NCBI GenBank assembly: GCA_015056565.1
Contig: SVGB01000012.1
Coordinates: forward strand, 1-64,000
Direction of reading: 5' to 3'
Length of the DNA stretch: 64,000 bases
Source: Butyrivibrio sp.
Lineage (GTDB): Bacteria; Bacillota; Clostridia; Lachnospirales; Lachnospiraceae
Position numbers and translations under genes: made by a program. Below are positions 1-64,000 of this stretch, in pieces. The number at the start of each line of letters is the position of its first letter. The stretch's first letter is position 1. The notes beneath the pieces were generated by a model. That model saw only the letters and a program-made list of their open reading frames with translations. It was not told the origin of the DNA and did not search any database.

Positions 1-44
1 TAATAGCCATAGTTTCCATAATTACTTGTAATACTCATACTCAT
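1..44 (-). CDS. Start of an unidentified gene (cut by window edge)
   Basis: Only the first 14 or so codons lie in the window. The reading begins MSMSITSNYGNYGY and continues past the left edge. A perfect AAGGAGG lies at 51-57; the ATG at 44 is six bases from it, while an ATG one codon upstream (47) is too close, so 44 is preferred. It follows two coiled-coil genes in the same direction, with 24 bases between it and the stop of the gene at 69-599, so it is probably the third gene of that operon. The function cannot be told from this fragment. Confidence 0.5.
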   Translation of the reverse strand, partial: MSMSITSNYGNYGY

Positions 45-68
45 CATTAACCTCCTTGTCGTTTTTCT

Positions 69-599
69 TTACACCTTTGTATCCATTGTTACTGATCCGG
101 TAATTGCTGTTTTTACTTCTGATGCACTGGTTGGAGCAATAACTTCATCCAAATGCACTTCCCCCGTCTTAGTATCAGGTGCTGAAACAACTGTAACTTC
201 AGCACCATCAACAGATACTGTACTCTCTGCGATCTTTTCCTGAAGTTCCTCAAGCTGTTCTCTCCTTTCAGCACGTTTTCTCTCCCTCTGCTCTTCCAGT
301 TTTTCAGCTTTCCTCTGTTCTTCAGCATCAGCCTTTGATGCCTCGTTCATGTTCTTATTTAATTCAGCCATCTGATCCATCTGCATATTTCCGATGTCAG
401 TAGCCTTCTTTTCCACGGTAGACAACTCTTCTTCCTTTTTTGATGTATCTCCGCCTCTTCCGGAATCCTGCTTTATCTCAGCCTTAAGGACACCTACCTT
501 GCCTTCCATCTGTTTCTTTATACCCTGCTGAGCTTTTATCTGCTTCATCGCTGAATTTGCGGATACAAGAGATTTTGTCATCACATTCGAGATAGCCAT
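69..599 (-). CDS. Hypothetical coiled-coil protein, 176 aa
   Basis: I do not recognise a named family. The protein starts MAISNVMTKSLVSANSAMKQ and is rich in Lys, Glu and Gln. Residues about 55 to 135 look like a long charged helix or coiled coil, ending in an Arg/Glu-rich stretch. It has no signal peptide, no membrane segment and almost no cysteine. The ATG at 599 is chosen because AGCAGGTG precedes it by about seven bases; an in-frame ATG nine codons upstream (626) has no ribosome binding site. Its N-terminal half (KQIKAQQGIKKQMEGKVGVL) resembles part of the next gene upstream, and both end in a similar short motif (SVTMDTKV here, GGSMDIEV there), so the two look like paralogues. A structural or assembly role is possible but is only a guess. 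Confidence 0.7.
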   Translation of the reverse strand: MAISNVMTKSLVSANSAMKQIKAQQGIKKQMEGKVGVLKAEIKQDSGRGGDTSKKEEELSTVEKKATDIGNMQMDQMAELNKNMNEASKADAEEQRKAEKLEEQRERKRAERREQLEELQEKIAESTVSVDGAEVTVVSAPDTKTGEVHLDEVIAPTSASEVKTAITGSVTMDTKV

Positions 600-661
600 T
601 TGTACGCACCTGCTTTCTGTTAACATTTGTTAATTATTTAGATAAAAAATAACGCATAGAC

Positions 662-1510
662 CTATACTTCAATATCCATCGATCCACCGATATCTGGTTG
701 CTGTACTTCCTGCGTTGTCATTACTGGCATATCCATTCCTCCACCAAGTGAAAGTGATACTCCACTATCATGATTTCCTGAAAAGTTTGCCTTTCCTGCA
801 TTCTCTTTTTCTGACTGTAACCTGTCAAATAATGCCTTCAGATATTTAAGATCTGCTTTTAATATATCCCTGGCCTCATCAGATCTGTGCTTTACCTTGA
901 GCTGCTCAAGGTCTTCCGGTGTCATGGAGCCTGATAGAGCTTCTGCCATCTCATCCAGATCTTCACCAAGCTCTGCTGTTTCTTCCGCGGCCTCCATCAT
1001 TTCTTCGGCAGTCATCTCAAGCTTTTCCATAAGGGCTTCAAATTCAGCCTGCTCCAGCTCTTTTATCTCTTCATCGGATTCAGCTTCATCAGGAACTTCT
1101 TCCGGATTTGTAGGGAGTTCTTCCTCTGCTTCCATACTCCTTTCCGCAGTTTCTTCCATTTTCAGGTTCTTCTTTTTCTTATCACATGCGCGCTGAACCA
1201 TCTCTGCATGAAGTATTGCTCTTAGGATTTCCTCCTCATCCACGTCTCCATTTTTCAGCTGTTTCTTTAACAATCCTATTTTGGCACGTATGCCATTAGA
1301 AACCTGCATGGCCTTGGTGGATGTTTTTGCCTGGAGTACCTGGGAAGAAACCTGCTTAAAACTGTATAATACCGGTTTCTTTTTCTTTCCAGTCTGCTTT
1401 GTAGGCTTGCAGATTCCTATTGTTCCCACGTGATTACCATGGGCATCATAAAGTTTTTTCCTGTAATGCGTCGTATTTCCGCTTACCTTTACTTCCCATC
1501 CGCCATTCAC
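662..1510 (-). CDS. Hypothetical acidic coiled-coil protein, 282 aa
   Basis: No recognised family. A basic N-terminal part (residues 1-75, with YDAHGNHVGTIGI and a KKKK patch) is followed by a segment that resembles the 176-aa neighbour (SNGIRAKIGLLKKQLKNGDV, about 90-110). Then comes a very acidic helical stretch (about 120-215, repeated Glu/Met/Ala), and the C-terminus ends GGSMDIEV. There is no signal peptide or transmembrane helix. The start is well supported by AAAAGGAGGTG seven bases before the ATG. It is co-directional with the 176-aa gene (62-base gap) and lies downstream of a BlaI/BlaR1-type pair, separated from it by the palindromic repeat at 1537-1611, which may act as a transcription barrier. 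Confidence 0.75.
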   Translation of the reverse strand: MNGGWEVKVSGNTTHYRKKLYDAHGNHVGTIGICKPTKQTGKKKKPVLYSFKQVSSQVLQAKTSTKAMQVSNGIRAKIGLLKKQLKNGDVDEEEILRAILHAEMVQRACDKKKKNLKMEETAERSMEAEEELPTNPEEVPDEAESDEEIKELEQAEFEALMEKLEMTAEEMMEAAEETAELGEDLDEMAEALSGSMTPEDLEQLKVKHRSDEARDILKADLKYLKALFDRLQSEKENAGKANFSGNHDSGVSLSLGGGMDMPVMTTQEVQQPDIGGSMDIEV

Positions 1511-1536
1511 ATAACCACCTCCTTTTGAGCCGGACT

Positions 1537-1611
1537 GTGAGTCACCGGGGACGTTACAGTTTGACTCGCTTTAACAAAGTGAGTCAAACTGTAACGTCCC
1601 CATTGACTCAC
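1537..1611. repeat. 75-base palindromic repeat, diverged REP-like element
   Basis: Two 31-base arms (1537-1567 and 1581-1611) are inverted copies with only two mismatches (CC at 1545-1546 against AT at 1602-1603), around a 13-base apex that can itself pair (CTTT-AAC-AAAG). The core GGGGACGTTACAGTTTGACT resembles the GGGGACGGTTCT...GTCTC core of the palindromes at 38457-38524 and 54376-56453. The right arm supplies the TGA stop (1608-1610) of the BlaR1-like gene. The strong hairpin has no T-run directly after it, so it is not a standard terminator, though it may still stabilise or end transcripts. Confidence 0.85.
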
Positions 1612-2879
1612 AACCACATGATTATGCGGTTCCAGATATCTATATCTGTATGGTTTTTGATCTTTACTGGCCCCTCATATATTTCCTTTGCATCGATTTC
1701 ACCCCAGCCACCGCCGCCACCGATCCCGGGGATCTTGTAGTAACCACCAACAGAAAAATAAAACCATCCATCTTCTGATGCAGCTTCAGGATATTTCTCC
1801 AGCAGGGCTTTCCCATCCACATATATGTACTCATCGTCAAAATCTGTCACAACAGCCTGGTCAAAGTCAGTGTAGATTTTATCAAGGTTGCCCGCGTAAC
1901 AGATTGAACTCATCATACCTATGTCATTTGTTCTTTTATAGGAATTAGCTTTGATCACACCTATCATCGTAGCTAAAATGACCAGTAATAATGCAGCTCC
2001 GCCGATAAGCATTTTAGAGTTGTACGCTCTTCTGTTTACAATTCTTTTAAGTCTCTTTTTCAAAAAACCATAACCGTCAGTCCAGGTAAAAGACATAGCA
2101 CTCTCATTGTAATTTCTCCTTCCAGCCTGTGATATTCTTTTGGCACATTCTACAATAGTTTCACCATAATCACATGCATCAATCCCATTTCTCTGGAGAG
2201 TAACTGCGTCGCATATTTCCTCAAGATCTCTTTTCAAATACCGAACACATAAATGTAAAAAAACATTAGGCCAAAGAAATACCCGAAGGATATCATATCC
2301 AAGAAGTATCCATAAATGCCCAAGCTTTATGTGTGTTTCTTCATGCTTTATCACTATATCAGCCTCTAATCCTTCTAAGCCCTCGGGAATGATGATCATG
2401 GGTTTTAGGCATCCTATGCAGAATGAGGACAGATGCCCCGAAAACTCTTTTATCACAAAAGTAGAAGCATGATCTTTAGAATCAAACAATCGGTTTGCAG
2501 CTTTCCATACCTTTATTCTTCTTGCAACAAATAATGTACCTACTACGATCATTCCAACAAAATACACCGCGCATATCCATCTCCTATTACAGAGAAGATA
2601 CCACCAATAAAAGAGTCTTACTCCCGCCCTGGTCTCAAAGAAAGCATGAAGCTTTCCACAAAACAAAACAGGAATCAAAAGGCACCACAGAGCCCCCTTT
2701 ACAAATGTTGATCCGGAAAAGAGAGTGCTCCGCAAAGTCATAATGATTCCTAATACAAAAACTGATATGATCGCACAAAAACCAAGTATGGTCGAGTAAT
2801 AGACGCATACAAATTCTAAAAATCCATATAGCTCATTAAAGAATAACAGCATTCCCTGCATAACTGCTCCCTCACTCAT
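1608..2879 (-). CDS. blaR1: BlaR1/MecR1-like M56 family sensor metallopeptidase
   Basis: An integral membrane zinc protease of the BlaR1 type, which senses a signal outside the cell and relieves repression by its partner BlaI-type repressor. There are several N-terminal membrane helices (about 25-50, 58-78, 100-120). The zinc motif HEETH is at 179-183, followed by a downstream ligand region RDLEEICDA (about 218-226), then a membrane helix at about 282-305. The C-terminal outside part is only about 110 residues and carries no penicillin-binding fold such as the SxxK domain of true BlaR1, so a beta-lactam signal is doubtful. The repressor gene ends nine bases upstream, so the pair is one operon. 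The stop codon comes from the palindromic repeat. The family call is firm; the signal is unknown. Confidence 0.85.
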   Translation of the reverse strand: MSEGAVMQGMLLFFNELYGFLEFVCVYYSTILGFCAIISVFVLGIIMTLRSTLFSGSTFVKGALWCLLIPVLFCGKLHAFFETRAGVRLFYWWYLLCNRRWICAVYFVGMIVVGTLFVARRIKVWKAANRLFDSKDHASTFVIKEFSGHLSSFCIGCLKPMIIIPEGLEGLEADIVIKHEETHIKLGHLWILLGYDILRVFLWPNVFLHLCVRYLKRDLEEICDAVTLQRNGIDACDYGETIVECAKRISQAGRRNYNESAMSFTWTDGYGFLKKRLKRIVNRRAYNSKMLIGGAALLLVILATMIGVIKANSYKRTNDIGMMSSICYAGNLDKIYTDFDQAVVTDFDDEYIYVDGKALLEKYPEAASEDGWFYFSVGGYYKIPGIGGGGGWGEIDAKEIYEGPVKIKNHTDIDIWNRIIMWL

Positions 2880-2888
2880 CCATGAGCC

Positions 2889-3284
2889 TTACTTATTCTT
2901 CTTGGCCTTATCTATAATGTTCTCCAGTTCCCTTATCTGTTCTTCAGATAAATTCACTTTATCTAACAAAGTAAATGCAGCTGAAAGCCTGTTGCCTTCA
3001 AAATAGCTGTTTGCGAAAGCGCTGCTCTTGGCTTTCTGACATTCTTCCCTGCCCCTTAAAGCTGTATAGTGATAAACTCTGCTGTCATCAGGATCCACAG
3101 TATATGTAAGCATTCCTTTTTTGCAAAGTCTGTTTATCAGAACTCTTACCATTCGCTGCGTCATCTTGGAAGACTTGGGGAGCCTGTCTGTTATCTCAGC
3201 TGATGTAAGGTCGTGGCCGCATCTCCACAGCACCTCCATGATCATCCATTCACTTTCACTTGGAAGCATCTCTTCTCTTGGCAT
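2889..3284 (-). CDS. blaI: BlaI/MecI/CopY family transcriptional repressor
   Basis: A 131-residue winged-helix repressor of the penicillinase-repressor family, which binds operator dyads as a dimer and is inactivated by proteolysis by its M56 partner. The sequence starts PSESEWMIMEVLW, the usual opening helix of the family. It continues with a recognition-helix region containing KMTQRMVRVLINRLCKKGML and the wing VDPDDSRVYHYTA, then a C-terminal dimerisation helix. The start is supported by GGGAGGAA seven bases ahead. It sits directly upstream of the membrane peptidase gene and probably represses both, as in the known bla and mec operons. I could not pick out a convincing operator dyad upstream; a lone TGTACA lies at about 3299-3304. 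Confidence 0.9.
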   Translation of the reverse strand: MPREEMLPSESEWMIMEVLWRCGHDLTSAEITDRLPKSSKMTQRMVRVLINRLCKKGMLTYTVDPDDSRVYHYTALRGREECQKAKSSAFANSYFEGNRLSAAFTLLDKVNLSEEQIRELENIIDKAKKNK

Positions 3285-3382
3285 AGTGTTCCTCCCACAT
3301 GTACAATGATCTGACTTCTTTATTTATAGTATATATCGGATAACGTTTATTAATAGTTAATAGCTGTTATCAAATTTATTCT

Positions 3383-3421
3383 AAAAAAGCGAAAGCCCTG
3401 AACCAGTCAAAGCTTCCGCTT
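3383..3421 (-). terminator. Rho-independent terminator of the chemoreceptor gene
   Basis: Read on the minus strand: stem AGCGGAAGC (3412-3420) pairs with GCTTTCGCT (3388-3396) with one mismatch, and is followed by a run of T (3383-3388). It lies about 40 bases after the stop of the chemoreceptor gene that ends at 3459. Confidence 0.75.
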
Positions 3422-3458
3422 TCATATATTACACTATTCTAAATCAGACACTCTCCCT

Positions 3459-5504
3459 TTACTGGATCGTGAATCTATTCAGGTTTCCGTTGATGGTATC
3501 AACAGCTTCAGATACTGAGGAAGCAGCATTTGCAACAAGCTCTGATGAGGATGCAACTCCCTTGGCAGCTTCTGTTACTCTATCTACGTTGTCAGCAATT
3601 TCCTGAGTTGATGCTGACTGCTCTTCTGATACAGATGCCATGTTAGTTGCTACGTCGTTAACCTTATCCATCTGACTTGCCATTGTTGTGAGTGTTTCGT
3701 TGGCATCTGACAGCTGCTGTGTGATCTCTTTAAATGTTGTAGCTGCATTGTTGATGGACTCTGCGCTGGAGTTTATGAGCTGAGTATTGGTCTCTGACTT
3801 TTCAGAAAGTTGCTGTACTCTTACTGACATATCCTTGATGATATCAGCGATCTGGTGAGTTGCATCTGCAGAGTTCTGAGCAAGCTGGCCGATCTCCTGA
3901 GCAACAACTGCAAATCCCTTTCCTGCCTCTCCTGCTCTTGCAGCCTCAATGCTAGCATTCAGTGACAAAAGATTTGTCTGGGAAGAAATGGAATTGATGA
4001 GATCAACGATCTGGTTGATCTTATCAGCAGCTTCGTCAACGCTTGAAACTGCGTCTGCCATATCCTTCATGGAATCAACGATGTCGTTCATTCCGTTGGC
4101 AACACCAGCCATCTCATGCTGTCCGGAATCAGCTTTGGATACAAGCTCATTCATGGTCTCTTCTATCTGCTGTTCCTGCTCTGTTACACTTGCAACTGTC
4201 TGAGCAAGGACTGTTGCATTTTCTGCAACTTCGTTGACAGCCTGTGCCATGTTTTCAATATTCTCACGGATCTGATTCATGCTGGCGGACTGTTCATTTG
4301 CTGCGCCTTCAAGATCTTCAGCCGTACTCTTTGAGTTCTGGGCGTCATCAAGGAGCCTTCCTGAAACATCTTTTATCTCGCTAAGCGATGATCTCATGCC
4401 GTTTACAAAATCGCCCATAGCATTGTTCATATAAGCAATTTCATCATTTCCATCTGATGATATATTAACAGTAAAGTCACCACCTGAAATCTTTTCAATG
4501 TTACCTGTAAGACTTGTAACAGGGTTCTTGATAAGCTTTTTAAGAACGATGTTCATTATTATTATCACAGCAGCTACTGCAATTACTGCAACAACAATAA
4601 GAATTGCAACAAGTCTTGAAAGTGCTGCGAGCACTTCTTTTTGCTTGGCATAAGCTATTACAAACCAGTCTGTACCATTTACAGGTGCAGCTGCAAGATA
4701 ATACTTATCTCCTGCAATCTTAACATTTGCAACTTCATGATTTTCTTTTCCTGCCTCAGCTGCTACAAAACTGCCAATAGCTGTAAGGAACGGATCATCA
4801 GTAATATCAGCCACATTGCTGCCACAAACATCAGTGTTTTTGTACGTAAGTACAAGTCCCTGACTTGTCATCATCATGGCGCCACCTGTCTGGTAGAGCT
4901 TTACACTGCCAAGGTCTTCCTGGACGCTTGATAAAAACATATCTGCTGCGAATACGCCTTCACGCCCGTCTTTAAGATGAATATGCCTTATAACCGATGC
5001 ACAGAGGCCACCAGTAACCTTGTCAAAATAAGGAACATCATAATAATAGAACCAGCTGTTAGTGTATGGCATTGCTGCCTTGTACATGACATTTTCAGTA
5101 CAGTCTTCTATTTCGTATGTAGGATCTGCAGGATAAAGAAACGTCTTATCATTGAGCATTACATACGCTCCAGTTGGGAGAAGCGTGTATCTTCCAACTG
5201 TTCCTGCAAGATATTTCATAATATCTTCATTGGAGGCAAATTCATTTTGTTCGATTGCATCTGCAACACCATTGAGATAATAGAACGTAGAGTTTAGTTC
5301 TCTGTTTACGCTACTGGCATCTACAGAAACTTCGTTTTCCAAAGAGTTGTAGATAAGGTTCTTGATCATTGCATAACCAAGAGAGAATGTGATTCCCTCT
5401 GCTACCAGAATTGTCACAAGTAGCATCGCAACAAATAAGATTGAAATCTTTGCACTGATTGCCTTTGGTGATGAACCTGCTTTATTAGACGGGTTACCGC
5501 TCAT
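3459..5504 (-). CDS. Methyl-accepting chemotaxis protein
   Basis: A transmembrane chemoreceptor that controls the CheA kinase. Membrane helix 1 is at about 20-44. The outside sensor part (45-290) has the look of a double-Cache fold, with paired tyrosine/tryptophan-rich stretches such as [15 protein letters not shown]. Membrane helix 2 is at about 296-320, then HAMP to about 375, then a long coiled-coil signalling domain. The conserved hairpin tip is present ([20 protein letters not shown], then [10 protein letters not shown]). It has no C-terminal CheR/CheB-tethering pentapeptide. The ATG has a good site (GTGGAGGT). It is a single gene with its own terminator. The ligand is unknown; Cache sensors often bind amino acids, organic acids or sugars. 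Confidence 0.93.
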
Positions 5505-5657
5505 AATTTACCTCCACTTAAAGTTATGAAATTACGACAACAACTACACCATCTGTTATTATAACCGACATTTATAAATATTATATAAAGTAAATCTATA
5601 ATCGTTATAAAACACATTCTCAAAATAGCTAAAATTAGCCATTTCCCCGGCCAAACA

Positions 5658-5686
5658 TTGACATATCCTTTTAAAACAGCTATTTT
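5658..5686 (+). promoter_or_regulatory. Sigma-70-type promoter for the zinc-ribbon gene
   Basis: A perfect TTGACA (5658-5663) is followed after 17 bases by TATTTT (5681-5686), a fair match to TATAAT. Transcription would start near 5693, about 65 bases before the ATG at 5757. Confidence 0.5.
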
Positions 5687-5756
5687 TAATTATGCTTGTA
5701 TTCTTTCAAGCAGCGGTAATACATATTCACAATTCAGATAAAGTCAGGGAATATCC

Positions 5757-6596
5757 ATGAAAATTCAATGTGATTATTGCGGAAATACATATGAAGATAC
5801 TTTAGAGAAATGCCCCAATTGTGGAGCTCCCAACCCGTCTCATCAAAATGCAGGCAAGCCCAAGACTATTGAAGAGCTCAAGGACTGGTACAAGAAAAGA
5901 AATCTTCCTGCACCTGAAGTTACAAGGTTCTTTATAGGAGTAGATTATAAACAGCCCAAGGCATTTGGAATTTATAAAGATGAGGCCACTGGAGATTTCA
6001 TCGTCTACAAGAACAAGGCAGACGGAAGCCGTGCTGTAAGATATCAGGGTAAAGACGAGCAGTACGCTGTTAATGAACTGTATCAGAGGCTCAAGGATGA
6101 GATCGTACATCAAAAGCACTTAAACGAAGAAAAAAGATCCGGCAGCACAAGATCTACAGGCGGTGGTAGCAGAAAACGATCAGGGCTTAGCTACTTCCTT
6201 GCAAGGTTTTCTTTCTACTTTTGGATAATTGCCTTTGTAGGTGCCCTGGTCTTTTCCATTGTCATCATCCCAATAAAAAACAGACACAACGGCTATTACC
6301 AGTATGGTGATACAATCCTGTATAACTGCCAGGATGACTGGTTCTATTGGGATGATAACGACTGGTCAATGATCGGTGATTATCAAGGCCCCAAAGAGAT
6401 AGCAGCCGAGATAGAGCAAAACTACGACGAGTACTATCTCTCCAAGGACTGGAACAGCTCCTACTATGTAGGAGACTGGGATGATTCATCCTATTACGAT
6501 CAGTACCACTCCTCCAGCGATTCAGACTCCGACTATGACTGGAGTTCAGATGACAGCTGGGATTCAGGTGGAACAGACTGGGATTCAGACTGGTGA
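5757..6596 (+). CDS. Zinc-ribbon single-pass membrane protein with acidic tail
   Basis: Function unknown. Residues 1-27 form a four-cysteine zinc ribbon (CDYCGNTYEDTLEKCPNCGA). Residues about 45-125 are a conserved-looking region of unknown fold containing FFIGVDYKQPKAFGIYKD, followed by a basic Ser/Arg/Gly linker. One membrane helix lies at about 150-172 (FWIIAFVGALVFSIVIIPI). The last 60 residues are a low-complexity tail of Asp, Ser, Trp and Tyr (for example DWSSDDSWDSGG), so the tail would lie outside the cell and be strongly negative. The site AGGGAA lies before the ATG. It is a lone gene, divergent from the chemoreceptor and ending 16 bases from the convergent HD-GYP gene, with no terminator visible between them. 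Confidence 0.8.
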   Translation: MKIQCDYCGNTYEDTLEKCPNCGAPNPSHQNAGKPKTIEELKDWYKKRNLPAPEVTRFFIGVDYKQPKAFGIYKDEATGDFIVYKNKADGSRAVRYQGKDEQYAVNELYQRLKDEIVHQKHLNEEKRSGSTRSTGGGSRKRSGLSYFLARFSFYFWIIAFVGALVFSIVIIPIKNRHNGYYQYGDTILYNCQDDWFYWDDNDWSMIGDYQGPKEIAAEIEQNYDEYYLSKDWNSSYYVGDWDDSSYYDQYHSSSDSDSDYDWSSDDSWDSGGTDWDSDW

Positions 6597-6612
6597 TCAG
6601 TTCATATATGTT

Positions 6613-9018
6613 CTAATACGATATCCTGATATCAGTAAGTGCACACTGATCTCCGGTAATCGAAAGATACACACTGTCATACCCTTGCGGTATTGTAGTG
6701 GTACTCTTTAGATGGATCCCGGCATTTTCGGTCTCCATGGTGATACGGTTTCGTCTCCTTCCAATCTTTACCTCGCATTCATAGCCTTTAAGATTGTCCT
6801 TTTTCCAGCCGTCCCAGCCGGTGAATCCTTCTCCGCGCCTTGCCTGAACTTCATTTATGGCAAGGTCGTTGTTGGTGGCGTTCTCACCATCAAGACGTAT
6901 ACAGCCATGCTCATGATAGTTCTTGCCATCAGGCATTCCATCGTCTGATGAAAACAGGAGCATGAATGGGCAATGCCAGATAAGATGGGCTGTAGGAAGG
7001 CTCTTTGTGCGAAACCTTAAGATCATACCATCAACCACATCAACTGGCTGTGTGTACGCCTTTCTGTAGCCTTCAATCTGAAGGTTAGGAATATCACCTT
7101 CGATCTTGTTAATAAAGCTTACTTCATCTGCTATTCTTGGAATATCACCTTCCAAGACTTCTCCGCAGTTTTCCTCAATTTCTACATTCATGATGTGACA
7201 GTGTTCACCGGTAAATGCCACGTAGCAGAACCTGATAGAATCTGCAAGTGCTGCGATAACATCAACTCTATAAGTACCAGTTACCATGCTAAGCTTCACA
7301 TGATCTTTAAACTTAGCCATCTCCATATCCACATGCACAACGCTCTTCTTTTCAAGAGGCGCTCCTGCTGCCACAGGCGTTACATCTACTTTCATGTTTC
7401 TTGCTGCGGTACAGATGTAATTGCCATCAAGCCATAATTCGCCATATTCAAGGTACTTAAGGAGCCTTATGCCGCTGTCGTCAGTATGAACGCATCCGTC
7501 ATGGGCATCAAACAGGATAATTGCCGGGATTGATTTCTTTGCATCAAATCCCATTTCAGGCTGGTAGTCAAAGTGGATCCTGGTGATGTTTTCAGAAACC
7601 TGGATTCCCTCTGAAATAACCTCTTTATACTCGGTAAAGTGCATCTGCTTAACTTCAACAAGGTTATTGTCATTGCGGGTATCGATCAGGAACTCTTTTT
7701 CCCTCATCATATATTCAGTGTCATGATCTATCATATCTATCATGATCTCTGCATATCCCGGGTCAAACTGAGCTCCTTCTTCCTTGACGATTTCCTCTCT
7801 TACTGTACTCTGAGGGAGAGGGTCCCTGTGATGTCTTCTTGAGGTCATGGAATCATAGGCATCGGCAACAGCTATGATCCTTGCTACCTTAGGAATGTTT
7901 TCTCCCAAAAGTCCCTCCGGATAGCCCTTTCCATCAAAGCGTTCATGATGGTACTTGGCACCAAGGCTAAGGAACGGAAAGTCATTTATGTTAGAAAGGA
8001 TCTCACCGCCAATGATGGTATGCTTTTTGTACTCATCATACTCTTCAGACGACAGCTCAGAATCCTTTTGAACAATGGTGTCCGCAACACCAATCTTTCC
8101 TACGTCATGAAGAAGCGCAGCAAAGAAAACCTCATCGCAGTCCTTCTCATCCATTCCAGAAAGCCTTGCTATTTCTCTGGAATAGTCTGCAACTCTTACA
8201 GAATGTCCCTGACCGTAGTTATCTCCCTGATCTATAGCTGTGGCAAGAGCAATGGCAGTCTGCTCAAAGAGTTTTTTCATACTGTCATGTTCATCCTTAA
8301 GGTTCTCAAACTTAAGCTTATTGGCAAGGTTCGCCTTTTCGTTCATCTCAACCAGAGCAAGGGTATATACAGCCACAACCATGGAAACTGCTGCCATATC
8401 TACAAGCGAAACTCCGTATGCAAAAAGCTGGATCATAGATGCTATAAGGCTCACTGATACAAACAAAAAGATAGACATGGCAATCCTGCCACGGATCTTT
8501 TTCCTGTAATAAACCAGGATAGACATCTGTATTATCAGTATCAGATACGGAAAGATATAGCTTATAAAGTACAGGTCAGATCTCTGATAATTATTGTTTT
8601 CATCAAAGGTATAATAAAGCCCTGTGAACTGAGATATAAGCACCAGGAGCATCGCCAGAACAGCCAGTGCGTCAGCTATATTAAGTGCAAGCGGAACCTT
8701 TTGGATGCCGCCTTCATTTTTAAGCACATCCTGAAGGTAAAGGCTTATTGTAAAAAGCACAAATACAGTCATCATAAATACAAGACAATTGCTGACTCTT
8801 ACTGCAATATATCCTTCCCTGCCAGGTATCCCATGGAACATATAAGCAACCCTGTCCGCCTCAAGCCATATGACAGCGCCAAGCTGCATCATGAACATGA
8901 TGATCTTGCGGCGTTTTGACATGATGGTATTTACTGCTGTGAACACTGCTATGATCAGGCAAATGCTCACAAGCCCCAGCATTATATCCACCTGATGTAT
9001 TCGAAGAAATTCAAACAT
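6613..9018 (-). CDS. Multi-pass membrane HD-GYP domain protein with unknown C-terminal region
   Basis: Probably a cyclic-dinucleotide phosphodiesterase at the membrane. About seven membrane helices occupy residues 8-225. A short coiled linker leads to an HD-GYP domain at about 255-435 with intact metal motifs: LLHDVGKIG (His304-Asp305), then HHERFDGKGYP (357-367), then RIIAVADAYDSMTS. HD-GYP enzymes hydrolyse cyclic-di-GMP or, in some cases, cGAMP. The remaining 365 residues (about 436-801) match no domain I know; they contain beta-rich stretches such as ITRIHFDYQPEMGF and IRLDGENATNNDLAINE. The site GAGAGGATA precedes the ATG. It is the last gene of the ten-gene minus-strand run, 17 bases after the hybrid kinase. 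Confidence 0.85.
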   Translation of the reverse strand: MFEFLRIHQVDIMLGLVSICLIIAVFTAVNTIMSKRRKIIMFMMQLGAVIWLEADRVAYMFHGIPGREGYIAVRVSNCLVFMMTVFVLFTISLYLQDVLKNEGGIQKVPLALNIADALAVLAMLLVLISQFTGLYYTFDENNNYQRSDLYFISYIFPYLILIIQMSILVYYRKKIRGRIAMSIFLFVSVSLIASMIQLFAYGVSLVDMAAVSMVVAVYTLALVEMNEKANLANKLKFENLKDEHDSMKKLFEQTAIALATAIDQGDNYGQGHSVRVADYSREIARLSGMDEKDCDEVFFAALLHDVGKIGVADTIVQKDSELSSEEYDEYKKHTIIGGEILSNINDFPFLSLGAKYHHERFDGKGYPEGLLGENIPKVARIIAVADAYDSMTSRRHHRDPLPQSTVREEIVKEEGAQFDPGYAEIMIDMIDHDTEYMMREKEFLIDTRNDNNLVEVKQMHFTEYKEVISEGIQVSENITRIHFDYQPEMGFDAKKSIPAIILFDAHDGCVHTDDSGIRLLKYLEYGELWLDGNYICTAARNMKVDVTPVAAGAPLEKKSVVHVDMEMAKFKDHVKLSMVTGTYRVDVIAALADSIRFCYVAFTGEHCHIMNVEIEENCGEVLEGDIPRIADEVSFINKIEGDIPNLQIEGYRKAYTQPVDVVDGMILRFRTKSLPTAHLIWHCPFMLLFSSDDGMPDGKNYHEHGCIRLDGENATNNDLAINEVQARRGEGFTGWDGWKKDNLKGYECEVKIGRRRNRITMETENAGIHLKSTTTIPQGYDSVYLSITGDQCALTDIRISY

Positions 9019-9035
9019 ATATGTATCCTCTCTGC

Positions 9036-12000
9036 TTATAGTCCAAGTATCTTGTCCATCTCATCCCAGTTAAATACCTTAAGGGCCTTATCAAGGTCTT
9101 TTATCTTAGAAGCATAGTCCTTAGGCAGCTTATACTCTTTAAGCTGGGATATGACCATAAGTGTACCGTCATAGTCCATCTGTGAAACCTGTTCGCAAAG
9201 AGCTTCGAAGGCCTCCTTAAGATCTTCCTCCGGTATTTCCGGAAGATCATCATTTTGCTTATCCTCTTCATCTATAAGTCTCTGAAGTCTTGGCTCATAA
9301 GCTCTAAAGTCAGATAAGAGCTTGTCCGTGTTGGCCTCAATAAACTCAAGGTCTTCATTATTTCCTGCATCCTCAAGCTTCTGGCAAAGCTCAGACAGAG
9401 CGCTGGCTCCTATTATCCTTGCGGAGCTCTTAAGGGCATGAACCTTTACAGTATAAAGTCTTACATCGCCGTCGTTATATGCCCCTTCAATAACTTTGGC
9501 ATTGTCCTCAATGGTCTGCGCAAACATCGTAAGGGATGATACAAACTCATCTGCTCCGCCACAGTTCTTGATGCCGTCCGTTACTGAAATTCCCTCGGTC
9601 TCAAGAAGCCATGACAGGCCATCACTGATCTCATTATTAGAAGTATCTGTATCTTCCACTTCCTCTGCCTTCATCATGATATTTTCCGGAAGATGCTGCA
9701 TGATGGCCTTTTCAACCTGCACGGTGTCGATAGGCTTAGACAGATAACCATTAAAGCCCTTGGATTTATAGAAATCCTCACCTGCTGTTCCATTGGCTGT
9801 AAGGGCATATACAGGAAGATCAGGATACTTTTTCCTTATCTGCTGCAGAGTCTCAATACCATCCATTCCTGGCATCATGTGATCAAGAAGGACCACGTTA
9901 AAGGTAGTCGACTTAAGTTTTTCAAGACACTCCTCTCCACTTCCTGCAGTAGTGATAAACATCTTTGTTGGCTTTAAAAGACCTTTGATAACAGCAAGAT
10001 TCATAGGATTGTCATCTACCACCAGGATGTCTGCATCCGGCGCAATAAACTTAGGAACATAAGGTCCTGTTGCTCCCGCATCCTCATCCTCATGGAATAC
10101 ACCTATTCCCTGCTCATCTATTATCTTCTGAGTGATGGTGAGAATAAACTCACTTCCCTCGCCATACTCACTTTCGCACCAGAGCTTGCCATTCATAAGC
10201 TCCGCAAACTGCCTTGAAATATCAAGTCCAAGACCTGTTCCCTGAATGCCGCTGTTCTTTTCCTCATCAAGTCTTTCATAGGCGGAAAAGAGCTTATCAA
10301 GGTCTTCCTTTTTAACTCCAATGCCTGTATCCTTTACAGAAATGCGCAGTTTGCAGGAAAGATCATTTCTCTCTGTGGTGGTAACCTTTAGGGTAAATCC
10401 GCCCTCGTCTGTATACTTTACAGCGTTGGTCAAAAGGTTAAGCACGATCTGTTTGATCTTTCCATCATCACCATAGAGGCGCTTTGGGGTTGTCTCATCA
10501 ATCTCCACATCAAAGTAAAGCTTCTTGGATTCTGCACGAACTCTTATCATCTTGATGACTGCCCTGAAGACCGCCTCAACATCGTACTCCTGCTCTACAA
10601 GATGCATCTTGCCAGACTCGATCTTGGATATATCAAGAAGGTCATTAATAAGGCTGAGCAGTGACTCTGTAGCTCCCTTGATATCAAGAGCATAGCCCAT
10701 AACAGAAAGGTAGTACCCATCCGGAACATTTTTGCCATCTTCTCTCAGGATCATCTCATCCATTCCAAGAATGGTATTGATAGGAGTCCTGATTTCATGG
10801 GACATATTGGCAAGGAACCTTGACTTGGCCATGTTGGCCCTCTCAGCTTCCTCCTTGGCTTCCTGGATCTGAATGTACTGCTTTCTGATGACAGTTCCTG
10901 ACATGACACGCCAAACCACAATACCAACGATCGCAGCAATAAGTGCGATGAACAGTACCCTTATAAGAGTAAGCTCATAAAAATGTGGTTCCTTTTTGAT
11001 GTTAAATGTGGTGTCAGACAGCACGCTGCCATTGCCGCTGTTTAATGTCTGAACATGAAGAACATAGTTGCCATAATTAAGCCCAGTATACTCAATGTAA
11101 GGAAGCTTGTTTTGCGGGGCAGTTACACCCTCATCTTTACCTCCCTCCAGATACACATGGACAGTAGGATTGGTCATGGTGTAGTCAAGTATTGCTGTGG
11201 ATATCCTGATACGTCCGTTTCCAGCAGGGATGGTGTAACCTCCGTTTTCATCAGGAAGTATCTTTTCGCCGTCAAGTGATATCTCCTTAACTACAGCCTT
11301 AGCAGAAGCTGTCTCGTCTCTGCAGCTTGCAACGTTAAGAAGTGAAACTCCTGTGCCACCTGCTATATAAAGATCATCGCCTCCGTCGTAGAAGCATCTT
11401 CCATTAGCAACAGGTACACTGGTAAGTCCATTGGCCTTGTTATAAAGCCTGTAGTCAGATACATTGTCACTTAGAAGTTCTTCACCTTTTGCTCTGTATA
11501 TACCCTGAGATGACGTAATCCAGCAGTAATCCCCCTCGTCGAAGAAAATATCATACATGTTGTTGTAGGGAAAAGTTGTGATGTTGGTTACCACTCCCTC
11601 CTTCAGATACTCAATGGAATTAGATGTGATGACCCAGTAAACTTCTCTTAACTTGTCCCACTTAACCCTCATGATAACATCACTGGTAAAGCTGTTATCC
11701 ATTCTGGTGATGCCATTTTCCTCTATTACATAAAGACCATCTCCATCAGTACCGGCATAGATGCATCCTGAAGGGCCTTCACACACTGTAAGGATCACAG
11801 TATTTTTAAGTCCCTCATCCGAGCCATAGCTTGAAACCACTTCGCCATCCTTTAAAACAGCCACGCCGTCGTTAGTTCCTACAAGTATCCTGCCATCGAC
11901 AGTCTTGGTTATGCACCTGATATCATTACCTGGGAGCCCTGCACTTGTTGAAAAATTAGTTATCGTACCATCAGGTTCATACCTTACAAGGGCATGTTCT

Positions 12001-13250
12001 CCCTGAAAAACACCAAACCAAAGGTTGCCGTCATCATCCTCTAAAATGTCTCTGACCCTGTCATTACCAATATAGGCTGTCAGCTTGTTATAAACAGCAT
12101 TATGACCATCACCAATTATCCAGATGCCATTGTCTGTTCCGGCATAAAGGTTACCATCATGCATGCAGGTGGCGTTTACAACTTCAACTGGAAGACTTGC
12201 TTTTCCAGAAAAGTCCTGGAAACTGTTTGAAACGATCTTCATGATGCCCTGCCTTGAAGAAGCAAACCACATATTGCCCTGATAATCGGAAGTCATCATT
12301 TCTATTGAGTCTTTCATTGGAAGATTTTCAATGATCTTAAACTTTCCGGTTTCATCCAGATATCCAATGCTATTTTCAGAAGATATCCATACTCGATCGC
12401 AGTCGTAGCTCATCCAATGAATGTTTTTGGCCGTGCTGGCATTTATCCATTTGAGCTTTTCAGCTGTATCGCCAAAAGATCCATAATAAATGTATCCTGT
12501 ATCCGTGCCAAAATACACTTTTCCAGGCCTTGTCGGATCAGCAAGAATAGTTGTGATCTGTTCAATTCCAAGATCACGGCTTGTAAAAAAGTTTGTAACC
12601 CTGCCATAGGCGAGCCTGAACACATCGCCTGACTTGGTCTGACCGTAGATGTTGCCTGTCACATCAGAGACAAGCCTAAGTATCCTCTCGTTGTTTATCC
12701 TTTCGTCATCCACAAGATGCAGGTTCATATCACTGTCAACGTAGGATACACCTGCTGTGGAGCCTATGTAGATATTGCCGCTGTTGTCCTCGATAAAACT
12801 TCTTATGGAGGAAGAAGAAAGACCATCTTTTTTTGAATAATGGATGTAGTTTTCACCATCTATGACCACAACTCCATTGTCATTGGTTCCCACCCATATT
12901 CTTCCCTTGCTGTCCTCAAAAATACTCCTGCCATTAGTAAGTCCGTCAAGAGAGGACATTCTCTGGAACGTTACACCGTCATACTTAAAAATGCCAGAGT
13001 ATCCCCCTATCCACAAATACCCATCAGAAGCACCAAGGACGCAGTTGGCCTCAGAGGTTGGAAGACCATTATCCGCGTCATAAAGTACAGCCATATAGCC
13101 AAGGTCTTTAAGCTGACCCGTTGCTGCATAGCCGCCTCCTATGGTGGTATCTGTATCTTCACTTGCAAAAGCTGTTATGGACCTTAATGTGAAAATAGCG
13201 CCCACAGCCGCTGCAAAAATATATCCTTTTATCCTGCTTACGTCAGACAT
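9036..13250 (-). CDS. Two-component regulator propeller hybrid histidine kinase (1404 aa)
   Basis: A one-protein two-component system resembling the hybrid sensors that Bacteroidetes use to sense glycans. In order: an N-terminal signal or anchor helix (about 8-30), repeated propeller blades (about 50-640; blade motifs such as [27 protein letters not shown] and GNLWFGVF), a Y_Y_Y-type domain (about 665-755), a membrane helix (762-785), HisKA with SHEIRTPIN (His818), an ATPase with GTGLGLDIS, a receiver with LLDHMMPG (Asp1123) and a C-terminal Hpt domain with VHALKS (His1271). It lacks the AraC output domain of the Bacteroidetes version, so the phosphoryl group must pass to a separate regulator. 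The start at 13250 has GGAGGGGG; an in-frame codon 35 codons upstream overlaps the previous gene and is less likely. It is the only propeller protein in the glucan-signalling run. Confidence 0.92.
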
Positions 13251-13285
13251 ATACTGCCCCCTCCGCAAAAAGACTATTACTTCTC

Positions 13286-15436
13286 TTAACTGCCCGGATA
13301 TTTTCTGAGAACACTCTTGACCTCTGCAAAAGAGTCTTCGAAGACCTCTACGCATTTTGGATCAAATCTGGTGCCTGCACCTTTTTTTAGTTCTTCCAGA
13401 GCTTCGGCAGCTGTTTCAGCATTTCTGTAAACCCTGGCCGAAGTAAGTTCATCAAATATATCTGCTATAGCCATGATACGGGCTGAAAGAGGTATTACCT
13501 CTCCGTGAAGTCCAAGTGGATATCCTGTTCCATCCCAGTTTTCATGATGATAGGCCGCCATGTTTCTGGCTTCCTTCAGATAGTTCTCACCTTCAACTGT
13601 TGAGATGGCGTTTTCAAGGATCTTTTTGCCTTCCGTAGTATGGGTTTCCATGATCTTTTCTTCTTCATCAGTAAGCTCACCCGGCTTATTAAGAATTGAA
13701 GAAGGTATTTTAACCTTACCTATGTCATAAAGCGGCGCAGATATCTCTACATCATTAATAAATTTGTCCGTTAGTTTTTCTGTGTAATACCCTTTTTTTC
13801 TAAGTCCTTCAAGTATTATCCTTACATACTCTGCTGTCTTTTGGATATGCGCCCTTGAATCTATCTCCTGGTTTTCAAAGATATCAGCCATGGTCATGAT
13901 AAGACCTGTCTGCATCTTTTCATTGCTCCTTGCAAGAAGCCTTATGCTCCTTATCTGCTCAGCTGACTGATTGGCCATTTCACAGGAAGCTCTGTATAGG
14001 GTCTCCACCTCATCACCTGTTCTGATATCAAGGCTTTCAAGATTTCTTACACTGTCATCGAGCTTGTCCTGATCATCCATATTTTTAATAATGTCATCAA
14101 TACTTCTCTCAAGGCAGCTCATTGGATACACGAGATGATATGCACTGGTGTAAATACCATATGCCAGGATCATGGCAAAGAATCCTGAAAAAGCAAGGCC
14201 AAGCCTTAAAATATATCTCCTTATATACTGATTGTAATTTTCAATGGCAATATCTGCTCCAACGTAGTAATTTGTAGGATTTCCGTCAGGATCAGTAATT
14301 GGCTCATAAGCAGTTATAAAGAACCCAAATCTGCTGTTCACTTCCTGTACAGGTATCTTTTTCCCTATAAGAAGGTCAGGTACCAGAGGAAGATACGTTT
14401 CATCAAAATCAACCCTCTCGCCAACGTAGCCCGTTTTTTGTATCTCTTTATCAGTATCAAATACTGTATAGCACCCATCTTCTCTTATCTGGTAAACGTA
14501 CAGATATTCCACATTTGAAAAAATCTGTTTAAATGAAAGCAGCTGCGTGTTGTACTGCATATATTTGATGTTATTGTATTCAGAAATCTTGCTGCCGTCT
14601 TCTAAGAATTTCTCAAAGTCATTAGTGTTAAAAAACGACGCCGCATACTTGGCCACATCCGCAACCATTTCCTTGCCATCAGATTTAACAGACTGATAGT
14701 TGATCCTGGCACTGACTAATCCAAGGATAAAAGTAAGCACAACAACTAAAGATACAAGCAGCAGCGTTACCTTAACGCGAAGAGAACCGGCCCTCTTTTT
14801 TGCGTTCAACCTGATGGCCTTTATATCTTCCCTGGTAAGAGCCTTTTGTCTCCATTTGCTATTCCACAGGTGCTTTCTTACCACCTCTGGCATGATCATA
14901 TAAATGGCAAGCGCAACGATCACAGAGACGCCCTTATCCACTATGTTAAGAGCCATAACGATCAGCATGGAGCTAAGAAAAAAGAGCTTTTCATTATCTC
15001 CGGATAAAAGCCTTGCATTTTCACTTACATATGCAAGCATAGGCTGCCCAAGTAAGAGCCACTGGAATATAGTTCCTACAACACCCGAAATAAGCGCAAG
15101 ATCGCCAACAAGACATATAACGTGGATAGGCCTGCTCTTTTCATTCTGGATATAGGAAGCCGCCCTTATAGCGACAAATACGCCAAGAAGTGCAAAGTAA
15201 ATCGCATCTGCAGAATAAAAACTACATATAAGACTGGTTGCAACAGCCACTACGATTGCCGGAAGTGGTCCCATGACAAAAGCCATAAGTATAGTACCTA
15301 TGGTGTCAAAGTAAAATGGCAGACCACTTGTGGTTGTGAAATAGCACAGCGTCACATTTAGCGCTATACATAGCACACTGGCAACCATAAATCTTACGCT
15401 AAACATTCTTACTCTTGGCAGATGCTTCTGATTCAC
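13286..15436 (-). CDS. Membrane sensor with HAMP-like linker and degenerate HD-GYP domain
   Basis: Residue numbers count from the upstream ATG (15445). An N-terminal five-to-six-helix membrane module (about 15-190) contains [20 protein letters not shown], which resembles ECF-type S components. Then come a membrane helix (225-247), an outside Cache-like sensor (about 250-405), a second helix (412-432), a HAMP-like linker and an HD-GYP domain (about 520-719). The GYP motif [11 protein letters not shown] (633-643) is intact, but the signature His-Asp reads Tyr573-Asp574 ([11 protein letters not shown]), so a metal ligand is missing. AAAGGAG directly abuts the ATG at 15445 (no spacing) but is nine bases from GTG at 15436, so the GTG is preferred. 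It lies 15 bases after the phosphorylase gene. Confidence 0.87.
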
Positions 15437-15451
15437 TATGTTCATCTCCTT

Positions 15452-18400
15452 TTAGCTGATACTTTTAAGCACAGCTTTAATCTCACAGACCTTACCTTCC
15501 CTTATGGAAAGAGCCAGTTCCTTACCAAGTACAGCTTTGCTTTCCGTTATCTCTTTTCCATCAGCAAACCTTAGGGTATATTCTGTAACTTCATAGTTAC
15601 CAGGATAATAATCCCTCTTATCGCTCATCTCGTAGATTACTTTTGTCTTTCCAAGAAGTGTTGATGAAACCTTGTACTTTCCGCCATCTTCCTTTAAAAG
15701 ATAAGCAGGAATAGCGGGATCTACCCCAAACGCCAGGTCTCCATCTGTAAGTCTGAACACTCTTTTTCCAAAGAACATAAGCTTCCACATGCTGATAAAC
15801 TCAATGGTCGAGCCTGAGAGTCTTGCAACAAAGCCCTTGCCCCTTATGCTCTTGTCCGGGTTCTTGCTGCTGGCAATAAATGAAGAATTTTCAAGGGTGC
15901 TCCTTCCGTAAACGTCCTTGTCAAGGAAAGGAACTGCCATCCTGCCAAAGTCCTCAAAGAACTCTGAATAAAGTCCGCTTCTTAAAAGCTCCAGCAGATA
16001 CTTGTACTCCATGTGCATCCAGATAGACTCATTCTCAAGCCATCCCGGAGTAAAGGCCCTGCACCTTCCAAGTTCAAAGCTTGCCTGTAAAAGTGAGGCA
16101 TTTACCTTGTACATATTAAGATCCTTGTCAAACAGATCGCTTTCTTTGACCTTGTTATAAAGAGCCCTCTTATCCTCAAGGCTTCTGTCAAGCTTAAGGA
16201 ATCTCACAGGTCCCTCAAGGAAATCAGGAACCTTTGACATCTTCATGGAAAGAGGAATTATCTTACCGTCCTTTTCCTCGTATCTGTCCACATCATAGGT
16301 AAAGTATGACGGGCTTATTCCCTGTCCTATCTCTACTGCTCTGTCAACACCCTTATTTATCCTCTTTGCAAAGGTATCAAGTACCTTAACCACATATTCT
16401 GCTGAGAGGGTTTTAAACTCTCCTGAGAGATTCTCATAGACTTTGTCTCTATAGTCTTCCCTTGCCTTATTTCTCGCATCCCAGTTAGCAAATTCGCTTT
16501 CGCTGCTACTGTTATTAAGGTCAAAAGAGCTCTCGATCTCCACAAGGGAATCTATAAACTTCGCTGCCTCAGAAGGGATCTCAATGTTTTCGCCATAGTG
16601 CCTTATCCTTGATGAAACATAGCTGATCATCCTAAGGAGCTCATAGGTGTCATTCATTGATGAGCCAAGAAGTGCAGGCATTCCATTAAGTGCGTCGTAC
16701 CATCCTGGCTTTCCGCCATCCATCTCAATACCCATTCCGCACACATCAAGGCTTGAGAATTTAACTGCAGATAAAAGGAGCATCTTGGCTGCCATGGACA
16801 TCGAAACAGCCTCTCCATTTTTAAATTCTGCAAAAGAGCCTTCTTCCTTAGTATCTCTGCTGGCAAGGAAGTTATACTGTCTTATGCCGTTTTCAGTCTT
16901 TACGTATCTTTCATCTCTGTGAAGCACCTTCTTCTTGCAGTCAAAGGCAGTTACAGTAGTGTCGTACAAAAGCTCTTTTTCCTTGTCAGGGAATACTTCA
17001 AGGTAATCCTCAATAAGGTCAAGGTTGTAGGACCAGTGGTCGCTCCAGTAGCCTTCTCCAAATTCTGCTCCGCCGGTTTCAATAGCGTTTTTCATGATGC
17101 CTTCAAAAGAGCTCTCTGCACCCTTATCTATAAGAGCTGCATAAAGCTCTCCAGGAGTAAAGGGCTGTTTAAGCAAAATGCCATTTAGAGCACTTTCCGA
17201 AACTGTATAACGAAGCTGCTCAATCTTAAGCGGGTTGTAGCCATCAAGCTGGATAAGCGAATAGAACTGCCTTATATTCCTAAGTCCAACCTTATCACTT
17301 GCACTAAAGAAGGTGTCGCATCTTCTGTTCTGGTTAACATCCCTGAAATTACCATTCCCCTGGGAATAGAATTCAGGTGACATTGAGAAGTAGTTGTAAT
17401 CTCTCTCAAGATCTCCGTGCTTTCTTGAGTACACGTAGAAAATGTGTCCTACAAGGTCTATTGGACTTCCGCCCCTTAGGACATTGTCCATATAGTTAAC
17501 TCTTGTATAGGCGTCAAATACGCTGCTATCTGTATCTGTCGCAACTACATCCGTAAGCTCATCTGTAAGGCTGTCAGCCTCACTAAATTTCTTTTCAAAG
17601 TAAGATCCGTCAATTTTCTTTTCAAGGAACTTACCCAGTACTTCCTTATTTCGTACCTGTCCAATGATTTCATAAATAGTGAGCTCCTCAGAAGGCGCCA
17701 GTTCCTTTTTGCAGGTAAAGAAGCAGCATGGAAACTCATTTGAAAGGTTCTGCTCCTTATTTAAAAGCTCATCAGTGGATGAAGCAATAAAGCCCTCAGG
17801 TCTGTTAAAGGAAAGGTCATAGGAGAACACAAGTCTTGGATCTGCAATGACGCTAAGCTTATCTGTGCCCTCTGAAACTGCAAAGCCAAAGTTTCCTCCA
17901 TCTACCTTCTTGATCACTGCTGAGTCTTCCATACTTACGCGAACCCTGTAATATGGAACCTTTTTATCTACATCCTCAACCTGCATCCAGGCCTTGGTGG
18001 TCTGGGTCATCATCTTAAGTCCAAACTGCTCAACTCCGTAAGGAACAAGAGCTGGCATACCATCCAGAACTTCAAAGCTTCTTGTGTTATCAGAGTCATT
18101 TTTTATGGTCACAACTCTAAGGAGAGCTCCGATCTCTTCTCCCGGAAGAGTTGTGTAGTCGACATTTGTGGTGATACCTGCTTCTTCGCTTTTATCGCTG
18201 ATCCCAAAACCATTCATATAGATGGTCATCTCTTCAGAAGCATTGTCTGTGTAGAAAGGCTCAAAAAAGTTTCCGTCTACTTTAATAAAAGTTCTAAAGC
18301 CGGTTCTTTTTACCATCTGGTAAGAATTGTGGGCAGGAGAAAATTCCATGATCCCATGGTCCTTATCAGCCACGCCAAAGCTTGTGACTGCCTGTCCTCT

Positions 18401-18526
18401 GTTAACGTAGTAGCACCAGATAGGAATACCCTTAATACCAGCTATTCCCGGCAGGAAGCTTGCAAAGGTTCCTTTTCTTGAATAGTCCTTTATAGAATCC
18501 TTAACCTTAGTTACATGTCTTATCAT
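15452..18526 (-). CDS. GH94-like glycoside phosphorylase (cellobiose/beta-glucan phosphorylase family)
   Basis: A large cytoplasmic enzyme (1024 aa, no signal peptide) expected to cleave a beta-glucoside with phosphate to give alpha-glucose-1-phosphate. The N-terminal beta-sandwich region carries WCYYVNRGQAVTSFGVADK and TGFRTFIKVDGNFFEPF. The (alpha/alpha)6 part carries GYWSDHWSYNLDLIEDY and KPGWYDALNGMPALLGSS, where Asp611 fits the catalytic general acid of the clan. Its length exceeds classical cellobiose phosphorylases (about 800 aa) and is closer to GH149 and GH161 beta-1,3-glucan phosphorylases; which family it belongs to cannot be settled by eye. Start: GGAGG lies five bases before the ATG at 18526; a TTG four codons upstream overlaps that site. 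The partner GH3 gene ends 18 bases upstream. Its product could feed glycolysis or GlgC. Confidence 0.75.
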   Translation of the reverse strand: MIRHVTKVKDSIKDYSRKGTFASFLPGIAGIKGIPIWCYYVNRGQAVTSFGVADKDHGIMEFSPAHNSYQMVKRTGFRTFIKVDGNFFEPFYTDNASEEMTIYMNGFGISDKSEEAGITTNVDYTTLPGEEIGALLRVVTIKNDSDNTRSFEVLDGMPALVPYGVEQFGLKMMTQTTKAWMQVEDVDKKVPYYRVRVSMEDSAVIKKVDGGNFGFAVSEGTDKLSVIADPRLVFSYDLSFNRPEGFIASSTDELLNKEQNLSNEFPCCFFTCKKELAPSEELTIYEIIGQVRNKEVLGKFLEKKIDGSYFEKKFSEADSLTDELTDVVATDTDSSVFDAYTRVNYMDNVLRGGSPIDLVGHIFYVYSRKHGDLERDYNYFSMSPEFYSQGNGNFRDVNQNRRCDTFFSASDKVGLRNIRQFYSLIQLDGYNPLKIEQLRYTVSESALNGILLKQPFTPGELYAALIDKGAESSFEGIMKNAIETGGAEFGEGYWSDHWSYNLDLIEDYLEVFPDKEKELLYDTTVTAFDCKKKVLHRDERYVKTENGIRQYNFLASRDTKEEGSFAEFKNGEAVSMSMAAKMLLLSAVKFSSLDVCGMGIEMDGGKPGWYDALNGMPALLGSSMNDTYELLRMISYVSSRIRHYGENIEIPSEAAKFIDSLVEIESSFDLNNSSSESEFANWDARNKAREDYRDKVYENLSGEFKTLSAEYVVKVLDTFAKRINKGVDRAVEIGQGISPSYFTYDVDRYEEKDGKIIPLSMKMSKVPDFLEGPVRFLKLDRSLEDKRALYNKVKESDLFDKDLNMYKVNASLLQASFELGRCRAFTPGWLENESIWMHMEYKYLLELLRSGLYSEFFEDFGRMAVPFLDKDVYGRSTLENSSFIASSKNPDKSIRGKGFVARLSGSTIEFISMWKLMFFGKRVFRLTDGDLAFGVDPAIPAYLLKEDGGKYKVSSTLLGKTKVIYEMSDKRDYYPGNYEVTEYTLRFADGKEITESKAVLGKELALSIREGKVCEIKAVLKSIS

Positions 18527-18544
18527 TACATCCTCCAAATATTA

Positions 18545-20956
18545 TCAATCAAATCTAAGAATCACATTAAGGATTCTCTTAGCACTTGTCTCAATTGTTT
18601 TTCTGTCTATGGCGCCCATTTCCATGGCCCTTAGAACTCTGTCCGTAAAACCGCAGCCCATCTTAAGGTCATTTCCTGCGTTTATTTCCTTGTACTGCTC
18701 TGACCTGTTCCACCAGTCTGAGGTAACAAAACCTTTAAAGCCCCACTCATCCCTAAGGATACCTGTAAGAAGGTCGTGGGATTCTGAGGTCCTCTCACCA
18801 TTGACTGCATTGTAGGAGGACATGATCGTATATGGATCTGACTCTCTTACAACAATCTCAAAGGCCTTTAAATATATCTCGCGAAGGGCTCTTTCAGATA
18901 CTCTTGAGTCGCTGTGTTTTCTGTTGGTCTCCTTGTTATTGCAGGCAAAATGCTTGACGCTTGCTCCGACATTATTCTTCTGTATACCTCTTACCATGGC
19001 TGCTGCCATACGGCCAGTAAGATACGGATCCTCTGAATAGTACTCAAAGTTTCTGCCACACATAGGGTTTCTGTGGATATTGATGGCAGGTGTAAGCCAT
19101 ACGCAGAGGTTGTTTTCCTTAAGTTCTTCTCCTCCTGCAAAACCGATCTCTTCAGCCAGATCCTTGTTCCAGGTGCAGGCTATTGAAGTTGCACATGGAA
19201 AGGCTGTTGTAAGGACTCCGGTCTGTGGATTTATCCTTACACCTGCCGGACCATCCGCTGTCTGAGCATTGGGAACTGCATACTCATAAAGATTGCCAAA
19301 TCCAAAGACATTGCCAACACCTGTATTGGGCTGACCACCAAGAAGATCAATAAGTCTCTCTGTTGGAAGAGCTGAAACAAACTCATCCAAAGTAGCTTTT
19401 CCATTTGCCACATCTTCAAAGGTAATGGCGTCTTCCTTGTAAGGCTGTGTAAGATAGTGGCTTTCCACCTCTCTTATCCTTGGCGTCAATGCTTCCTCAG
19501 TTCCTGGCTCCATCTTTTCAAATATGCACTCATTTAAATCCTTTTCCTTACCTGTAGGAAGCTCTTCATAACTTCCATCAGAGAGCATTCTCTTTTTAAG
19601 AGATACAGGTCTAAGCTTATGAGTCAGTTCTTTTACCACAACATCGCTGTCAAGGCCATAGGAAAATTCTACCTTTTCTGCACTTCTTACATCTGACCCT
19701 ATGTAAAACTCATATACGCCCTTTTCAAGAACGTAGGACGCTTCCTTTACTTTGCCAAGATCGTCAAAGGATGACATCTGATAGAAAGTCACTGAAAGAG
19801 GCACAAGCACTGACTCACCTGCCTCAAGTTCCTTTGTCTTCTCAAAGTCAGCAAGGACTTTTTTGGGCTTTCCAAGTTGTCCCTGGGGAGCAGAAAAGTA
19901 GAGCTGGATTACCTCTTTTCCAGGAGTGTTACCTATATTGGTCACCTTAACAGTAAAGGTAAAACCATCAGCCATGGCTCCCTGTGACACTACTTCAGTT
20001 TCAAAAGAGGTATAGGAAAGGCCATATCCAAATGGATAAACCACCTTGTCTGACACTCCACCTACAGTCTCAAAATATCTGTAACCAACATAAATATCTT
20101 CGTTATAGTCAACGTAGTCGAAGCTGTCATGAAATCCTTTGGTTGAAGGATAATCTGAAAGCTCCCCAGCGAAGGTATCAGTAAGTCTTCCTGATGGGCA
20201 GACATTTCCAAGAAGAACATCTGCGCAGGCAAGACCGCCTTCCATGCCGCCCTGTCCCATGTAGATAGCAGCATTTATGGCGTCATCTTCTGCAATCCAT
20301 CTGCAGTCAATAACTCCGCCAATATTTAAAACTGCGATGACGTTTTTAAATCTCTTCTTGACCCCTTCTATCATCGCCTTTTCTTTTTCAGTGATATAAA
20401 AATCCCCTTCAGGGAACACCCTGCCTGAAACTTCAGTCATGGACAGTCCCTTTGGCCAGGGATTAAACTCGTTGTCGCATGAGATATTGCTGCGATCCCA
20501 GCTCTCTCCCGAAAACCTGTTTATAACAACAAGAGCAGTATCCGTAAACTCAACTGCCTGGTCAAAAAGAGCTTCTGGCACAGAAACTTCTTCTGTCATG
20601 CCAGGAACGATTCCCTCATCATACTGCTTTTTAAGTTCGTCCTTATAAAGATCAATAAGAGGTTCAAATACTTCTGTTCCTCTTATCTTGAGGCCATCAT
20701 AGAGAGAATGGATATACCTGCAATGTACATCTCCTGATCCTCCGCCTCCTTTTACGTATTCGTAGCTTGCCTTTCCAAACAGCGCAAGCTTTGTATCCTT
20801 TGAAAGAGGAAGAACTCCCTCATTCTTCAAAAGAACTATCGATTCATCTGCTGCCCTCTTGGCAATATCAATATGTCTTTTGCTCCCGGTCACCCGCTGT
20901 CCATCGTCATAAAGCGATATGCCAGGCTGGTACTTAAGTCTAGCCCACTTCTCCAT
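18545..20956 (-). CDS. GH3 family beta-glucosidase with reversed domain order
   Basis: Hydrolyses terminal beta-linked glucose from oligosaccharides. The domain order is inverted relative to most GH3 enzymes. The C-type alpha/beta sandwich comes first (about 30-270; ESIVLLKNEGVLPL near the start), then a fibronectin-III-like domain (about 330-430), then the catalytic TIM barrel (about 490-800). In the barrel are ADGPAGVR, CGRNFEYYSEDPYLTG and GASVKHFACNNKETNR, and the nucleophile Asp747 in GFVTSDWWN. This permuted layout is known for the Butyrivibrio fibrisolvens BglA-type enzymes and relatives. There is no signal peptide, so it acts in the cytoplasm. TGGAGGAAA precedes the ATG. It is co-transcribed with the phosphorylase (18-base gap), which suggests joint use of imported beta-glucan oligosaccharides. 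Confidence 0.92.
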   Translation of the reverse strand: MEKWARLKYQPGISLYDDGQRVTGSKRHIDIAKRAADESIVLLKNEGVLPLSKDTKLALFGKASYEYVKGGGGSGDVHCRYIHSLYDGLKIRGTEVFEPLIDLYKDELKKQYDEGIVPGMTEEVSVPEALFDQAVEFTDTALVVINRFSGESWDRSNISCDNEFNPWPKGLSMTEVSGRVFPEGDFYITEKEKAMIEGVKKRFKNVIAVLNIGGVIDCRWIAEDDAINAAIYMGQGGMEGGLACADVLLGNVCPSGRLTDTFAGELSDYPSTKGFHDSFDYVDYNEDIYVGYRYFETVGGVSDKVVYPFGYGLSYTSFETEVVSQGAMADGFTFTVKVTNIGNTPGKEVIQLYFSAPQGQLGKPKKVLADFEKTKELEAGESVLVPLSVTFYQMSSFDDLGKVKEASYVLEKGVYEFYIGSDVRSAEKVEFSYGLDSDVVVKELTHKLRPVSLKKRMLSDGSYEELPTGKEKDLNECIFEKMEPGTEEALTPRIREVESHYLTQPYKEDAITFEDVANGKATLDEFVSALPTERLIDLLGGQPNTGVGNVFGFGNLYEYAVPNAQTADGPAGVRINPQTGVLTTAFPCATSIACTWNKDLAEEIGFAGGEELKENNLCVWLTPAINIHRNPMCGRNFEYYSEDPYLTGRMAAAMVRGIQKNNVGASVKHFACNNKETNRKHSDSRVSERALREIYLKAFEIVVRESDPYTIMSSYNAVNGERTSESHDLLTGILRDEWGFKGFVTSDWWNRSEQYKEINAGNDLKMGCGFTDRVLRAMEMGAIDRKTIETSAKRILNVILRFD

Positions 20957-20981
20957 TAAATTTCCTCCATATTTGTATGTC

Positions 20982-21752
20982 TTAGTGCCAGAAAACCTCT
21001 AAACTGGGACTTTTATCAGTTTCTGTAAGGTCATTATTATCTGATACAGGTCTAAAGTCCATGTCTGGATTTGGTATATTCTTTTTATAAACGGGCACTC
21101 CTTCCCCATTTTGAAATGCCATAACGAACTCCCCTATAGAATTAATAGGATGATCAAAGACTGTGCCACCCATGTCAGGCTGGCCAAAATAGTGAATATC
21201 AGACCCTCCGGTCATCTTAAATCCCCGGCTTTTTGCATACATATAGGCTCTTGCGTTCTGATCGTCAGGATTGGCAGCATTATAAACTTCAATTCCGTCA
21301 CTGACTCCCGGAGTGATGTTTATCTCAGACAGGTATCCTCTCTCCCTGTAGGGATGTGCCTGGATCATGATGCCTCCTGCCTCGTGGACCATGTTATAGA
21401 TCCTTGTTCTGTCGCTCCTGTCCTCAAGATCAGGATTATCCAAAAGCCACTGTTTATCTACTCCATATATGAGGAACTCGTCCCCCCGGAAGTTATACTC
21501 TATTCCAAAAAGAACTGTAAAATCCTCTCCTGCTTTTTTAAGAGCGTGCTCATAGCCACTGCAGTAGATGTTTACCCTCTCCTCCCAGGAAAGATCTTTG
21601 GGAACACAGCTGTTTCCCGTAAAGAAATGATCTGTGACAATGATCCCGGAATATCCCAGGCCTTTCATGTAATCTATGTAGTCTTCCCCTTTAGTCCTGG
21701 CACAGGCACTTGCCTCTACAGTGTGCAGATGTGTCTCATATACGTATTTCAT
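20982..21752 (-). CDS. PHP domain metal-dependent phosphoesterase
   Basis: A 256-residue protein of the polymerase-and-histidinol-phosphatase fold, a metal-dependent phosphoesterase. The four PHP motifs are visible in order: THLHTVEAS (His8, His10), VTDHFF (Asp41-His42), GIEYN, then AHPYRERG and GGSDIHYFG near the C-terminus. The substrate cannot be told from sequence; relatives act on histidinol phosphate, nucleotides or oligonucleotides. The gene lies 10 bases after a degenerate GGDEF/EAL protein and 25 bases before the GH3 gene, so it bridges the signalling and the sugar parts of the run. The ribosome binding site is weak, which suggests translational coupling to the upstream gene. Confidence 0.85.
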   Translation of the reverse strand: MKYVYETHLHTVEASACARTKGEDYIDYMKGLGYSGIIVTDHFFTGNSCVPKDLSWEERVNIYCSGYEHALKKAGEDFTVLFGIEYNFRGDEFLIYGVDKQWLLDNPDLEDRSDRTRIYNMVHEAGGIMIQAHPYRERGYLSEINITPGVSDGIEVYNAANPDDQNARAYMYAKSRGFKMTGGSDIHYFGQPDMGGTVFDHPINSIGEFVMAFQNGEGVPVYKKNIPNPDMDFRPVSDNNDLTETDKSPSLEVFWH

Positions 21753-21762
21753 AAACTAGTAA

Positions 21763-23709
21763 TTACCATTCCCTGTTAAATGTGTCTTCGTGCCAGAACC
21801 TGTTCTGCAACTCGTTTCTTGAGCACAATCCCGCAAGATAAGTTCCAACCAGATAGTTGGATGTAACCTTGCAGGCTTTTTCATATAGTTCTTCTGAGTC
21901 TATTCCTGACAGGATCATTATCATTCCCAGCTGACCGATCATTGTGGTCCTGTTCTTTAGGATGATATCTTCCTGTCCCTGGTGGATCGATTCGTAGTGT
22001 TTTTTAACATTGATGGAAACGCCGTCAAACTTGGCAACTATCCTGCTGTCAAGTCCAAGAAGTCCCGCATCGTAAGTAGCAAGCACAAACGGAAGTCCCA
22101 GTTTTTTAAACTCATCAAGGACATATTCAAGTTCCTCTTCTGCCTGCATAGCGATAGTGTCACTCACATCAAATACCAGGAATTTTGGATCCACTCCATA
22201 CTTATCAAGGCTCTCTCTTACCCGCTTAACAAGCTCATGGGAAAGAACCTGAACAGACATGATGTGTATGACAATATTGCAGGGATTTGTAACAGTGCGG
22301 GCAAGTCCTTCGCTTATAAACTTGCACACTGAATCTATCATACGAAATTCAAGCTCAGTTACAAAGCCTGTATTCTCTGCTACAGACATGAATTCTGCAA
22401 AACTTACCTTTAGAGCTTCCAGTTCCTTCAAAACAAGAAACGCTTCTGCAGATGCGATCTTTCGCGAACTTTTTTCATATACCGGCTGGTACATGACCTT
22501 GAAGCTGCTCTCCGCAACGCCCTTGGTAATGGCTCTCTCAATACTGATCTTCCTTAGGATGAAATCAAGGTCGTCGCCAAGAAGAACCATTTTGTCTATA
22601 TTCTCAAGCTCAGCCTCCGCCAGCAAAAGCACATCACTTGCATCGCTAAGTTCCTCAGGGCACTTGGCGCACAAAACCTTGATCTTGACGTTGGTGATCC
22701 CGCCGCCTGCCGAAAAGCTCTTTTTAAATCTGTCCTCGATATTTAATAATATCGCATCAACGGCTTCTTTGGTAGCTTCAGGACAAACAAGAAAGAAATT
22801 TCCGCCATTTGATCTGTAGGCGTCGTACCTGTCATCAAGTTTTTCCAGGAAATCTGCGATCTCCGCCATGAGACTATCATACCCCTCGTGGCCTACAACT
22901 CTCCTGTACAGCTCGTCGTTTATGACTCTTACGCAGATCACATAGAAATCTCTTTTAACCCCAAGATACACGTTCATATCGTACAAAAGAGCTGTTTTGT
23001 TATAGGCATTAGTCCTGTAGTCCAGTCTGTAGTCATCTCTTTCTATCATGATCATAAGCCCCATAAGTCCAAGAGCTTCTCCCAAAAGTTCGCATACTAC
23101 AGCAGGAAACAGCATCTGGATTATGGTTGCACTTGTTGCAAGGAACATAAAATAGAACATGGCAACCTTCTGAAGATTGTTCATGGTATTCCAGAAGCTC
23201 TTAATAAGATAGACGCAAAAAAGGACATAGGAAATACATACAAGGTAGGCGATATAAAGGCCAGTTCCTCTTGCGAAAAAGAGATTTTCATCATATTGAA
23301 AATAAAAGTGCGTGATGGGATTTGTTAAGATCACAAGCTCAAGTATCAGAAACGGAGCCAAAAAGATAATGATCCTTGTCCTACTTAGTTTGTGGAATAC
23401 CTCGCAGACAACAATGATGTATATGCAAAATACAGGTATCAGGGCAAGGTGAGTCAGATAATATAAAAAGTTGCAGCTATAGGTGATAACAAGTCTGACA
23501 GTAAAAGGCAGATCAGAATGTGTCACAAAGATTGCAATAAGCCCCGTTAAGCAGTTGATAAAGATTATCGAGAGCATAGCAAGGAAAAGGCGGCTGCGGA
23601 GGCGTTTTTTATTTGATCTGCGCATCACAGCCGTATAAAAAATACAGGTAACACAAATAAGTGCAGCCGCTATTCTAAATGACAACCCACCTATCACATC
23701 ATAGTTCAT
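21763..23709 (-). CDS. Membrane protein with degenerate GGDEF and EAL domains
   Basis: About seven N-terminal membrane helices (10-222) lead to a GGDEF-like domain (about 228-375) and an EAL-like domain (about 390-640). Both look inactive. The GGDEF signature reads NGGNF (301-305). The EAL site reads EAF (422-424), the usual DDFGTG loop reads TYDAGL (545-550), the EGVE-type motif reads SGID, and the Asn of the usual N-[IL]-S motif is replaced (IHIMSVQ). It is therefore likely a scaffold or receptor rather than a cyclic-di-GMP enzyme. The whole architecture is shared with the N-terminal 640 residues of the hybrid kinase at 24477-28277, so the two are paralogues. It overlaps the response regulator gene by four bases (ATGA), with AGGAAG as its binding site. 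Confidence 0.88.
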   Translation of the reverse strand: MNYDVIGGLSFRIAAALICVTCIFYTAVMRRSNKKRLRSRLFLAMLSIIFINCLTGLIAIFVTHSDLPFTVRLVITYSCNFLYYLTHLALIPVFCIYIIVVCEVFHKLSRTRIIIFLAPFLILELVILTNPITHFYFQYDENLFFARGTGLYIAYLVCISYVLFCVYLIKSFWNTMNNLQKVAMFYFMFLATSATIIQMLFPAVVCELLGEALGLMGLMIMIERDDYRLDYRTNAYNKTALLYDMNVYLGVKRDFYVICVRVINDELYRRVVGHEGYDSLMAEIADFLEKLDDRYDAYRSNGGNFFLVCPEATKEAVDAILLNIEDRFKKSFSAGGGITNVKIKVLCAKCPEELSDASDVLLLAEAELENIDKMVLLGDDLDFILRKISIERAITKGVAESSFKVMYQPVYEKSSRKIASAEAFLVLKELEALKVSFAEFMSVAENTGFVTELEFRMIDSVCKFISEGLARTVTNPCNIVIHIMSVQVLSHELVKRVRESLDKYGVDPKFLVFDVSDTIAMQAEEELEYVLDEFKKLGLPFVLATYDAGLLGLDSRIVAKFDGVSINVKKHYESIHQGQEDIILKNRTTMIGQLGMIMILSGIDSEELYEKACKVTSNYLVGTYLAGLCSRNELQNRFWHEDTFNREW

Positions 23710-24473
23710 CTGTCATTCTTCCTGGATTTAAAGAATGTATCAAGCGTAGCAAGAAGCTTGTCCTTTGAAATAGATTTCAGAAGATAATCAACAGGCTTTA
23801 GGGAAATAACATTTGTAACGCTCTCTCTGTCGTTCTTTCCGGTAAGGAACATGACCGGGGTAGAATTTGAAAAAGACTCACTCTTTAGCATTTCCATGAC
23901 CTTTGGCCCATCAAGAACCGGCATATCGTAGTCAAGGAGGATCAGGTCAGCTCTATTGGTGGCAAGCCATGCCACAGCCTGGGTGCCTGAGTTCGCCATC
24001 CCCACTCTGTAGGTGTCTTTTAACCACTCTCTGATCATCTGAAGGAAAGTAAGATCATCGTCAACAACAAGGATGCATTTTCTTCGTTGCATCTCGAACT
24101 CATCATCCGTAGCTATTGCGATCTTGCTCATAAGATCTCCCATGTCGAGAGGTCTTGTTACTTCAAAGGCTATATCCTCTTTGGGGATGTATTGATGAAC
24201 AAGGTCAAAGGCAGGCTTATCTCCAATGACCATCATGATCATTCTCTCTTCCACGCAAAGGTCTTTGAAGTAGACCATGGCGTCCCTGTGTTCTTCAAAC
24301 TCAGAATCAGTATAAAGAAGTATGAGACTTGCCCCGCTCTTTTTCCCCGACAGATCAGCTATGGAATAAGAGGATTCCACCACATTATACTTGGCTGCGA
24401 TCATCGCATTCTTTATGGCATTTACCAAAAAAGTCTCTTCATTTCTTACAAGCACAATCTTTTTGTTAAACAT
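23706..24473 (-). CDS. Response regulator with tandem receiver domains, no output domain
   Basis: A 255-residue protein. Residues about 4-125 form a receiver-like fold that lacks the usual DD acid pair (it begins KKIVLVRNEETF), so this half is a pseudo-receiver. Residues 131-250 are a full receiver: CILVVDDDLTF with the acid pair, LILLDYDMPVLDG with the phospho-acceptor Asp, then FLTGK and the switch lysine region LKPVDYLLK. There is no DNA-binding or enzymatic output, so it probably works by protein contact, perhaps with the degenerate EAL protein encoded next to it (four-base overlap). It starts three bases after the hybrid kinase gene, which ends in its ribosome binding site (CAGGAGTAA). 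The kinase upstream is the natural phosphodonor. Confidence 0.9.
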   Translation of the reverse strand: MFNKKIVLVRNEETFLVNAIKNAMIAAKYNVVESSYSIADLSGKKSGASLILLYTDSEFEEHRDAMVYFKDLCVEERMIMMVIGDKPAFDLVHQYIPKEDIAFEVTRPLDMGDLMSKIAIATDDEFEMQRRKCILVVDDDLTFLQMIREWLKDTYRVGMANSGTQAVAWLATNRADLILLDYDMPVLDGPKVMEMLKSESFSNSTPVMFLTGKNDRESVTNVISLKPVDYLLKSISKDKLLATLDTFFKSRKNDR

Positions 24474-24476
24474 ATC

Positions 24477-27400
24477 TTACTCCTGTAGCCCTTTAAGGCC
24501 TGTTGATGCAAGCTCGCTTATTTCATCCCACTGCAGTTTGTAAGCCATATCTCCTATCCTCTTTACAATGTCCTTATCCTGAGGCTTTAATCTGTAGTTC
24601 TTGATGGAATCCAGGATAAAGGTCAGTGTGTCGTAGTCGAGAGATTTGCTCACTTCAATGATGGTCTGATAAGCATCTATCATTCTTGCTTTGCTGATAG
24701 GTTCTTTTCCATCATCGCTGTCATCAGACTGTCCCTGGTCAAAATCAGGAAGCTTTGACAGTGAATAAATAACTATGGAATAGAGATTTATAAGCTCATT
24801 GTGATACTCTTCTATGGTGTTCACATCGTGCTCATTTCCCGCCTTTTCAAGCATCTCAGAGAGCTTAGAGAGCTCTTTTGCTCCAATGGTCCTTGAGGTG
24901 CTCTTTAGAGAATGAACATAGCTTGTATAGTCCTTGATGTTCTTGGTCACATAGGCAGTTTCGATGTTGTCCCTGGTCATGTCTGCCGAGTCGTAGTATA
25001 CCTTCAGGATGCTCATATAACTGTCAACGCTTCCACAGTTTTTAAGTCCCTCATTGACGTCAATCTTTTCAAGGCCTACGAGATACTCAGGTATTTCATC
25101 CTGTCCCTTGCTTGTTTTCTCTTCCTGATCATTCGCACTAGCAGCACTTGTGATCACTACCTTATCCTTTGGAAGGTACTTAACAAGAGTTTCCTCAAGC
25201 TTGTCGCTCTCAATTGGCTTACTTAAGTAATCATCAAAGCCTTCTCTTATGAAGCTCTCCCTTGCACCTGATATGGCATTGGCTGTGAGAACAATTACAG
25301 GTGTATCCTTGTTTACCGACGTCTCATCTTTCTTCATTGCCTGGAGAGTCTCGATACCATCCATATTTGGCATACGGTAATCCAAAAAGATCAGGTCATA
25401 CTTTTTACTGTGCTGTTTTTCAAGACACTCCTGACCGCTTCTTGCTGATTCAATCTGAAGCAGTGTGTGCTTTAAAAGTTCCCTTATTACCACGTGGTTC
25501 ATAGGGGTATCATCAACTACAAGGACACGCGCTTTAGGAGCAGTAAACTTCTCCTTGTAGGTCTTTCTCTCTTTCAGGGACGACTGAAGTCTTGTCTTAA
25601 AGTCTCCAATCGGAATATCATTAACGATCTTCTGAGGAAGTGACATCTTAAAGGTAGAGCCCTTGCCATATTCACTTTCTACGTCAATGGTTCCACCCAT
25701 AAGCTCAAGCAGGGATGAAGTGATGGCAAGGCCAAGGCCACTTCCTTCCACAGTCTTGTTTTTATCAATATCAAGCCTCTTAAACTTATCAAACAGTGAA
25801 TGCCTGTCCTCTGGTTTAATTCCGATTCCTGTATCTATCACATCGATGTGAAGAATGATCCTGTCGTTAAAACTGCGCTCTCCCTTTACCTTCAGGGTAA
25901 CGCTGCCTTCTGATGTGTACTTGATGGCGTTGTTCAGGACATTTACCATGATCTGGCGAAGTCTCATCTCATCGCCCAGCATTGAATTCGGAATGTTCTC
26001 ATCCACATCAAAAACAAGGTCAATTACCTTTTGCTCTGCCTTGATGTGCACCATGTTAAAGATGTCGTTTAAAACGGTGCTAAAGTCATACTCCGCCTCA
26101 TGGATCTCCATGCTACCAGCTTCGATCTTGGAGAAGTCGAGGATGTCGTTGATAAGGGACAAAAGAGTCCTTCCTGCACCCTCAATATTCTGGGCATACT
26201 CAAGGATCTTTTCATCTTTGCACTCACGAAGGATTACTTCGTTCATACCAAGCACGGCATTGATAGGAGTTCTGATCTCATGGGACATATTTGCAAGGAA
26301 ATTACTCTTTGCATCGTTGGCAGCCTTAGCTCTTCTCTCCTCCATCTTGGCAAGCTCAGTTGCACGAAGGATGGCGATGAACTCTGTTTTACTAACTGCT
26401 TCCGAGAAGTACCTTCCCTTTAGGAAATCCGACTTGATACCGGAAGTAATATCCATAAGTTCCTGAGAATCAACGTGGTCAAGTACAACCTTCTTGCCCA
26501 TCTGATTCATCATCTTAAGCCTGTTCTCTAAGATGATCTTGTTCTGGCCCTGATCACCAACCATCTTAAGAAGACCAGCATCCATCTTGACACCTTCAAA
26601 TATCAGTGAAGATGCTGACTGCATGTTAAAGAAACCAGTGCCATACTCATCCATGAAAAATCTGATGCCGTCTTCATCAAGCTGTTTCATGACATTGCCA
26701 AGCACGTCCTGGTCTGTTGCTGCTGCAGACTCCGTTATATCAAATATGATCTGTGAAGGAGCAACTCCATGCTCTTCAAGTAATGTTCTGGTCTTTAAAA
26801 CAAAGTCAGACTTGATGAGCTGAACTGAAGACAGTCCGATCTCAATAAACTCAAGTCCAAGTTCCTGAGTCATACCGCCAAGGAAGTACATGGCTTCATC
26901 CATTACAAACCATCCAAGATTTTCGATCATACCTGTCTGTTCTGCAATCGGAATAAACTCTGAAGGCTCTATTACTCCAAGCTCCTTATCCTCAAACTTA
27001 AGCGTAGCCTGAGCACCACAGATTGACAGATCCTCTTTTTTATAGATAGGTTCAAAGTAAACCCTGAAGCTCTTTTCCCTGATCCCTCGTCTTACGGCAC
27101 TCTCAATCTCTCCCCTTCTCAAGAGGAAGTTGAGGTCATCGCAGCAAAGGACTTTTTCATCTGATGCATCAAAAGCTGAATCAGAAAGCAGATACAGCTG
27201 GTCAAGAGCACCAAACTGCTCCGGACACCTGGCCAGTAACACTGCTGTTTTTAAGTGCAGTCTGTTGCCTTCTACAGTCCAGTCTCCATTGGCCTCTATG
27301 AACAGAGTGCTGGCTATCTTTCTTGCTTCATCGAAGGTAATGTCAGGGCACAGTACCATAAGACTGTCTGCTGAAGATCTGTAAACATCTATCTTACTGT

Positions 27401-28277
27401 TCTGATTTCCGGCAAAGTTAACTACCCTTGTAAGGACATTTTCAAAGGTCTCGTATCCGGTGATCTTGCGGTAAACATCTGCATTGATGATCCGCAGGCA
27501 GATCACATTAAACTTCCTTCCATACTTAAAATAGCTGGTGACGTCTCTGGTAAATGCATTTCGATTAAAGGCACCAGTCGGAGTATCCAGCCTGTCATCG
27601 TCGTTTTCAAGGACTATCATGATACCCATAAAACCAATGGCTTCACACATAAGCTCGCACTTGATATCAATGAAAGCCATCTGTATCACAGTTCCAACCA
27701 CAACTATGAAAAAGAAATATAAAAGAGCTATCTTCTTTAGCCTGTTAAGGGTATTCCAATAAAGAAGCAGCGCCACAATAGCAAAAAGGATGTAGAAAGC
27801 AGCCTGAATGTAGGCCAGATAAACGCCCATATGCCTGTGAAGGACCAGATTGCTGTCATAGGTATAAACAAGGTGAGTTAAGGGATTGATCAGAACAAGA
27901 AACTCAAGGATATAAAAGGGCAAAATGAGAATAACCCTTGCGCGTTCCGGAAATCTGTAAGACACATTACAGACAAGGATAATATACAATGCAAAGAAAG
28001 GCGCAATGGCATAGTGGGTAAAATAATAGATGAACTGAAGGGCATTGGCTAAAATGAGCTTGCTGCTGACCGCAAGCCCACTATCCATCGCCAGATCCCC
28101 TAAAATAACTGTTAAAGCATTGACAATGACTATTATTATATTTGCTATAAAAAGCTTATTCTTCAGCCTGAGCTTTCTGCGCATGACCAGACTATAGAAA
28201 AGACAGGTCACGGCAATTATCATAGCCGCAAGGTTGAAGGTTATCACACTACTTCCTATGCCTCTTGCACTAATCAT
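24477..28277 (-). CDS. Fusion of membrane GGDEF/EAL-like module with hybrid histidine kinase (1266 aa)
   Basis: Order: about seven membrane helices (10-225); a degenerate GGDEF domain (230-385, signature SSADSL at 301-306); an EAL-like domain (400-640) with QAT in place of EAL at 423-425 but ITES and DEYGTG kept; HisKA with SHEIRTPIN (His666); an ATPase with GSGLGLAIT; a receiver with FLDYRMPNMDG (Asp966); an Hpt domain with YVHSLKSTSR (His1122); and about 90 C-terminal residues. The EAL-like part is probably a ligand-binding or dimer module rather than a phosphodiesterase, because the first catalytic Glu is absent. The C-terminal HisKA-REC-Hpt layout and final 100 residues resemble the propeller kinase at 9036-13250. 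The gene is followed directly by its likely partner response regulator. The binding site ATGAGGGC precedes the ATG. Confidence 0.92.
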   Translation of the reverse strand: MISARGIGSSVITFNLAAMIIAVTCLFYSLVMRRKLRLKNKLFIANIIIVIVNALTVILGDLAMDSGLAVSSKLILANALQFIYYFTHYAIAPFFALYIILVCNVSYRFPERARVILILPFYILEFLVLINPLTHLVYTYDSNLVLHRHMGVYLAYIQAAFYILFAIVALLLYWNTLNRLKKIALLYFFFIVVVGTVIQMAFIDIKCELMCEAIGFMGIMIVLENDDDRLDTPTGAFNRNAFTRDVTSYFKYGRKFNVICLRIINADVYRKITGYETFENVLTRVVNFAGNQNSKIDVYRSSADSLMVLCPDITFDEARKIASTLFIEANGDWTVEGNRLHLKTAVLLARCPEQFGALDQLYLLSDSAFDASDEKVLCCDDLNFLLRRGEIESAVRRGIREKSFRVYFEPIYKKEDLSICGAQATLKFEDKELGVIEPSEFIPIAEQTGMIENLGWFVMDEAMYFLGGMTQELGLEFIEIGLSSVQLIKSDFVLKTRTLLEEHGVAPSQIIFDITESAAATDQDVLGNVMKQLDEDGIRFFMDEYGTGFFNMQSASSLIFEGVKMDAGLLKMVGDQGQNKIILENRLKMMNQMGKKVVLDHVDSQELMDITSGIKSDFLKGRYFSEAVSKTEFIAILRATELAKMEERRAKAANDAKSNFLANMSHEIRTPINAVLGMNEVILRECKDEKILEYAQNIEGAGRTLLSLINDILDFSKIEAGSMEIHEAEYDFSTVLNDIFNMVHIKAEQKVIDLVFDVDENIPNSMLGDEMRLRQIMVNVLNNAIKYTSEGSVTLKVKGERSFNDRIILHIDVIDTGIGIKPEDRHSLFDKFKRLDIDKNKTVEGSGLGLAITSSLLELMGGTIDVESEYGKGSTFKMSLPQKIVNDIPIGDFKTRLQSSLKERKTYKEKFTAPKARVLVVDDTPMNHVVIRELLKHTLLQIESARSGQECLEKQHSKKYDLIFLDYRMPNMDGIETLQAMKKDETSVNKDTPVIVLTANAISGARESFIREGFDDYLSKPIESDKLEETLVKYLPKDKVVITSAASANDQEEKTSKGQDEIPEYLVGLEKIDVNEGLKNCGSVDSYMSILKVYYDSADMTRDNIETAYVTKNIKDYTSYVHSLKSTSRTIGAKELSKLSEMLEKAGNEHDVNTIEEYHNELINLYSIVIYSLSKLPDFDQGQSDDSDDGKEPISKARMIDAYQTIIEVSKSLDYDTLTFILDSIKNYRLKPQDKDIVKRIGDMAYKLQWDEISELASTGLKGLQE

Positions 28278-28315
28278 AGAATGCCCTCATGGTGCCAGCT
28301 AAAAAAGAGTCCGTC

Positions 28316-29539
28316 TTATGCTGGGATCAGATCCCTGTACCACCTAAGTGCTCCAAGGTATGCCTCATAGATCTTGTCCATATCCATCTTGCTAAGGACA
28401 AGAAGTCTTGAAACCTCTGTCCAGTCAGCATCTTCGTAGCGCTTAATAAACTCAAGTATCGGAGCAAAATCGCCCTTTCCTTCAAGGAGAGCATCCTTGA
28501 CCTTCTTGGAAACCTGAACCATCTTAAGAGCTTCGTCCATGGGCTTTTCAAGCATGCGGTCAAGAGCTGAGAAAAGTCCCATAATAAACAGCTCTGGTGC
28601 CTGCATTGCCATTTCAAACTCTGGAGCAAGGTTCTCAGCAAACTTGGCTCTTATCATTACAAGTCTTATAAGTTCGCTAGGCTTATCTGCACACAGCTCT
28701 TTTGTAACAGCCGTGTTTATCCATCTCTTTAGTTCCTTCTGCCCCAGCATTGCTGCCGCATGTCTGATGGAAGTGATCTCTGAATTAAGAGCCATCCTGT
28801 TAACGATCTCCAAAAGAGATATAACAAGGGCAGGGTCTTTTCCAATGACATCAGCTGCATCTGTAAGATCAAAGTCAGGAGCATTTACCACATTTAAAAG
28901 TTCTATGTAGTTTACCTTCAAAGGACTGACATCAGTCTCAGTGTTGGTTATTGGCATTCTGAAAAAGCGTCCCTCGTAGAGGTCGTATCCGCCGTCCTTG
29001 ATGAGCTCATCGTACTGCTCCTGGGTATCAACGTTTACTGCGCAGAGCTTAATGGCAGGATACTGTTTTTTGAAGTAAATCTTGGCTTTTGAAATGTCAA
29101 TCTTTACATGGTCAAGAAGGATATAATCGCATTTTGCAATTATCTCCTTGTAGGGTTCAAAGCTGCTTATAGGAAGCTTACGGATTGCCATCTTATAACC
29201 TTGTTCCTTAAGCTCTTTTACCCTTCTGATAAACTCTTCTGTGGGCTGTATTGAGTTATCCATAAGTAGCACAACCTTGTTAGCAGGTACTGTGCACTGT
29301 AGGGAAATTTCTGCAAAAAGCGAGAACTGATTGATGGGGACAAAGACCTCTTTGCCACCTGTAAGTGTAGACACACCCATGCTTGAGACTACTTCAAGTT
29401 CGTGAACTGTTCCAGCTCCATCAAATCTTGCGCCAGCCATGAGCTCGGGGTTTAAAAAGAGATTTTCCTTGCGTGCGAATACTGAGTATGCACACACAGT
29501 CATTTTGTCATCAAAAAGAGGTATCAACGTAGCAAGCAT
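28316..29539 (-). CDS. EAL-HDOD (YuxH-like) signalling protein
   Basis: A soluble 407-residue protein. Residues 1-205 are an EAL-like half that has lost its catalytic motifs (KVVLLMDNSIQ and YEGRFFRMPI remain from the fold). Residues 206-400 are an HDOD domain (VNAPDFDLTDAADVIGKDPA, SLLEIVNRM, AAMLGQKELKRW). This pairing is the YuxH/CdgJ type, in which the HDOD half is a regulatory fold related to HD hydrolases without their metal residues. It is the first gene of the ten-gene run; AAAGGAGAAA precedes its ATG, and 38 bases separate it from the EAL-kinase gene. A weak promoter with TACAAT lies about 45 bases upstream. Confidence 0.88.
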   Translation of the reverse strand: MLATLIPLFDDKMTVCAYSVFARKENLFLNPELMAGARFDGAGTVHELEVVSSMGVSTLTGGKEVFVPINQFSLFAEISLQCTVPANKVVLLMDNSIQPTEEFIRRVKELKEQGYKMAIRKLPISSFEPYKEIIAKCDYILLDHVKIDISKAKIYFKKQYPAIKLCAVNVDTQEQYDELIKDGGYDLYEGRFFRMPITNTETDVSPLKVNYIELLNVVNAPDFDLTDAADVIGKDPALVISLLEIVNRMALNSEITSIRHAAAMLGQKELKRWINTAVTKELCADKPSELIRLVMIRAKFAENLAPEFEMAMQAPELFIMGLFSALDRMLEKPMDEALKMVQVSKKVKDALLEGKGDFAPILEFIKRYEDADWTEVSRLLVLSKMDMDKIYEAYLGALRWYRDLIPA

Positions 29540-29673
29540 ATGTTTCTCCTTTCACTCGTGCCAAGACAAACTCCCACTTACATATATTGTACCTCTAATT
29601 ATTGATTAAACAAATAATATTTTTATTAAATTCCGACTACACAAAGACAGAGCATAAATAATGTCAAAGCTTC

Positions 29674-30582
29674 TTATATAGTCTTGTCTATGATGAACTT
29701 AGGTCTTCCCTTTACCTCATCATATATCTTAGAAATGTAAAATCCAATGATTCCAAGACCGATCATCGTAAATGAACCGATAAAGCACTGAAGGATGATG
29801 ACAGTGGTAAATCCAGGCTGTGCTGTGCCCTGAAAAAATCTGACTATTGCCTCTATGCTTGTCGCAAGTCCTACTAAGAGAACGATTATGCCAAGGATCG
29901 TAACAATCTGCATAGGTGCTGATGTAAAGGATGTGATATTAGTTACTGCATACTTTATAAGGGATCTGGTGTTCCACTTTGAAGTGCCCGCTTCTCTTTC
30001 CCTTACGTCGTACTCAACCTCTGTGGATTTAAATCCTATCCAGGAAGAAAGTGCCCTGAAGAAGGCATTCTTTTCATTCATGTTAAGAAGAACATTCATA
30101 GCCTTCCTGTCAAGAAGCTTAAAGTCTGAGGCTCTTGACATATCAAATCCCACAGAGTTTGACATGATCTCATAAAAGCTCTTTGCTGCAAACTTGTGCA
30201 GACCACTCTCCTTGCCTCTGCTTGTCTTGACTCCCTCAACGATCTCATAGCCCTGTTCCCAGAGTCTGTACATCTCTACAATCTTCTCAGGTGGATGTTG
30301 CAGGTCACAGTCAATAACAACGCAGCACTGGCCCTTTGCCTCAGAAATACCTGCAAAGATCGCGGACTCTTTTCCAAAGTTCCTCGAAAAGCAAACGCCT
30401 CTTACCCTGTTATTTCCACCAGCTGCCTCTTCTATCTTGTCCCAGGTGCTGTCCTTGGAGCCGTCATTTACAAATAAAAGTTCATGTTCTATCTGAGCAT
30501 CACATAAAATACCATCAATGGCAGAAACCGTTTTTGGTATCATCTGTTCCTCGTTGTAAGCAGGAATTATCACTGAAAGCAC
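29674..30582 (-). CDS. GT2 family polyprenyl-phosphate glycosyltransferase (GtrB/DPM1-like)
   Basis: Transfers a sugar from a nucleotide donor to undecaprenyl phosphate at the inner face of the membrane. The GT-A domain shows SVIIPAYNEEQMIPKT, LLFVNDGSKDST, and DCDLQHPPE with the metal-binding acid pair, followed by FSRNFGKESA. Two C-terminal membrane helices lie at about 225-252 and 262-285, and the tail YDEVKGRPKFII is typical of the GtrB/YkcC group. The start is GTG at 30582 with AAAGGAG nine bases ahead. It is divergent from glgC, and its extended -10 overlaps the glgC promoter. No flippase gene is adjacent, so the final acceptor (teichoic acid, exopolysaccharide or protein) is unknown. 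Confidence 0.9.
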   Translation of the reverse strand: MLSVIIPAYNEEQMIPKTVSAIDGILCDAQIEHELLFVNDGSKDSTWDKIEEAAGGNNRVRGVCFSRNFGKESAIFAGISEAKGQCCVVIDCDLQHPPEKIVEMYRLWEQGYEIVEGVKTSRGKESGLHKFAAKSFYEIMSNSVGFDMSRASDFKLLDRKAMNVLLNMNEKNAFFRALSSWIGFKSTEVEYDVREREAGTSKWNTRSLIKYAVTNITSFTSAPMQIVTILGIIVLLVGLATSIEAIVRFFQGTAQPGFTTVIILQCFIGSFTMIGLGIIGFYISKIYDEVKGRPKFIIDKTI

Positions 30583-30603
30583 TTAAACCCGCTCCTTTCG
30601 TGC

Positions 30604-30632
30604 TTGATAAAAGTCATTGCACATTATATCAT
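30604..30632 (+). promoter_or_regulatory. glgCD promoter
   Basis: TTGATA (30604-30609), a 17-base spacer, then TATCAT (30627-30632), each one mismatch from consensus. The 5' leader is about 40 bases. Confidence 0.7.
30623..30631 (-). promoter_or_regulatory. Extended -10 for the divergent glycosyltransferase gene
   Basis: The minus strand reads TGATATAAT, an extended -10 with a perfect TATAAT hexamer, about 40 bases before the GTG. It overlaps the -10 of glgCD, so the two promoters would compete for polymerase. No clear -35 is visible. Confidence 0.45.
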
Positions 30633-30679
30633 AGATAGTAAGGGATTTCTATAAACATCTAACAGAGGGGGATTACCAT

Positions 30680-31822
30680 ATGGCTCAGAATGAAATGTTG
30701 GCTATGATTCTGGCTGGTGGCCGTGGCAGCAGGCTAAAAGACCTGACTACCAAGGTAGCCAAACCCGCAGTTTATTTTGGTGGCAAATATCGTATCATCG
30801 ATTTCCCACTTAGTAATTGCGCAAACAGTGGCATCGACGTTGTCGGTGTACTTACTCAGTACGAATCTGTACTTCTAAACAGTTACGTAGCACAGGATGG
30901 TCGTTGGGGTCTTGATTCCAAGGACAGTGGTGTTTATGTACTTACACCTCGTGAAAAGGCTGATGAGGGTCTCGATGTATATCGCGGCACTGCTGATGCC
31001 ATCTCTCAGAATATCGACTTTATCGATAATTACGATCCGGAATATTTACTTATTCTTTCCGGAGATCACATTTACAAGATGAACTATTCCAAGATGCTTG
31101 ACTATCACAAGCAGATGAACGCTGATGCTACGATTGCTGTAAGAGGCGTTCCAATGAAGGAGGCAAGCCGTTTTGGAATAATGAATACAGACGGCAAGGG
31201 CCGCATCATTGAATTTGAAGAAAAGCCTAAAAAGCCAAAGAGCAACCTCGCTTCCATGGGTATTTATATCTTTACCTGGAAACCTCTTCGCAAGCTCCTT
31301 GTGGAGGATATGAAGAATCCAAATTCAGATCACGACTTTGGAAAAGACATTATTCCTAAGATGCTCAGTGAAAAGAGAGGTCTTTTTGCTTACGAGTTCA
31401 AGGGCTACTGGAAGGATGTAGGAACCATCGATTCCCTTTGGGAGGCCAATATGGACCTGCTTGATCCAAAAAACTCCCTTAACCTTAACGACTCTTCATG
31501 GCTTATCTATACAGAGGACGTTTCTACTCTTCCTCAGTACATTGGAAAAGAGGCCAAGATCAAACGCGCGTATATAACTCAGGGCGTAAGAGTTGAGGGC
31601 TCCGTAACCAATTCCGTTCTGTTTACAGGAGCTGTGGTTGGCAAGGGTGCCAAGGTAATTGACTCGGTACTTATGCCAGGTGCAGTTGTTGAAGAAGGGG
31701 CTATTGTCACAAGAGCTCTTGTGGCTGAAAATGTCCGTATCGGCAAGAAAGTTAAGATAGGTTCCAAAAATAGCGAGAACATTGAGCTCGTAGCTAAAAA
31801 TGTGAAAGGAGGAACAAAGTAA
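30680..31822 (+). CDS. glgC: Glucose-1-phosphate adenylyltransferase
   Basis: Makes ADP-glucose from ATP and glucose-1-phosphate, the committed step of glycogen synthesis. The 380 residues show the nucleotidyltransferase loop [13 protein letters not shown], the [20 protein letters not shown] segment, [29 protein letters not shown], and a C-terminal left-handed beta-helix of hexapeptide repeats ([14 protein letters not shown] onward). The length fits bacterial GlgC. AGAGGGGG precedes the ATG. The stop overlaps the glgD start (TAATG), so the two subunits are translationally coupled. Glucose-1-phosphate could come from the GH94-like phosphorylase at 15452-18526. No glycogen synthase or branching enzyme is in the window. 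Confidence 0.97.
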
Positions 31823-32940
31823 TGGCAGCTAGCGCATTCGGTATCATCTCCTCCGCAGACAACACCATACATGTTGAGGGACTTCACGACTATCGTCCAA
31901 TCGGCGCTTTCTCATTCCTTGGAAGATTCCGTGTAATTGACTTCCCTATTTCAAACATGAGTAACTCAGGCATCAACCGTATTCAGGTTTATGTCCGTTC
32001 CCGTCCAAGATCTATCGCTGAACACGTAGGATCAGGAAGACATTACAACATCAACAGTAAGAGAGGTAAGATACAGCTTTTATTCTCTACCAACTCTGCT
32101 GCCCGTTCCATCTACAACAATGATATCAACGCCTACAACGAGAACCTTGATATCATCCAGCGTATGCATCAGGACTACGTTATCATCGCTCCTAGCTACA
32201 TGGTTTACAAGCAGGACTACAAGCAGCTCCTTGACGCCCACATCGCTTCAGGCGCTGACATCACTCTCCTCTACCACAAGGTTGACAATGCAAGAGAGTA
32301 TTTTAAGAACTGCCACACCATTACAGTGAACAAGCAAAAGGGCGTTTCATCAATCGATAAGAACCTTGGAACAGCCAACAGCAAGAACATCCTTATGGAT
32401 ACTTACTGCATGAAGAAGGACATCTTCATCGAGCTGATCAAGGACGCAAGCTGGATGTCATCAATGTACACTCTTGCTGATATCATCAATATCATGTGCA
32501 AGCAGATGGATGTAAGAGCTTATCAGCACAAGGGCTACTTCGCATCACTTACCAGCCTTGAAGATTACTTCCACTCCTCAATGGAGCTTATTGATTACGA
32601 CACAGCCAGCGATCTTTTCAAGGCAGACTGGCCAATCTATACAAGGACCACAGACTCCTGTCCTACCCAGTACTATGACAGTGCCAAGGTTACAAATTCC
32701 TTCGTAAGTAATGGCTGCTCCATCGAAGGTACAATAGACAGCTCTATCATCGGTCGTAGCGTTGTGATCAAGAAGGGAGCCACTATCAAGAACTCCATTA
32801 TCATGGCCTATGCTGTTATCGAGGAAGGTGTTCACATTGAAAATGCCATCGTAGATAAATGGGCACATATCATTCACGCCAAGAACATCAGAGGCGACGC
32901 TGAGACTCCTCAGTACATCAAGAGAAACGATACGCTTTAA
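31822..32940 (+). CDS. glgD: GlgD subunit of ADP-glucose pyrophosphorylase
   Basis: A paralogue of GlgC (372 aa) that lacks the catalytic loop: in place of GGRGSRL it reads IISSADNTIHVEGLHDYRP. The fold is otherwise kept (FRVIDFPISNMSNSGINRI, then a C-terminal beta-helix with SNGCSIEGTIDSSIIGR). In other Firmicutes GlgD is poorly active alone and stimulates GlgC in a mixed tetramer. The missing loop is normal for the family and is not a sign of decay. GAAAGGAGG lies before the ATG, which overlaps the glgC stop by one base. It is followed by a strong hairpin terminator. Confidence 0.96.
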   Translation: MAASAFGIISSADNTIHVEGLHDYRPIGAFSFLGRFRVIDFPISNMSNSGINRIQVYVRSRPRSIAEHVGSGRHYNINSKRGKIQLLFSTNSAARSIYNNDINAYNENLDIIQRMHQDYVIIAPSYMVYKQDYKQLLDAHIASGADITLLYHKVDNAREYFKNCHTITVNKQKGVSSIDKNLGTANSKNILMDTYCMKKDIFIELIKDASWMSSMYTLADIINIMCKQMDVRAYQHKGYFASLTSLEDYFHSSMELIDYDTASDLFKADWPIYTRTTDSCPTQYYDSAKVTNSFVSNGCSIEGTIDSSIIGRSVVIKKGATIKNSIIMAYAVIEEGVHIENAIVDKWAHIIHAKNIRGDAETPQYIKRNDTL

Positions 32941-32947
32941 GCACAAA

Positions 32948-32992
32948 ATAATAAAGGTTCCACGATCTGACGATCATGGAACCTTTTATTAT
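32948..32992. terminator. Bidirectional terminator between glgD and a chemoreceptor gene
   Basis: AATAAAGGTTCCA pairs with TGGAACCTTTTATT around a short GATC-containing apex. T-rich or A-rich flanks on both sides suit both the glgD transcript (plus) and the converging chemoreceptor transcript (minus), which ends at 33032. Confidence 0.85.
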
Positions 32993-33031
32993 GCTTTGAA
33001 TTATTTCTTTTGATGAAAAGGGCCTGGTATA

Positions 33032-35101
33032 TCAGTTCAGCTTGAACTTTCCTACGATTTCTTCCAGAGTTCCTGCTATTTCTTCCTGCTTGCTGGACAT
33101 GTCGTTTACGTTATTTACTACATCCGCAGCAGCCATAACAGAATCATTTACTTTGCTGGACAGATCAGCTGTATCCTGTGTGGATTCAGCAATGTTCTGG
33201 ATAGCCTTGGATACTTCTTCCATTGCAGATCTGATATTCTCAACCATCTGTGCGATGTTCTCAGAAGATCCGCCGAAAGAATCAGCATCATCACCATACT
33301 GCTTAGCTACATTTACGAAGTTATCATAATCAGGTGTAACTGTCTCTTTGATGAACTCAAGGAGTTCGCCTGAAGAATTGGAAAGAGTTCCAAATGCTTC
33401 CTGTACACCGTCGATGGTTTCTCTGATCTGCTCTACAGCCTCTGATGTGCTGCTTGCAAGCTTGTTGATCTCTGAAGCAACTACTGCAAAGCCCTTACCA
33501 GCATCCCCTGCTCTGGCAGCCTCAATACTTGCATTAAGTGAAAGGAGGTTGATCTGATCAGCAATCTCAGCGATAGTATCTGCAAGGGTTCCAATCTGAT
33601 CTACTACCTTAGCCTTTTCACTTGCTTCTGCAAGATCTGCTTCTCTTTGCTCTGCTATATTGATAGCGTTGTCATAAGCCTGCTTTGACTGCTTCTCGAT
33701 CTCTCTTGCTCTATCCTTGATATCTGCAGCTTCTGTACTTGTCTTTTCAGTCTCATTTGCAAGCTGCTGAACTGATGCATTAACTTCTTCAACAGAAGCA
33801 TTAACCTGCTCTGTAGCTGCTCCAGATGACATCATAGCGTCATTGACGCCTGACATATTGGTCTGGATACTTGAGAACTGTCCGGAAAGCTCTGTTGCCA
33901 TACTTGCAAGTCCTGAGGATGTCTCTGATACCTGAACTGACTCATCTGAGATCTTACTGATAACATCTCTGTTACTCTCAAACATGTTATTGAGGGAGTC
34001 ACTCATCTGACCAAGCTCATCACCACTCTTTGTTCTGATCTTATTAACTGTAAAGTCTCCACTTGCCAGGGATCCAGCAAAAGCCTTAACATTGTTGATA
34101 CTCTTTGAAATTCTCATTACAAAGATATAAATGATCACTGCACCAGCAATAAGAGCAAGGATACAGATAATTGCAAGCTTCATGCTGGCAGCCTGAACTG
34201 GTTCTTCAAGTTCAGCTATATCCATTCTGATGACAAGCTTCCAGTTAACATCAGGAATGGTAACAAATGTCAGAAGGATGTTATTGCCATTTTCCATGAA
34301 AGCACCCATCTGAGGGGAAGTTGAATCTCTTGTCATGATCTCCTGACCCGTAGCTGCAAGGTTGGGATTATCATCATTTGTGATAAGTACGCCATTCGCA
34401 ACCTTCTCAGGATCGCTGCAATACAGGTATGTGCCCTGTGAATCAAGAAGCATAGCAGTACCTGTTTTGCCAACTGTGATGCTTGATATCATATTATCAA
34501 TATCAGCAAGGGACATATCAACTGTCACACAGCCAATATACGTTCCATTGTCGTAGATTGGTGCAGAGCAGCTGGCCATAACTGTTCCGGATGTAGGGTC
34601 ATAGTAAGGATCAGTTATCATCGCCTGGCCCTCTGAAAGGGACTTGGCGTTCAGATAGTACTCCTGATTGAAGTAGTCATATTCAGCATTGCTGTAATCG
34701 TATGTTTCAACGATATTACCGCCATCTTTATACCAGTATGGACCTACATACATTTCATTCTGATCAAAAACATAAGGCTCAAACCAGATTCCTGAACCAA
34801 GCACAGAATCATTGTTGGCTATGATCTTGTTAATGGTTCCCTTGTAGTTATCCATAGTAACAAAACGATAGGATGTGGAGATCATCTGAGCAATGTCAAC
34901 ACAGGAAGTCTTGATGATCTTTAACTTACCATCAACAATGTTCGCATTGGCAATAACAGTCTCATTCATTGTTTCAGTGTTCATCTCCTGCATCGTTGTG
35001 GAGATCTGATTAGCTGAAACATAGGTCAGGACTGCCATAGCTATTGCCATAACTGGAAGGATACACAGTAGCATCTTGGCTCTTAGACTTAATTTTTTCA
35101 T
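33032..35101 (-). CDS. Methyl-accepting chemotaxis protein with double-Cache sensor
   Basis: A transmembrane chemoreceptor of 689 residues: membrane helix about 9-30; outside sensor 31-305 with dCache features ([41 protein letters not shown]); membrane helix about 308-330; HAMP to about 385; then the signalling coiled coil with the tip [20 protein letters not shown]. The start at 35101 is chosen because AAAAGGGG is eight bases upstream; an in-frame ATG six codons earlier (35119) contains that site within its own codons. There is no CheR-binding tail. It differs from the receptor at 3459-5504 in its sensor region, so it probably has another ligand. Confidence 0.93.
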
Positions 35102-35311
35102 CTGGTTACCCCTTTTCATAAGAAAACTGATTGTAAATTAAATAAATTGTTTGAATTATTTAACATCAAATTAATTTTACTATAACATCACATATTAATG
35201 TTCTTAAAAAAGTATAAAAACAGATGAATATATAATAAATCAAACAACTATGATAAAATGAATATATATACGTAATTTCACCATTCTATGATTTATGATC
35301 GGGGAAAACTT

Positions 35312-36796
35312 ATGAATGTTGAGCAGTTAAAAAAAGCCAATACAAATTGTTTTTATATTGTGATCACCACCATCGCCCTTGGAGTGGTCATCACCATTGC
35401 AAATATAATAATTAACGGCTTTACAATTCCAAAGCTTATCATAGTGATCAGCGCGCTTGTTTTAGGTCTTATGGCAATAAATGGTGGCTTCAAACATCCT
35501 ACAAGCAGTAAGGGATCCCTTCTTATCGTTGGCTCTGCCACTTTCTTTTTTGCAATCTACGTGCTCATGTCTGACAAGCCCATCAGCCTCTCATTTGCTC
35601 TTCCCATCCTTCTTTGCAGCATCGTTTATCTTGACCTCAAATTATGCAGATATGAGATGATCGTAATGAGCATCTCTTTTGTAGTCTGTCTGGTAAAAGA
35701 TATTGTGATCACAAAAAACTTTGATATCACATGGTTTTTTGCCGTGATAATTCTGGTACTGTCCTTTGTTGCCTGCTTTTTTTCCATAAAGAGCCTCAAC
35801 GAATTCAGGAGCGAAAACAACTACTATGTCAGTGCCGGAGCTGAAAAGACCCTTAAGACTGGCAGCGATATGGCTGATGTCGCCGGAAACATTTCCTCTC
35901 TCATAGACAAATCCAAGGATAATCTCTTTGAACTTACAAAGCTCATGGAAGCCCAGAAGTTTGTTCTAACTGACGCATCCCGTAGCATAGACTCCAATAC
36001 CAATGTTATCAATGTTCAGACCCGCAGGATCCAGGTTGTCAGTGACAAAGAGTCAGCCATAACAGTGGCAAATCAGGACCTGGAATCCTCTTCTGCCGAT
36101 ATACAAAGAGCTGTTAAGGAAAGCCTTACTATGGTAACTGACGTCAAGGAGAGCTATAGAGAAGTCACTCAAAAAAGCGACCTTGCAGCACAGAAAGCAA
36201 AAGCTCTTATGATCAAGGTTGAAAGCGTCAAAAAGCTTGTGGACGCATTTGGTGGTATAGCAAAGCAGGCAGAACTTATTGCCCTCCACGCCAGCATAGA
36301 AGCTTCCAAGGCTGGATCTGAAGGTTCAGGACTTGTGGCTGTAGCTAATGACATCAGAGCATACGGCGAAAAAAATGCTTCTGCAGCCTCCAAGATTTCT
36401 GATATCATTGCAGCTTTTTCAGTAAGCGTTCAGGATATTATAAACGCCTCAGACAGTTCTGCTGATTCAATATCAAAGCAAAGTGAAATGCTTGATAAAG
36501 TCGGATATAACCTTCTTGGCCTTGAGAATAAGGTTTCAGATGTTCTGTCCAACTACAACAATGCCCACCAGGAAATAGAGTCCTTCCTGTCCTCTTCCTC
36601 TGAGATCAAGGACAGCATTGGGTCTTTATCATCTGCCAACAGCAAGGCTGCAGCTTTACTTCAGCAGAGTTTTGACACCACAGATCAGGCTGACGAAAAA
36701 TTTAACGAATTTAAGACAATTCTCGGAGACGTGTTCTCTGAAGCAAATACACTTATTGACCTCCACGAAAAAGCCATGTCTCAGGCGGAATTTTAG
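35312..36796 (+). CDS. Six-helix membrane protein with chemoreceptor-like signalling domain
   Basis: The first 165 residues hold about six membrane helices with almost no outside loops. They are followed by a coiled-coil region (about 175-494) that resembles an MCP signalling domain. The tip region reads AELIALHASIEASKAGSEG then GLVAVANDI, recognisable but diverged from the [14 protein letters not shown] consensus. There is no HAMP and no Cache sensor, so any signal must come through the membrane part. It may couple weakly to CheA or have another partner. The ATG at 35312 has GGGGAAA seven bases ahead; an in-frame ATG eight codons earlier (35288) has none. It is divergent from the chemoreceptor at 33032-35101. 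Confidence 0.82.
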   Translation: MNVEQLKKANTNCFYIVITTIALGVVITIANIIINGFTIPKLIIVISALVLGLMAINGGFKHPTSSKGSLLIVGSATFFFAIYVLMSDKPISLSFALPILLCSIVYLDLKLCRYEMIVMSISFVVCLVKDIVITKNFDITWFFAVIILVLSFVACFFSIKSLNEFRSENNYYVSAGAEKTLKTGSDMADVAGNISSLIDKSKDNLFELTKLMEAQKFVLTDASRSIDSNTNVINVQTRRIQVVSDKESAITVANQDLESSSADIQRAVKESLTMVTDVKESYREVTQKSDLAAQKAKALMIKVESVKKLVDAFGGIAKQAELIALHASIEASKAGSEGSGLVAVANDIRAYGEKNASAASKISDIIAAFSVSVQDIINASDSSADSISKQSEMLDKVGYNLLGLENKVSDVLSNYNNAHQEIESFLSSSSEIKDSIGSLSSANSKAAALLQQSFDTTDQADEKFNEFKTILGDVFSEANTLIDLHEKAMSQAEF

Positions 36797-36813
36797 AAAA
36801 TTTTTCTAAATTT

Positions 36814-36856
36814 TCGCACAAAAGGGTTATATTAGTGCGAATAAATCCGTTATAAT
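36814..36856 (+). promoter_or_regulatory. Possible promoter and small dyad before a 57-aa gene
   Basis: A perfect TATAAT lies at 36851-36856, about 65 bases before the next ATG, without a clear -35. Just upstream an inverted repeat TCGCAC (36814-36819) and GTGCGA (36835-36840) could be an operator. Weak evidence. Confidence 0.3.
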
Positions 36857-36921
36857 AATAGATAGTAGATAAATTCTACTGTTAAATATTTTTACAATTT
36901 GGGAAAGGAGGTAAATAGTGT

Positions 36922-37095
36922 ATGACAGCTACATGCGACGTTAAAATGGAAGTGATTGACTGCATTCTTCACGATTGTGAAAATGAGTACTATCCAGACC
37001 CAGAAAGAGTAGCTCATATTACAGGACTACCATTGGGGGTTGTTTTTGATTATCTTATCGAACTCAAAAATCAAGGCCGTCTCGGCAAGCGCTGA
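36922..37095 (+). CDS. Small winged-helix-like protein, 57 aa
   Basis: A short gene with a strong ribosome binding site (GGGAAAGGAGG) seven to eight bases before the ATG. The product begins MTATCDVKMEVIDCILHDC and ends RLGKR. The segment DPERVAHITGLPLGVVFDYL then IELKNQGRLG looks like a helix-turn-helix plus the start of a wing, so it may be a small DNA-binding or adaptor protein. It has three cysteines in the first 19 residues (Cys5, Cys14, Cys19). The function is unknown. It ends 41 bases before a strong bidirectional terminator, which supports a real transcription unit. Confidence 0.7.
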   Translation: MTATCDVKMEVIDCILHDCENEYYPDPERVAHITGLPLGVVFDYLIELKNQGRLGKR

Positions 37096-37135
37096 TTCAA
37101 AGAATGGAGAAATCTAATGGAAGAACAGCAATATT

Positions 37136-37169
37136 AAAGGTCCTATGCATGTAAAGCATAGGACCTTTT
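37136..37169. terminator. Bidirectional terminator
   Basis: AAAGGTCCTATGC (37136-37148) pairs perfectly with GCATAGGACCTTT (37156-37168) around a seven-base loop, with T-rich ends on both strands. It serves the 57-aa gene (plus) and the 83-aa gene (minus). Confidence 0.9.
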
Positions 37170-37183
37170 CATTTACAATACTA

Positions 37184-37435
37184 TCAGAGCAACTCAACCG
37201 GCTCGTGGGTAAAATCACCCTTACCATCTTTATATATGCTTCTTACAAAATCAATAGCTCTCTGGCCAGACTCTTCTATCGGCACATTCTGGCTGTAAAT
37301 ATATTTAAGCTCATCTCCGTTGGTCAATACAAAGTTGATCTGTGTTCCGCTGATCTTGCCATCACCAAAATCCAGTGGCTGAACTTCTACTGAACTTACA
37401 TCCTTAAGTACACCTTCACTAAAAAGAACAAGCAT
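37184..37435 (-). CDS. Hypothetical protein, 83 aa
   Basis: I do not recognise the family. The small protein starts MLVLFSEGVLKDVSSVEVQP, is likely beta-rich, and ends DFTHEPVELL. It has no membrane segment and no cysteine. The ATG is well supported by CAAGGAGGTAAATA. The 3' end is 15 bases from the bidirectional terminator. It is co-directional with the lipoprotein gene, but about 100 bases separate them, so the two need not be one transcript. Confidence 0.72.
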   Translation of the reverse strand: MLVLFSEGVLKDVSSVEVQPLDFGDGKISGTQINFVLTNGDELKYIYSQNVPIEESGQRAIDFVRSIYKDGKGDFTHEPVELL

Positions 37436-37540
37436 TATTTACCTCCTTGTGAATCTTTGATATTTCAATCAAAAGTTAACAACGTGATAAATATATAATA
37501 ACACTTATGTTCCACTATAATTATTAAAAGATTATATATT

Positions 37541-38344
37541 TTACTGGTCGGTGCTTTCCTGAGATGAAGCTTCAGAAGCAGCTTCTGAGGCAGTCTCCGT
37601 GTCTGTGCTTGCATCTGTTGCAGTAGTATCTGTGTCGGTGGCTGGTGCTCCGGTACCTGCTATAGAGCTGTCATAGCTCTGTACTGAAGTTACATACCAG
37701 CTTCCTGTCTCTTCATTCTTGTTAAGAGTAAGAGCAAGCATATAAGTAACAGGATCTGCAGCCTTTATCTCCTCCTCATAAATACCAAGAGCAATAAGGA
37801 TAAGGTCATTACATGCCTTTTCCACTGCTGCCTCCGCTCCCTGCTCGTTGGTTATCGTAAGGAGTTCTTCCTGATTGTCATTGTTGTACTGTTCTGATGC
37901 CTTGCTGAATTTGCTCTGTGATGCCTCATTGGTAATGACGTCATAAGGGAAGCTGTTAGTCATGGTAATATAAGCTGTGGCCACATTTCCATCTTCGCTC
38001 ATGGCAATATCAGTGATTTCATACTCCTCAAGCATGGAAGAATACAGTGCATAAAATTCATCAAGCTCTGCAACTGTCTCGTCTTCAAGATTGGGATTGC
38101 CAAGGCTTGTTGTGAGCTGCTCCTTAAGTGCCTCTGCATCAAAAAGCTGAACAAAACTTCCATTTGCAACTTCATCAGATGAGTACTGGTTGATCCCGTC
38201 CTGAGAACCAGTCTTGACCGCCTCCATAAACCCTTCTGCAGCCTCCCTGACAGCTCCCTGATCCTTGGACTCACAGCCCGTAAGAGCAGACACCATAGTA
38301 AATACTGTAGCCACGACCACAGCAGTTTTCTTAAATTTGAACAT
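37541..38344 (-). CDS. Secreted lipoprotein of unknown function
   Basis: A 267-residue lipoprotein. A basic start (MFKFKK) and hydrophobic helix lead to the lipobox SALTGC, with the lipidated Cys at residue 24. The mature part is soluble and acidic, with segments such as GFMEAVKTGSQDGINQYSSD and TYMLALTLNKNEETGSWYVT that recall small outside-facing domains of unknown function. The last 35 residues are a Thr/Ser/Asp/Glu/Ala linker-like tail. The start at 38344 gives a proper signal peptide; an in-frame codon 40 codons upstream would put a Cys-rich stretch first and run into the palindrome at 38457-38524. GGAG lies 13 bases ahead, a little far. Confidence 0.8.
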   Translation of the reverse strand: MFKFKKTAVVVATVFTMVSALTGCESKDQGAVREAAEGFMEAVKTGSQDGINQYSSDEVANGSFVQLFDAEALKEQLTTSLGNPNLEDETVAELDEFYALYSSMLEEYEITDIAMSEDGNVATAYITMTNSFPYDVITNEASQSKFSKASEQYNNDNQEELLTITNEQGAEAAVEKACNDLILIALGIYEEEIKAADPVTYMLALTLNKNEETGSWYVTSVQSYDSSIAGTGAPATDTDTTATDASTDTETASEAASEASSQESTDQ

Positions 38345-38456
38345 ATACCTAAAAAATCTCCTTAACCAAATATAGTCCCAGTGGGCTTTCCCACAATTAT
38401 TACAATTTTCGTAACACAATGGATAGTATAGCATAACTCCGCCATTTATCCAAGTA

Positions 38457-38524
38457 CAAGACACGGGGACGGTTCTACTGTCTCATTGCACACAATGAGA
38501 CAGTAGAACCGTCCCCGTGTCTTG
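38457..38524. repeat. Perfect 68-base palindrome of the REP family (inverted pair)
   Basis: The arms 38457-38488 and 38493-38524 are perfect inverted copies of 32 bases with a CACA loop. Each arm is one copy of the unit CAAGACACGGGGACGG / TTCTACTGTCTCATTG that is also found around the transposase gene at 55490-56233. It lies between the terminator of the oxidoreductase gene and the lipoprotein gene. Confidence 0.95.
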
Positions 38525-38543
38525 TCACCGTATCTTGTGCATG

Positions 38544-38572
38544 AAAAAAGGGCCTACTTTCCGGTAAGCCCC
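38544..38572 (-). terminator. Rho-independent terminator of the oxidoreductase gene
   Basis: On the minus strand GGGCTTAC (38564-38571) pairs with GTAGGCCC (38550-38557), with one G-U pair, then TTTTTT. It starts 24 bases after the stop at 38596. Confidence 0.85.
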
Positions 38573-38595
38573 TAATGTTACTTGGATAATATGTA

Positions 38596-41409
38596 TTACT
38601 TGCCACCTGTGATCTTGTTGATGAGGATCTTTCCAGCACGCTTAGCAGCATATGGTCCGACAGCCTTAAGCTTGTCTTCTGACCTGTACATTGTGCTGGC
38701 TGCAGGCATATCACGTGTGAGGTGGATGGCATCGAATTCACACTTGGTTGTGCAAAGTCCGCATCCGATACAGCGGTTTTCATCTACTGTTGTAGCACCG
38801 CATCCAAGACATCTTGCTGCCTCAGTCTTAACCTGCTCCTCTGTGAGAGTAAGGCGAAGATCATCAAATGTATCCTTGGCAACTCCTGCTTTCTTACCAG
38901 GAATCTGTCTCTGTGCGTTATCAAAAGATTCAACCTTGATATCATCCTTATCAAGCTCGATGAACTCTCTTCTGTCGCGGGCAAGATCAAGTCTGTTTCC
39001 TTTGTGTACAAAACGGTTGATTGAAACATAGCCCTCTCTGCCGCCTGCGATAGCGTCGATAGCGAACTTAGCTCCTGTAAATACATCGCCACCTACAAAG
39101 ATATCAGGCTCTGCTGTCTGTCTTGTAAGAGCGTCTGCCTTGGCTGTGCCATTTCTGTTAAGCTCAACCTTAGTTCCCTTAAGAAGGTCTCCCCACTGAA
39201 CTGACTGTCCAATTGAAAGAAGGAGGTTCTCACACGGAATCTCAATCGTATCGTTCTCATCGTACTGAGGTGCAAATCTATGCTCTGAATCAAATACAGA
39301 TACGCACTTCTTGAAGATAACGGATTTTACGTGACCATTTTCGGTAACTACTTCCTTAGGTCCCCATCCGTTCTTAACTTCGATGCCTTCTTCCCTAGCC
39401 TCTTCTACTTCATCCTTTGCGGCAGGCATCTCTTTTTCGCCCTCAAGACAAAGCATTGTAACCTTGGAAGCGCCAGCTCTAACAGCTGTTCTTGCAACGT
39501 CGATTGCAACGTTACCACCACCGATCACTACTGTATCACCACTGAGCTTAACTGTGTGATCCTGATTGATCTTACGAAGGAAATCAACACCAGTCTGTAC
39601 ACCCTCAGCGTCCTCTCCAGGAACGCCAGCAAGTCTTCCGCCCTGCATACCAATGGCGATGAAGAATGCCTTGTAGCCCTCTGCACGGAGCTGCTCGATA
39701 GTAACATCCTTGCCGACTTCTACGCCACACTTAAACTCTACGCCCATCTGGCGAATAACATCAATCTCAGCCTCGATGATATCCTTCTCAAGTCTATAGC
39801 TTGGAATACCATTCATAAGCATTCCGCCGGCTCTCTTTTCTTTTTCAAATACTGTTACAGGATAGCCGTTCTGTCTAAGGAAGTATGCTGCAGAAAGTCC
39901 TGCAGGACCACCACCAATTATTGCTACCTTGTACTCATCGCTCCACATACCGCCGTCGTGCTTCTCGCAAAGAGGTATGTATCTCTCCTCTTTCTTAAGA
40001 TCCAGGGATGCGATGAACTTCTTGATCTCATCAATGGCAAGTGGCTGATCGATAGTTCCTCTTGTGCAGGCATCTTCACATCTTCTGTTGCAGACAGCAC
40101 CGCAGATCATAGGAAGTGGGTTATCCTGCTTGATGAGCTTTAATGCATCTTCATATCTGCCCTCAGCTGCCATCTTGATATAGCCCTGAACTGAAAGGTG
40201 TACAGGACAGGCAGTCTTACAAGGAGCTGTACCTGTGTCATAGCAGTTTATCTTGGCATCGTCACGATAGTTGTAGTTCCACTTGTGTGGTCCCCACTTC
40301 TTGTTGTCAGGAAGTTCACTCTTTGGATACTTAACTTCACTGCCGTCCTTCTTGCAGAGCTTCTGTCCAAGTTTAGCTGCGCCAACAGGACAAACCTCTA
40401 CGCACTTACCGCAGGCAACACACTTTTCTTTTTCAACGTGTGCTCTGTATGCAGAAGCTGACATATTTGGAGTGTTAAAGAGCTGTGAAGTACGAAGGGC
40501 ATTACATACACCAGGAGCACAGTTACAGATAGCAACGATCTTGCCCTCACCATCGATATTGGTGATCTGGTGAACATATCCATGACGCTCAGCTCTCTCT
40601 AATATCTCGTATACTTCTTCTTTTGTAATGTAGTGTCCGATTCCACGATCGTCCATGTACTCAGCCATGTCGCCCATACCGATACAGTAATCGCCGCGGA
40701 TCTCTCCACTACCCTCGCCTCTCATTGCCTGCTGCTTACGACAGGAGCACTCTGAGATACCGTATTTATCATACATGTCGATCCAACGAGAAAGATGTTC
40801 AACTGGAACTGACTGGTTTTCTAAAGAAATAGCCTTCTCTACAGGTATTACATGCATACCGATTCCTGCTCCTCCTGGAGGAACCATCTCAGTAACATTC
40901 TGAAGAGGAAGCTGTGTCATAAGGTTAAAGAATGTAGCAAGCTCAGGATGCTCATCTGTAACCTTGTTCTGCATCATCATAAATTCAGCTGAACCTGGAA
41001 CGAAAATAGGAAGCTCATACTGAAGGTGCTTGTCAGGAGTCTTAGCTCTGTTCTGCTCAATAATACCTATGTATCTGAGGTCATGGACCATTTTGGTGGT
41101 CTCTTCCTCAGTCATATTGTTCATCTTGGCAAGCTCAGGGATTGAGTAAGGAACTCTTGTCTTCTTAAAGTTAAGACAGAACCTTACCTGATCTTTATTA
41201 AGAATACGATCAAGCATCCAGTACTCTGGATCATGATTGTTGATCTTCTTTGTGAGTTTCTTGATCATACGGTCAGTGATAAGAGTAGCCAGTTCTATGA
41301 CCATCTTCTCTTTTTCAGGATCTTCTGCCTTATAATCAGGATCCTGCCAGAAATCCCGCTCGTTGATCATAGGATCGCCGATTTTCCATTCAGCCATTGT
41401 TTTCGCCAT
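38596..41409 (-). CDS. Multi-cluster iron-sulfur flavoprotein oxidoreductase (GltD/NfnB-like)
   Basis: A 937-residue cytoplasmic protein. Residues 1-320 are an unusual N-terminal module: a winged-helix-like stretch (about 85-125, VPYSIPELAKMNNMTEEETT) and a cysteine-rich part (Cys221, Cys223, Cys242, Cys295, Cys297, Cys302). Next comes a 4Fe-4S site CVACGKCVEVCP (330-341). A GltD-type N-terminal cluster domain follows (APCKTACPVH, ICGAVCNRRCEDAC), then an FAD fold (AIIGGGPAGLSAAYF, about 496-510), an NAD(P) fold (TVVIGGGNVAIDVARTA), and a C-terminal ferredoxin pair (CLGCGA, CIGCGLCTTKCEFDAI). Such proteins move electrons between NAD(P)H and ferredoxin or a partner enzyme. No glutamate synthase large subunit is adjacent, so that role is not supported here. 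GTAAAGGGGAG precedes the ATG; it is a single-gene unit with its own terminator. Confidence 0.85.
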   Translation of the reverse strand: MAKTMAEWKIGDPMINERDFWQDPDYKAEDPEKEKMVIELATLITDRMIKKLTKKINNHDPEYWMLDRILNKDQVRFCLNFKKTRVPYSIPELAKMNNMTEEETTKMVHDLRYIGIIEQNRAKTPDKHLQYELPIFVPGSAEFMMMQNKVTDEHPELATFFNLMTQLPLQNVTEMVPPGGAGIGMHVIPVEKAISLENQSVPVEHLSRWIDMYDKYGISECSCRKQQAMRGEGSGEIRGDYCIGMGDMAEYMDDRGIGHYITKEEVYEILERAERHGYVHQITNIDGEGKIVAICNCAPGVCNALRTSQLFNTPNMSASAYRAHVEKEKCVACGKCVEVCPVGAAKLGQKLCKKDGSEVKYPKSELPDNKKWGPHKWNYNYRDDAKINCYDTGTAPCKTACPVHLSVQGYIKMAAEGRYEDALKLIKQDNPLPMICGAVCNRRCEDACTRGTIDQPLAIDEIKKFIASLDLKKEERYIPLCEKHDGGMWSDEYKVAIIGGGPAGLSAAYFLRQNGYPVTVFEKEKRAGGMLMNGIPSYRLEKDIIEAEIDVIRQMGVEFKCGVEVGKDVTIEQLRAEGYKAFFIAIGMQGGRLAGVPGEDAEGVQTGVDFLRKINQDHTVKLSGDTVVIGGGNVAIDVARTAVRAGASKVTMLCLEGEKEMPAAKDEVEEAREEGIEVKNGWGPKEVVTENGHVKSVIFKKCVSVFDSEHRFAPQYDENDTIEIPCENLLLSIGQSVQWGDLLKGTKVELNRNGTAKADALTRQTAEPDIFVGGDVFTGAKFAIDAIAGGREGYVSINRFVHKGNRLDLARDRREFIELDKDDIKVESFDNAQRQIPGKKAGVAKDTFDDLRLTLTEEQVKTEAARCLGCGATTVDENRCIGCGLCTTKCEFDAIHLTRDMPAASTMYRSEDKLKAVGPYAAKRAGKILINKITGGK

Positions 41410-41508
41410 AAGTTCTCCCCTTTACAATTAAAAAATGATGAAACTAATTTTTTAAAAATAGTTTTCTGCCTAGTGATATTCTACCATACGAGGGCTTATT
41501 TTACCATT

Positions 41509-41535
41509 AAAAAAAGGCGATTTTACTCGCCTTTT
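41509..41535 (-). terminator. Terminator of the opp operon
   Basis: On the minus strand AAAAGGCGA (41527-41535) pairs with TCGCCTTTT (41512-41520) around a six-base loop, followed by a run of seven T. It lies about 40 bases after the oppF stop. Confidence 0.92.
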
Positions 41536-41576
41536 CAATAGATTAATTGCTTTAATTAAGTAACGTATTCAATCGG

Positions 41577-42569
41577 TCAATCGTACAAATGACAACAAAC
41601 TACATGACCATTTCCCATGTCCTTAGGAGTAGGTACTGTGTTCTTGCACTTCTCCATGCACTTAGAACATCTGGTGTGGAACTTGCATCCTGCAGGTGGA
41701 TTAGCAGGTGATGGAATATCGCCCTGAAGCAATATCCTGTCCTTCTTGATGTCTGGATCAGGCATTGGAATAGCTGAGAAAAGTGCCTGTGTGTATGGAT
41801 GAAGAGGTTTAGCAAAAATGTCCTCTGTATTTCCAGTCTCAACAAGGTTGCCAAGATACATAACACCGATGGTGTCAGAAATATGTTCAACAACTGAAAG
41901 GTCATGAGAGATGAACAGATATGTAAGTCCTCTGTCCTCCTGGAGCTTTTTAAGCAGGTTGATGATCTGTGCCTGGATTGAAACATCAAGGGCCGAAACA
42001 GGCTCATCACAAACTACAAACTGGGGCTTCAGTGCAAGGGCTCTTGCAATACAGATCCTCTGTCTCTGTCCGCCGGAGAACTCATGAGGATATCTGTCCT
42101 TGTGGTACTCCTGAAGTCCACACTCCTTCATGATAGATGTAACATATTCATCATATTCTTTGTCTGAGACAATTCCATGCTCTCTTACTGCCTCACCAAT
42201 GATCTCTCCGATAGGAAGTCTTGGTGAAAGAGATGAGTATGGATCCTGGAAAATGATCTGCATCTTGGTACGAAGCTCTCTAAGAGCCTTCTTGTCCAGT
42301 TTGCTGACATCCTGTCCATCAAAGATAATGTCGCCTTCTGTCTTTTCAAGGAGCCTTAAGATAGTCCTTCCGGTTGTAGACTTACCACAACCTGACTCTC
42401 CTACAAGACCCATGGTGGTCCCTTTTTTAATGGTAAAAGAAACATCGTCAACAGCCTTGACCTGGCCTGTGACTCCACCAAAGAATCCACCCTTTATTGG
42501 GAAATATTTTTTAAGATTTCTTACCTCTAAGATGTTCTCAGAAGAGGCATTTGTGTGTTCTGTGCTCAT
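41577..42569 (-). CDS. oppF: Oligopeptide ABC transporter ATP-binding protein OppF
   Basis: One of the two ATPases of the oligopeptide importer. The 330 residues show Walker [17 protein letters not shown], signature HEFSGGQRQRICIARAL, Walker B QFVVCDEPVSALD, and the C-terminal OppD/OppF extension with a cysteine-rich motif (GCKFHTRCSKCMEKCKNT) typical of this subfamily, where it can hold a 4Fe-4S cluster. It is the last gene of the operon and overlaps oppD by four bases (ATGA). GGAAGGAGG precedes the ATG. The terminator follows directly. Confidence 0.93.
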   Translation of the reverse strand: MSTEHTNASSENILEVRNLKKYFPIKGGFFGGVTGQVKAVDDVSFTIKKGTTMGLVGESGCGKSTTGRTILRLLEKTEGDIIFDGQDVSKLDKKALRELRTKMQIIFQDPYSSLSPRLPIGEIIGEAVREHGIVSDKEYDEYVTSIMKECGLQEYHKDRYPHEFSGGQRQRICIARALALKPQFVVCDEPVSALDVSIQAQIINLLKKLQEDRGLTYLFISHDLSVVEHISDTIGVMYLGNLVETGNTEDIFAKPLHPYTQALFSAIPMPDPDIKKDRILLQGDIPSPANPPAGCKFHTRCSKCMEKCKNTVPTPKDMGNGHVVCCHLYD

Positions 42570-43705
42570 ACTGACGCGCCTCCTTCCTCACATCTGTAGC
42601 AGCTCACTTCATGTGTAGGTGATATCTTGTAAACACCTGGATATGCGCCGTTACACTTTGATGTGCACATCTCGCATCTATCCTTGAAATAGCAGTAGTT
42701 AGGCATATCAATTGGGTTAGGCACGTTACCAGGAATACTGTAAAGCTTGTCTACATGTTTTCCAACCACAGGCTTTGAATTCATAAGGCCTATTGTGTAT
42801 GGATGCCTTGGATCCTTAAAGATTTCCTTAGCTGTACCTTTTTCTACTACTCTGCCAGCATACATAACTACAACATAATCAGCCATCTCAGCAACAACAC
42901 CAAGGTCATGTGTGATAAGCATGATCGAACTGTTTATCTTATCCTTGAGGTCACGAAGAAGATCAAGGATCTGAGCCTGGATAGTAACATCAAGGGCTGT
43001 TGTAGGCTCATCTGCGATAATAAGCTTAGGATCACAGGCAAGAGCCATAGCGATCATGATACGCTGTCTCATACCTCCAGAGAGCTCATGAGGATACATC
43101 TTGTATACACCCTCCTTGTTGGCAATTCCAACAAGCTGAAGCATCTCAATGGTACGAGCCTTGACCTGCTCTTTTGTCATATCAGGATTGTGAAGTTTTA
43201 TTACTTCATCCACCTGGTCACCAATCCGAAATACCGGGTTAAGTGAAGTCATTGGCTCCTGGAAGATCATTCCCATGGAGTTACCACGAAGCTTTTGCAT
43301 ATAGGAAGCTGGAGCGTTTACTACATTAACAGCCTCTTTTCCAGTGTTGAACCTGATCTCGCCTTCTACAGTCTGACCTGCAGGACGCTGAACCAGCTGC
43401 ATCAGTGAAAGACTTGTAACTGACTTACCGCAGCCTGACTCACCAACGATACCAACGGTCTTACCAACTGGTACTTCAAAAGATACGCCATCAACAGCCT
43501 TAACTGTTCCTATATCTGTAAAAAAGTATGTGTGAACATTGTCGAACTCAACGCAGTTATTTGGGTCCTTCATGTGAGTAATATACTCACTTTCAGGAAT
43601 ATGTTTTCTATTTCTCTTTTTCTCTATCTCTGCAGTGATCTTACGATTTTCCCTTGTGATCTTTCGAGATTCACGAGCAGAGATGTAATTACTGTTTTTT
43701 GCCAT
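42566..43705 (-). CDS. oppD: Oligopeptide ABC transporter ATP-binding protein OppD
   Basis: The second ATPase of the importer. Walker A is [18 protein letters not shown], the signature is [17 protein letters not shown] and Walker B is [14 protein letters not shown]. The C-terminal extension carries [17 protein letters not shown] basic N-terminal extension of about 45 residues ([20 protein letters not shown]) is added before the ATPase fold and looks helical. The ATG at 43705 is chosen because AGAGG is eight bases ahead; a GTG three codons upstream overlaps that site. It starts five bases after the oppC stop. Confidence 0.93.
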
Positions 43706-43710
43706 TTTAA

Positions 43711-45372
43711 TCACCTCTTCATCTTAGGATCAAATGCATCACGAAGGCCATCACCGATAAAGTTGAAAGCAAGAACTGTAAGCAGAATGAACAGTCCTGC
43801 TGGAAGCCATACAAATACATAATTACTCATAACGTATGAATCGTTAACGGCATTAATGATACTGCCCCATGAAGCTGCAGGATACTTGATTCCAAGTCCA
43901 AGGAATGAAAGTGTAGCCTCAGCAAGGATAACATCACCAAGTCCCATGCTGGCAAAAACGATAAGCTGTGGTACTACATTAGGGATAAGGTGCTTAAAAA
44001 TACGTCTGTAGGTACTGATACCTGTTGCCTCTGCTGCAACCATGAATTCCTGCTCACGAAGTGAGAGGATCTGTCCTCTTACGATACGGGCAATTCCAAC
44101 CCATCCGATGACTGCCATGATAACGCAGAGCATGTAGATACGGGTTGTAGCACTTGCCTGGTAATAGTCCATGATAGAACCAAGGATCAGGTAAAGTGGC
44201 ATTGTAGGGATACAGTAAACAACGTCTACAACTCTCATGAGGATGTTGTCTACCCATCCGCCAAAGAAGCCTGCTACACCACCAATGATCATTCCGATAA
44301 ACACTTCAATGAAGATAACCACGAAACCAATAAGAAGTGAAATACGTCCACCATACATCAGTCTTGCAAGAAGATCCATTCCGTTAGCATCGGTACCAAC
44401 AAGATGCTCCCTGGAAGGACGAGCGTAGGTATCAATAACTCTGGTCTCCTGGAATCTCTTAAATGTGTACTGACCGTTTTTATTCTCGATCCTGTACTCT
44501 ATCTCTGTTCCATCTTCATCTGCGAAGGTAAAAGAACTGTCTCCCTTTGCAACCGCATCAAGAGCTGTTTCCTTGTAAGCAGGGCTAAGGTATACACCTG
44601 CATTTGCAGCATTGAAGTTTACATCTGACACCAGCGCAAACTCAGCGCCATCCTTTAAAACCAAATCTCCATCAACTGTATATTTAGAGCCGCCAAGTTC
44701 AAACTCATTTTCGCCATTGGCGATAGCAATAAGGCTCTCTCTGTAGAACTCATAGTCAAAAGAAACGTTCTTGTCAAAGCTTGTGAATGACTTCATTGCA
44801 GCCACACCAAGCTCTGTTCCAACGTACACATCAGGATTGGCTGCTCCTGTATCCTGGAAGACATATGTCTTGCCATCAGTATCAGTAAAGAAGTTCTCTC
44901 CTGCAGCTACAGCTTCGTCATAAGCTGCATTCTTGCGAAGAAGCTTATTGACCTGCTCAAGTGAATAGATGACGTAAACGTTCTCTCCCACATTACCAAG
45001 TCCTAAAAGAGAACCATCTCTTGTCTCAAAGACAAACTTGCCTGTTGATGCAGCAATAAGTGTCTTGGAGAAAATATCTGAAGGAAGTGTTGCTCCATCT
45101 GCTGGCTGTATCTGGTACTGATCGATCTTGGTTGCGCCAGCGTAATCCTTGAGGATCTGGTCTGTAGTGTAGAACACCTGACTCTGTGAATAAGGGATCA
45201 GCAGTCCTCCTACAAATGAAAATAAGAACATAAATGCAATAATAACAATTCCAACAATAGCCAGTCTGTTTCGGATGAATCTCTTAAATACCATCATCCC
45301 CGGAGAAAGAACTCTGACTCTGGCTGCGTCATCTAAATGCATTTCTTCGTTTTGTGTATTTTGGTTTTCCAT
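43711..45372 (-). CDS. oppC: Oligopeptide ABC transporter permease OppC with large outside insertion
   Basis: A membrane subunit of the importer, 553 residues against the usual 300 or so. Membrane helix 1 is at about 35-60. It is followed by an insertion of roughly 230-250 residues before the core (about 65-310), predicted to lie outside. The insertion is rich in beta-type repeats such as GKFVFETRDGSLLG, GKTYVFQDTG and NEFELGGSKYTVDGD. The core has five helices and the coupling EAA-type motif EQEFMVAAEATGISTYRRIF, followed by LIPNVVPQLI. The motif HLVGTDANGMDLLARLMYGG is typical of OppC. GAAAGGAGG precedes the ATG, 17 bases after oppB. The insertion might contact the binding protein, which is also oversized. 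Confidence 0.92.
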   Translation of the reverse strand: MENQNTQNEEMHLDDAARVRVLSPGMMVFKRFIRNRLAIVGIVIIAFMFLFSFVGGLLIPYSQSQVFYTTDQILKDYAGATKIDQYQIQPADGATLPSDIFSKTLIAASTGKFVFETRDGSLLGLGNVGENVYVIYSLEQVNKLLRKNAAYDEAVAAGENFFTDTDGKTYVFQDTGAANPDVYVGTELGVAAMKSFTSFDKNVSFDYEFYRESLIAIANGENEFELGGSKYTVDGDLVLKDGAEFALVSDVNFNAANAGVYLSPAYKETALDAVAKGDSSFTFADEDGTEIEYRIENKNGQYTFKRFQETRVIDTYARPSREHLVGTDANGMDLLARLMYGGRISLLIGFVVIFIEVFIGMIIGGVAGFFGGWVDNILMRVVDVVYCIPTMPLYLILGSIMDYYQASATTRIYMLCVIMAVIGWVGIARIVRGQILSLREQEFMVAAEATGISTYRRIFKHLIPNVVPQLIVFASMGLGDVILAEATLSFLGLGIKYPAASWGSIINAVNDSYVMSNYVFVWLPAGLFILLTVLAFNFIGDGLRDAFDPKMKR

Positions 45373-45389
45373 ATGCTCTTCCTCCTTTC

Positions 45390-46376
45390 TTAGTTTACTC
45401 TTACTCTTGGATCAACAAGGGCATATGTGATGTCCGCAATTAGGTTTCCAAGAAGAATTAGTACTGCCATAAATACCATGTAGAACATAACAAAAGGAAT
45501 ATCTCCCTGTGTTACGCACTGATAGAATGTGTATCCGATACCAGGAATCTGGAAAAGTGTCTCTGTGATCATAGCACCACCAAAAAGTCCTGGAAGAGAT
45601 CCACCAAGCAGAGTAACGATAGGTATAAGTGTATTTCTAAATGCGTGATGATTGATAACACGATTCTCTGGAAGTCCCTTAGCGCGGGCTGTTCTGATGT
45701 AATCAGAATTAAGGACTTCAAGCATGTTGGCACGGGTATAACGCATAAGACTACCGATACTTACAACAACAAGAGTGATAGTGGGAAGTACCATATGTCT
45801 TATCATATCTAAAACTTTTCCAGTATCTGAAAGGGTCTCATGCATACGGCTAACAATACCGTAAAGGTCAACCCATCCAAGTTTAATGGAAAAGATATAT
45901 TTCAAAATTGTGGCAAAGAAAAAGCTCGGAAGTGAAATACCAATAAGTGCTATTACTGTAATAGCGTAATCAGCAAACATATACTGTTTTCTTGCAGCAA
46001 GAATACCTGCTGGAATAGCAATAAGAATCTCAATTAAAAATGCAGCAAGTCCAAGTCCAAATGAATACCAGATAACATTTGAAAACTTCTGAAGAACTGG
46101 CTGATTGAAATACCATGAATCCCCAAAATCAAGTCTGATAGCCTTAGAAGCCCATTTGAAATACCCCTGAATGATTCCGGTATCAAGACCATATTGTGCA
46201 TTAAGCTGATCAACCCACTCCTGATAAGATTTGGATCCAGGTCTTGTGGCTAGAGCCATGGCCTGAGACTCAACATAAGAAGTTGGCATCAGTCGCATGA
46301 TTGTATAAATGATCAATGATACAAAGAACAGAAGAACCACGGAAATAAGCAGTCTTCTTATTATAAACTTCTTCAT
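45390..46376 (-). CDS. oppB: Oligopeptide ABC transporter permease OppB
   Basis: A membrane subunit of normal length (328 aa). The N-terminal helix FIIRRLLISVVLLFFVSLI is followed by the soluble part LNAQYGLDTGIIQGYFKW, then five more helices and the coupling motif NSDYIRTARAKGLPENRVIN with HAFRNTLIPIVTLLG. The C-terminus ends LVDPRVRVN as in the DppB/OppB family. TAAGGAGC precedes the ATG. It lies 121 bases after oppA, a gap that holds a strong hairpin. Confidence 0.94.
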   Translation of the reverse strand: MKKFIIRRLLISVVLLFFVSLIIYTIMRLMPTSYVESQAMALATRPGSKSYQEWVDQLNAQYGLDTGIIQGYFKWASKAIRLDFGDSWYFNQPVLQKFSNVIWYSFGLGLAAFLIEILIAIPAGILAARKQYMFADYAITVIALIGISLPSFFFATILKYIFSIKLGWVDLYGIVSRMHETLSDTGKVLDMIRHMVLPTITLVVVSIGSLMRYTRANMLEVLNSDYIRTARAKGLPENRVINHHAFRNTLIPIVTLLGGSLPGLFGGAMITETLFQIPGIGYTFYQCVTQGDIPFVMFYMVFMAVLILLGNLIADITYALVDPRVRVN

Positions 46377-46441
46377 TTTAGTGCTCCTTAGTGCAAAAAA
46401 AAGTCAAAAAAAAAGCTAATGGTTAATGTTCGGTCTTCAAG

Positions 46442-46479
46442 GTTCCATGGGATACGGTGCAAGCACCATCCCATGGAAC
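46442..46479 (-). promoter_or_regulatory. Intercistronic hairpin between oppA and oppB
   Basis: GTTCCATGGGAT (46442-46453) and ATCCCATGGAAC (46468-46479) pair perfectly, and an inner stem GGTGC/GCACC extends the helix with a two-base bulge. No T-run follows at once, so it is more likely an mRNA 3'-end stabiliser or partial terminator, which would keep oppA mRNA more abundant than that of the permeases. Confidence 0.7.
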
Positions 46480-46497
46480 TTTGAATCCCTATATCAC

Positions 46498-48882
46498 TCA
46501 GTTCATTGCGATCTTATAGATCTCATCCATGAATGTGTAGTATGTTGTCTGATCAGGTGTGATAGAATCAACATTTACTCTCTGTGAGCTGTATACTGTG
46601 CAGTCCTGTCTCTGATATACAGGGATCTCGCAAGCGAAATCTACAACGAAGTCAAGAGCCTCTTTGTAAAGTGCCTTACGAACTGCCTGGTCTGTTACTG
46701 TTCTAGCCTCAGAAACAAGCTCATCAAGCTCGTCTGAGTAGATGCGGTAGTGACCAGCGCTACCACCCTCTGAGTGATAGATCTGGAACATATCAGGATC
46801 AAGAGTTGTCTGCCAAGCTGCGCACCAGAGCTCTGCTGTGCCAGCTTCAAGTGCTGACCAGAGGATTGATGTGTCTGCAAGGTCGTTGATAACAAGGTCA
46901 AAACCAATTGTCTTAAGAGCCTCAGAAGCTGCTGTAAGGATACCAAATGAAGGGTGATCACCTGATCCGCCTCCACCGATCATTACTTCGTAGCTTGTCT
47001 TAGCTCCTGAAGGAGCTGCTGAGATCTTGCCATCCTTGAATGTGTAGCCAGCTGCCTCAAGATATCCCTTTGCTGCCTCAAGTGCTGCTGCGTACTTCTC
47101 ATCATCTGTCATTGACTCTGTATAGATGTCATTGCCATCAACATCAACTGAGAAAGCAACCTTATAATCAGGATCTGAAGCCTGAGGTGCTGCCCATGAT
47201 GTGTTAGAGATAGGATAGTTGATAACTGATGCAGCGTCGCCATAGTATGAATCGATTGTTACATCACGATATACAGAAATAACTGTTGCAATTGCTTTTC
47301 TAAGGTTCTTGGAAGCCTCTGAAGCATTGTCTCCACCAACAGAAACATTCTCAGAGTTCATTCCGATGTATCCATATCCTCTGTAGTCTGTAAGAACTGT
47401 TGTAAGAACATCACCTGAGATCTCGCCGTTTGAGTTCTCACCAGCGATCTGCTCAAGAGCTGACTTAGAAGCTGAAGGATCAGAAATATCAACTGTTCCC
47501 TGTACTACACCGCTCTCCTTATCTGCGTTAGATGTAACCTTGAACTGGATGTTCTTAGTTACAGGAGTGCCCTTCCAGTAGTTCTCGTTTGCTGTGAAGT
47601 AAACGATCTTGTTCTCGAACTTCTCAAACTTGTAAGGACCAGCTCCCATAGGAGTTGTTGTCTTAGCACGAACTGTTGAAAGGTCACCCTTTTCAAATCC
47701 GAACTTGTTATTGTCATAGTCATACTTACTAGCATCACCATAGTAGTGCATAGGCTGAACGTTGATAGCAAGCTGGTAAATAGCTGTAGCATCAACCTCA
47801 GTAAGTGTAACCTTAACCTCGTAGTCGTTAACCTTCTGGATACCCTCTACGTGGTCTACTGAATCGCCTGTTGCAATTGCTACCTTGTAATCATCTGAAA
47901 GGAAATCAAGGATTCCATTATCAGCCTTCTCTGTATCTGAAGCTGTTGCGATATCTCCATCGTAAGCTGTCATGATCTCGTTCCAGTAATCAGCAGCTGT
48001 AGGAGCGCTTCCGCCAGCAACATCAAAGTCAGTTGCTGTAGCTGTTGTTGTGATTGTTCCGTCACCGTTATCCTTAGCGAATCCCCAGTTAACCATACCG
48101 TTTGCGATAGGATCCTTAGCAACAGCCTCTGTCTCAGCAAGGTATCCATTAGCTGTGCAGTAGTCAGCGATTGACTGTGCGAACTTCTCGCCTGCGGCAG
48201 GAAGATCCTCTTCGAAGAACTTCTTCTGCTGCTCTTCTGTTACAAATGTGAAATCTGTGTTGTCAGCGCCGCCCTTTACAAGAAGATTGAAAAGAGTGTC
48301 TGAACCACTTCTGTACTCCTCAAGACCCTTGATAGGAAGAGCGTATGTTGATGCGCTTCCATCATATGAAGGATCAAGATATACATAGTATGAAAAGATT
48401 ACGTCATCAGCTGTAAGCTCTTCGCCATCTGAGAACTTAACGCCCTCACGAAGCTTGAAGTCGTAATCAACTGTTCCGTCTGCATTCTCTGTTACAACGC
48501 AATCTGAGATACCTTCATAGGTGTAATCTGTTCCATTGTAGTTCTTGGTCTCTCCCTCGATGCCGTTGTAAATAAGCTCACCGGCACGGTCGTTGTCCAA
48601 AAGTTTTACTGTAGTCATATCAGCAACACGCTGATCAGGCACGCTTGCGCAGAAGAACTCACTGAACTTCTCTGAGAAGTCATCCTCTGCAATTACAAGT
48701 GGTGCATCGCTACCAGCTGCTGGTGCTGTCTCTGAAGCAGCTTCTGTAGTTTCTGTAGCAGCTGTCTCAGAAGTCTGTGTGTCTGCAGGTGCATTGTCAG
48801 ATGGAGCTGAACCGCAAGCAGCTGTTGAAACAGCAAGAGCGCCAGCTAAAAGTGCAGACAACACTTTTTTTCTGTTTTTCAT
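46498..48882 (-). CDS. oppA: Oligopeptide-binding lipoprotein OppA (SBP family 5), oversized
   Basis: The extracellular binding protein of the importer. A signal peptide with lipobox STAAC (Cys23) is followed by a Thr/Ala/Ser/Glu linker, then the SBP_bac_5 fold (LREGVKFSDGEELTADDVIF near the front, MGAGPYKFEKFENKIVYFTA in the middle, EAGTAELWCAAWQTTLDPD near the end). At 794 residues it is about 200 longer than usual. The extra part, around 200-340, lies between the first two conserved blocks and contains PIANGMVNWGFAKDNGDGTI. AAGGAGGGAAA precedes the ATG. It is preceded by the M3 peptidase gene (12-base gap) and followed by the hairpin before oppB. Confidence 0.93.
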   Translation of the reverse strand: MKNRKKVLSALLAGALAVSTAACGSAPSDNAPADTQTSETAATETTEAASETAPAAGSDAPLVIAEDDFSEKFSEFFCASVPDQRVADMTTVKLLDNDRAGELIYNGIEGETKNYNGTDYTYEGISDCVVTENADGTVDYDFKLREGVKFSDGEELTADDVIFSYYVYLDPSYDGSASTYALPIKGLEEYRSGSDTLFNLLVKGGADNTDFTFVTEEQQKKFFEEDLPAAGEKFAQSIADYCTANGYLAETEAVAKDPIANGMVNWGFAKDNGDGTITTTATATDFDVAGGSAPTAADYWNEIMTAYDGDIATASDTEKADNGILDFLSDDYKVAIATGDSVDHVEGIQKVNDYEVKVTLTEVDATAIYQLAINVQPMHYYGDASKYDYDNNKFGFEKGDLSTVRAKTTTPMGAGPYKFEKFENKIVYFTANENYWKGTPVTKNIQFKVTSNADKESGVVQGTVDISDPSASKSALEQIAGENSNGEISGDVLTTVLTDYRGYGYIGMNSENVSVGGDNASEASKNLRKAIATVISVYRDVTIDSYYGDAASVINYPISNTSWAAPQASDPDYKVAFSVDVDGNDIYTESMTDDEKYAAALEAAKGYLEAAGYTFKDGKISAAPSGAKTSYEVMIGGGGSGDHPSFGILTAASEALKTIGFDLVINDLADTSILWSALEAGTAELWCAAWQTTLDPDMFQIYHSEGGSAGHYRIYSDELDELVSEARTVTDQAVRKALYKEALDFVVDFACEIPVYQRQDCTVYSSQRVNVDSITPDQTTYYTFMDEIYKIAMN

Positions 48883-48894
48883 AAATTTCCCTCC

Positions 48895-50568
48895 TTAAAA
48901 CACTTTTTCGCTCATATTTTTAACAAGGTCGTCAATAGTGCCGTCCTTGAATGGGCTCTTAAGGCCTACCTCTGCAAGCTCTTCCTCATAGAAGTTCTTA
49001 GCTGAAAGCTTGCAAAGCTGCAAATAATGATTCCATGCATCCTTGTAGTCTTTATCCATCCAGACCTTGAACTGCATGGCCACAACACTGGCAAGAACAT
49101 AATCAATATAGTAGAAAGGATTCCAGAAGATGTGTCCCTGTCTCTGCCAGTAACCACCCTCTCCGAAGAACTCATCGCCGTCAAAGTCAAGCCATGGTCT
49201 GTAGGTCTTTTCAAGTTCCTTCCATACATTCTTGCGCTCAGCAGGTGTCATGTCAGGATTGTCATATACAATGTGCTGGAACTCGTCAACCATGCATCCG
49301 TAAGGGATGAAGGTGATGGAATCCTGAAGGTGCATCTTGAGATAATCCTCTGACCTGTCTCCGAAGAATCTGTCCATCCAGCCGTATGTGAAGTACTCCA
49401 TGGACATTGAGTGGATCTCTGCTGTCTCCATAGTGAGATCGTTGTGCTCTGTGATCTCGTCATTTCTTGTAACATATCCCTGGAATGCATGTCCGCACTC
49501 GTGGGTTATAACATCAACATCTCCGCTGGTTCCGTTAAAGTTTGCAAAGATGATCGGTGACTTATATTTAGGAAGGAAATCCATATAGCCGCCAGCCTTC
49601 TTGGTCTTTCTGCCAAGTACGTCAAAGAGCTCGTTCTCGATCATAAAGTCAAAGAACTCCTTGGTCTCAGGTGAAAGCTCAGAATACATCTGCTGTCCAG
49701 CCTTCATGATCTCTTCTGGTGTTCCTGTAGGAGCAGGGTTACCATTCTTAAAGAACATGTCGTTGTCGTAGTACTTGAGCTCATCTACGCCGATCTGCTC
49801 TTTTCTCTTCTCCTGGATCTTAACTACAAAAGGAACAAAGGACTCTTTAACCTGCTTACGGAAGTTCTCAACCTCAGCTCTTCTGTAGGCATTTCTCATC
49901 ATCCTGTTGTAGCCAAGCTCTACGTAATTGTCGTAGCCAAGCTCTTTGGCCTGTTTTGTCCTGTTCTTTACAAGCTGATCATAGATGTCATCAATCTGAT
50001 CAGTAACTGATAAAAAGTACTCTGAAAGGGCCTTCCATGCTCTCTTTCTTGTATCTCTGTCCTTGTCAGTAAGGTACTTTCTCAGAAGTGAAATATTAAG
50101 TTCTTCTCCATTAAATGGGATCTTGGCAGAAGCAATGAGCTTGTCATACTTGCTGATCAGAGCGTTCTCTTCCTGCATGAGAGGAAGGATCTTATCATCA
50201 ATAGACTTGTTCTGCAGCTCAATGTTCTTGAAGGCTACCTTGCTGATCTTGTCCTCAAGGTAAGACCTGAAAGGTGACTCATACAAAACCTTGCTGTAGT
50301 CATTGGCATATTTTGAGATAAGAGGAGTGATCTCATCTATGTAGTCGTTCTCAGCTGCATAGAACTCCTCTGTTGTGTCAATGTTGTGTCTGAACACACC
50401 AAGCTTGATGTTGGTGTAGACATCTTCCATGAACTTGTAGTATTTCTTGTGGAGCTCAAACTGCTCCTCTCCGCTTTTTGCGTTCTTACTATCCGCTATG
50501 AGCTTTTCAAAAAAGCTCTTAACTTCATCCATATTAACCCTTGTATAGGGCATCTGTGAGCATTTCAT
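48895..50568 (-). CDS. pepF: M3 family oligoendopeptidase (PepF-like)
   Basis: A cytoplasmic zinc peptidase that cuts imported oligopeptides. The 557 residues carry the zinc site VITHECGHAFQGYV (His356, Glu357, His360) with the third ligand region MTMETAEIHSMSMEYF just after. There is no signal peptide. Family M3B members are usually 560-600 residues, so this is full length. It is the first gene of the opp operon, behind a consensus promoter, so uptake and hydrolysis of peptides are encoded together. The start at 50568 has AGCAGGAC seven bases ahead. Confidence 0.93.
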   Translation of the reverse strand: MKCSQMPYTRVNMDEVKSFFEKLIADSKNAKSGEEQFELHKKYYKFMEDVYTNIKLGVFRHNIDTTEEFYAAENDYIDEITPLISKYANDYSKVLYESPFRSYLEDKISKVAFKNIELQNKSIDDKILPLMQEENALISKYDKLIASAKIPFNGEELNISLLRKYLTDKDRDTRKRAWKALSEYFLSVTDQIDDIYDQLVKNRTKQAKELGYDNYVELGYNRMMRNAYRRAEVENFRKQVKESFVPFVVKIQEKRKEQIGVDELKYYDNDMFFKNGNPAPTGTPEEIMKAGQQMYSELSPETKEFFDFMIENELFDVLGRKTKKAGGYMDFLPKYKSPIIFANFNGTSGDVDVITHECGHAFQGYVTRNDEITEHNDLTMETAEIHSMSMEYFTYGWMDRFFGDRSEDYLKMHLQDSITFIPYGCMVDEFQHIVYDNPDMTPAERKNVWKELEKTYRPWLDFDGDEFFGEGGYWQRQGHIFWNPFYYIDYVLASVVAMQFKVWMDKDYKDAWNHYLQLCKLSAKNFYEEELAEVGLKSPFKDGTIDDLVKNMSEKVF

Positions 50569-50632
50569 AAATCAGTCCTGCTTTCTATATTTTATATTTT
50601 TTTTATAATTTCATACACAGAATAACCGATTC

Positions 50633-50661
50633 ATTATACCCTATAGGATAAATTTTATCAA
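50633..50661 (-). promoter_or_regulatory. Promoter of the pepF-oppABCDF operon
   Basis: On the minus strand TTGATA (50656-50661), a 17-base spacer and a perfect TATAAT (50633-50638). The leader is about 60 bases and AT-rich. Confidence 0.8.
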
Positions 50662-50686
50662 GTTAAAGTGAAAAAAGGTCAATTTT

Positions 50687-52546
50687 TCATGGCTGTGAGA
50701 TATCCACCCAGATAACCGGCCTAATGGCGCCGCCTGGCTTGTTTACATAGCGCTCAGATAAGCTTATTTCCCCATCTACAGTGACTATAGGAGAGGTTAT
50801 CTCTTTTTTCCCAAAATCCCCTCTAAGCCACCACCAGGAAGATCTGTAGCCTTTCAGATCCCAGTTGTTGGCCTTGCTAAGCTCATTTATGTTACAGCCT
50901 CCAGCCAGAGCAATGTCTGTTACAGACAACTGTCTGTCCTTATCTTCTGAGAAGTACTTCTCTGCTTCTGCAACGGATAAAAGAGATATCAGCTCTCCTT
51001 TTCTCTCTATGATCTTTGACAGCTCCTTTTCATTAAATATCTTTATGAACTCATCAGAGTTAAGTCGCTTTCTAAGATCAGACCCCTCCCAGGAAACTTC
51101 CTCGTATTTCTGATTTAAGTATCCGCTGGCTATTCCCTCTTTTGTCAAAAGGCATACACGCTTCCCGTCATTTTGAAGAACGATCCACTTAAGTCTCTCT
51201 TTTCCAAGGCGTGAGCCGTCTGTGTCAAAGCGCCCAAAGTATACCTGATCTCCCTCGTTGCAGGCATAAAGAACCTTCATCTCTTCATCATAATACCTGC
51301 TGATAGCGATGCCCCTTACTGCAAAAAAGATCATTGCACCAGCCACTGTCACAGCAATTATATAGGTCGCCATTTTTCCGCCTGCGCGCTTTGCATCTAT
51401 GGATAAGAGAAGCCTCTTTACCCTGCTTGCAATAGCTGATGAGATTGGAGAAAGAATAGACGCCACCACGATGGAACATACAAACACCACCAGATACCAC
51501 AAAAAATTATCCATCTTAGTATGATCAAAAACAGTTCTCACAAAGTAACCATGGACTAAAAAGACCATCATCTGAATGGTCCCCATATAGTGAAGGGCTT
51601 TATTCTTTACTGTGATCTTCATATTTAAAAGAAGCTGGAAAGTGACAACTACTATACAGTTAATAGACTGAACAACCAGTGTGATAAAAGCATCTCTCCT
51701 GTAAGTAGACAGCATCTCGTGGTAATAGCCAAACACATTACTAACTACGATTCCTGCAAAGGTTATGACAACTGATAGCAAGGCAAAAGAGATGAACATT
51801 CCCTTATAGTGTTTCCTGAAAAAGGCTTCAATCCCGCTTTTAAAGCGGGCATACAGAAGACCAAAAACAAAGGTTATGGTGGAGTTAAACCACCACTCTC
51901 CCATGAAATATGTCTCCTTGTAGTCATCAAAATCATGGCCCCTGAAAAACGCAAAAGCCATAATGGAAAGTGTCGCAAGAATAACCAGTGTAAGGGCTGC
52001 ATCCTTGTTCTTTAACAAGGAAAAGGAAGCTGCAAAGATTACATAAAGAACTACGATCTCCACAATAAACCACGAATTGCCATCAAGGAGTTCTATTCCT
52101 ATGATCCGTTTAAGGACATATAAAAGGTCATCACCAGTGCCCTTTTTATAGACAAGGTGATTTACCAAAACAGTGATCACATTTACAAGAAAAAACGGGA
52201 CAAGAACTGAAGGAATTCTTTTTCTTAAAAATCCCTCAAGATAGTTGTTTTTATTCAGATAGCTGTACAAAAGCCCGTAACCTGAGCTAAAGAAGAATAC
52301 GGCAGTGCAAAGGAAGCCTATATAGTTGTACAAAGTTATAGGTCCCTTATTGATCCATCCGTAATTGGTGATCCTCTGGGTAAGATGATGAAGGATTATT
52401 GAAAGACAGGCCACAGTTCTTAATGCCATCATCTGATCCCACTTTAGATATTCAGCTGAAAACTCACCCTTTGGAGCTATTTTTGCTCCATAAAAAACAA
52501 GTACAAAGATCGCAAGTGGAAATACAAGTAATAATAGATCAGTCAT
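50687..52546 (-). CDS. Acyltransferase-3 family membrane protein fused to DUF6273-like outside domain
   Basis: A 619-residue membrane protein. The first two-thirds are about ten to eleven helices of the acyltransferase-3 (OafA/OatA) type: MALRTVACLSIILHHL near the start carries the conserved His, then VFFFSSGYGLLYSYL and FLRKRIPSVLVPFFLVN. A further helix (about 395-415) leads to an outside C-terminal domain of about 190 residues with VYFGRFDTDGSRLGKERLKW, SYLNQKYEEVSW-like and WWWLRGDFGKKEI motifs, as in DUF6273. Such enzymes O-acylate surface glycans or peptidoglycan. The start at 52546 (GGGGAAAAG ahead) overlaps the methyltransferase stop by eight bases, so the two are coupled. Confidence 0.82.
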   Translation of the reverse strand: MTDLLLLVFPLAIFVLVFYGAKIAPKGEFSAEYLKWDQMMALRTVACLSIILHHLTQRITNYGWINKGPITLYNYIGFLCTAVFFFSSGYGLLYSYLNKNNYLEGFLRKRIPSVLVPFFLVNVITVLVNHLVYKKGTGDDLLYVLKRIIGIELLDGNSWFIVEIVVLYVIFAASFSLLKNKDAALTLVILATLSIMAFAFFRGHDFDDYKETYFMGEWWFNSTITFVFGLLYARFKSGIEAFFRKHYKGMFISFALLSVVITFAGIVVSNVFGYYHEMLSTYRRDAFITLVVQSINCIVVVTFQLLLNMKITVKNKALHYMGTIQMMVFLVHGYFVRTVFDHTKMDNFLWYLVVFVCSIVVASILSPISSAIASRVKRLLLSIDAKRAGGKMATYIIAVTVAGAMIFFAVRGIAISRYYDEEMKVLYACNEGDQVYFGRFDTDGSRLGKERLKWIVLQNDGKRVCLLTKEGIASGYLNQKYEEVSWEGSDLRKRLNSDEFIKIFNEKELSKIIERKGELISLLSVAEAEKYFSEDKDRQLSVTDIALAGGCNINELSKANNWDLKGYRSSWWWLRGDFGKKEITSPIVTVDGEISLSERYVNKPGGAIRPVIWVDISQP

Positions 52547-53405
52547 AGTTCTTTTCCCCGACAGTTTTTGATAACTCCCAAAATGCCACAGCGCTGGCTG
52601 CAGCCACATTAAGTGAATCAGCCCCATGATACATAGGGATCTTTACGCAGTAGTCACAGGCACTTATAGTCTCAGGAAGGAGCCCATCTCCCTCCGCTCC
52701 AAGAAAGATCGCAAGCTTGTCCTGCCTTCTAAGTTCCGGATCATCAATATCTTTTGTATCGTTTCTAAGAGCCATGGCCACTGACTTAAAGCCAAGCTCC
52801 TTAAGGCTTTCTATTTCTCTTTCCTTGGGAAGAAAGGTGTAGTGCGTCTGAAATATGGTTCCCATGGATACTCTGGCAGCGCGTCTGTAGAGCGGATCAG
52901 AACAGCCCTTATTAAAAAGAACTGCATCCATTCCCAGCGCCACAGCACTTCTTACAATAGCTCCTATGTTGGTGGGATTAGTGACATTTTCCAAAACTGC
53001 CACTCTCCTTGCATCCTTTAGGATTTCCTCAGCTGGCCTGAGCTTTTTTCTTTTCATGGCACATAAAACACCTCTTGTAAGGTTGTACCCTGTTATCTGC
53101 AAAAGAGTCTTTTCATCTGCCACATAGACAGGGATCTGATAGTCTGTGAGTGCTCTTTTGACCAGGGGCTCCGCCTCCTTACCAAGCTGACTCTTTTCTA
53201 TTAAAAGAGATATTGGCTCATAACCGCCATCCAAAGCCCTTCCAATCACCTTGGGGCTCTCTGCGATAAAGACCCCAAGCTCCGGTTCATTGATGTGAAA
53301 GAGCTGATTCTCAGAATATTCGTGATATATGGATAACTCCGGGAGACTCAGATCATCTACCAGGAGCACCTTGTTATCTAAAGACAAAGTCGTTTTCCCT
53401 TCCAT
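52539..53405 (-). CDS. SpoU/TrmH family RNA 2'-O-methyltransferase
   Basis: Methylates ribose 2'-OH in rRNA or tRNA using S-adenosylmethionine bound in a trefoil knot. The 288 residues show an N-terminal substrate-binding part, motif 1 ENVTNPTNIGAIVRSAVALG, motif 2 AIFLGAEGDGL and motif 3 VKIPMYHGADSLNVAAASAV. The target site in RNA cannot be told. The ribosome binding site before the ATG at 53405 is weak (AAGAAG). The acyltransferase follows with an eight-base overlap; no functional link between the two is evident. Confidence 0.92.
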   Translation of the reverse strand: MEGKTTLSLDNKVLLVDDLSLPELSIYHEYSENQLFHINEPELGVFIAESPKVIGRALDGGYEPISLLIEKSQLGKEAEPLVKRALTDYQIPVYVADEKTLLQITGYNLTRGVLCAMKRKKLRPAEEILKDARRVAVLENVTNPTNIGAIVRSAVALGMDAVLFNKGCSDPLYRRAARVSMGTIFQTHYTFLPKEREIESLKELGFKSVAMALRNDTKDIDDPELRRQDKLAIFLGAEGDGLLPETISACDYCVKIPMYHGADSLNVAAASAVAFWELSKTVGEKNYD

Positions 53406-53507
53406 TGCTTCTTAATATTAACAAACATTATTTTCTCCTTTATGAGAAATATTTGCAAGAAATATGGTATATTAATGTCTATACTTTTAACTATTTTGGA
53501 GGGTAAC

Positions 53508-54371
53508 ATGAGTTTTGTAGTATTTGCAGATGGAAGCGCCAATCTTCCCAAGGATAAGCTTGAAGGGATTAGTCTTCTGCCCTGCAGTTATCTGCTTGAT
53601 GGACAGCAAGTAGAATATAAGGGGGATATTGAATCCTTTGATTCCCACACTTTTTATGAGGGACTTAGAAACGGCAAGTCAGCACAGACAAGCCTTTTAA
53701 ATACTGATCTTTTTATGACACATTTCAGGCCCGTACTTGAGCAGGGCCAGGACGCAATCTACATCGCCATGGCATCAGGTATCAGCGGAACCTACAACGC
53801 TGCTGTTCTTGCTGCTGATGAGCTTATGGAAGAATTTCCTGAGAGATTTGTACATATTGTAGATTCCAAGGGATGCGGCTTTGGTTCAGGTCTTCTTGCA
53901 ATAAAGGCCGCTCAGCTTAGTTCCCAGGGTGTAAATTGCAGGGCAGCTTCCAAAATCCTTGATGAGGCTGTGCCACATGCATGTCAGTACTTTACAGTAG
54001 ATGACCTTAATTTCCTCAAAAAGACAGGACGTGTTTCTGGCGTAACCGCCAGCATTGGAACCATCCTTAACATCAAGCCTATCCTCTTTGGCGACAGCAC
54101 AGGACATATCATCTCCTGCGGCAAAGTAAGAGGCAGAAAGGCTTCTATTGATTTCATCGCAAAAAAATACGCAGAAAAGCGCATAGATACTTTTGATAAC
54201 AGTGTGTTCATCTCCCACGGCGACTGCCCGGATGACGCCAAGGCTCTTGCTTCTTTAGTAAGAGACATCAATCCAAGCGCAAACATAAGGATCTGTGTCC
54301 ACGAGCCATTTTCCGGAGCCCACGTTGGCCCTGGAATGCTGGGGCTTTTCTTCTGGGGATCTGAAAGATAA
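53508..54371 (+). CDS. DegV family fatty-acid-binding protein
   Basis: A 287-residue cytoplasmic protein of the DegV (FakB-like) family, which binds a fatty acid for phosphorylation by FakA-type kinase. It shows the start FVVFADGSANLPKDKL, then SAQTSLLNTDLF, AMASGISGTYNAA, FPERFVHIVDSKGCGFGSGL, the NFLKKTGRVSGV loop and LNIKPILF near the fatty-acid pocket. The ATG at 53508 has GGAGGGTAAC directly ahead; an in-frame ATG 22 codons upstream has no site. No fakA gene is nearby. The palindromic repeats begin five bases after its stop, ahead of its terminator. Confidence 0.92.
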   Translation: MSFVVFADGSANLPKDKLEGISLLPCSYLLDGQQVEYKGDIESFDSHTFYEGLRNGKSAQTSLLNTDLFMTHFRPVLEQGQDAIYIAMASGISGTYNAAVLAADELMEEFPERFVHIVDSKGCGFGSGLLAIKAAQLSSQGVNCRAASKILDEAVPHACQYFTVDDLNFLKKTGRVSGVTASIGTILNIKPILFGDSTGHIISCGKVRGRKASIDFIAKKYAEKRIDTFDNSVFISHGDCPDDAKALASLVRDINPSANIRICVHEPFSGAHVGPGMLGLFFWGSER

Positions 54372-54375
54372 ACAA

Positions 54376-54440
54376 GACACGGGGACGGTTCTTCTGTCTC
54401 ATTGTGCACAACAAGTCACGGGGACGGTTCTTCTGTCTTC
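54376..54440 (+). repeat. Tandem pair of 39-base REP units after the DegV gene
   Basis: Two direct copies start at 54376 (GACACGGGGACGGTTCTT) and 54415 (GTCACGGGGACGGTTCTT), exactly 39 bases apart, joined by CATTGTGCACAACAA. The second copy stops after CTGTCTTC. They sit between the DegV stop and its terminator. Confidence 0.92.
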
Positions 54441-54451
54441 CTGGCAAAAAT

Positions 54452-54501
54452 ATCCCTTGTTTTTCGAGGCTACATTGCAGTCTCGTCACAAGGGATTTTT
54501 A
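54452..54501 (+). terminator. Terminator downstream of the DegV gene
   Basis: ATCCCTTGT (54452-54460) pairs with ACAAGGGAT (54488-54496), with an inner CGAG/CTCG stem, followed by TTTTATTG. It is flanked on both sides by REP units. Confidence 0.75.
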
Positions 54502-54510
54502 TTGTTGTAA

Positions 54511-54534
54511 GACAAAAGAACCGTCCCCGTGTGT
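54511..54534 (-). repeat. Single inverted REP unit upstream of the SIMPL gene
   Basis: GACAAAAGAACCGTCCCC then GTGTGT is the reverse complement of the unit at 54376, with TTTTG in place of TTCTG. With the pair at 54376-54440 it brackets the terminator as an inverted arrangement. Confidence 0.85.
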
Positions 54535-54582
54535 TATGTTATAATTGTCGTGAAAGTTTTTAGCTATAGGAGGAAAGAAAGT

Positions 54583-55332
54583 ATGGAAAACAAGAAAACT
54601 GGGGTATGGGGAGCGCTGATCATTGGAATATGCGTACTGCTCAGTTGCATAGCGCTAGCTTTTGGACTATCGCATTTCAGATCCGAGAGCAGTCATACAA
54701 TATCTGCAACAGGTAGTGCCAGCGTTGATTTTGATGCGGACATCATTATCTGGAGAGGCTCATTTAGTGCGGTCGATTATAGTTCTCAGGCAGCCTACGC
54801 CAAGATCAAATCTGATGCTGATGAAGTAAAGAAGTACCTTACCAATAACAGTATTGCTGAGGATGAAATCGTATTTAGCGCAGTAGACATTAGAAGAACA
54901 TATAGAGATGTATATGATGCTAATGGCAATTACGTAGGTCAGGAAGAAGATGGTTATAAGCTTACCCAGAGCGTAACTGTATCTTCCAAGAACATCGCTA
55001 CCGTAGAGAAAATCTCTAGAGACATTTCAAGTCTTCTTGACAGAGGCGTAGAACTTGAGTCTGACTATCCCGAGTACTACTACTCAGCTCTAGACGAGCT
55101 TAAGCTTGACCTTATAGACAAGGCATCACAGAATGCAAAAGAGAGAATTGACATCATTGCCAAGAACTCCGGAGCAAGACTTGGCAAACTCAAAAACTCT
55201 AGTCTTGGAGTATTCCAGATAACAGCGCAGAATTCAGGCACAAGCAGCTATTCCTATGACGGTGCATTTGATACAAGCTCTCAGCATAAAACAGCAACAA
55301 TAACTGTCAAATTGGAATACGACCTTAAGTAA
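54583..55332 (+). CDS. SIMPL (DUF541) domain protein, membrane-anchored
   Basis: A 249-residue protein with an N-terminal membrane helix (about 9-30, GALIIGICVLLSCIALAFGL) and an outside SIMPL domain. It shows SHTISATGSASVDFDADII, the long helix AYAKIKSDADEVKKYL, the GYKLTQSVTVSS strand and the second helix IDKASQNAKERIDIIAKNSG with GKLKNSS after it. SIMPL proteins are poorly understood; some oligomerise or affect surface or stress traits. The ATG at 54583 has TAGGAGGAAAG ahead. The gene and its terminator lie between two clusters of REP units. Confidence 0.88.
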   Translation: MENKKTGVWGALIIGICVLLSCIALAFGLSHFRSESSHTISATGSASVDFDADIIIWRGSFSAVDYSSQAAYAKIKSDADEVKKYLTNNSIAEDEIVFSAVDIRRTYRDVYDANGNYVGQEEDGYKLTQSVTVSSKNIATVEKISRDISSLLDRGVELESDYPEYYYSALDELKLDLIDKASQNAKERIDIIAKNSGARLGKLKNSSLGVFQITAQNSGTSSYSYDGAFDTSSQHKTATITVKLEYDLK

Positions 55333-55363
55333 GGCAAGTAAGCAAGTAAGTCATTGATATATG

Positions 55364-55410
55364 CCCTCTTTATTGGACAATGCATGTTCTAGTAAAGAGG
55401 GTTATTTTTA
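55364..55410 (+). terminator. Terminator of the SIMPL gene
   Basis: CCCTCTTTA (55364-55372) pairs with TAAAGAGGG (55393-55401), then TTATTTTTA. It lies 31 bases after the stop. Confidence 0.85.
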
Positions 55411-55417
55411 TCCATAA

Positions 55418-55485
55418 GACACGGGGACGGTTCTTCTGTCTCATTGTGCACAACAAGACACGGGGACGGTTCTTCTGTCTCATTT
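55418..55485 (+). repeat. Tandem pair of 39-base REP units, left flank of the transposase gene
   Basis: Copies start at 55418 and 55457 (GACACGGGGACGGTTCTT each), 39 bases apart, with CTGTCTCATTGTGCACAACA between. The second copy ends four bases before the transposase stop codon at 55490. Confidence 0.95.
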
Positions 55486-55489
55486 GAAA

Positions 55490-56233
55490 CTACTTTCCTG
55501 CATTCTGAACAATATTTCGCCCGATTCCTGTAAGTCGTTCAATCTGTCGTACTGTCAATCCGCATTTCTTGAGTTTTATAATTGCTTCATTTCTTTCCTG
55601 CATATTATAGTTCTGCAAAACTGTTCCACTAGATATACCCAGACATCTCATCATTATCTCTTTTGCACTAGAATCACTGTGCCAGGTCTCAGAGTACTCA
55701 AGCCCCTGATCATCCTCTTTTTGCTCAATATATTCTCTATACTGATTAAAATCTCCCAAAACTGCCTTCACTGCTGATAAATCCATATATGGAAGCGGCT
55801 TGTCATAAAACCAAAAGCTGTTCCAGGGATATCGAGCCACACTGCATATTCCCGCTTTTTCCGGATTCTTTAAAATATAGCGAAATGCTGTCAAAAGATA
55901 TTTTTCGTTTTCTATTGGTTCGCTCTTATATCTATCTTGAAAAAGATGCCCTACCCGATCATATTTTTTATTGTAATACCACGAATAACTTACACCTATT
56001 TTCTTCATCAAAAGAGCTATATCTTCAGAATCCCCTTTTACTAGCAGATGGACATGATTATCCATCAAACAATATGCGCTGATGCTAACCTCTGTATCCA
56101 TGCAGTATTGTTCTAGTTTCTTCAGGTAATACCTATAATCGAATTCATCCTCAAACAGCAGTTGTTTTCCTATCCCTCTGACAATTACGTGCATATAACC
56201 TGATGCACTCTTGTTTCGCGCTTGACGCGGCAT
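55490..56233 (-). CDS. REP-associated tyrosine transposase (RAYT, Y1_Tnp/IS200-like)
   Basis: A single-strand-DNA HUH nuclease of 247 residues. It begins MPRQARNKSASGYMHVIVRG, the usual RAYT opening. The HUH motif is DNHVHLLVKG (His60, His62). The catalytic tyrosine is most likely Tyr119 in FRYILKNPEKAG. The region VGHLFQDRYKSEPIE between them is also typical. The C-terminal 40 residues (KLKKCGLTVRQIERLTGIGR) form a helix-turn-helix as in several Firmicute RAYTs. The reading frame is intact and AGGAGGTAA precedes the ATG, so it is probably functional. Unlike IS200 elements it is single-copy in the window and has no separate accessory gene. Confidence 0.93.
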   Translation of the reverse strand: MPRQARNKSASGYMHVIVRGIGKQLLFEDEFDYRYYLKKLEQYCMDTEVSISAYCLMDNHVHLLVKGDSEDIALLMKKIGVSYSWYYNKKYDRVGHLFQDRYKSEPIENEKYLLTAFRYILKNPEKAGICSVARYPWNSFWFYDKPLPYMDLSAVKAVLGDFNQYREYIEQKEDDQGLEYSETWHSDSSAKEIMMRCLGISSGTVLQNYNMQERNEAIIKLKKCGLTVRQIERLTGIGRNIVQNAGK

Positions 56234-56286
56234 TAATTTACCTCCTATATAAAACTACTCTTCTTAAAAATGAGTGGAAACACAAC

Positions 56287-56349
56287 CAAATAGAAAACTC
56301 TATTTAGTCTTCCCCAGAGCGGGGAGTGATTTAAGTCCAGAAATGGACT
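56287..56349 (-). other. Three consecutive small hairpins upstream of the transposase gene
   Basis: Within 63 bases there are AAATAGA/TCTATTT (56288-56305), CCCC/GGGG with loop AGAGC (56312-56324) and AGTCC/GGACT with loop AGAAAT (56334-56349). On the minus strand they would lie in the leader of the transposase mRNA or between it and its REP flank. They may be a folded leader or a diverged end of the element. The rest of 56234-56501 holds REP units and a terminator. Confidence 0.4.
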
Positions 56350-56377
56350 ATAACATGGAAAACATAATTTGTAAAGC

Positions 56378-56453
56378 AGACAGTAGAACCGTCCCTGTGT
56401 CTTGTTGTGCACAATGAGACAGTAGAACCGTCCCCGTGTCTTGTCCCCGTGTC
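56378..56453 (-). repeat. Inverted tandem pair of 39-base REP units, right flank of the transposase gene
   Basis: In reverse orientation to 55418-55485: GTGTC ends lie at 56401 and 56440, exactly 39 bases apart, and the cores read CAGTAGAACCGTCCC. A third partial copy (TCCCCGTGTC) follows. The core is the TTCTACTG type, as at 38457-38524, while the left flank is the TTCTTCTG type. Confidence 0.95.
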
Positions 56454-56456
56454 ATG

Positions 56457-56489
56457 AAAAAGCCCGGAGGCCAGAATAGGCCGCCGGGC
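56457..56489 (-). terminator. Terminator of the maltodextrin operon
   Basis: On the minus strand GCCCGG (56484-56489) and inner GGCC pair with GGCC and CCGGGC (56462-56467), followed by five T. It lies 12 bases after the GH31 stop. Confidence 0.9.
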
Positions 56490-56501
56490 GTGAAGAGAAA
56501 G

Positions 56502-58784
56502 TTACAATATGTCTTCAAAGACTTCCGTGATGGCGTCTTTGAGATTTTCGGAGAAATCTCCTTGCTGGAGCCACTTAAGGAATGCATCAGCATCCATGGT
56601 GCTCACTGCGTTATAGATCTTATCCTTGGTGACGATCTCAATCTCTGCTCTTTCAAGGATGCCATAGACTTCCTTTACGTGATCGTTGCCTGTAAGGGAT
56701 ACGTTGTCAAAAGAAACTGTGATGCCTTCCGATGTTTTGACCCCCTTTACTGTCAGGGTGCGGCGATCACCTGCGCCAAGCAGGGCTATATCGTAGTCGC
56801 GCTTTGCAGGGATAAGTGACAGGTCACCTTCGGATGGCTTTATAACTATATCTATTGTCCCATCTGCCCCATCAAATCTGCACTCAAAGGCAGTAGTCAC
56901 AAACTTGCCATTCTTATAGTCAGTGCTGCAGCCGTCATCTTCGTAGAGAGTATAATTGCCATCTGCTCCAACTGCCACAATAAGCTCCAGCTTGTCTGGA
57001 CAGTCACATCCGTTTTCACCGCTATCAGGTGCAAGAGGAAGTATTGTTCCTGCTGCCATCAGAACCGGGATCCTGGAAATATCCCTGTAGAGTTTTCTCT
57101 TTTTGCCGCCGTTATAGACTCTTCCGCTTAAAAGGTCGACGTATCGGCCGTGAGGAATGATCATATTAACAAATGAGAGCTTTAGTCTATCATCAAGCGG
57201 CTTAGTTATAGCACCGACAAAAAGAGCATCACCAAATCCGTATTCGTTTGGAACATTGTAGGACTCTTCATTGTCAGAAAAGTCGTAATACATGGGCCTT
57301 ATAAGAGGCTTACCCTCCGAGTATGCCCTGTAATTTTCTGTGTAAAGATATGGAACCAGCCTGTGACGAAACCTCATGAACTTCTTCATAGCACTGTGAT
57401 AAGGCTCATCTATTACCCATGGTTCCTTATTAAGGAAGGGACTGGCACTGGAATGAAGCCTCATGATAGGCGAAAATACTCCATACTGTATCCACCTTAT
57501 GAGCCTTTCGTTATCCTTATCTCCCATCATGTGTCCGCCAATATCGTGGCTCCACCAGCCATATCCAACATTGCTGGAAGTAGCGGTAAAATACGGCTGA
57601 AATTCAAGGCTCTTCCAGGAGCAGACAGTGTCTCCCGAGAATCCAATAGGATACCTGTGACTTCCAGGACCTGCGTACCTTGAAAAGATCATAGGACGCT
57701 TGTTTCTCTTTTCCTGATCCCTGTAATGGTAGTGATTTAAAAGTATCAGCGGGTCCACATCAGAAGCCTTCCTTCCAAAGCCCTGCTGCCAGTCGATCCA
57801 CCAAAAGTCAACGCCGTCTTTTTCATAGGGCTGCATGATTTCTTCAAAATATGCATCCCTGAACTTCTCATCTCCAAAATCAAATTCAACGGGCTCTTCC
57901 GATGCAGTATCTACGCCCATTCTCCCTGCCACAGCGCTGTACTGGTCTTCAAATGCACGAACACCGTCAGCAGGATGAAGGTTAAGGGTAGTTGCCAGCT
58001 TGTTGTCCTTAAGGTATTTAAGGAATCTCTTATAATCTGGAAAGAGCTTCTTATCCCAGGTGTAACCCGTCCAGCCGCTTCCATACTTTGGATCCACCTC
58101 AGTAAGATGCCAGTCCATATCTATGACCGCAACGGAAAGAGGTATCTCCTCTTCTTTAAACTTATCAACAACTTCCCTATAGCTGTCCTCAGAGTACTTG
58201 TAATATCTGCTCCACCAGTTACCAAGTGCATATCTTGGAATCAGAGGCACCTGCCCACTTAGCTTGTAAAAATCCCTAAGGCCGCCGTAGTAATCCTTGC
58301 CATAGCCAAAGAAATAAAAATCTGTAGCAGCTTCTTTTCTGTTAAAAAACAGATCAAGCTCCCTGTCATAAATCGGACTGTCTCCGTCGTATAAAACCGC
58401 AAAGCCCTCTTTTCCGAATATTCCCGGTCCCAGTGGAAGTCCCCCATCAATGGTATCAAGAGTCCTTACAGTACCTCCAAGGTTTCTTCCAGAATTGTTA
58501 TATTCAAAACTGTAGTGATAACAGGTACCGAAATTCTTAAGTTCTACTGACAGACCATTAGATGTAAAGGGCTTTTCATCGTACTTTACCAAAAGCTCAT
58601 CTGTCTCAATGATAAGTAGACCATTTTCTCTTCTCACATAGGAATCCACATCAGGAAATTCCCTATTTATCACTGTCTTAGTCAGCCCATCCTCAAACCT
58701 GCCTTCATCACTGTACTCAAACCTGAGAAGCCTGTCTGTAAGTACCGTTATCCTATACTTGTCCCCACCTATTACTTTGCTCAT
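56502..58784 (-). CDS. GH31 family alpha-glucosidase
   Basis: A cytoplasmic retaining alpha-glycosidase (760 aa, no signal peptide) that likely removes glucose from imported maltodextrins. The N-terminal beta-sandwich (about 1-180) leads to the TIM barrel with PLSVAVIDMDWHLTEVD, the nucleophile Asp331 in DFWWIDWQQG and the acid/base Asp385 in GFSGDTVCSW, then YGWWSHDIGGHMMG. C-terminal beta-domains follow (SGRVYNGGKKRKLY, LYEDDGCSTDYKNG). Some GH31 enzymes act on xylose or isomaltose linkages; the operon context favours maltodextrin. The last 70 residues are an added helical tail. TGGAGAAGAC precedes the ATG, 14 bases after the GH13 stop. Confidence 0.92.
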   Translation of the reverse strand: MSKVIGGDKYRITVLTDRLLRFEYSDEGRFEDGLTKTVINREFPDVDSYVRRENGLLIIETDELLVKYDEKPFTSNGLSVELKNFGTCYHYSFEYNNSGRNLGGTVRTLDTIDGGLPLGPGIFGKEGFAVLYDGDSPIYDRELDLFFNRKEAATDFYFFGYGKDYYGGLRDFYKLSGQVPLIPRYALGNWWSRYYKYSEDSYREVVDKFKEEEIPLSVAVIDMDWHLTEVDPKYGSGWTGYTWDKKLFPDYKRFLKYLKDNKLATTLNLHPADGVRAFEDQYSAVAGRMGVDTASEEPVEFDFGDEKFRDAYFEEIMQPYEKDGVDFWWIDWQQGFGRKASDVDPLILLNHYHYRDQEKRNKRPMIFSRYAGPGSHRYPIGFSGDTVCSWKSLEFQPYFTATSSNVGYGWWSHDIGGHMMGDKDNERLIRWIQYGVFSPIMRLHSSASPFLNKEPWVIDEPYHSAMKKFMRFRHRLVPYLYTENYRAYSEGKPLIRPMYYDFSDNEESYNVPNEYGFGDALFVGAITKPLDDRLKLSFVNMIIPHGRYVDLLSGRVYNGGKKRKLYRDISRIPVLMAAGTILPLAPDSGENGCDCPDKLELIVAVGADGNYTLYEDDGCSTDYKNGKFVTTAFECRFDGADGTIDIVIKPSEGDLSLIPAKRDYDIALLGAGDRRTLTVKGVKTSEGITVSFDNVSLTGNDHVKEVYGILERAEIEIVTKDKIYNAVSTMDADAFLKWLQQGDFSENLKDAITEVFEDIL

Positions 58785-58798
58785 AATGTCTTCTCCAT

Positions 58799-60643
58799 TC
58801 AGTCAACTTTAAAAATATAAGCACCCTCAGATGGAACCTTTAATCTTATACAGCCGTCTTCAGAAGCCACTTCTAAAGCATATCCAAATTCATCAATATT
58901 TCCCATAACTGTTTTTGCTCCAATTTCCCACAGGGGCAATTGTATTTCTTTTTCCGTATCCTCTCTTGAGATGATGCAGACATATTTTTCACTGCCCCAA
59001 AATCTTGCAACAGCTAAGATCCTTCCTTCATCAAAAAGGACTTTCCTTCCGCCCTTTGCAAATGCCGGAACATTTCTTCTAAGCTCTATCATCCTCTTAT
59101 ACAGGGAAAAGAACTTGTCCCGTTCTGCACCCTCTTTTCCCCAGGGCATTGGATATCTGCAGCCCGCGTCACTTTCTGTGTGTCCATCTATCCCAACTTC
59201 ATCTCCATAATAGATGCAGGGAATGCCTGTAAACATAAGATAGGAAATGACAACACCTCTGTATCTTTCAAAAGATATTTCCTTATAGTTATGAACTCGC
59301 ATCACATCGTGGCTGTCAAAGAGATTCATCTGGCAGTCTGCCACAGCCTGCGGAATCACAGTATAGTGATCATCGCTCCTACGTACCACATCCTTTGCAG
59401 TACAAACATACTTTGCCTCCATGATCTCCTTACTTCTTTCCAAAAAGAGATCCGGAAGACCTGCAAACTGTCTCACAACCCTGCCAAAGCCATAGTAGTT
59501 CATAGGAGTATTCCAAAGATCTCCCTTAAGGTACTCATAGCAGTCACCCCAATGCTCCCCAATAATGAAGGCATCTTTTTTCTCCTGTCGTATGGCTCTG
59601 CAAATATCTCTCCAGAGCTGATCTGCCACCTGCACATCGTCATTTTTTCCAAGAACATCAGCCACATCAAATCGCCAGCCGTCAATGTCATAGGGCGGCC
59701 GAAGCCACTTTCTAAGGACACTATTTTCACCTCTGTAGATGAGATCCTTAAGTTCCTCATTTCGATAGTCCATGAAGGGAAGGCTCTTTACGCCGCACCA
59801 GCCCTTTAGAGAACCGTCAGCATCCTTAAAATAGAACTCCCTCTTTGTCCTTGTCCACTCATGTTCACTTCCTGTGTGGTTAACAGAAATATCAAGGATC
59901 AGCTTCATACCGTTCTGATGAAGAGCCTTTGACAGACTCGCTAAAGCTTCATCTCCGCCAAAGTGAGGATCCACATGGAAATAGTCTATGCAGTCATACT
60001 TGTGGGTTGAGTAAGCAGTAAATATCGGATTTAAATAAATTGCAGTTACGCCAAGGTCTTTAAGGTATGGTATCTTGTCCTGAACACCTTTAAGATCTCC
60101 GCCAAAAAAGTCCATACCATGAGCATCTTCTACAGACAAAGGTGCCATGTTCCAATCCGGCATCTTTTTGCAGGGATGTCCAAAGTACTCGTACTCTCCA
60201 TCCTGAACATCATTCGAAGGATCCCCATTGCAAAACCTTTCAGGAAATATCTGGTAAAAAACTGCGCCATCAACCCATGAAGGCTTGATATAGTCAGTCC
60301 TTATGACAAAATCATGCCTGTAGTCAGGAACTGTCGTTTCCACTCCCGCCTGGGTATAAAAGTAAGCAGCATCCTCTGTGGTAAGCACAAAGTGGTACTG
60401 AAGCTTTGGCTCATTGAGTGTGGTCTTTACTCTGTAGTAGTCAAGACCGCTTTTTCGTTCCTCAAACTCCATAGAGCAATAGCTCTCTGCTCCGTTGACA
60501 ATCCTCCAAAACAGAACGTCTCTTACCGGTGCGCCACTTAAAAAGCTGAGCTTTATCGTTATCTCTTCTCCAAGCTTTGGTGCGGGATTACTTACATACC
60601 CTTCCGTGCCATCGCTGTATATACTCTTAGTCCAATCTCTCAT
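58799..60643 (-). CDS. GH13 neopullulanase/cyclomaltodextrinase-type amylase
   Basis: Cytoplasmic (614 aa, no signal peptide). It cleaves maltodextrins, cyclodextrins or pullulan pieces to glucose and maltose. An N-terminal CBM34-like domain (1-110) marks the GH13_20 group. The barrel shows FYQIFPERFCNGD, LDISVNHTG, the nucleophile Asp326 in DGWRFDVAD, acid Glu363 in IIGEHWGD and the third acid Asp446 in LFDSHDVMR. A C-terminal beta-domain follows. AAGAGGGTTTAC precedes the ATG, 24 bases after malG. It lies between the transporter genes and the GH31 gene. Confidence 0.93.
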   Translation of the reverse strand: MRDWTKSIYSDGTEGYVSNPAPKLGEEITIKLSFLSGAPVRDVLFWRIVNGAESYCSMEFEERKSGLDYYRVKTTLNEPKLQYHFVLTTEDAAYFYTQAGVETTVPDYRHDFVIRTDYIKPSWVDGAVFYQIFPERFCNGDPSNDVQDGEYEYFGHPCKKMPDWNMAPLSVEDAHGMDFFGGDLKGVQDKIPYLKDLGVTAIYLNPIFTAYSTHKYDCIDYFHVDPHFGGDEALASLSKALHQNGMKLILDISVNHTGSEHEWTRTKREFYFKDADGSLKGWCGVKSLPFMDYRNEELKDLIYRGENSVLRKWLRPPYDIDGWRFDVADVLGKNDDVQVADQLWRDICRAIRQEKKDAFIIGEHWGDCYEYLKGDLWNTPMNYYGFGRVVRQFAGLPDLFLERSKEIMEAKYVCTAKDVVRRSDDHYTVIPQAVADCQMNLFDSHDVMRVHNYKEISFERYRGVVISYLMFTGIPCIYYGDEVGIDGHTESDAGCRYPMPWGKEGAERDKFFSLYKRMIELRRNVPAFAKGGRKVLFDEGRILAVARFWGSEKYVCIISREDTEKEIQLPLWEIGAKTVMGNIDEFGYALEVASEDGCIRLKVPSEGAYIFKVD

Positions 60644-60667
60644 GTAAACCCTCTTAAATATCTTGTT

Positions 60668-61930
60668 TTAGCCCTTTACAGAACCTGACAGTCCCTCAAC
60701 ATAAAATCTCTGAAGCCATATGAAAAGGATCACAATAGGCACTGCAATAACTACCGCACCTGCAGCAAACTGGGTATAGTAGGAGTCGATCCTTCTAAAG
60801 TCAGTCATCCAGAAAAGACCTACTGCAACAGTGTAAGAACTCTGCCTGTCGCCAAAAAGGAGTCTTGGGAAAATATAATCAGACCAGGCTCCAAGGAAGG
60901 TTCCAAGCACCTGATAAACAATTATGGACTTACTTAGAGGAATAGTTATCCTTGTAAATATCTGAAGTCTTGATGCTCCGTCTATAATTGCAGCCTCATC
61001 GATAGCCTTTGGGATAGTATCAAAAAATCCCTTTGTAATGTGGTATCCCATTGCTGCGCCTGCAGCTCCTACAACGATAAGGGCGCCAATGCTCTGATTC
61101 ATGCCAAGACCCTTTAAGATGTTATAAAGAGCTACCATGGACATGAAGCCAGGAAACATTCCAATGATCATGAGTATGTTCATAAAAGGCTTTCTGCCGC
61201 TGAATCGTGTGCGACTAAGTACAAAGGCTGTTCCAAGAACGATCAGTGTGTTAAGTACGCATCCGCATACTGCAACGATCATGGTGTTAAGCCACCATTT
61301 TCCAAATGGAACTGCGGTGTTATGGAACAGGTCATAGAAGTTTTTAAGTGTCAGGTGCTTTGGAAAAAAGTATCCGACATAATAGCCCTGCTCTGCTCTA
61401 AGAGCTGTAAGGAGTATCCAGAGGATTGGGAACATCCAGATAACTCCCAGAATAGTAAGGATAATGTATCCTACATTGACCTCTGCAACCTTCATGATAA
61501 ATACAAGGCTGCAGTACGCACAGATAATTCCTAAAAAGAATCCGACTCCTGCATTTTTTATAAGAAAATCACTTTCAATACCGCTCTCATCAAGAATGAC
61601 TTTGGCAGCAAAAAGTAGCATTGTCCAGAAAAACGTAGCGCATATCTGAACATACATCCAGCATCTTACTATCTTTACACTGGTCCAAATGTAGGATGCG
61701 ATCCCCACCAAAAGAGAAGCCACCGTAAGTATCACTGCCAGATAAAGAAAAAATGATACCGCAGCTGAATGATCTGCCCCCAGCACGGAAACTACCGTAC
61801 TCACCATGTTTTTCCTTCCTGCCTCTTTACTTGTAAAAGGAAGAAGCAGCGAAATAAAGCCTATCACTATGGCTATGAGTGCCTTAAGGAAGTGTTCCAG
61901 ATTAAGTCCTATAACAGTTTTGTTTCTCAT
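60668..61930 (-). CDS. malG: Maltodextrin ABC transporter permease MalG with N-terminal extension
   Basis: A membrane subunit of the importer, 420 residues against the usual 280 or so. The first 150 residues add about four membrane helices (12-30, 57-82, 90-112, 125-148) not found in Escherichia coli MalG. The normal MalG core follows: ILGVIWMFPILWILLTALRA, WWLNTMIVAVCGCVLNT, the EAA loop DEAAIIDGASRLQIFTRITI, and the C-terminus RFYVEGLSGSVKG. The ATG overlaps the malF stop by one base (TAATG), with GGAGGG nine bases ahead. Confidence 0.93.
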   Translation of the reverse strand: MRNKTVIGLNLEHFLKALIAIVIGFISLLLPFTSKEAGRKNMVSTVVSVLGADHSAAVSFFLYLAVILTVASLLVGIASYIWTSVKIVRCWMYVQICATFFWTMLLFAAKVILDESGIESDFLIKNAGVGFFLGIICAYCSLVFIMKVAEVNVGYIILTILGVIWMFPILWILLTALRAEQGYYVGYFFPKHLTLKNFYDLFHNTAVPFGKWWLNTMIVAVCGCVLNTLIVLGTAFVLSRTRFSGRKPFMNILMIIGMFPGFMSMVALYNILKGLGMNQSIGALIVVGAAGAAMGYHITKGFFDTIPKAIDEAAIIDGASRLQIFTRITIPLSKSIIVYQVLGTFLGAWSDYIFPRLLFGDRQSSYTVAVGLFWMTDFRRIDSYYTQFAAGAVVIAVPIVILFIWLQRFYVEGLSGSVKG

Positions 61931-63291
61931 TATTGGAATCCCTCCTCATTTTTCATTGATCCAGATCTTTGGAAAGTTATAAGCGTAAATGTAGCTGAGA
62001 TGATAAAGATCAAAATGCCGATTGTGGCAGCCAGGTTGTAGTCGTTGGTGTCAGCTGTAAGCTTATACAGCCATGTGACAAGAAGATCTGTCTTACCAGC
62101 ACCCTTGTAGTAATCAAGAGTCATTGGACCGCCTCCTGTCAGGAAATAGATGGCACTAAAGTTATTAAAGTTACCGATCAGGTTCGCAATAATATAAGGT
62201 GTTGTCACAAACCACATGTATGGGAATGTGATCTTCCTGAATATCACGAAGGGGTTTGCGCCGTCAATCCTTGCGCTCTCATAGAGTTCCCCAGGGATGT
62301 TCATAAGGATACCGCTGACCATGAGCATAGTGACCGGAACTCCGATCCAGAAGTTGACCAGGATAACAGAAACCCTTGCAAAGGAAGCCTGTGTAAGGAA
62401 AGGTACTGCAGATGCGGTCCATCCCCATTTCTGGATAAGCACGTTAAAAATGCCCTTCTCCCCCAGCATTGTTCCCACAACTTTGAGGGAAATAAATGAA
62501 GGAATTCCCATGGTCACAACAAAGATGGTCCTCCAGAATTTTTTGATCTTAATGCCCTTAGAATTGATGATCATTGCAAGTATCATTCCGCCAAAATAGC
62601 AGCTGAAGGTTGCAAAGATGCCCCATATAAAAGTCCATCCAAGAACAGGCCAGAAGGTCTGGGAGAGCTTGTCACTTGATAAAAGAAGTGTTTTAAAGTT
62701 ATCAAGCTGCACCCAGTCAAACAGATGTCCCGGGGGCTGATGCTCATTGTCATAGTTGGTAAACGCCATGAGGATCATGTAGATAAGTGGCGTAAAAGTA
62801 AATATCAAAAGTCCTACTACAGGTATAGCAAGAAGCAGGAAATGAATGTTCTCGTTGGTTAATGACTTAACGTCTTCAATAAAATTATTGACGTGATGTC
62901 CGTTGTCGTGATTGAATCTGGCATTTTCACCTGAAGCGATGGAAAAAAGCCATATAGCTAAAAAGCATACAGTGACAACGATGGCAACTACTCCCGTAAG
63001 GAGGATGATCATTGAGTTGTCACCCTGCTGCATCTCATAGATGCCAATAGCCTCGTTGAAGGCCATACCCTGTTCGTGCTCTCCCAGGGTTGTAAGGTCA
63101 TGTAAAAGACCTATTCCTTTGGTAAATAAAAAGACAAAATAACATGCTTCAAGTAATAGGAACAAAAGTCCCTTTGCCACCTGACCATATCTGATATTGG
63201 CAATTCCACAAAAGACATAGCTAAGCTTTGAGAAGATATTGCCCTTTGTAAATGTAGTGATGAAATTTCTGCGCTTATACTCTCTGTCCAT
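61930..63291 (-). CDS. malF: Maltodextrin ABC transporter permease MalF
   Basis: A membrane subunit of the importer, 453 residues with about eight helices. The first 150 residues contain two or three helices and a cytoplasmic loop (ARFNHDNGHHVNNFIEDVK). The core has LIYMILMAFTNYDNEHQPPG, as in Gram-positive MalF proteins, and the EAA loop YESARIDGANPFVIFRKITF. The C-terminus ends SMKNEEGFQ. GGGAG lies eight bases before the ATG. It is coupled to malG by a one-base overlap and separated from malE by 67 bases holding a hairpin. Confidence 0.94.
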   Translation of the reverse strand: MDREYKRRNFITTFTKGNIFSKLSYVFCGIANIRYGQVAKGLLFLLLEACYFVFLFTKGIGLLHDLTTLGEHEQGMAFNEAIGIYEMQQGDNSMIILLTGVVAIVVTVCFLAIWLFSIASGENARFNHDNGHHVNNFIEDVKSLTNENIHFLLLAIPVVGLLIFTFTPLIYMILMAFTNYDNEHQPPGHLFDWVQLDNFKTLLLSSDKLSQTFWPVLGWTFIWGIFATFSCYFGGMILAMIINSKGIKIKKFWRTIFVVTMGIPSFISLKVVGTMLGEKGIFNVLIQKWGWTASAVPFLTQASFARVSVILVNFWIGVPVTMLMVSGILMNIPGELYESARIDGANPFVIFRKITFPYMWFVTTPYIIANLIGNFNNFSAIYFLTGGGPMTLDYYKGAGKTDLLVTWLYKLTADTNDYNLAATIGILIFIISATFTLITFQRSGSMKNEEGFQ

Positions 63292-63313
63292 ATGAAGGCT
63301 CCCTAAATTATAA

Positions 63314-63341
63314 TATCGGGGCCGCAGCTGCAGCCCCGATA
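63314..63341 (-). promoter_or_regulatory. Intercistronic hairpin between malE and malF
   Basis: TATCGGGGC (63314-63322) pairs perfectly with GCCCCGATA (63333-63341), and the apex holds GCAGCTGC. There is no T-run after it on the minus strand. Its placement mirrors the oppA-oppB hairpin and would favour high malE mRNA. Confidence 0.7.
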
Positions 63342-63358
63342 CGAAACTACTTAAGGTA

Positions 63359-64000
63359 TTACTCTGTAAGTGTTCCTGTGATGCTGTCTACCAGGGCATC
63401 AAGCTTTTCCTGAAGGTTTGCTTTTGTGATCTCGCCTGAAACAACGCCCTCTCCAAATGCCTGTGCAGGTGTCCAGTAGTCACCCATCTTGGAGATTGAA
63501 GGCTGGTTAGTAGCCTTTGAAGCCTGCGCATTAAGTGCTGCAGCTACTTCGTCATTAGCAATCTCATCTGATGAAGCAAGTGAGTTAAGAACAGGAACAT
63601 CGCCCTGATTTTGGAATCTTATAAGGCTGTTCTCAGGATTTGCAAGGTAAACTGCAAGCTGCTGAGCTGCAAGAGGATAAGCTGTTGTTGACTTAACTGT
63701 GATGGTCTTAAAGTCAACGAAGTTTGAAAGCTGTACATCCTTGCCACCAATGTTAGCTGTAGGAAGTGCTACTGCGCCAAGCTTGTCACCAAGTGACTCT
63801 TTGTAGGAAGGAGCGCTCCATGCACCGTCTGTGATCGCTGCAAGGTTACCTTCCTTGAACTCTGCGCCACCAACACCATCCTTGTTCTCAAGGTACTTAG
63901 GGTTATTAACAAGATCAACAATGTACTCTGCTGCTGCAAGTCCTGTAGCGTCGTTCCATGAGCACTCCGAAGGATCTTTTCCATCAGGTCCAAAAAGTGT
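63359..64000 (-). CDS. malE: Maltodextrin-binding protein MalE (3' part; cut by window edge)
   Basis: The C-terminal 213 residues of an ABC solute-binding protein of family 1. The visible part includes PDGKDPSECSWNDATGLAAA, GGAEFKEGNLAAITDGAWSA, ALPTANIGGKDVQLSNFVDF, AYPLAAQQLAVYLANPENSL and YWTPAQAFGEGVVSGE, and ends SITGTLTE. The AAITDGAW block and the ALPT-then-GGKDVQ stretch are typical of maltose/maltodextrin-binding proteins of Gram-positive bacteria. The N-terminus with its expected lipobox is outside the window. It is the first visible gene of the operon with malF, malG, GH13 and GH31, so the promoter and any regulator are to the right. Confidence 0.92.
   Translation of the reverse strand, partial: TLFGPDGKDPSECSWNDATGLAAAEYIVDLVNNPKYLENKDGVGGAEFKEGNLAAITDGAWSAPSYKESLGDKLGAVALPTANIGGKDVQLSNFVDFKTITVKSTTAYPLAAQQLAVYLANPENSLIRFQNQGDVPVLNSLASSDEIANDEVAAALNAQASKATNQPSISKMGDYWTPAQAFGEGVVSGEITKANLQEKLDALVDSITGTLTE

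Follow-up and report, generated by a model that had tools for sequence, protein, structure and literature searches.

A chromosomal RAYT/TIRYT-type tyrosine transposase in Butyrivibrio and the hairpin repeat family that it probably mobilises

An intact tyrosine transposase gene framed by inverted pairs of a short repeat raises the question of whether gene and repeat belong together and, if they do, to which kind of system. The locus lies in the window, meaning here the whole 64,000-nucleotide stretch of Butyrivibrio DNA that was analysed, and had originally been predicted to be a REPtron. The layout is indeed REPtron-like, but the system is not of the GTAG kind known from Gammaproteobacteria and appears to fit TIRYT, or TnpA_Y1 subclass 2.1. 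Repeat and transposase form a real pair, which belongs with TIRYT/REPIN systems and not with GTAG REPtrons in a Lachnospiraceae host, and we regard it as probable that this is a chromosomal RAYT/TIRYT-type tyrosine transposase together with the repeat family that it mobilises. Gene and repeat show a cognate association, the repeats occur as doublets that nest within one another, their two arms change in concert, and they differ between close relatives.

The gene (Table 1) was predicted to encode an intact RAYT with HUH and YILKNP motifs, and this is borne out: its frame has no internal stop, and the HUH residues H60 and H62 and Y119 of YILKNP are invariant across 36 aligned homologues. The protein has a Y1 HUH fold of the RAYT kind with the catalytic HUH and Tyr residues, and fold comparison with a model of the protein places it nearest to 4er8, the E. 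coli RAYT-REP complex. The NCBIfam profile REP_Tyr_transpos scores 53.5 bits, under its cut-off of 80; a PDB sequence search gave nothing useful, and PHROGs gave no match. The motifs NHVH, FQ and Y--NP and a length near 238 aa, by which subclass 2.1 is recognised, are all found, and by these motifs and its length the protein appears to fit TIRYT / TnpA_Y1 subclass 2.1. Of the HTH-like C-terminal domains named for the subclass (Bac_DnaA_C, HTH_23 and HTH_28), HTH_23 gives a weak match at residues 217-244 (E 0.18, below the cut-off), and helices are present in the model. The genome holds two RAYT-like genes, mutually 34% identical and each with its own flanking core. The second lies at the edge of a phosphatase-like gene, and the corresponding stretch of the close relative G330, a different species, shows no such element. 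Contigs C26, C18, C14 and C8 of the genome carry further Y1 transposases, three IS200-like genes and one fragment.

Table 1. Positions of the transposase genes and repeat units (window coordinates unless a contig is named)
Feature	Position	Strand	Remarks
RAYT/TIRYT-type Y1 HUH transposase	55490..56233	-	247 aa; C-terminal helices resembling HTH
Left outer repeat unit	55416..55454	+	39 nt; core 55423-55434; palindrome-centre sequence TTGTGCACAA
Left inner repeat unit	55455..55484	+	core 55462-55473; 5 nt from transposase stop codon
Right inner repeat unit	56378..56403	-	core 56385-56396 with one mismatch; ~145 nt upstream of start codon
Right outer repeat unit	56414..56445	-	core 56424-56435
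Second 39-base tandem pair of type-1 units	54376..54438	+	cores 54381 and 54420
Core of inverted unit	54517..54528	-	with 54420 encloses terminator-like hairpin
Complete REPIN-like palindrome	38456..38525	.	cores 38465 (+) and 38505 (-); G330 without counterpart at site
Second RAYT-like gene	C44:12384-13136		34% identical; flanked by type-2 core GGGGACGGGGTTAGTGG

The four units around the gene form, as predicted, two direct copies on the left facing two inverted copies on the right, with cores 39 bases apart in each pair and the whole array running from 55416 to near 56445. The left cores read TTCTTCTG and the right cores TTCTACTG; at up to two mismatches, the window contains 13 core matches against 1.87 expected (maximum of 100 shuffles, 7). 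The second tandem pair, at 54376-54438, is nearly identical to the left pair flanking the transposase gene. The 39-base period itself, which had been put forward as a property of the unit, is local: three of 26 same-orientation neighbour pairs in 0.70 Mb of this genome have it (55423/55462, 56385/56424 and 54381/54420), all in the window, and 22 of the 26 lie 20-27 apart, so that a genome-wide period was rejected. The suggestion that the two ends are distinct subtypes holds for this locus, where left and right cores differ, but the difference is lineage-specific. At the G330 transposase locus the left pair is a single unit and both inner ends read ACTG, which means that lineages differ in how many repeat copies and which end subtypes they have; inner ends also match each other in G372, and distinct subtypes were rejected as a conserved design. 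Local conversion is likely, given these matching inner ends and the resemblance of the left pair to that at 54376-54438. The GTGCAC motif, proposed as a palindromic folding point, is the centre (hairpin tip) of one class of these palindromes. The palindrome at 38456-38525 folds to -65.6 kcal/mol as RNA. The facing pair of units around the terminator-like hairpin (54420-54528), seen in G330 too, is among the few pairs with differing arms.

At transposase genes, the unit consists of a 5' half-stem, 0-3 bases, the core GGGGACGG with a variable tail, and a 3' half-stem. The half-stems covary as pairs between loci (AAGACA/TGTCTT, AGCCA/TGGCT, GAGTCA/TGACTC and GAGCCC/GGGCTC), and for the first unit, compared at 43 of 54 loci, the mean longest stem is 5.5 versus 3.8 with partners shuffled, a value reached by 0 of 3000 shuffles that did not keep relatedness. 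The corresponding figures are 5.45 versus 3.72 for the 31 distinct 5' stems, and 5.2 versus 3.7 for the second unit of each locus (41 of the 54 loci). Single units fold weakly as DNA, with six of seven strands at z -0.87 to 0.56 and one at -2.45. The conserved core sits in the loop of this short, covarying stem. None of the 43 flanking units compared combines a stable hairpin with a GT[AG]G foot, and a GTAG REP reading was rejected on this ground and on that of the weak single-unit folds.

A genome-wide search for the core, which had been proposed as a check of copy number, returned many copies: GGGGACGGTTCT occurs 180 times exactly versus once for the backwards pattern, and 214 versus 15 times at up to one mismatch. 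Counting both cognate types, 180 type-1 and 26 type-2 cores are dispersed in the genome. Inverted doublets (GGGACGGTT, 22-52 bases, AACCGTCCC) number 63 in the whole genome versus 0 in the control; like REPINs, they pair two inverted units and could fold into one long hairpin. In 0.70 Mb of this genome, 134 units make up 61 clusters, of which 31 have the commonest form, '+-', seven are symmetric '++--' and seven single '+'. Crude ORF calling puts 50 of 52 clusters between genes; 22 of the 48 with both neighbours lie between convergent genes and two between divergent ones, and the median distance to a stop codon is 24 nt. Contigs C1, C2, C5, C10, C27 and C35 start or finish in these palindromes, which suggests that the assembly breaks there and probably underestimates the copy numbers. 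An inverted-repeat element of 0.7-0.8 kb with type-1 ends was also seen, at non-corresponding sites, in this genome (C13:31377-32107) and in G330 (C5:85379-86206); the two copies are 86% identical over 566 nt, have no RAYT gene, and are possibly a cargo-bearing or MITE-like form.

The two arms of a doublet, defined here by an inner +- pair no more than 110 bases across (present in 42 of 61 clusters in this genome, 24 of 44 in G330), are far more alike than arms permuted between doublets. Over 20 nt, a comparison in which one further doublet per genome was dropped by core length, the 41 doublets of this genome have 0 mismatches despite 14 different arms (permuted mean 1.66), and the 23 of G330 have a mean arm mismatch of 0.35 versus 2.19 permuted. 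The choice of matches makes the first 12 nt of the arms near-constant, and the position that carries information is the variable dinucleotide following TTCT: its two copies agree in 41 of 42 doublets here (14.8 expected) and in 22 of 24 in G330 (7.1 expected). Beyond the core, arm likeness in this genome is 0.65, 0.50 and 0.44 in the 10-nt bins after the first, versus ~0.28 permuted; arms remain alike 30-40 nt past the core because further unit shells surround the inner pair. In the stretches compared, type-2 cores lie within type-1 shells at three sites in this genome (C22:224223, C22:286180 and C13:119747) and at five in G330 (C10:73209, C12:48631, C13:35498, C13:57216 and C15:6399), and a type-1 core inside a type-2 shell was seen in neither. 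The variable dinucleotide of the shell varies between copies of these hybrid palindromes and is equal on both arms in those displayed. We infer that the shell is older than its core, which would make such a site a record of relative age.

Variation between relatives, another check proposed with the original prediction, was found when repeat sites of this genome were set beside those of G330. Flanks were long enough in 54 of the 61 clusters, and 21 were matched to a counterpart in 1.63 Mb of G330. The same inner palindrome is present at six of these 21 sites, at two of them with the loop turned round, and a different one at four; at one site (C28:88886) an identical change of five bases affects both arms; two further sites are the transposase flanks, with two copies versus one of the 39-base unit and a 13-base deletion; at five, G330 lacks a doublet and shows nothing, another hairpin, or one unit that is single or truncated; the remaining three are ambiguous, one of them being a likely chance match. 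At C1:186222 the outer shell is common to both genomes and the core is type-1 here and type-2 in G330; C27:34605 is likewise type-1 here and type-2 there; C34:50843 carries a nested REPIN here and a 0.8 kb inverted-repeat element in G330; and the inner palindromes at C7:94099 differ. Base-exact empty sites were sought in G330 and G326 and not found, the flanks being too diverged; excision, transposition, binding and cleavage were likewise not observed, and mobilisation is inferred.

Among the 54 transposase loci, SIMPL and glucosidase neighbours occur only here, in G330 and in G372. In G326, which has no match to the protein, the SIMPL and glucosidase genes adjoin, with ~95 bases between their matches, and the element of ~1 kb therefore looks inserted. 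The SIMPL gene (54529-55332) has in this genome and G330 the orientation opposite to that in G372 and G326, and repeats lie at both breakpoints in this genome; the inversion was likely repeat-mediated, this being the pattern expected of recombination between inverted repeats.

Gene and repeat also go together across genomes, which were called repeat-rich when they had at least 10 exact cores (79 genus and 299 family genomes; these counts and the phylum tally were made by hand from tables). In the genus, a full-length type-1 gene, defined by a cut-off of E 4.3e-52 or better that was set after the matches were seen, is present in 14 of 18 repeat-rich genomes versus 3 of 61 others (p 1.4e-9, uncorrected for shared ancestry); when any match is counted (E 1e-5), the figures are 15 of 18 versus 11 of 61. 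In the family, any match is found in 13 of 17 repeat-rich genomes versus 47 of 282 others (p 3.4e-7, likewise uncorrected for shared ancestry). The repeat is thus scarce in most relatives that lack a full-length gene, in line with expectation, and the exceptions are four of the 18 repeat-rich genus genomes without a full-length type-1 match (G311, which has a partial match, G333, G339 and G348) and four of the 17 family genomes without any transposase match (G009, G039, G261 and G285); some of these are incomplete assemblies, and repeats can persist after a gene is lost, either of which may be the reason. The reverse case, a gene with few cores, is seen in G373 (1), G329 (5) and G322 (0). The near relative G326, without a match to the protein, has one exact core; it also has an IS200-like transposase and a Y1 fragment, and IS200-like transposases are unlikely to be sufficient drivers. 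The core is not confined to Lachnospiraceae, as a family-specific version would have been: counting cores alone, 58 of 398 genomes of the phylum, from 27 families, have at least 10 exact copies, with a control maximum of 3 per genome.

The type of unit follows the type of transposase across relatives. In G310 and G322 the core beside the relative is a GTTTC variant, GGGGACGTTTC, whose presence beside the G310 transposase predicts amplification in that genome; the prediction held, with 157 copies in G310, and the variant is absent from 70 of 79 genus genomes, this one included. In G322 there are two copies, both flanking, and G308, G348, G371, G318 and G338 have 21, 13, 7, 5 and 4 copies, a gene with GGGGACGTTTC flanks being found in none of these five. 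In 13 of 79 genus genomes the type-2 core is abundant (at least 10 copies of GGGGACGGGGTTAGTGG with no more than one mismatch); the type-2 gene is present in 8 of these 13 versus 2 of the 66 others (p 1.9e-6, ancestry uncorrected), leaving five in which the cores are abundant without it. On a tree of 54 transposases, 49 with an assigned core, six of the core types having been set by hand, and five loci without a recognised unit left out, core type changes 8 times, versus a mean of 22 and a minimum of 15 in 300 shuffles; the tree was built quickly, and 23 of its 51 inner branches are open.

TIRYT/TIRtron probably corresponds to TnpA_Y1 subclass 2.1, which is Bertels's RAYT group 1 in Table 1 of Quentin et al. 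(PMC6006769); in that table it is the commonest non-IS200 subclass, at 14.9%. In Quentin et al., 2018 (PMC6006769) most TIRYTs fall in subclass 2.1, near whose members no REP-like sequences are reported. Di Nocera et al., 2013 (PMC3733652) describe TIRs with GGGGWSAS in common, some families being moderately abundant and occurring as dimers or clusters; they also report three species in which REP dimers are inserted in palindromes, and they state that gene and repeat family are not obviously correlated. The present system shares with this group, so described, a Y1 HUH protein of ~240 aa with NHVH, FQ, Y--NP and a C-terminal extension, encoded between inverted repeats with a GGGG-type core, and units dispersed singly, as dimers or in groups; the core GGGGACGG differs from GGGGWSAS at position 7, whereas the GGGACAG of 3 of the 49 assigned relatives fits. 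What differs from those descriptions, and constitutes the advance here, is strong gene-repeat coupling in one genus, amplified doublets, units with the core in a loop, and layered palindromes. Compared with Gammaproteobacterial REPIN-RAYT systems and REPtrons, as far as the accounts considered go, there is no GTAG foot, the protein is of another subclass, and perfect shells and cores of two cognate types share one site. Compensatory changes and REPINs in or next to REPINs are reported from Pseudomonas in the pertinent passages of Bertels and Rainey, 2011 (PMC3116915), and these features are therefore not new by themselves. Unlike IS200/IS605 elements (IS608, ISDra2), the system has no near-identical multicopy gene, having two relatives that are 34% identical, and its ends are inverted, not asymmetric, and accompanied by a population of doublets. 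The view that such a system is little described holds insofar as literature searches, chiefly of freely accessible papers, gave no earlier account: RAYT, REPIN and Firmicutes returned nothing, repetitive extragenic palindromes and Lachnospiraceae only papers listed on unrelated matters, and the core as letters, among the matches listed, only unrelated subjects by title. The recurrence of the flanking repeat at many other sites, often as near-perfect nested hairpins, suggests a little-described mobile hairpin system.

Several other explanations deserve consideration. A classical REPtron, in which a GTAG-type RAYT and ordinary REPs have come to occupy a new host, would account for the fold shared with the E. 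coli RAYT, the inverted units at the gene and the dispersed REPIN-like doublets. However, it is very unlikely in view of the 43 flanking units without a GT[AG]G foot, the core lying between half-stems, the weak single-unit folds, and a protein with FQ, a longer C-terminus and HTH-like helices. That the repeats are instead host regulatory or terminator palindromes under selection, among which the transposase merely happens to lie, is what the position of the clusters would suggest, 50 of 52 being intergenic, often between convergent genes and a median of 24 nt from a stop codon; yet copy number and core type track the transposase, sites differ between close relatives, and G326, a near relative, has one exact core, all of which makes this reading unlikely.

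The RAYT element might also be one passenger among MITEs of another transposase family with similar ends, as the RAYT-less 0.7-0.8 kb inverted-repeat element with these ends in both genomes and the repeats in some genomes without a RAYT match would allow, but the ends lie at similar short distances around the RAYT genes of many relatives and covary with them, and we consider such an origin improbable. As for palindromes made or expanded by short-read assembly, several contigs do end in repeats; most listed doublets, however, lie inside contigs with unique flanks, six inner palindromes are common to the separate G330 assembly, and counts are also high in near-complete genomes, so that an artefact is extremely unlikely.

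If, as we favour, the transposase mobilises the repeats, the protein would bind the single-stranded unit when this is folded into a weak hairpin, recognising GGGGACGG in the loop, perhaps with help from its HTH-like C-terminal part, and would nick beside the unit through Y119. Doublets could then move as single-stranded hairpins, perhaps at the lagging strand, and an extruded palindrome would expose its tip, such that later doublets insert into the middle of earlier ones and give rise to shells and cores. Two routes to identical arms can be envisaged: copying of one arm from the other within a snap-back hairpin, formed by the DNA that is moved or repaired, or ordinary hairpin-templated correction.

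These cognate protein-motif pairs make the substrate of subclass 2.1, which the relevant parts of Quentin et al. (PMC6006769) leave open, a testable matter. Nested palindromes, in which the shell would be the older part, offer a relative-age record for the study of how palindromic repeats grow, and the symmetry of their arms is relevant to the maintenance of perfect palindromes. Finally, it is conceivable, though we put it forward only tentatively, that Bacillota have a phylum-wide REPIN system of their own, in which subclass-2.1 transposases would read GGGGACGG in a hairpin loop, a snap-back single-strand intermediate would rewrite both arms, and extruded tips would be targeted, so that repeats of two cognate transposases, terminators and longer cargo may come to be nested within one another.
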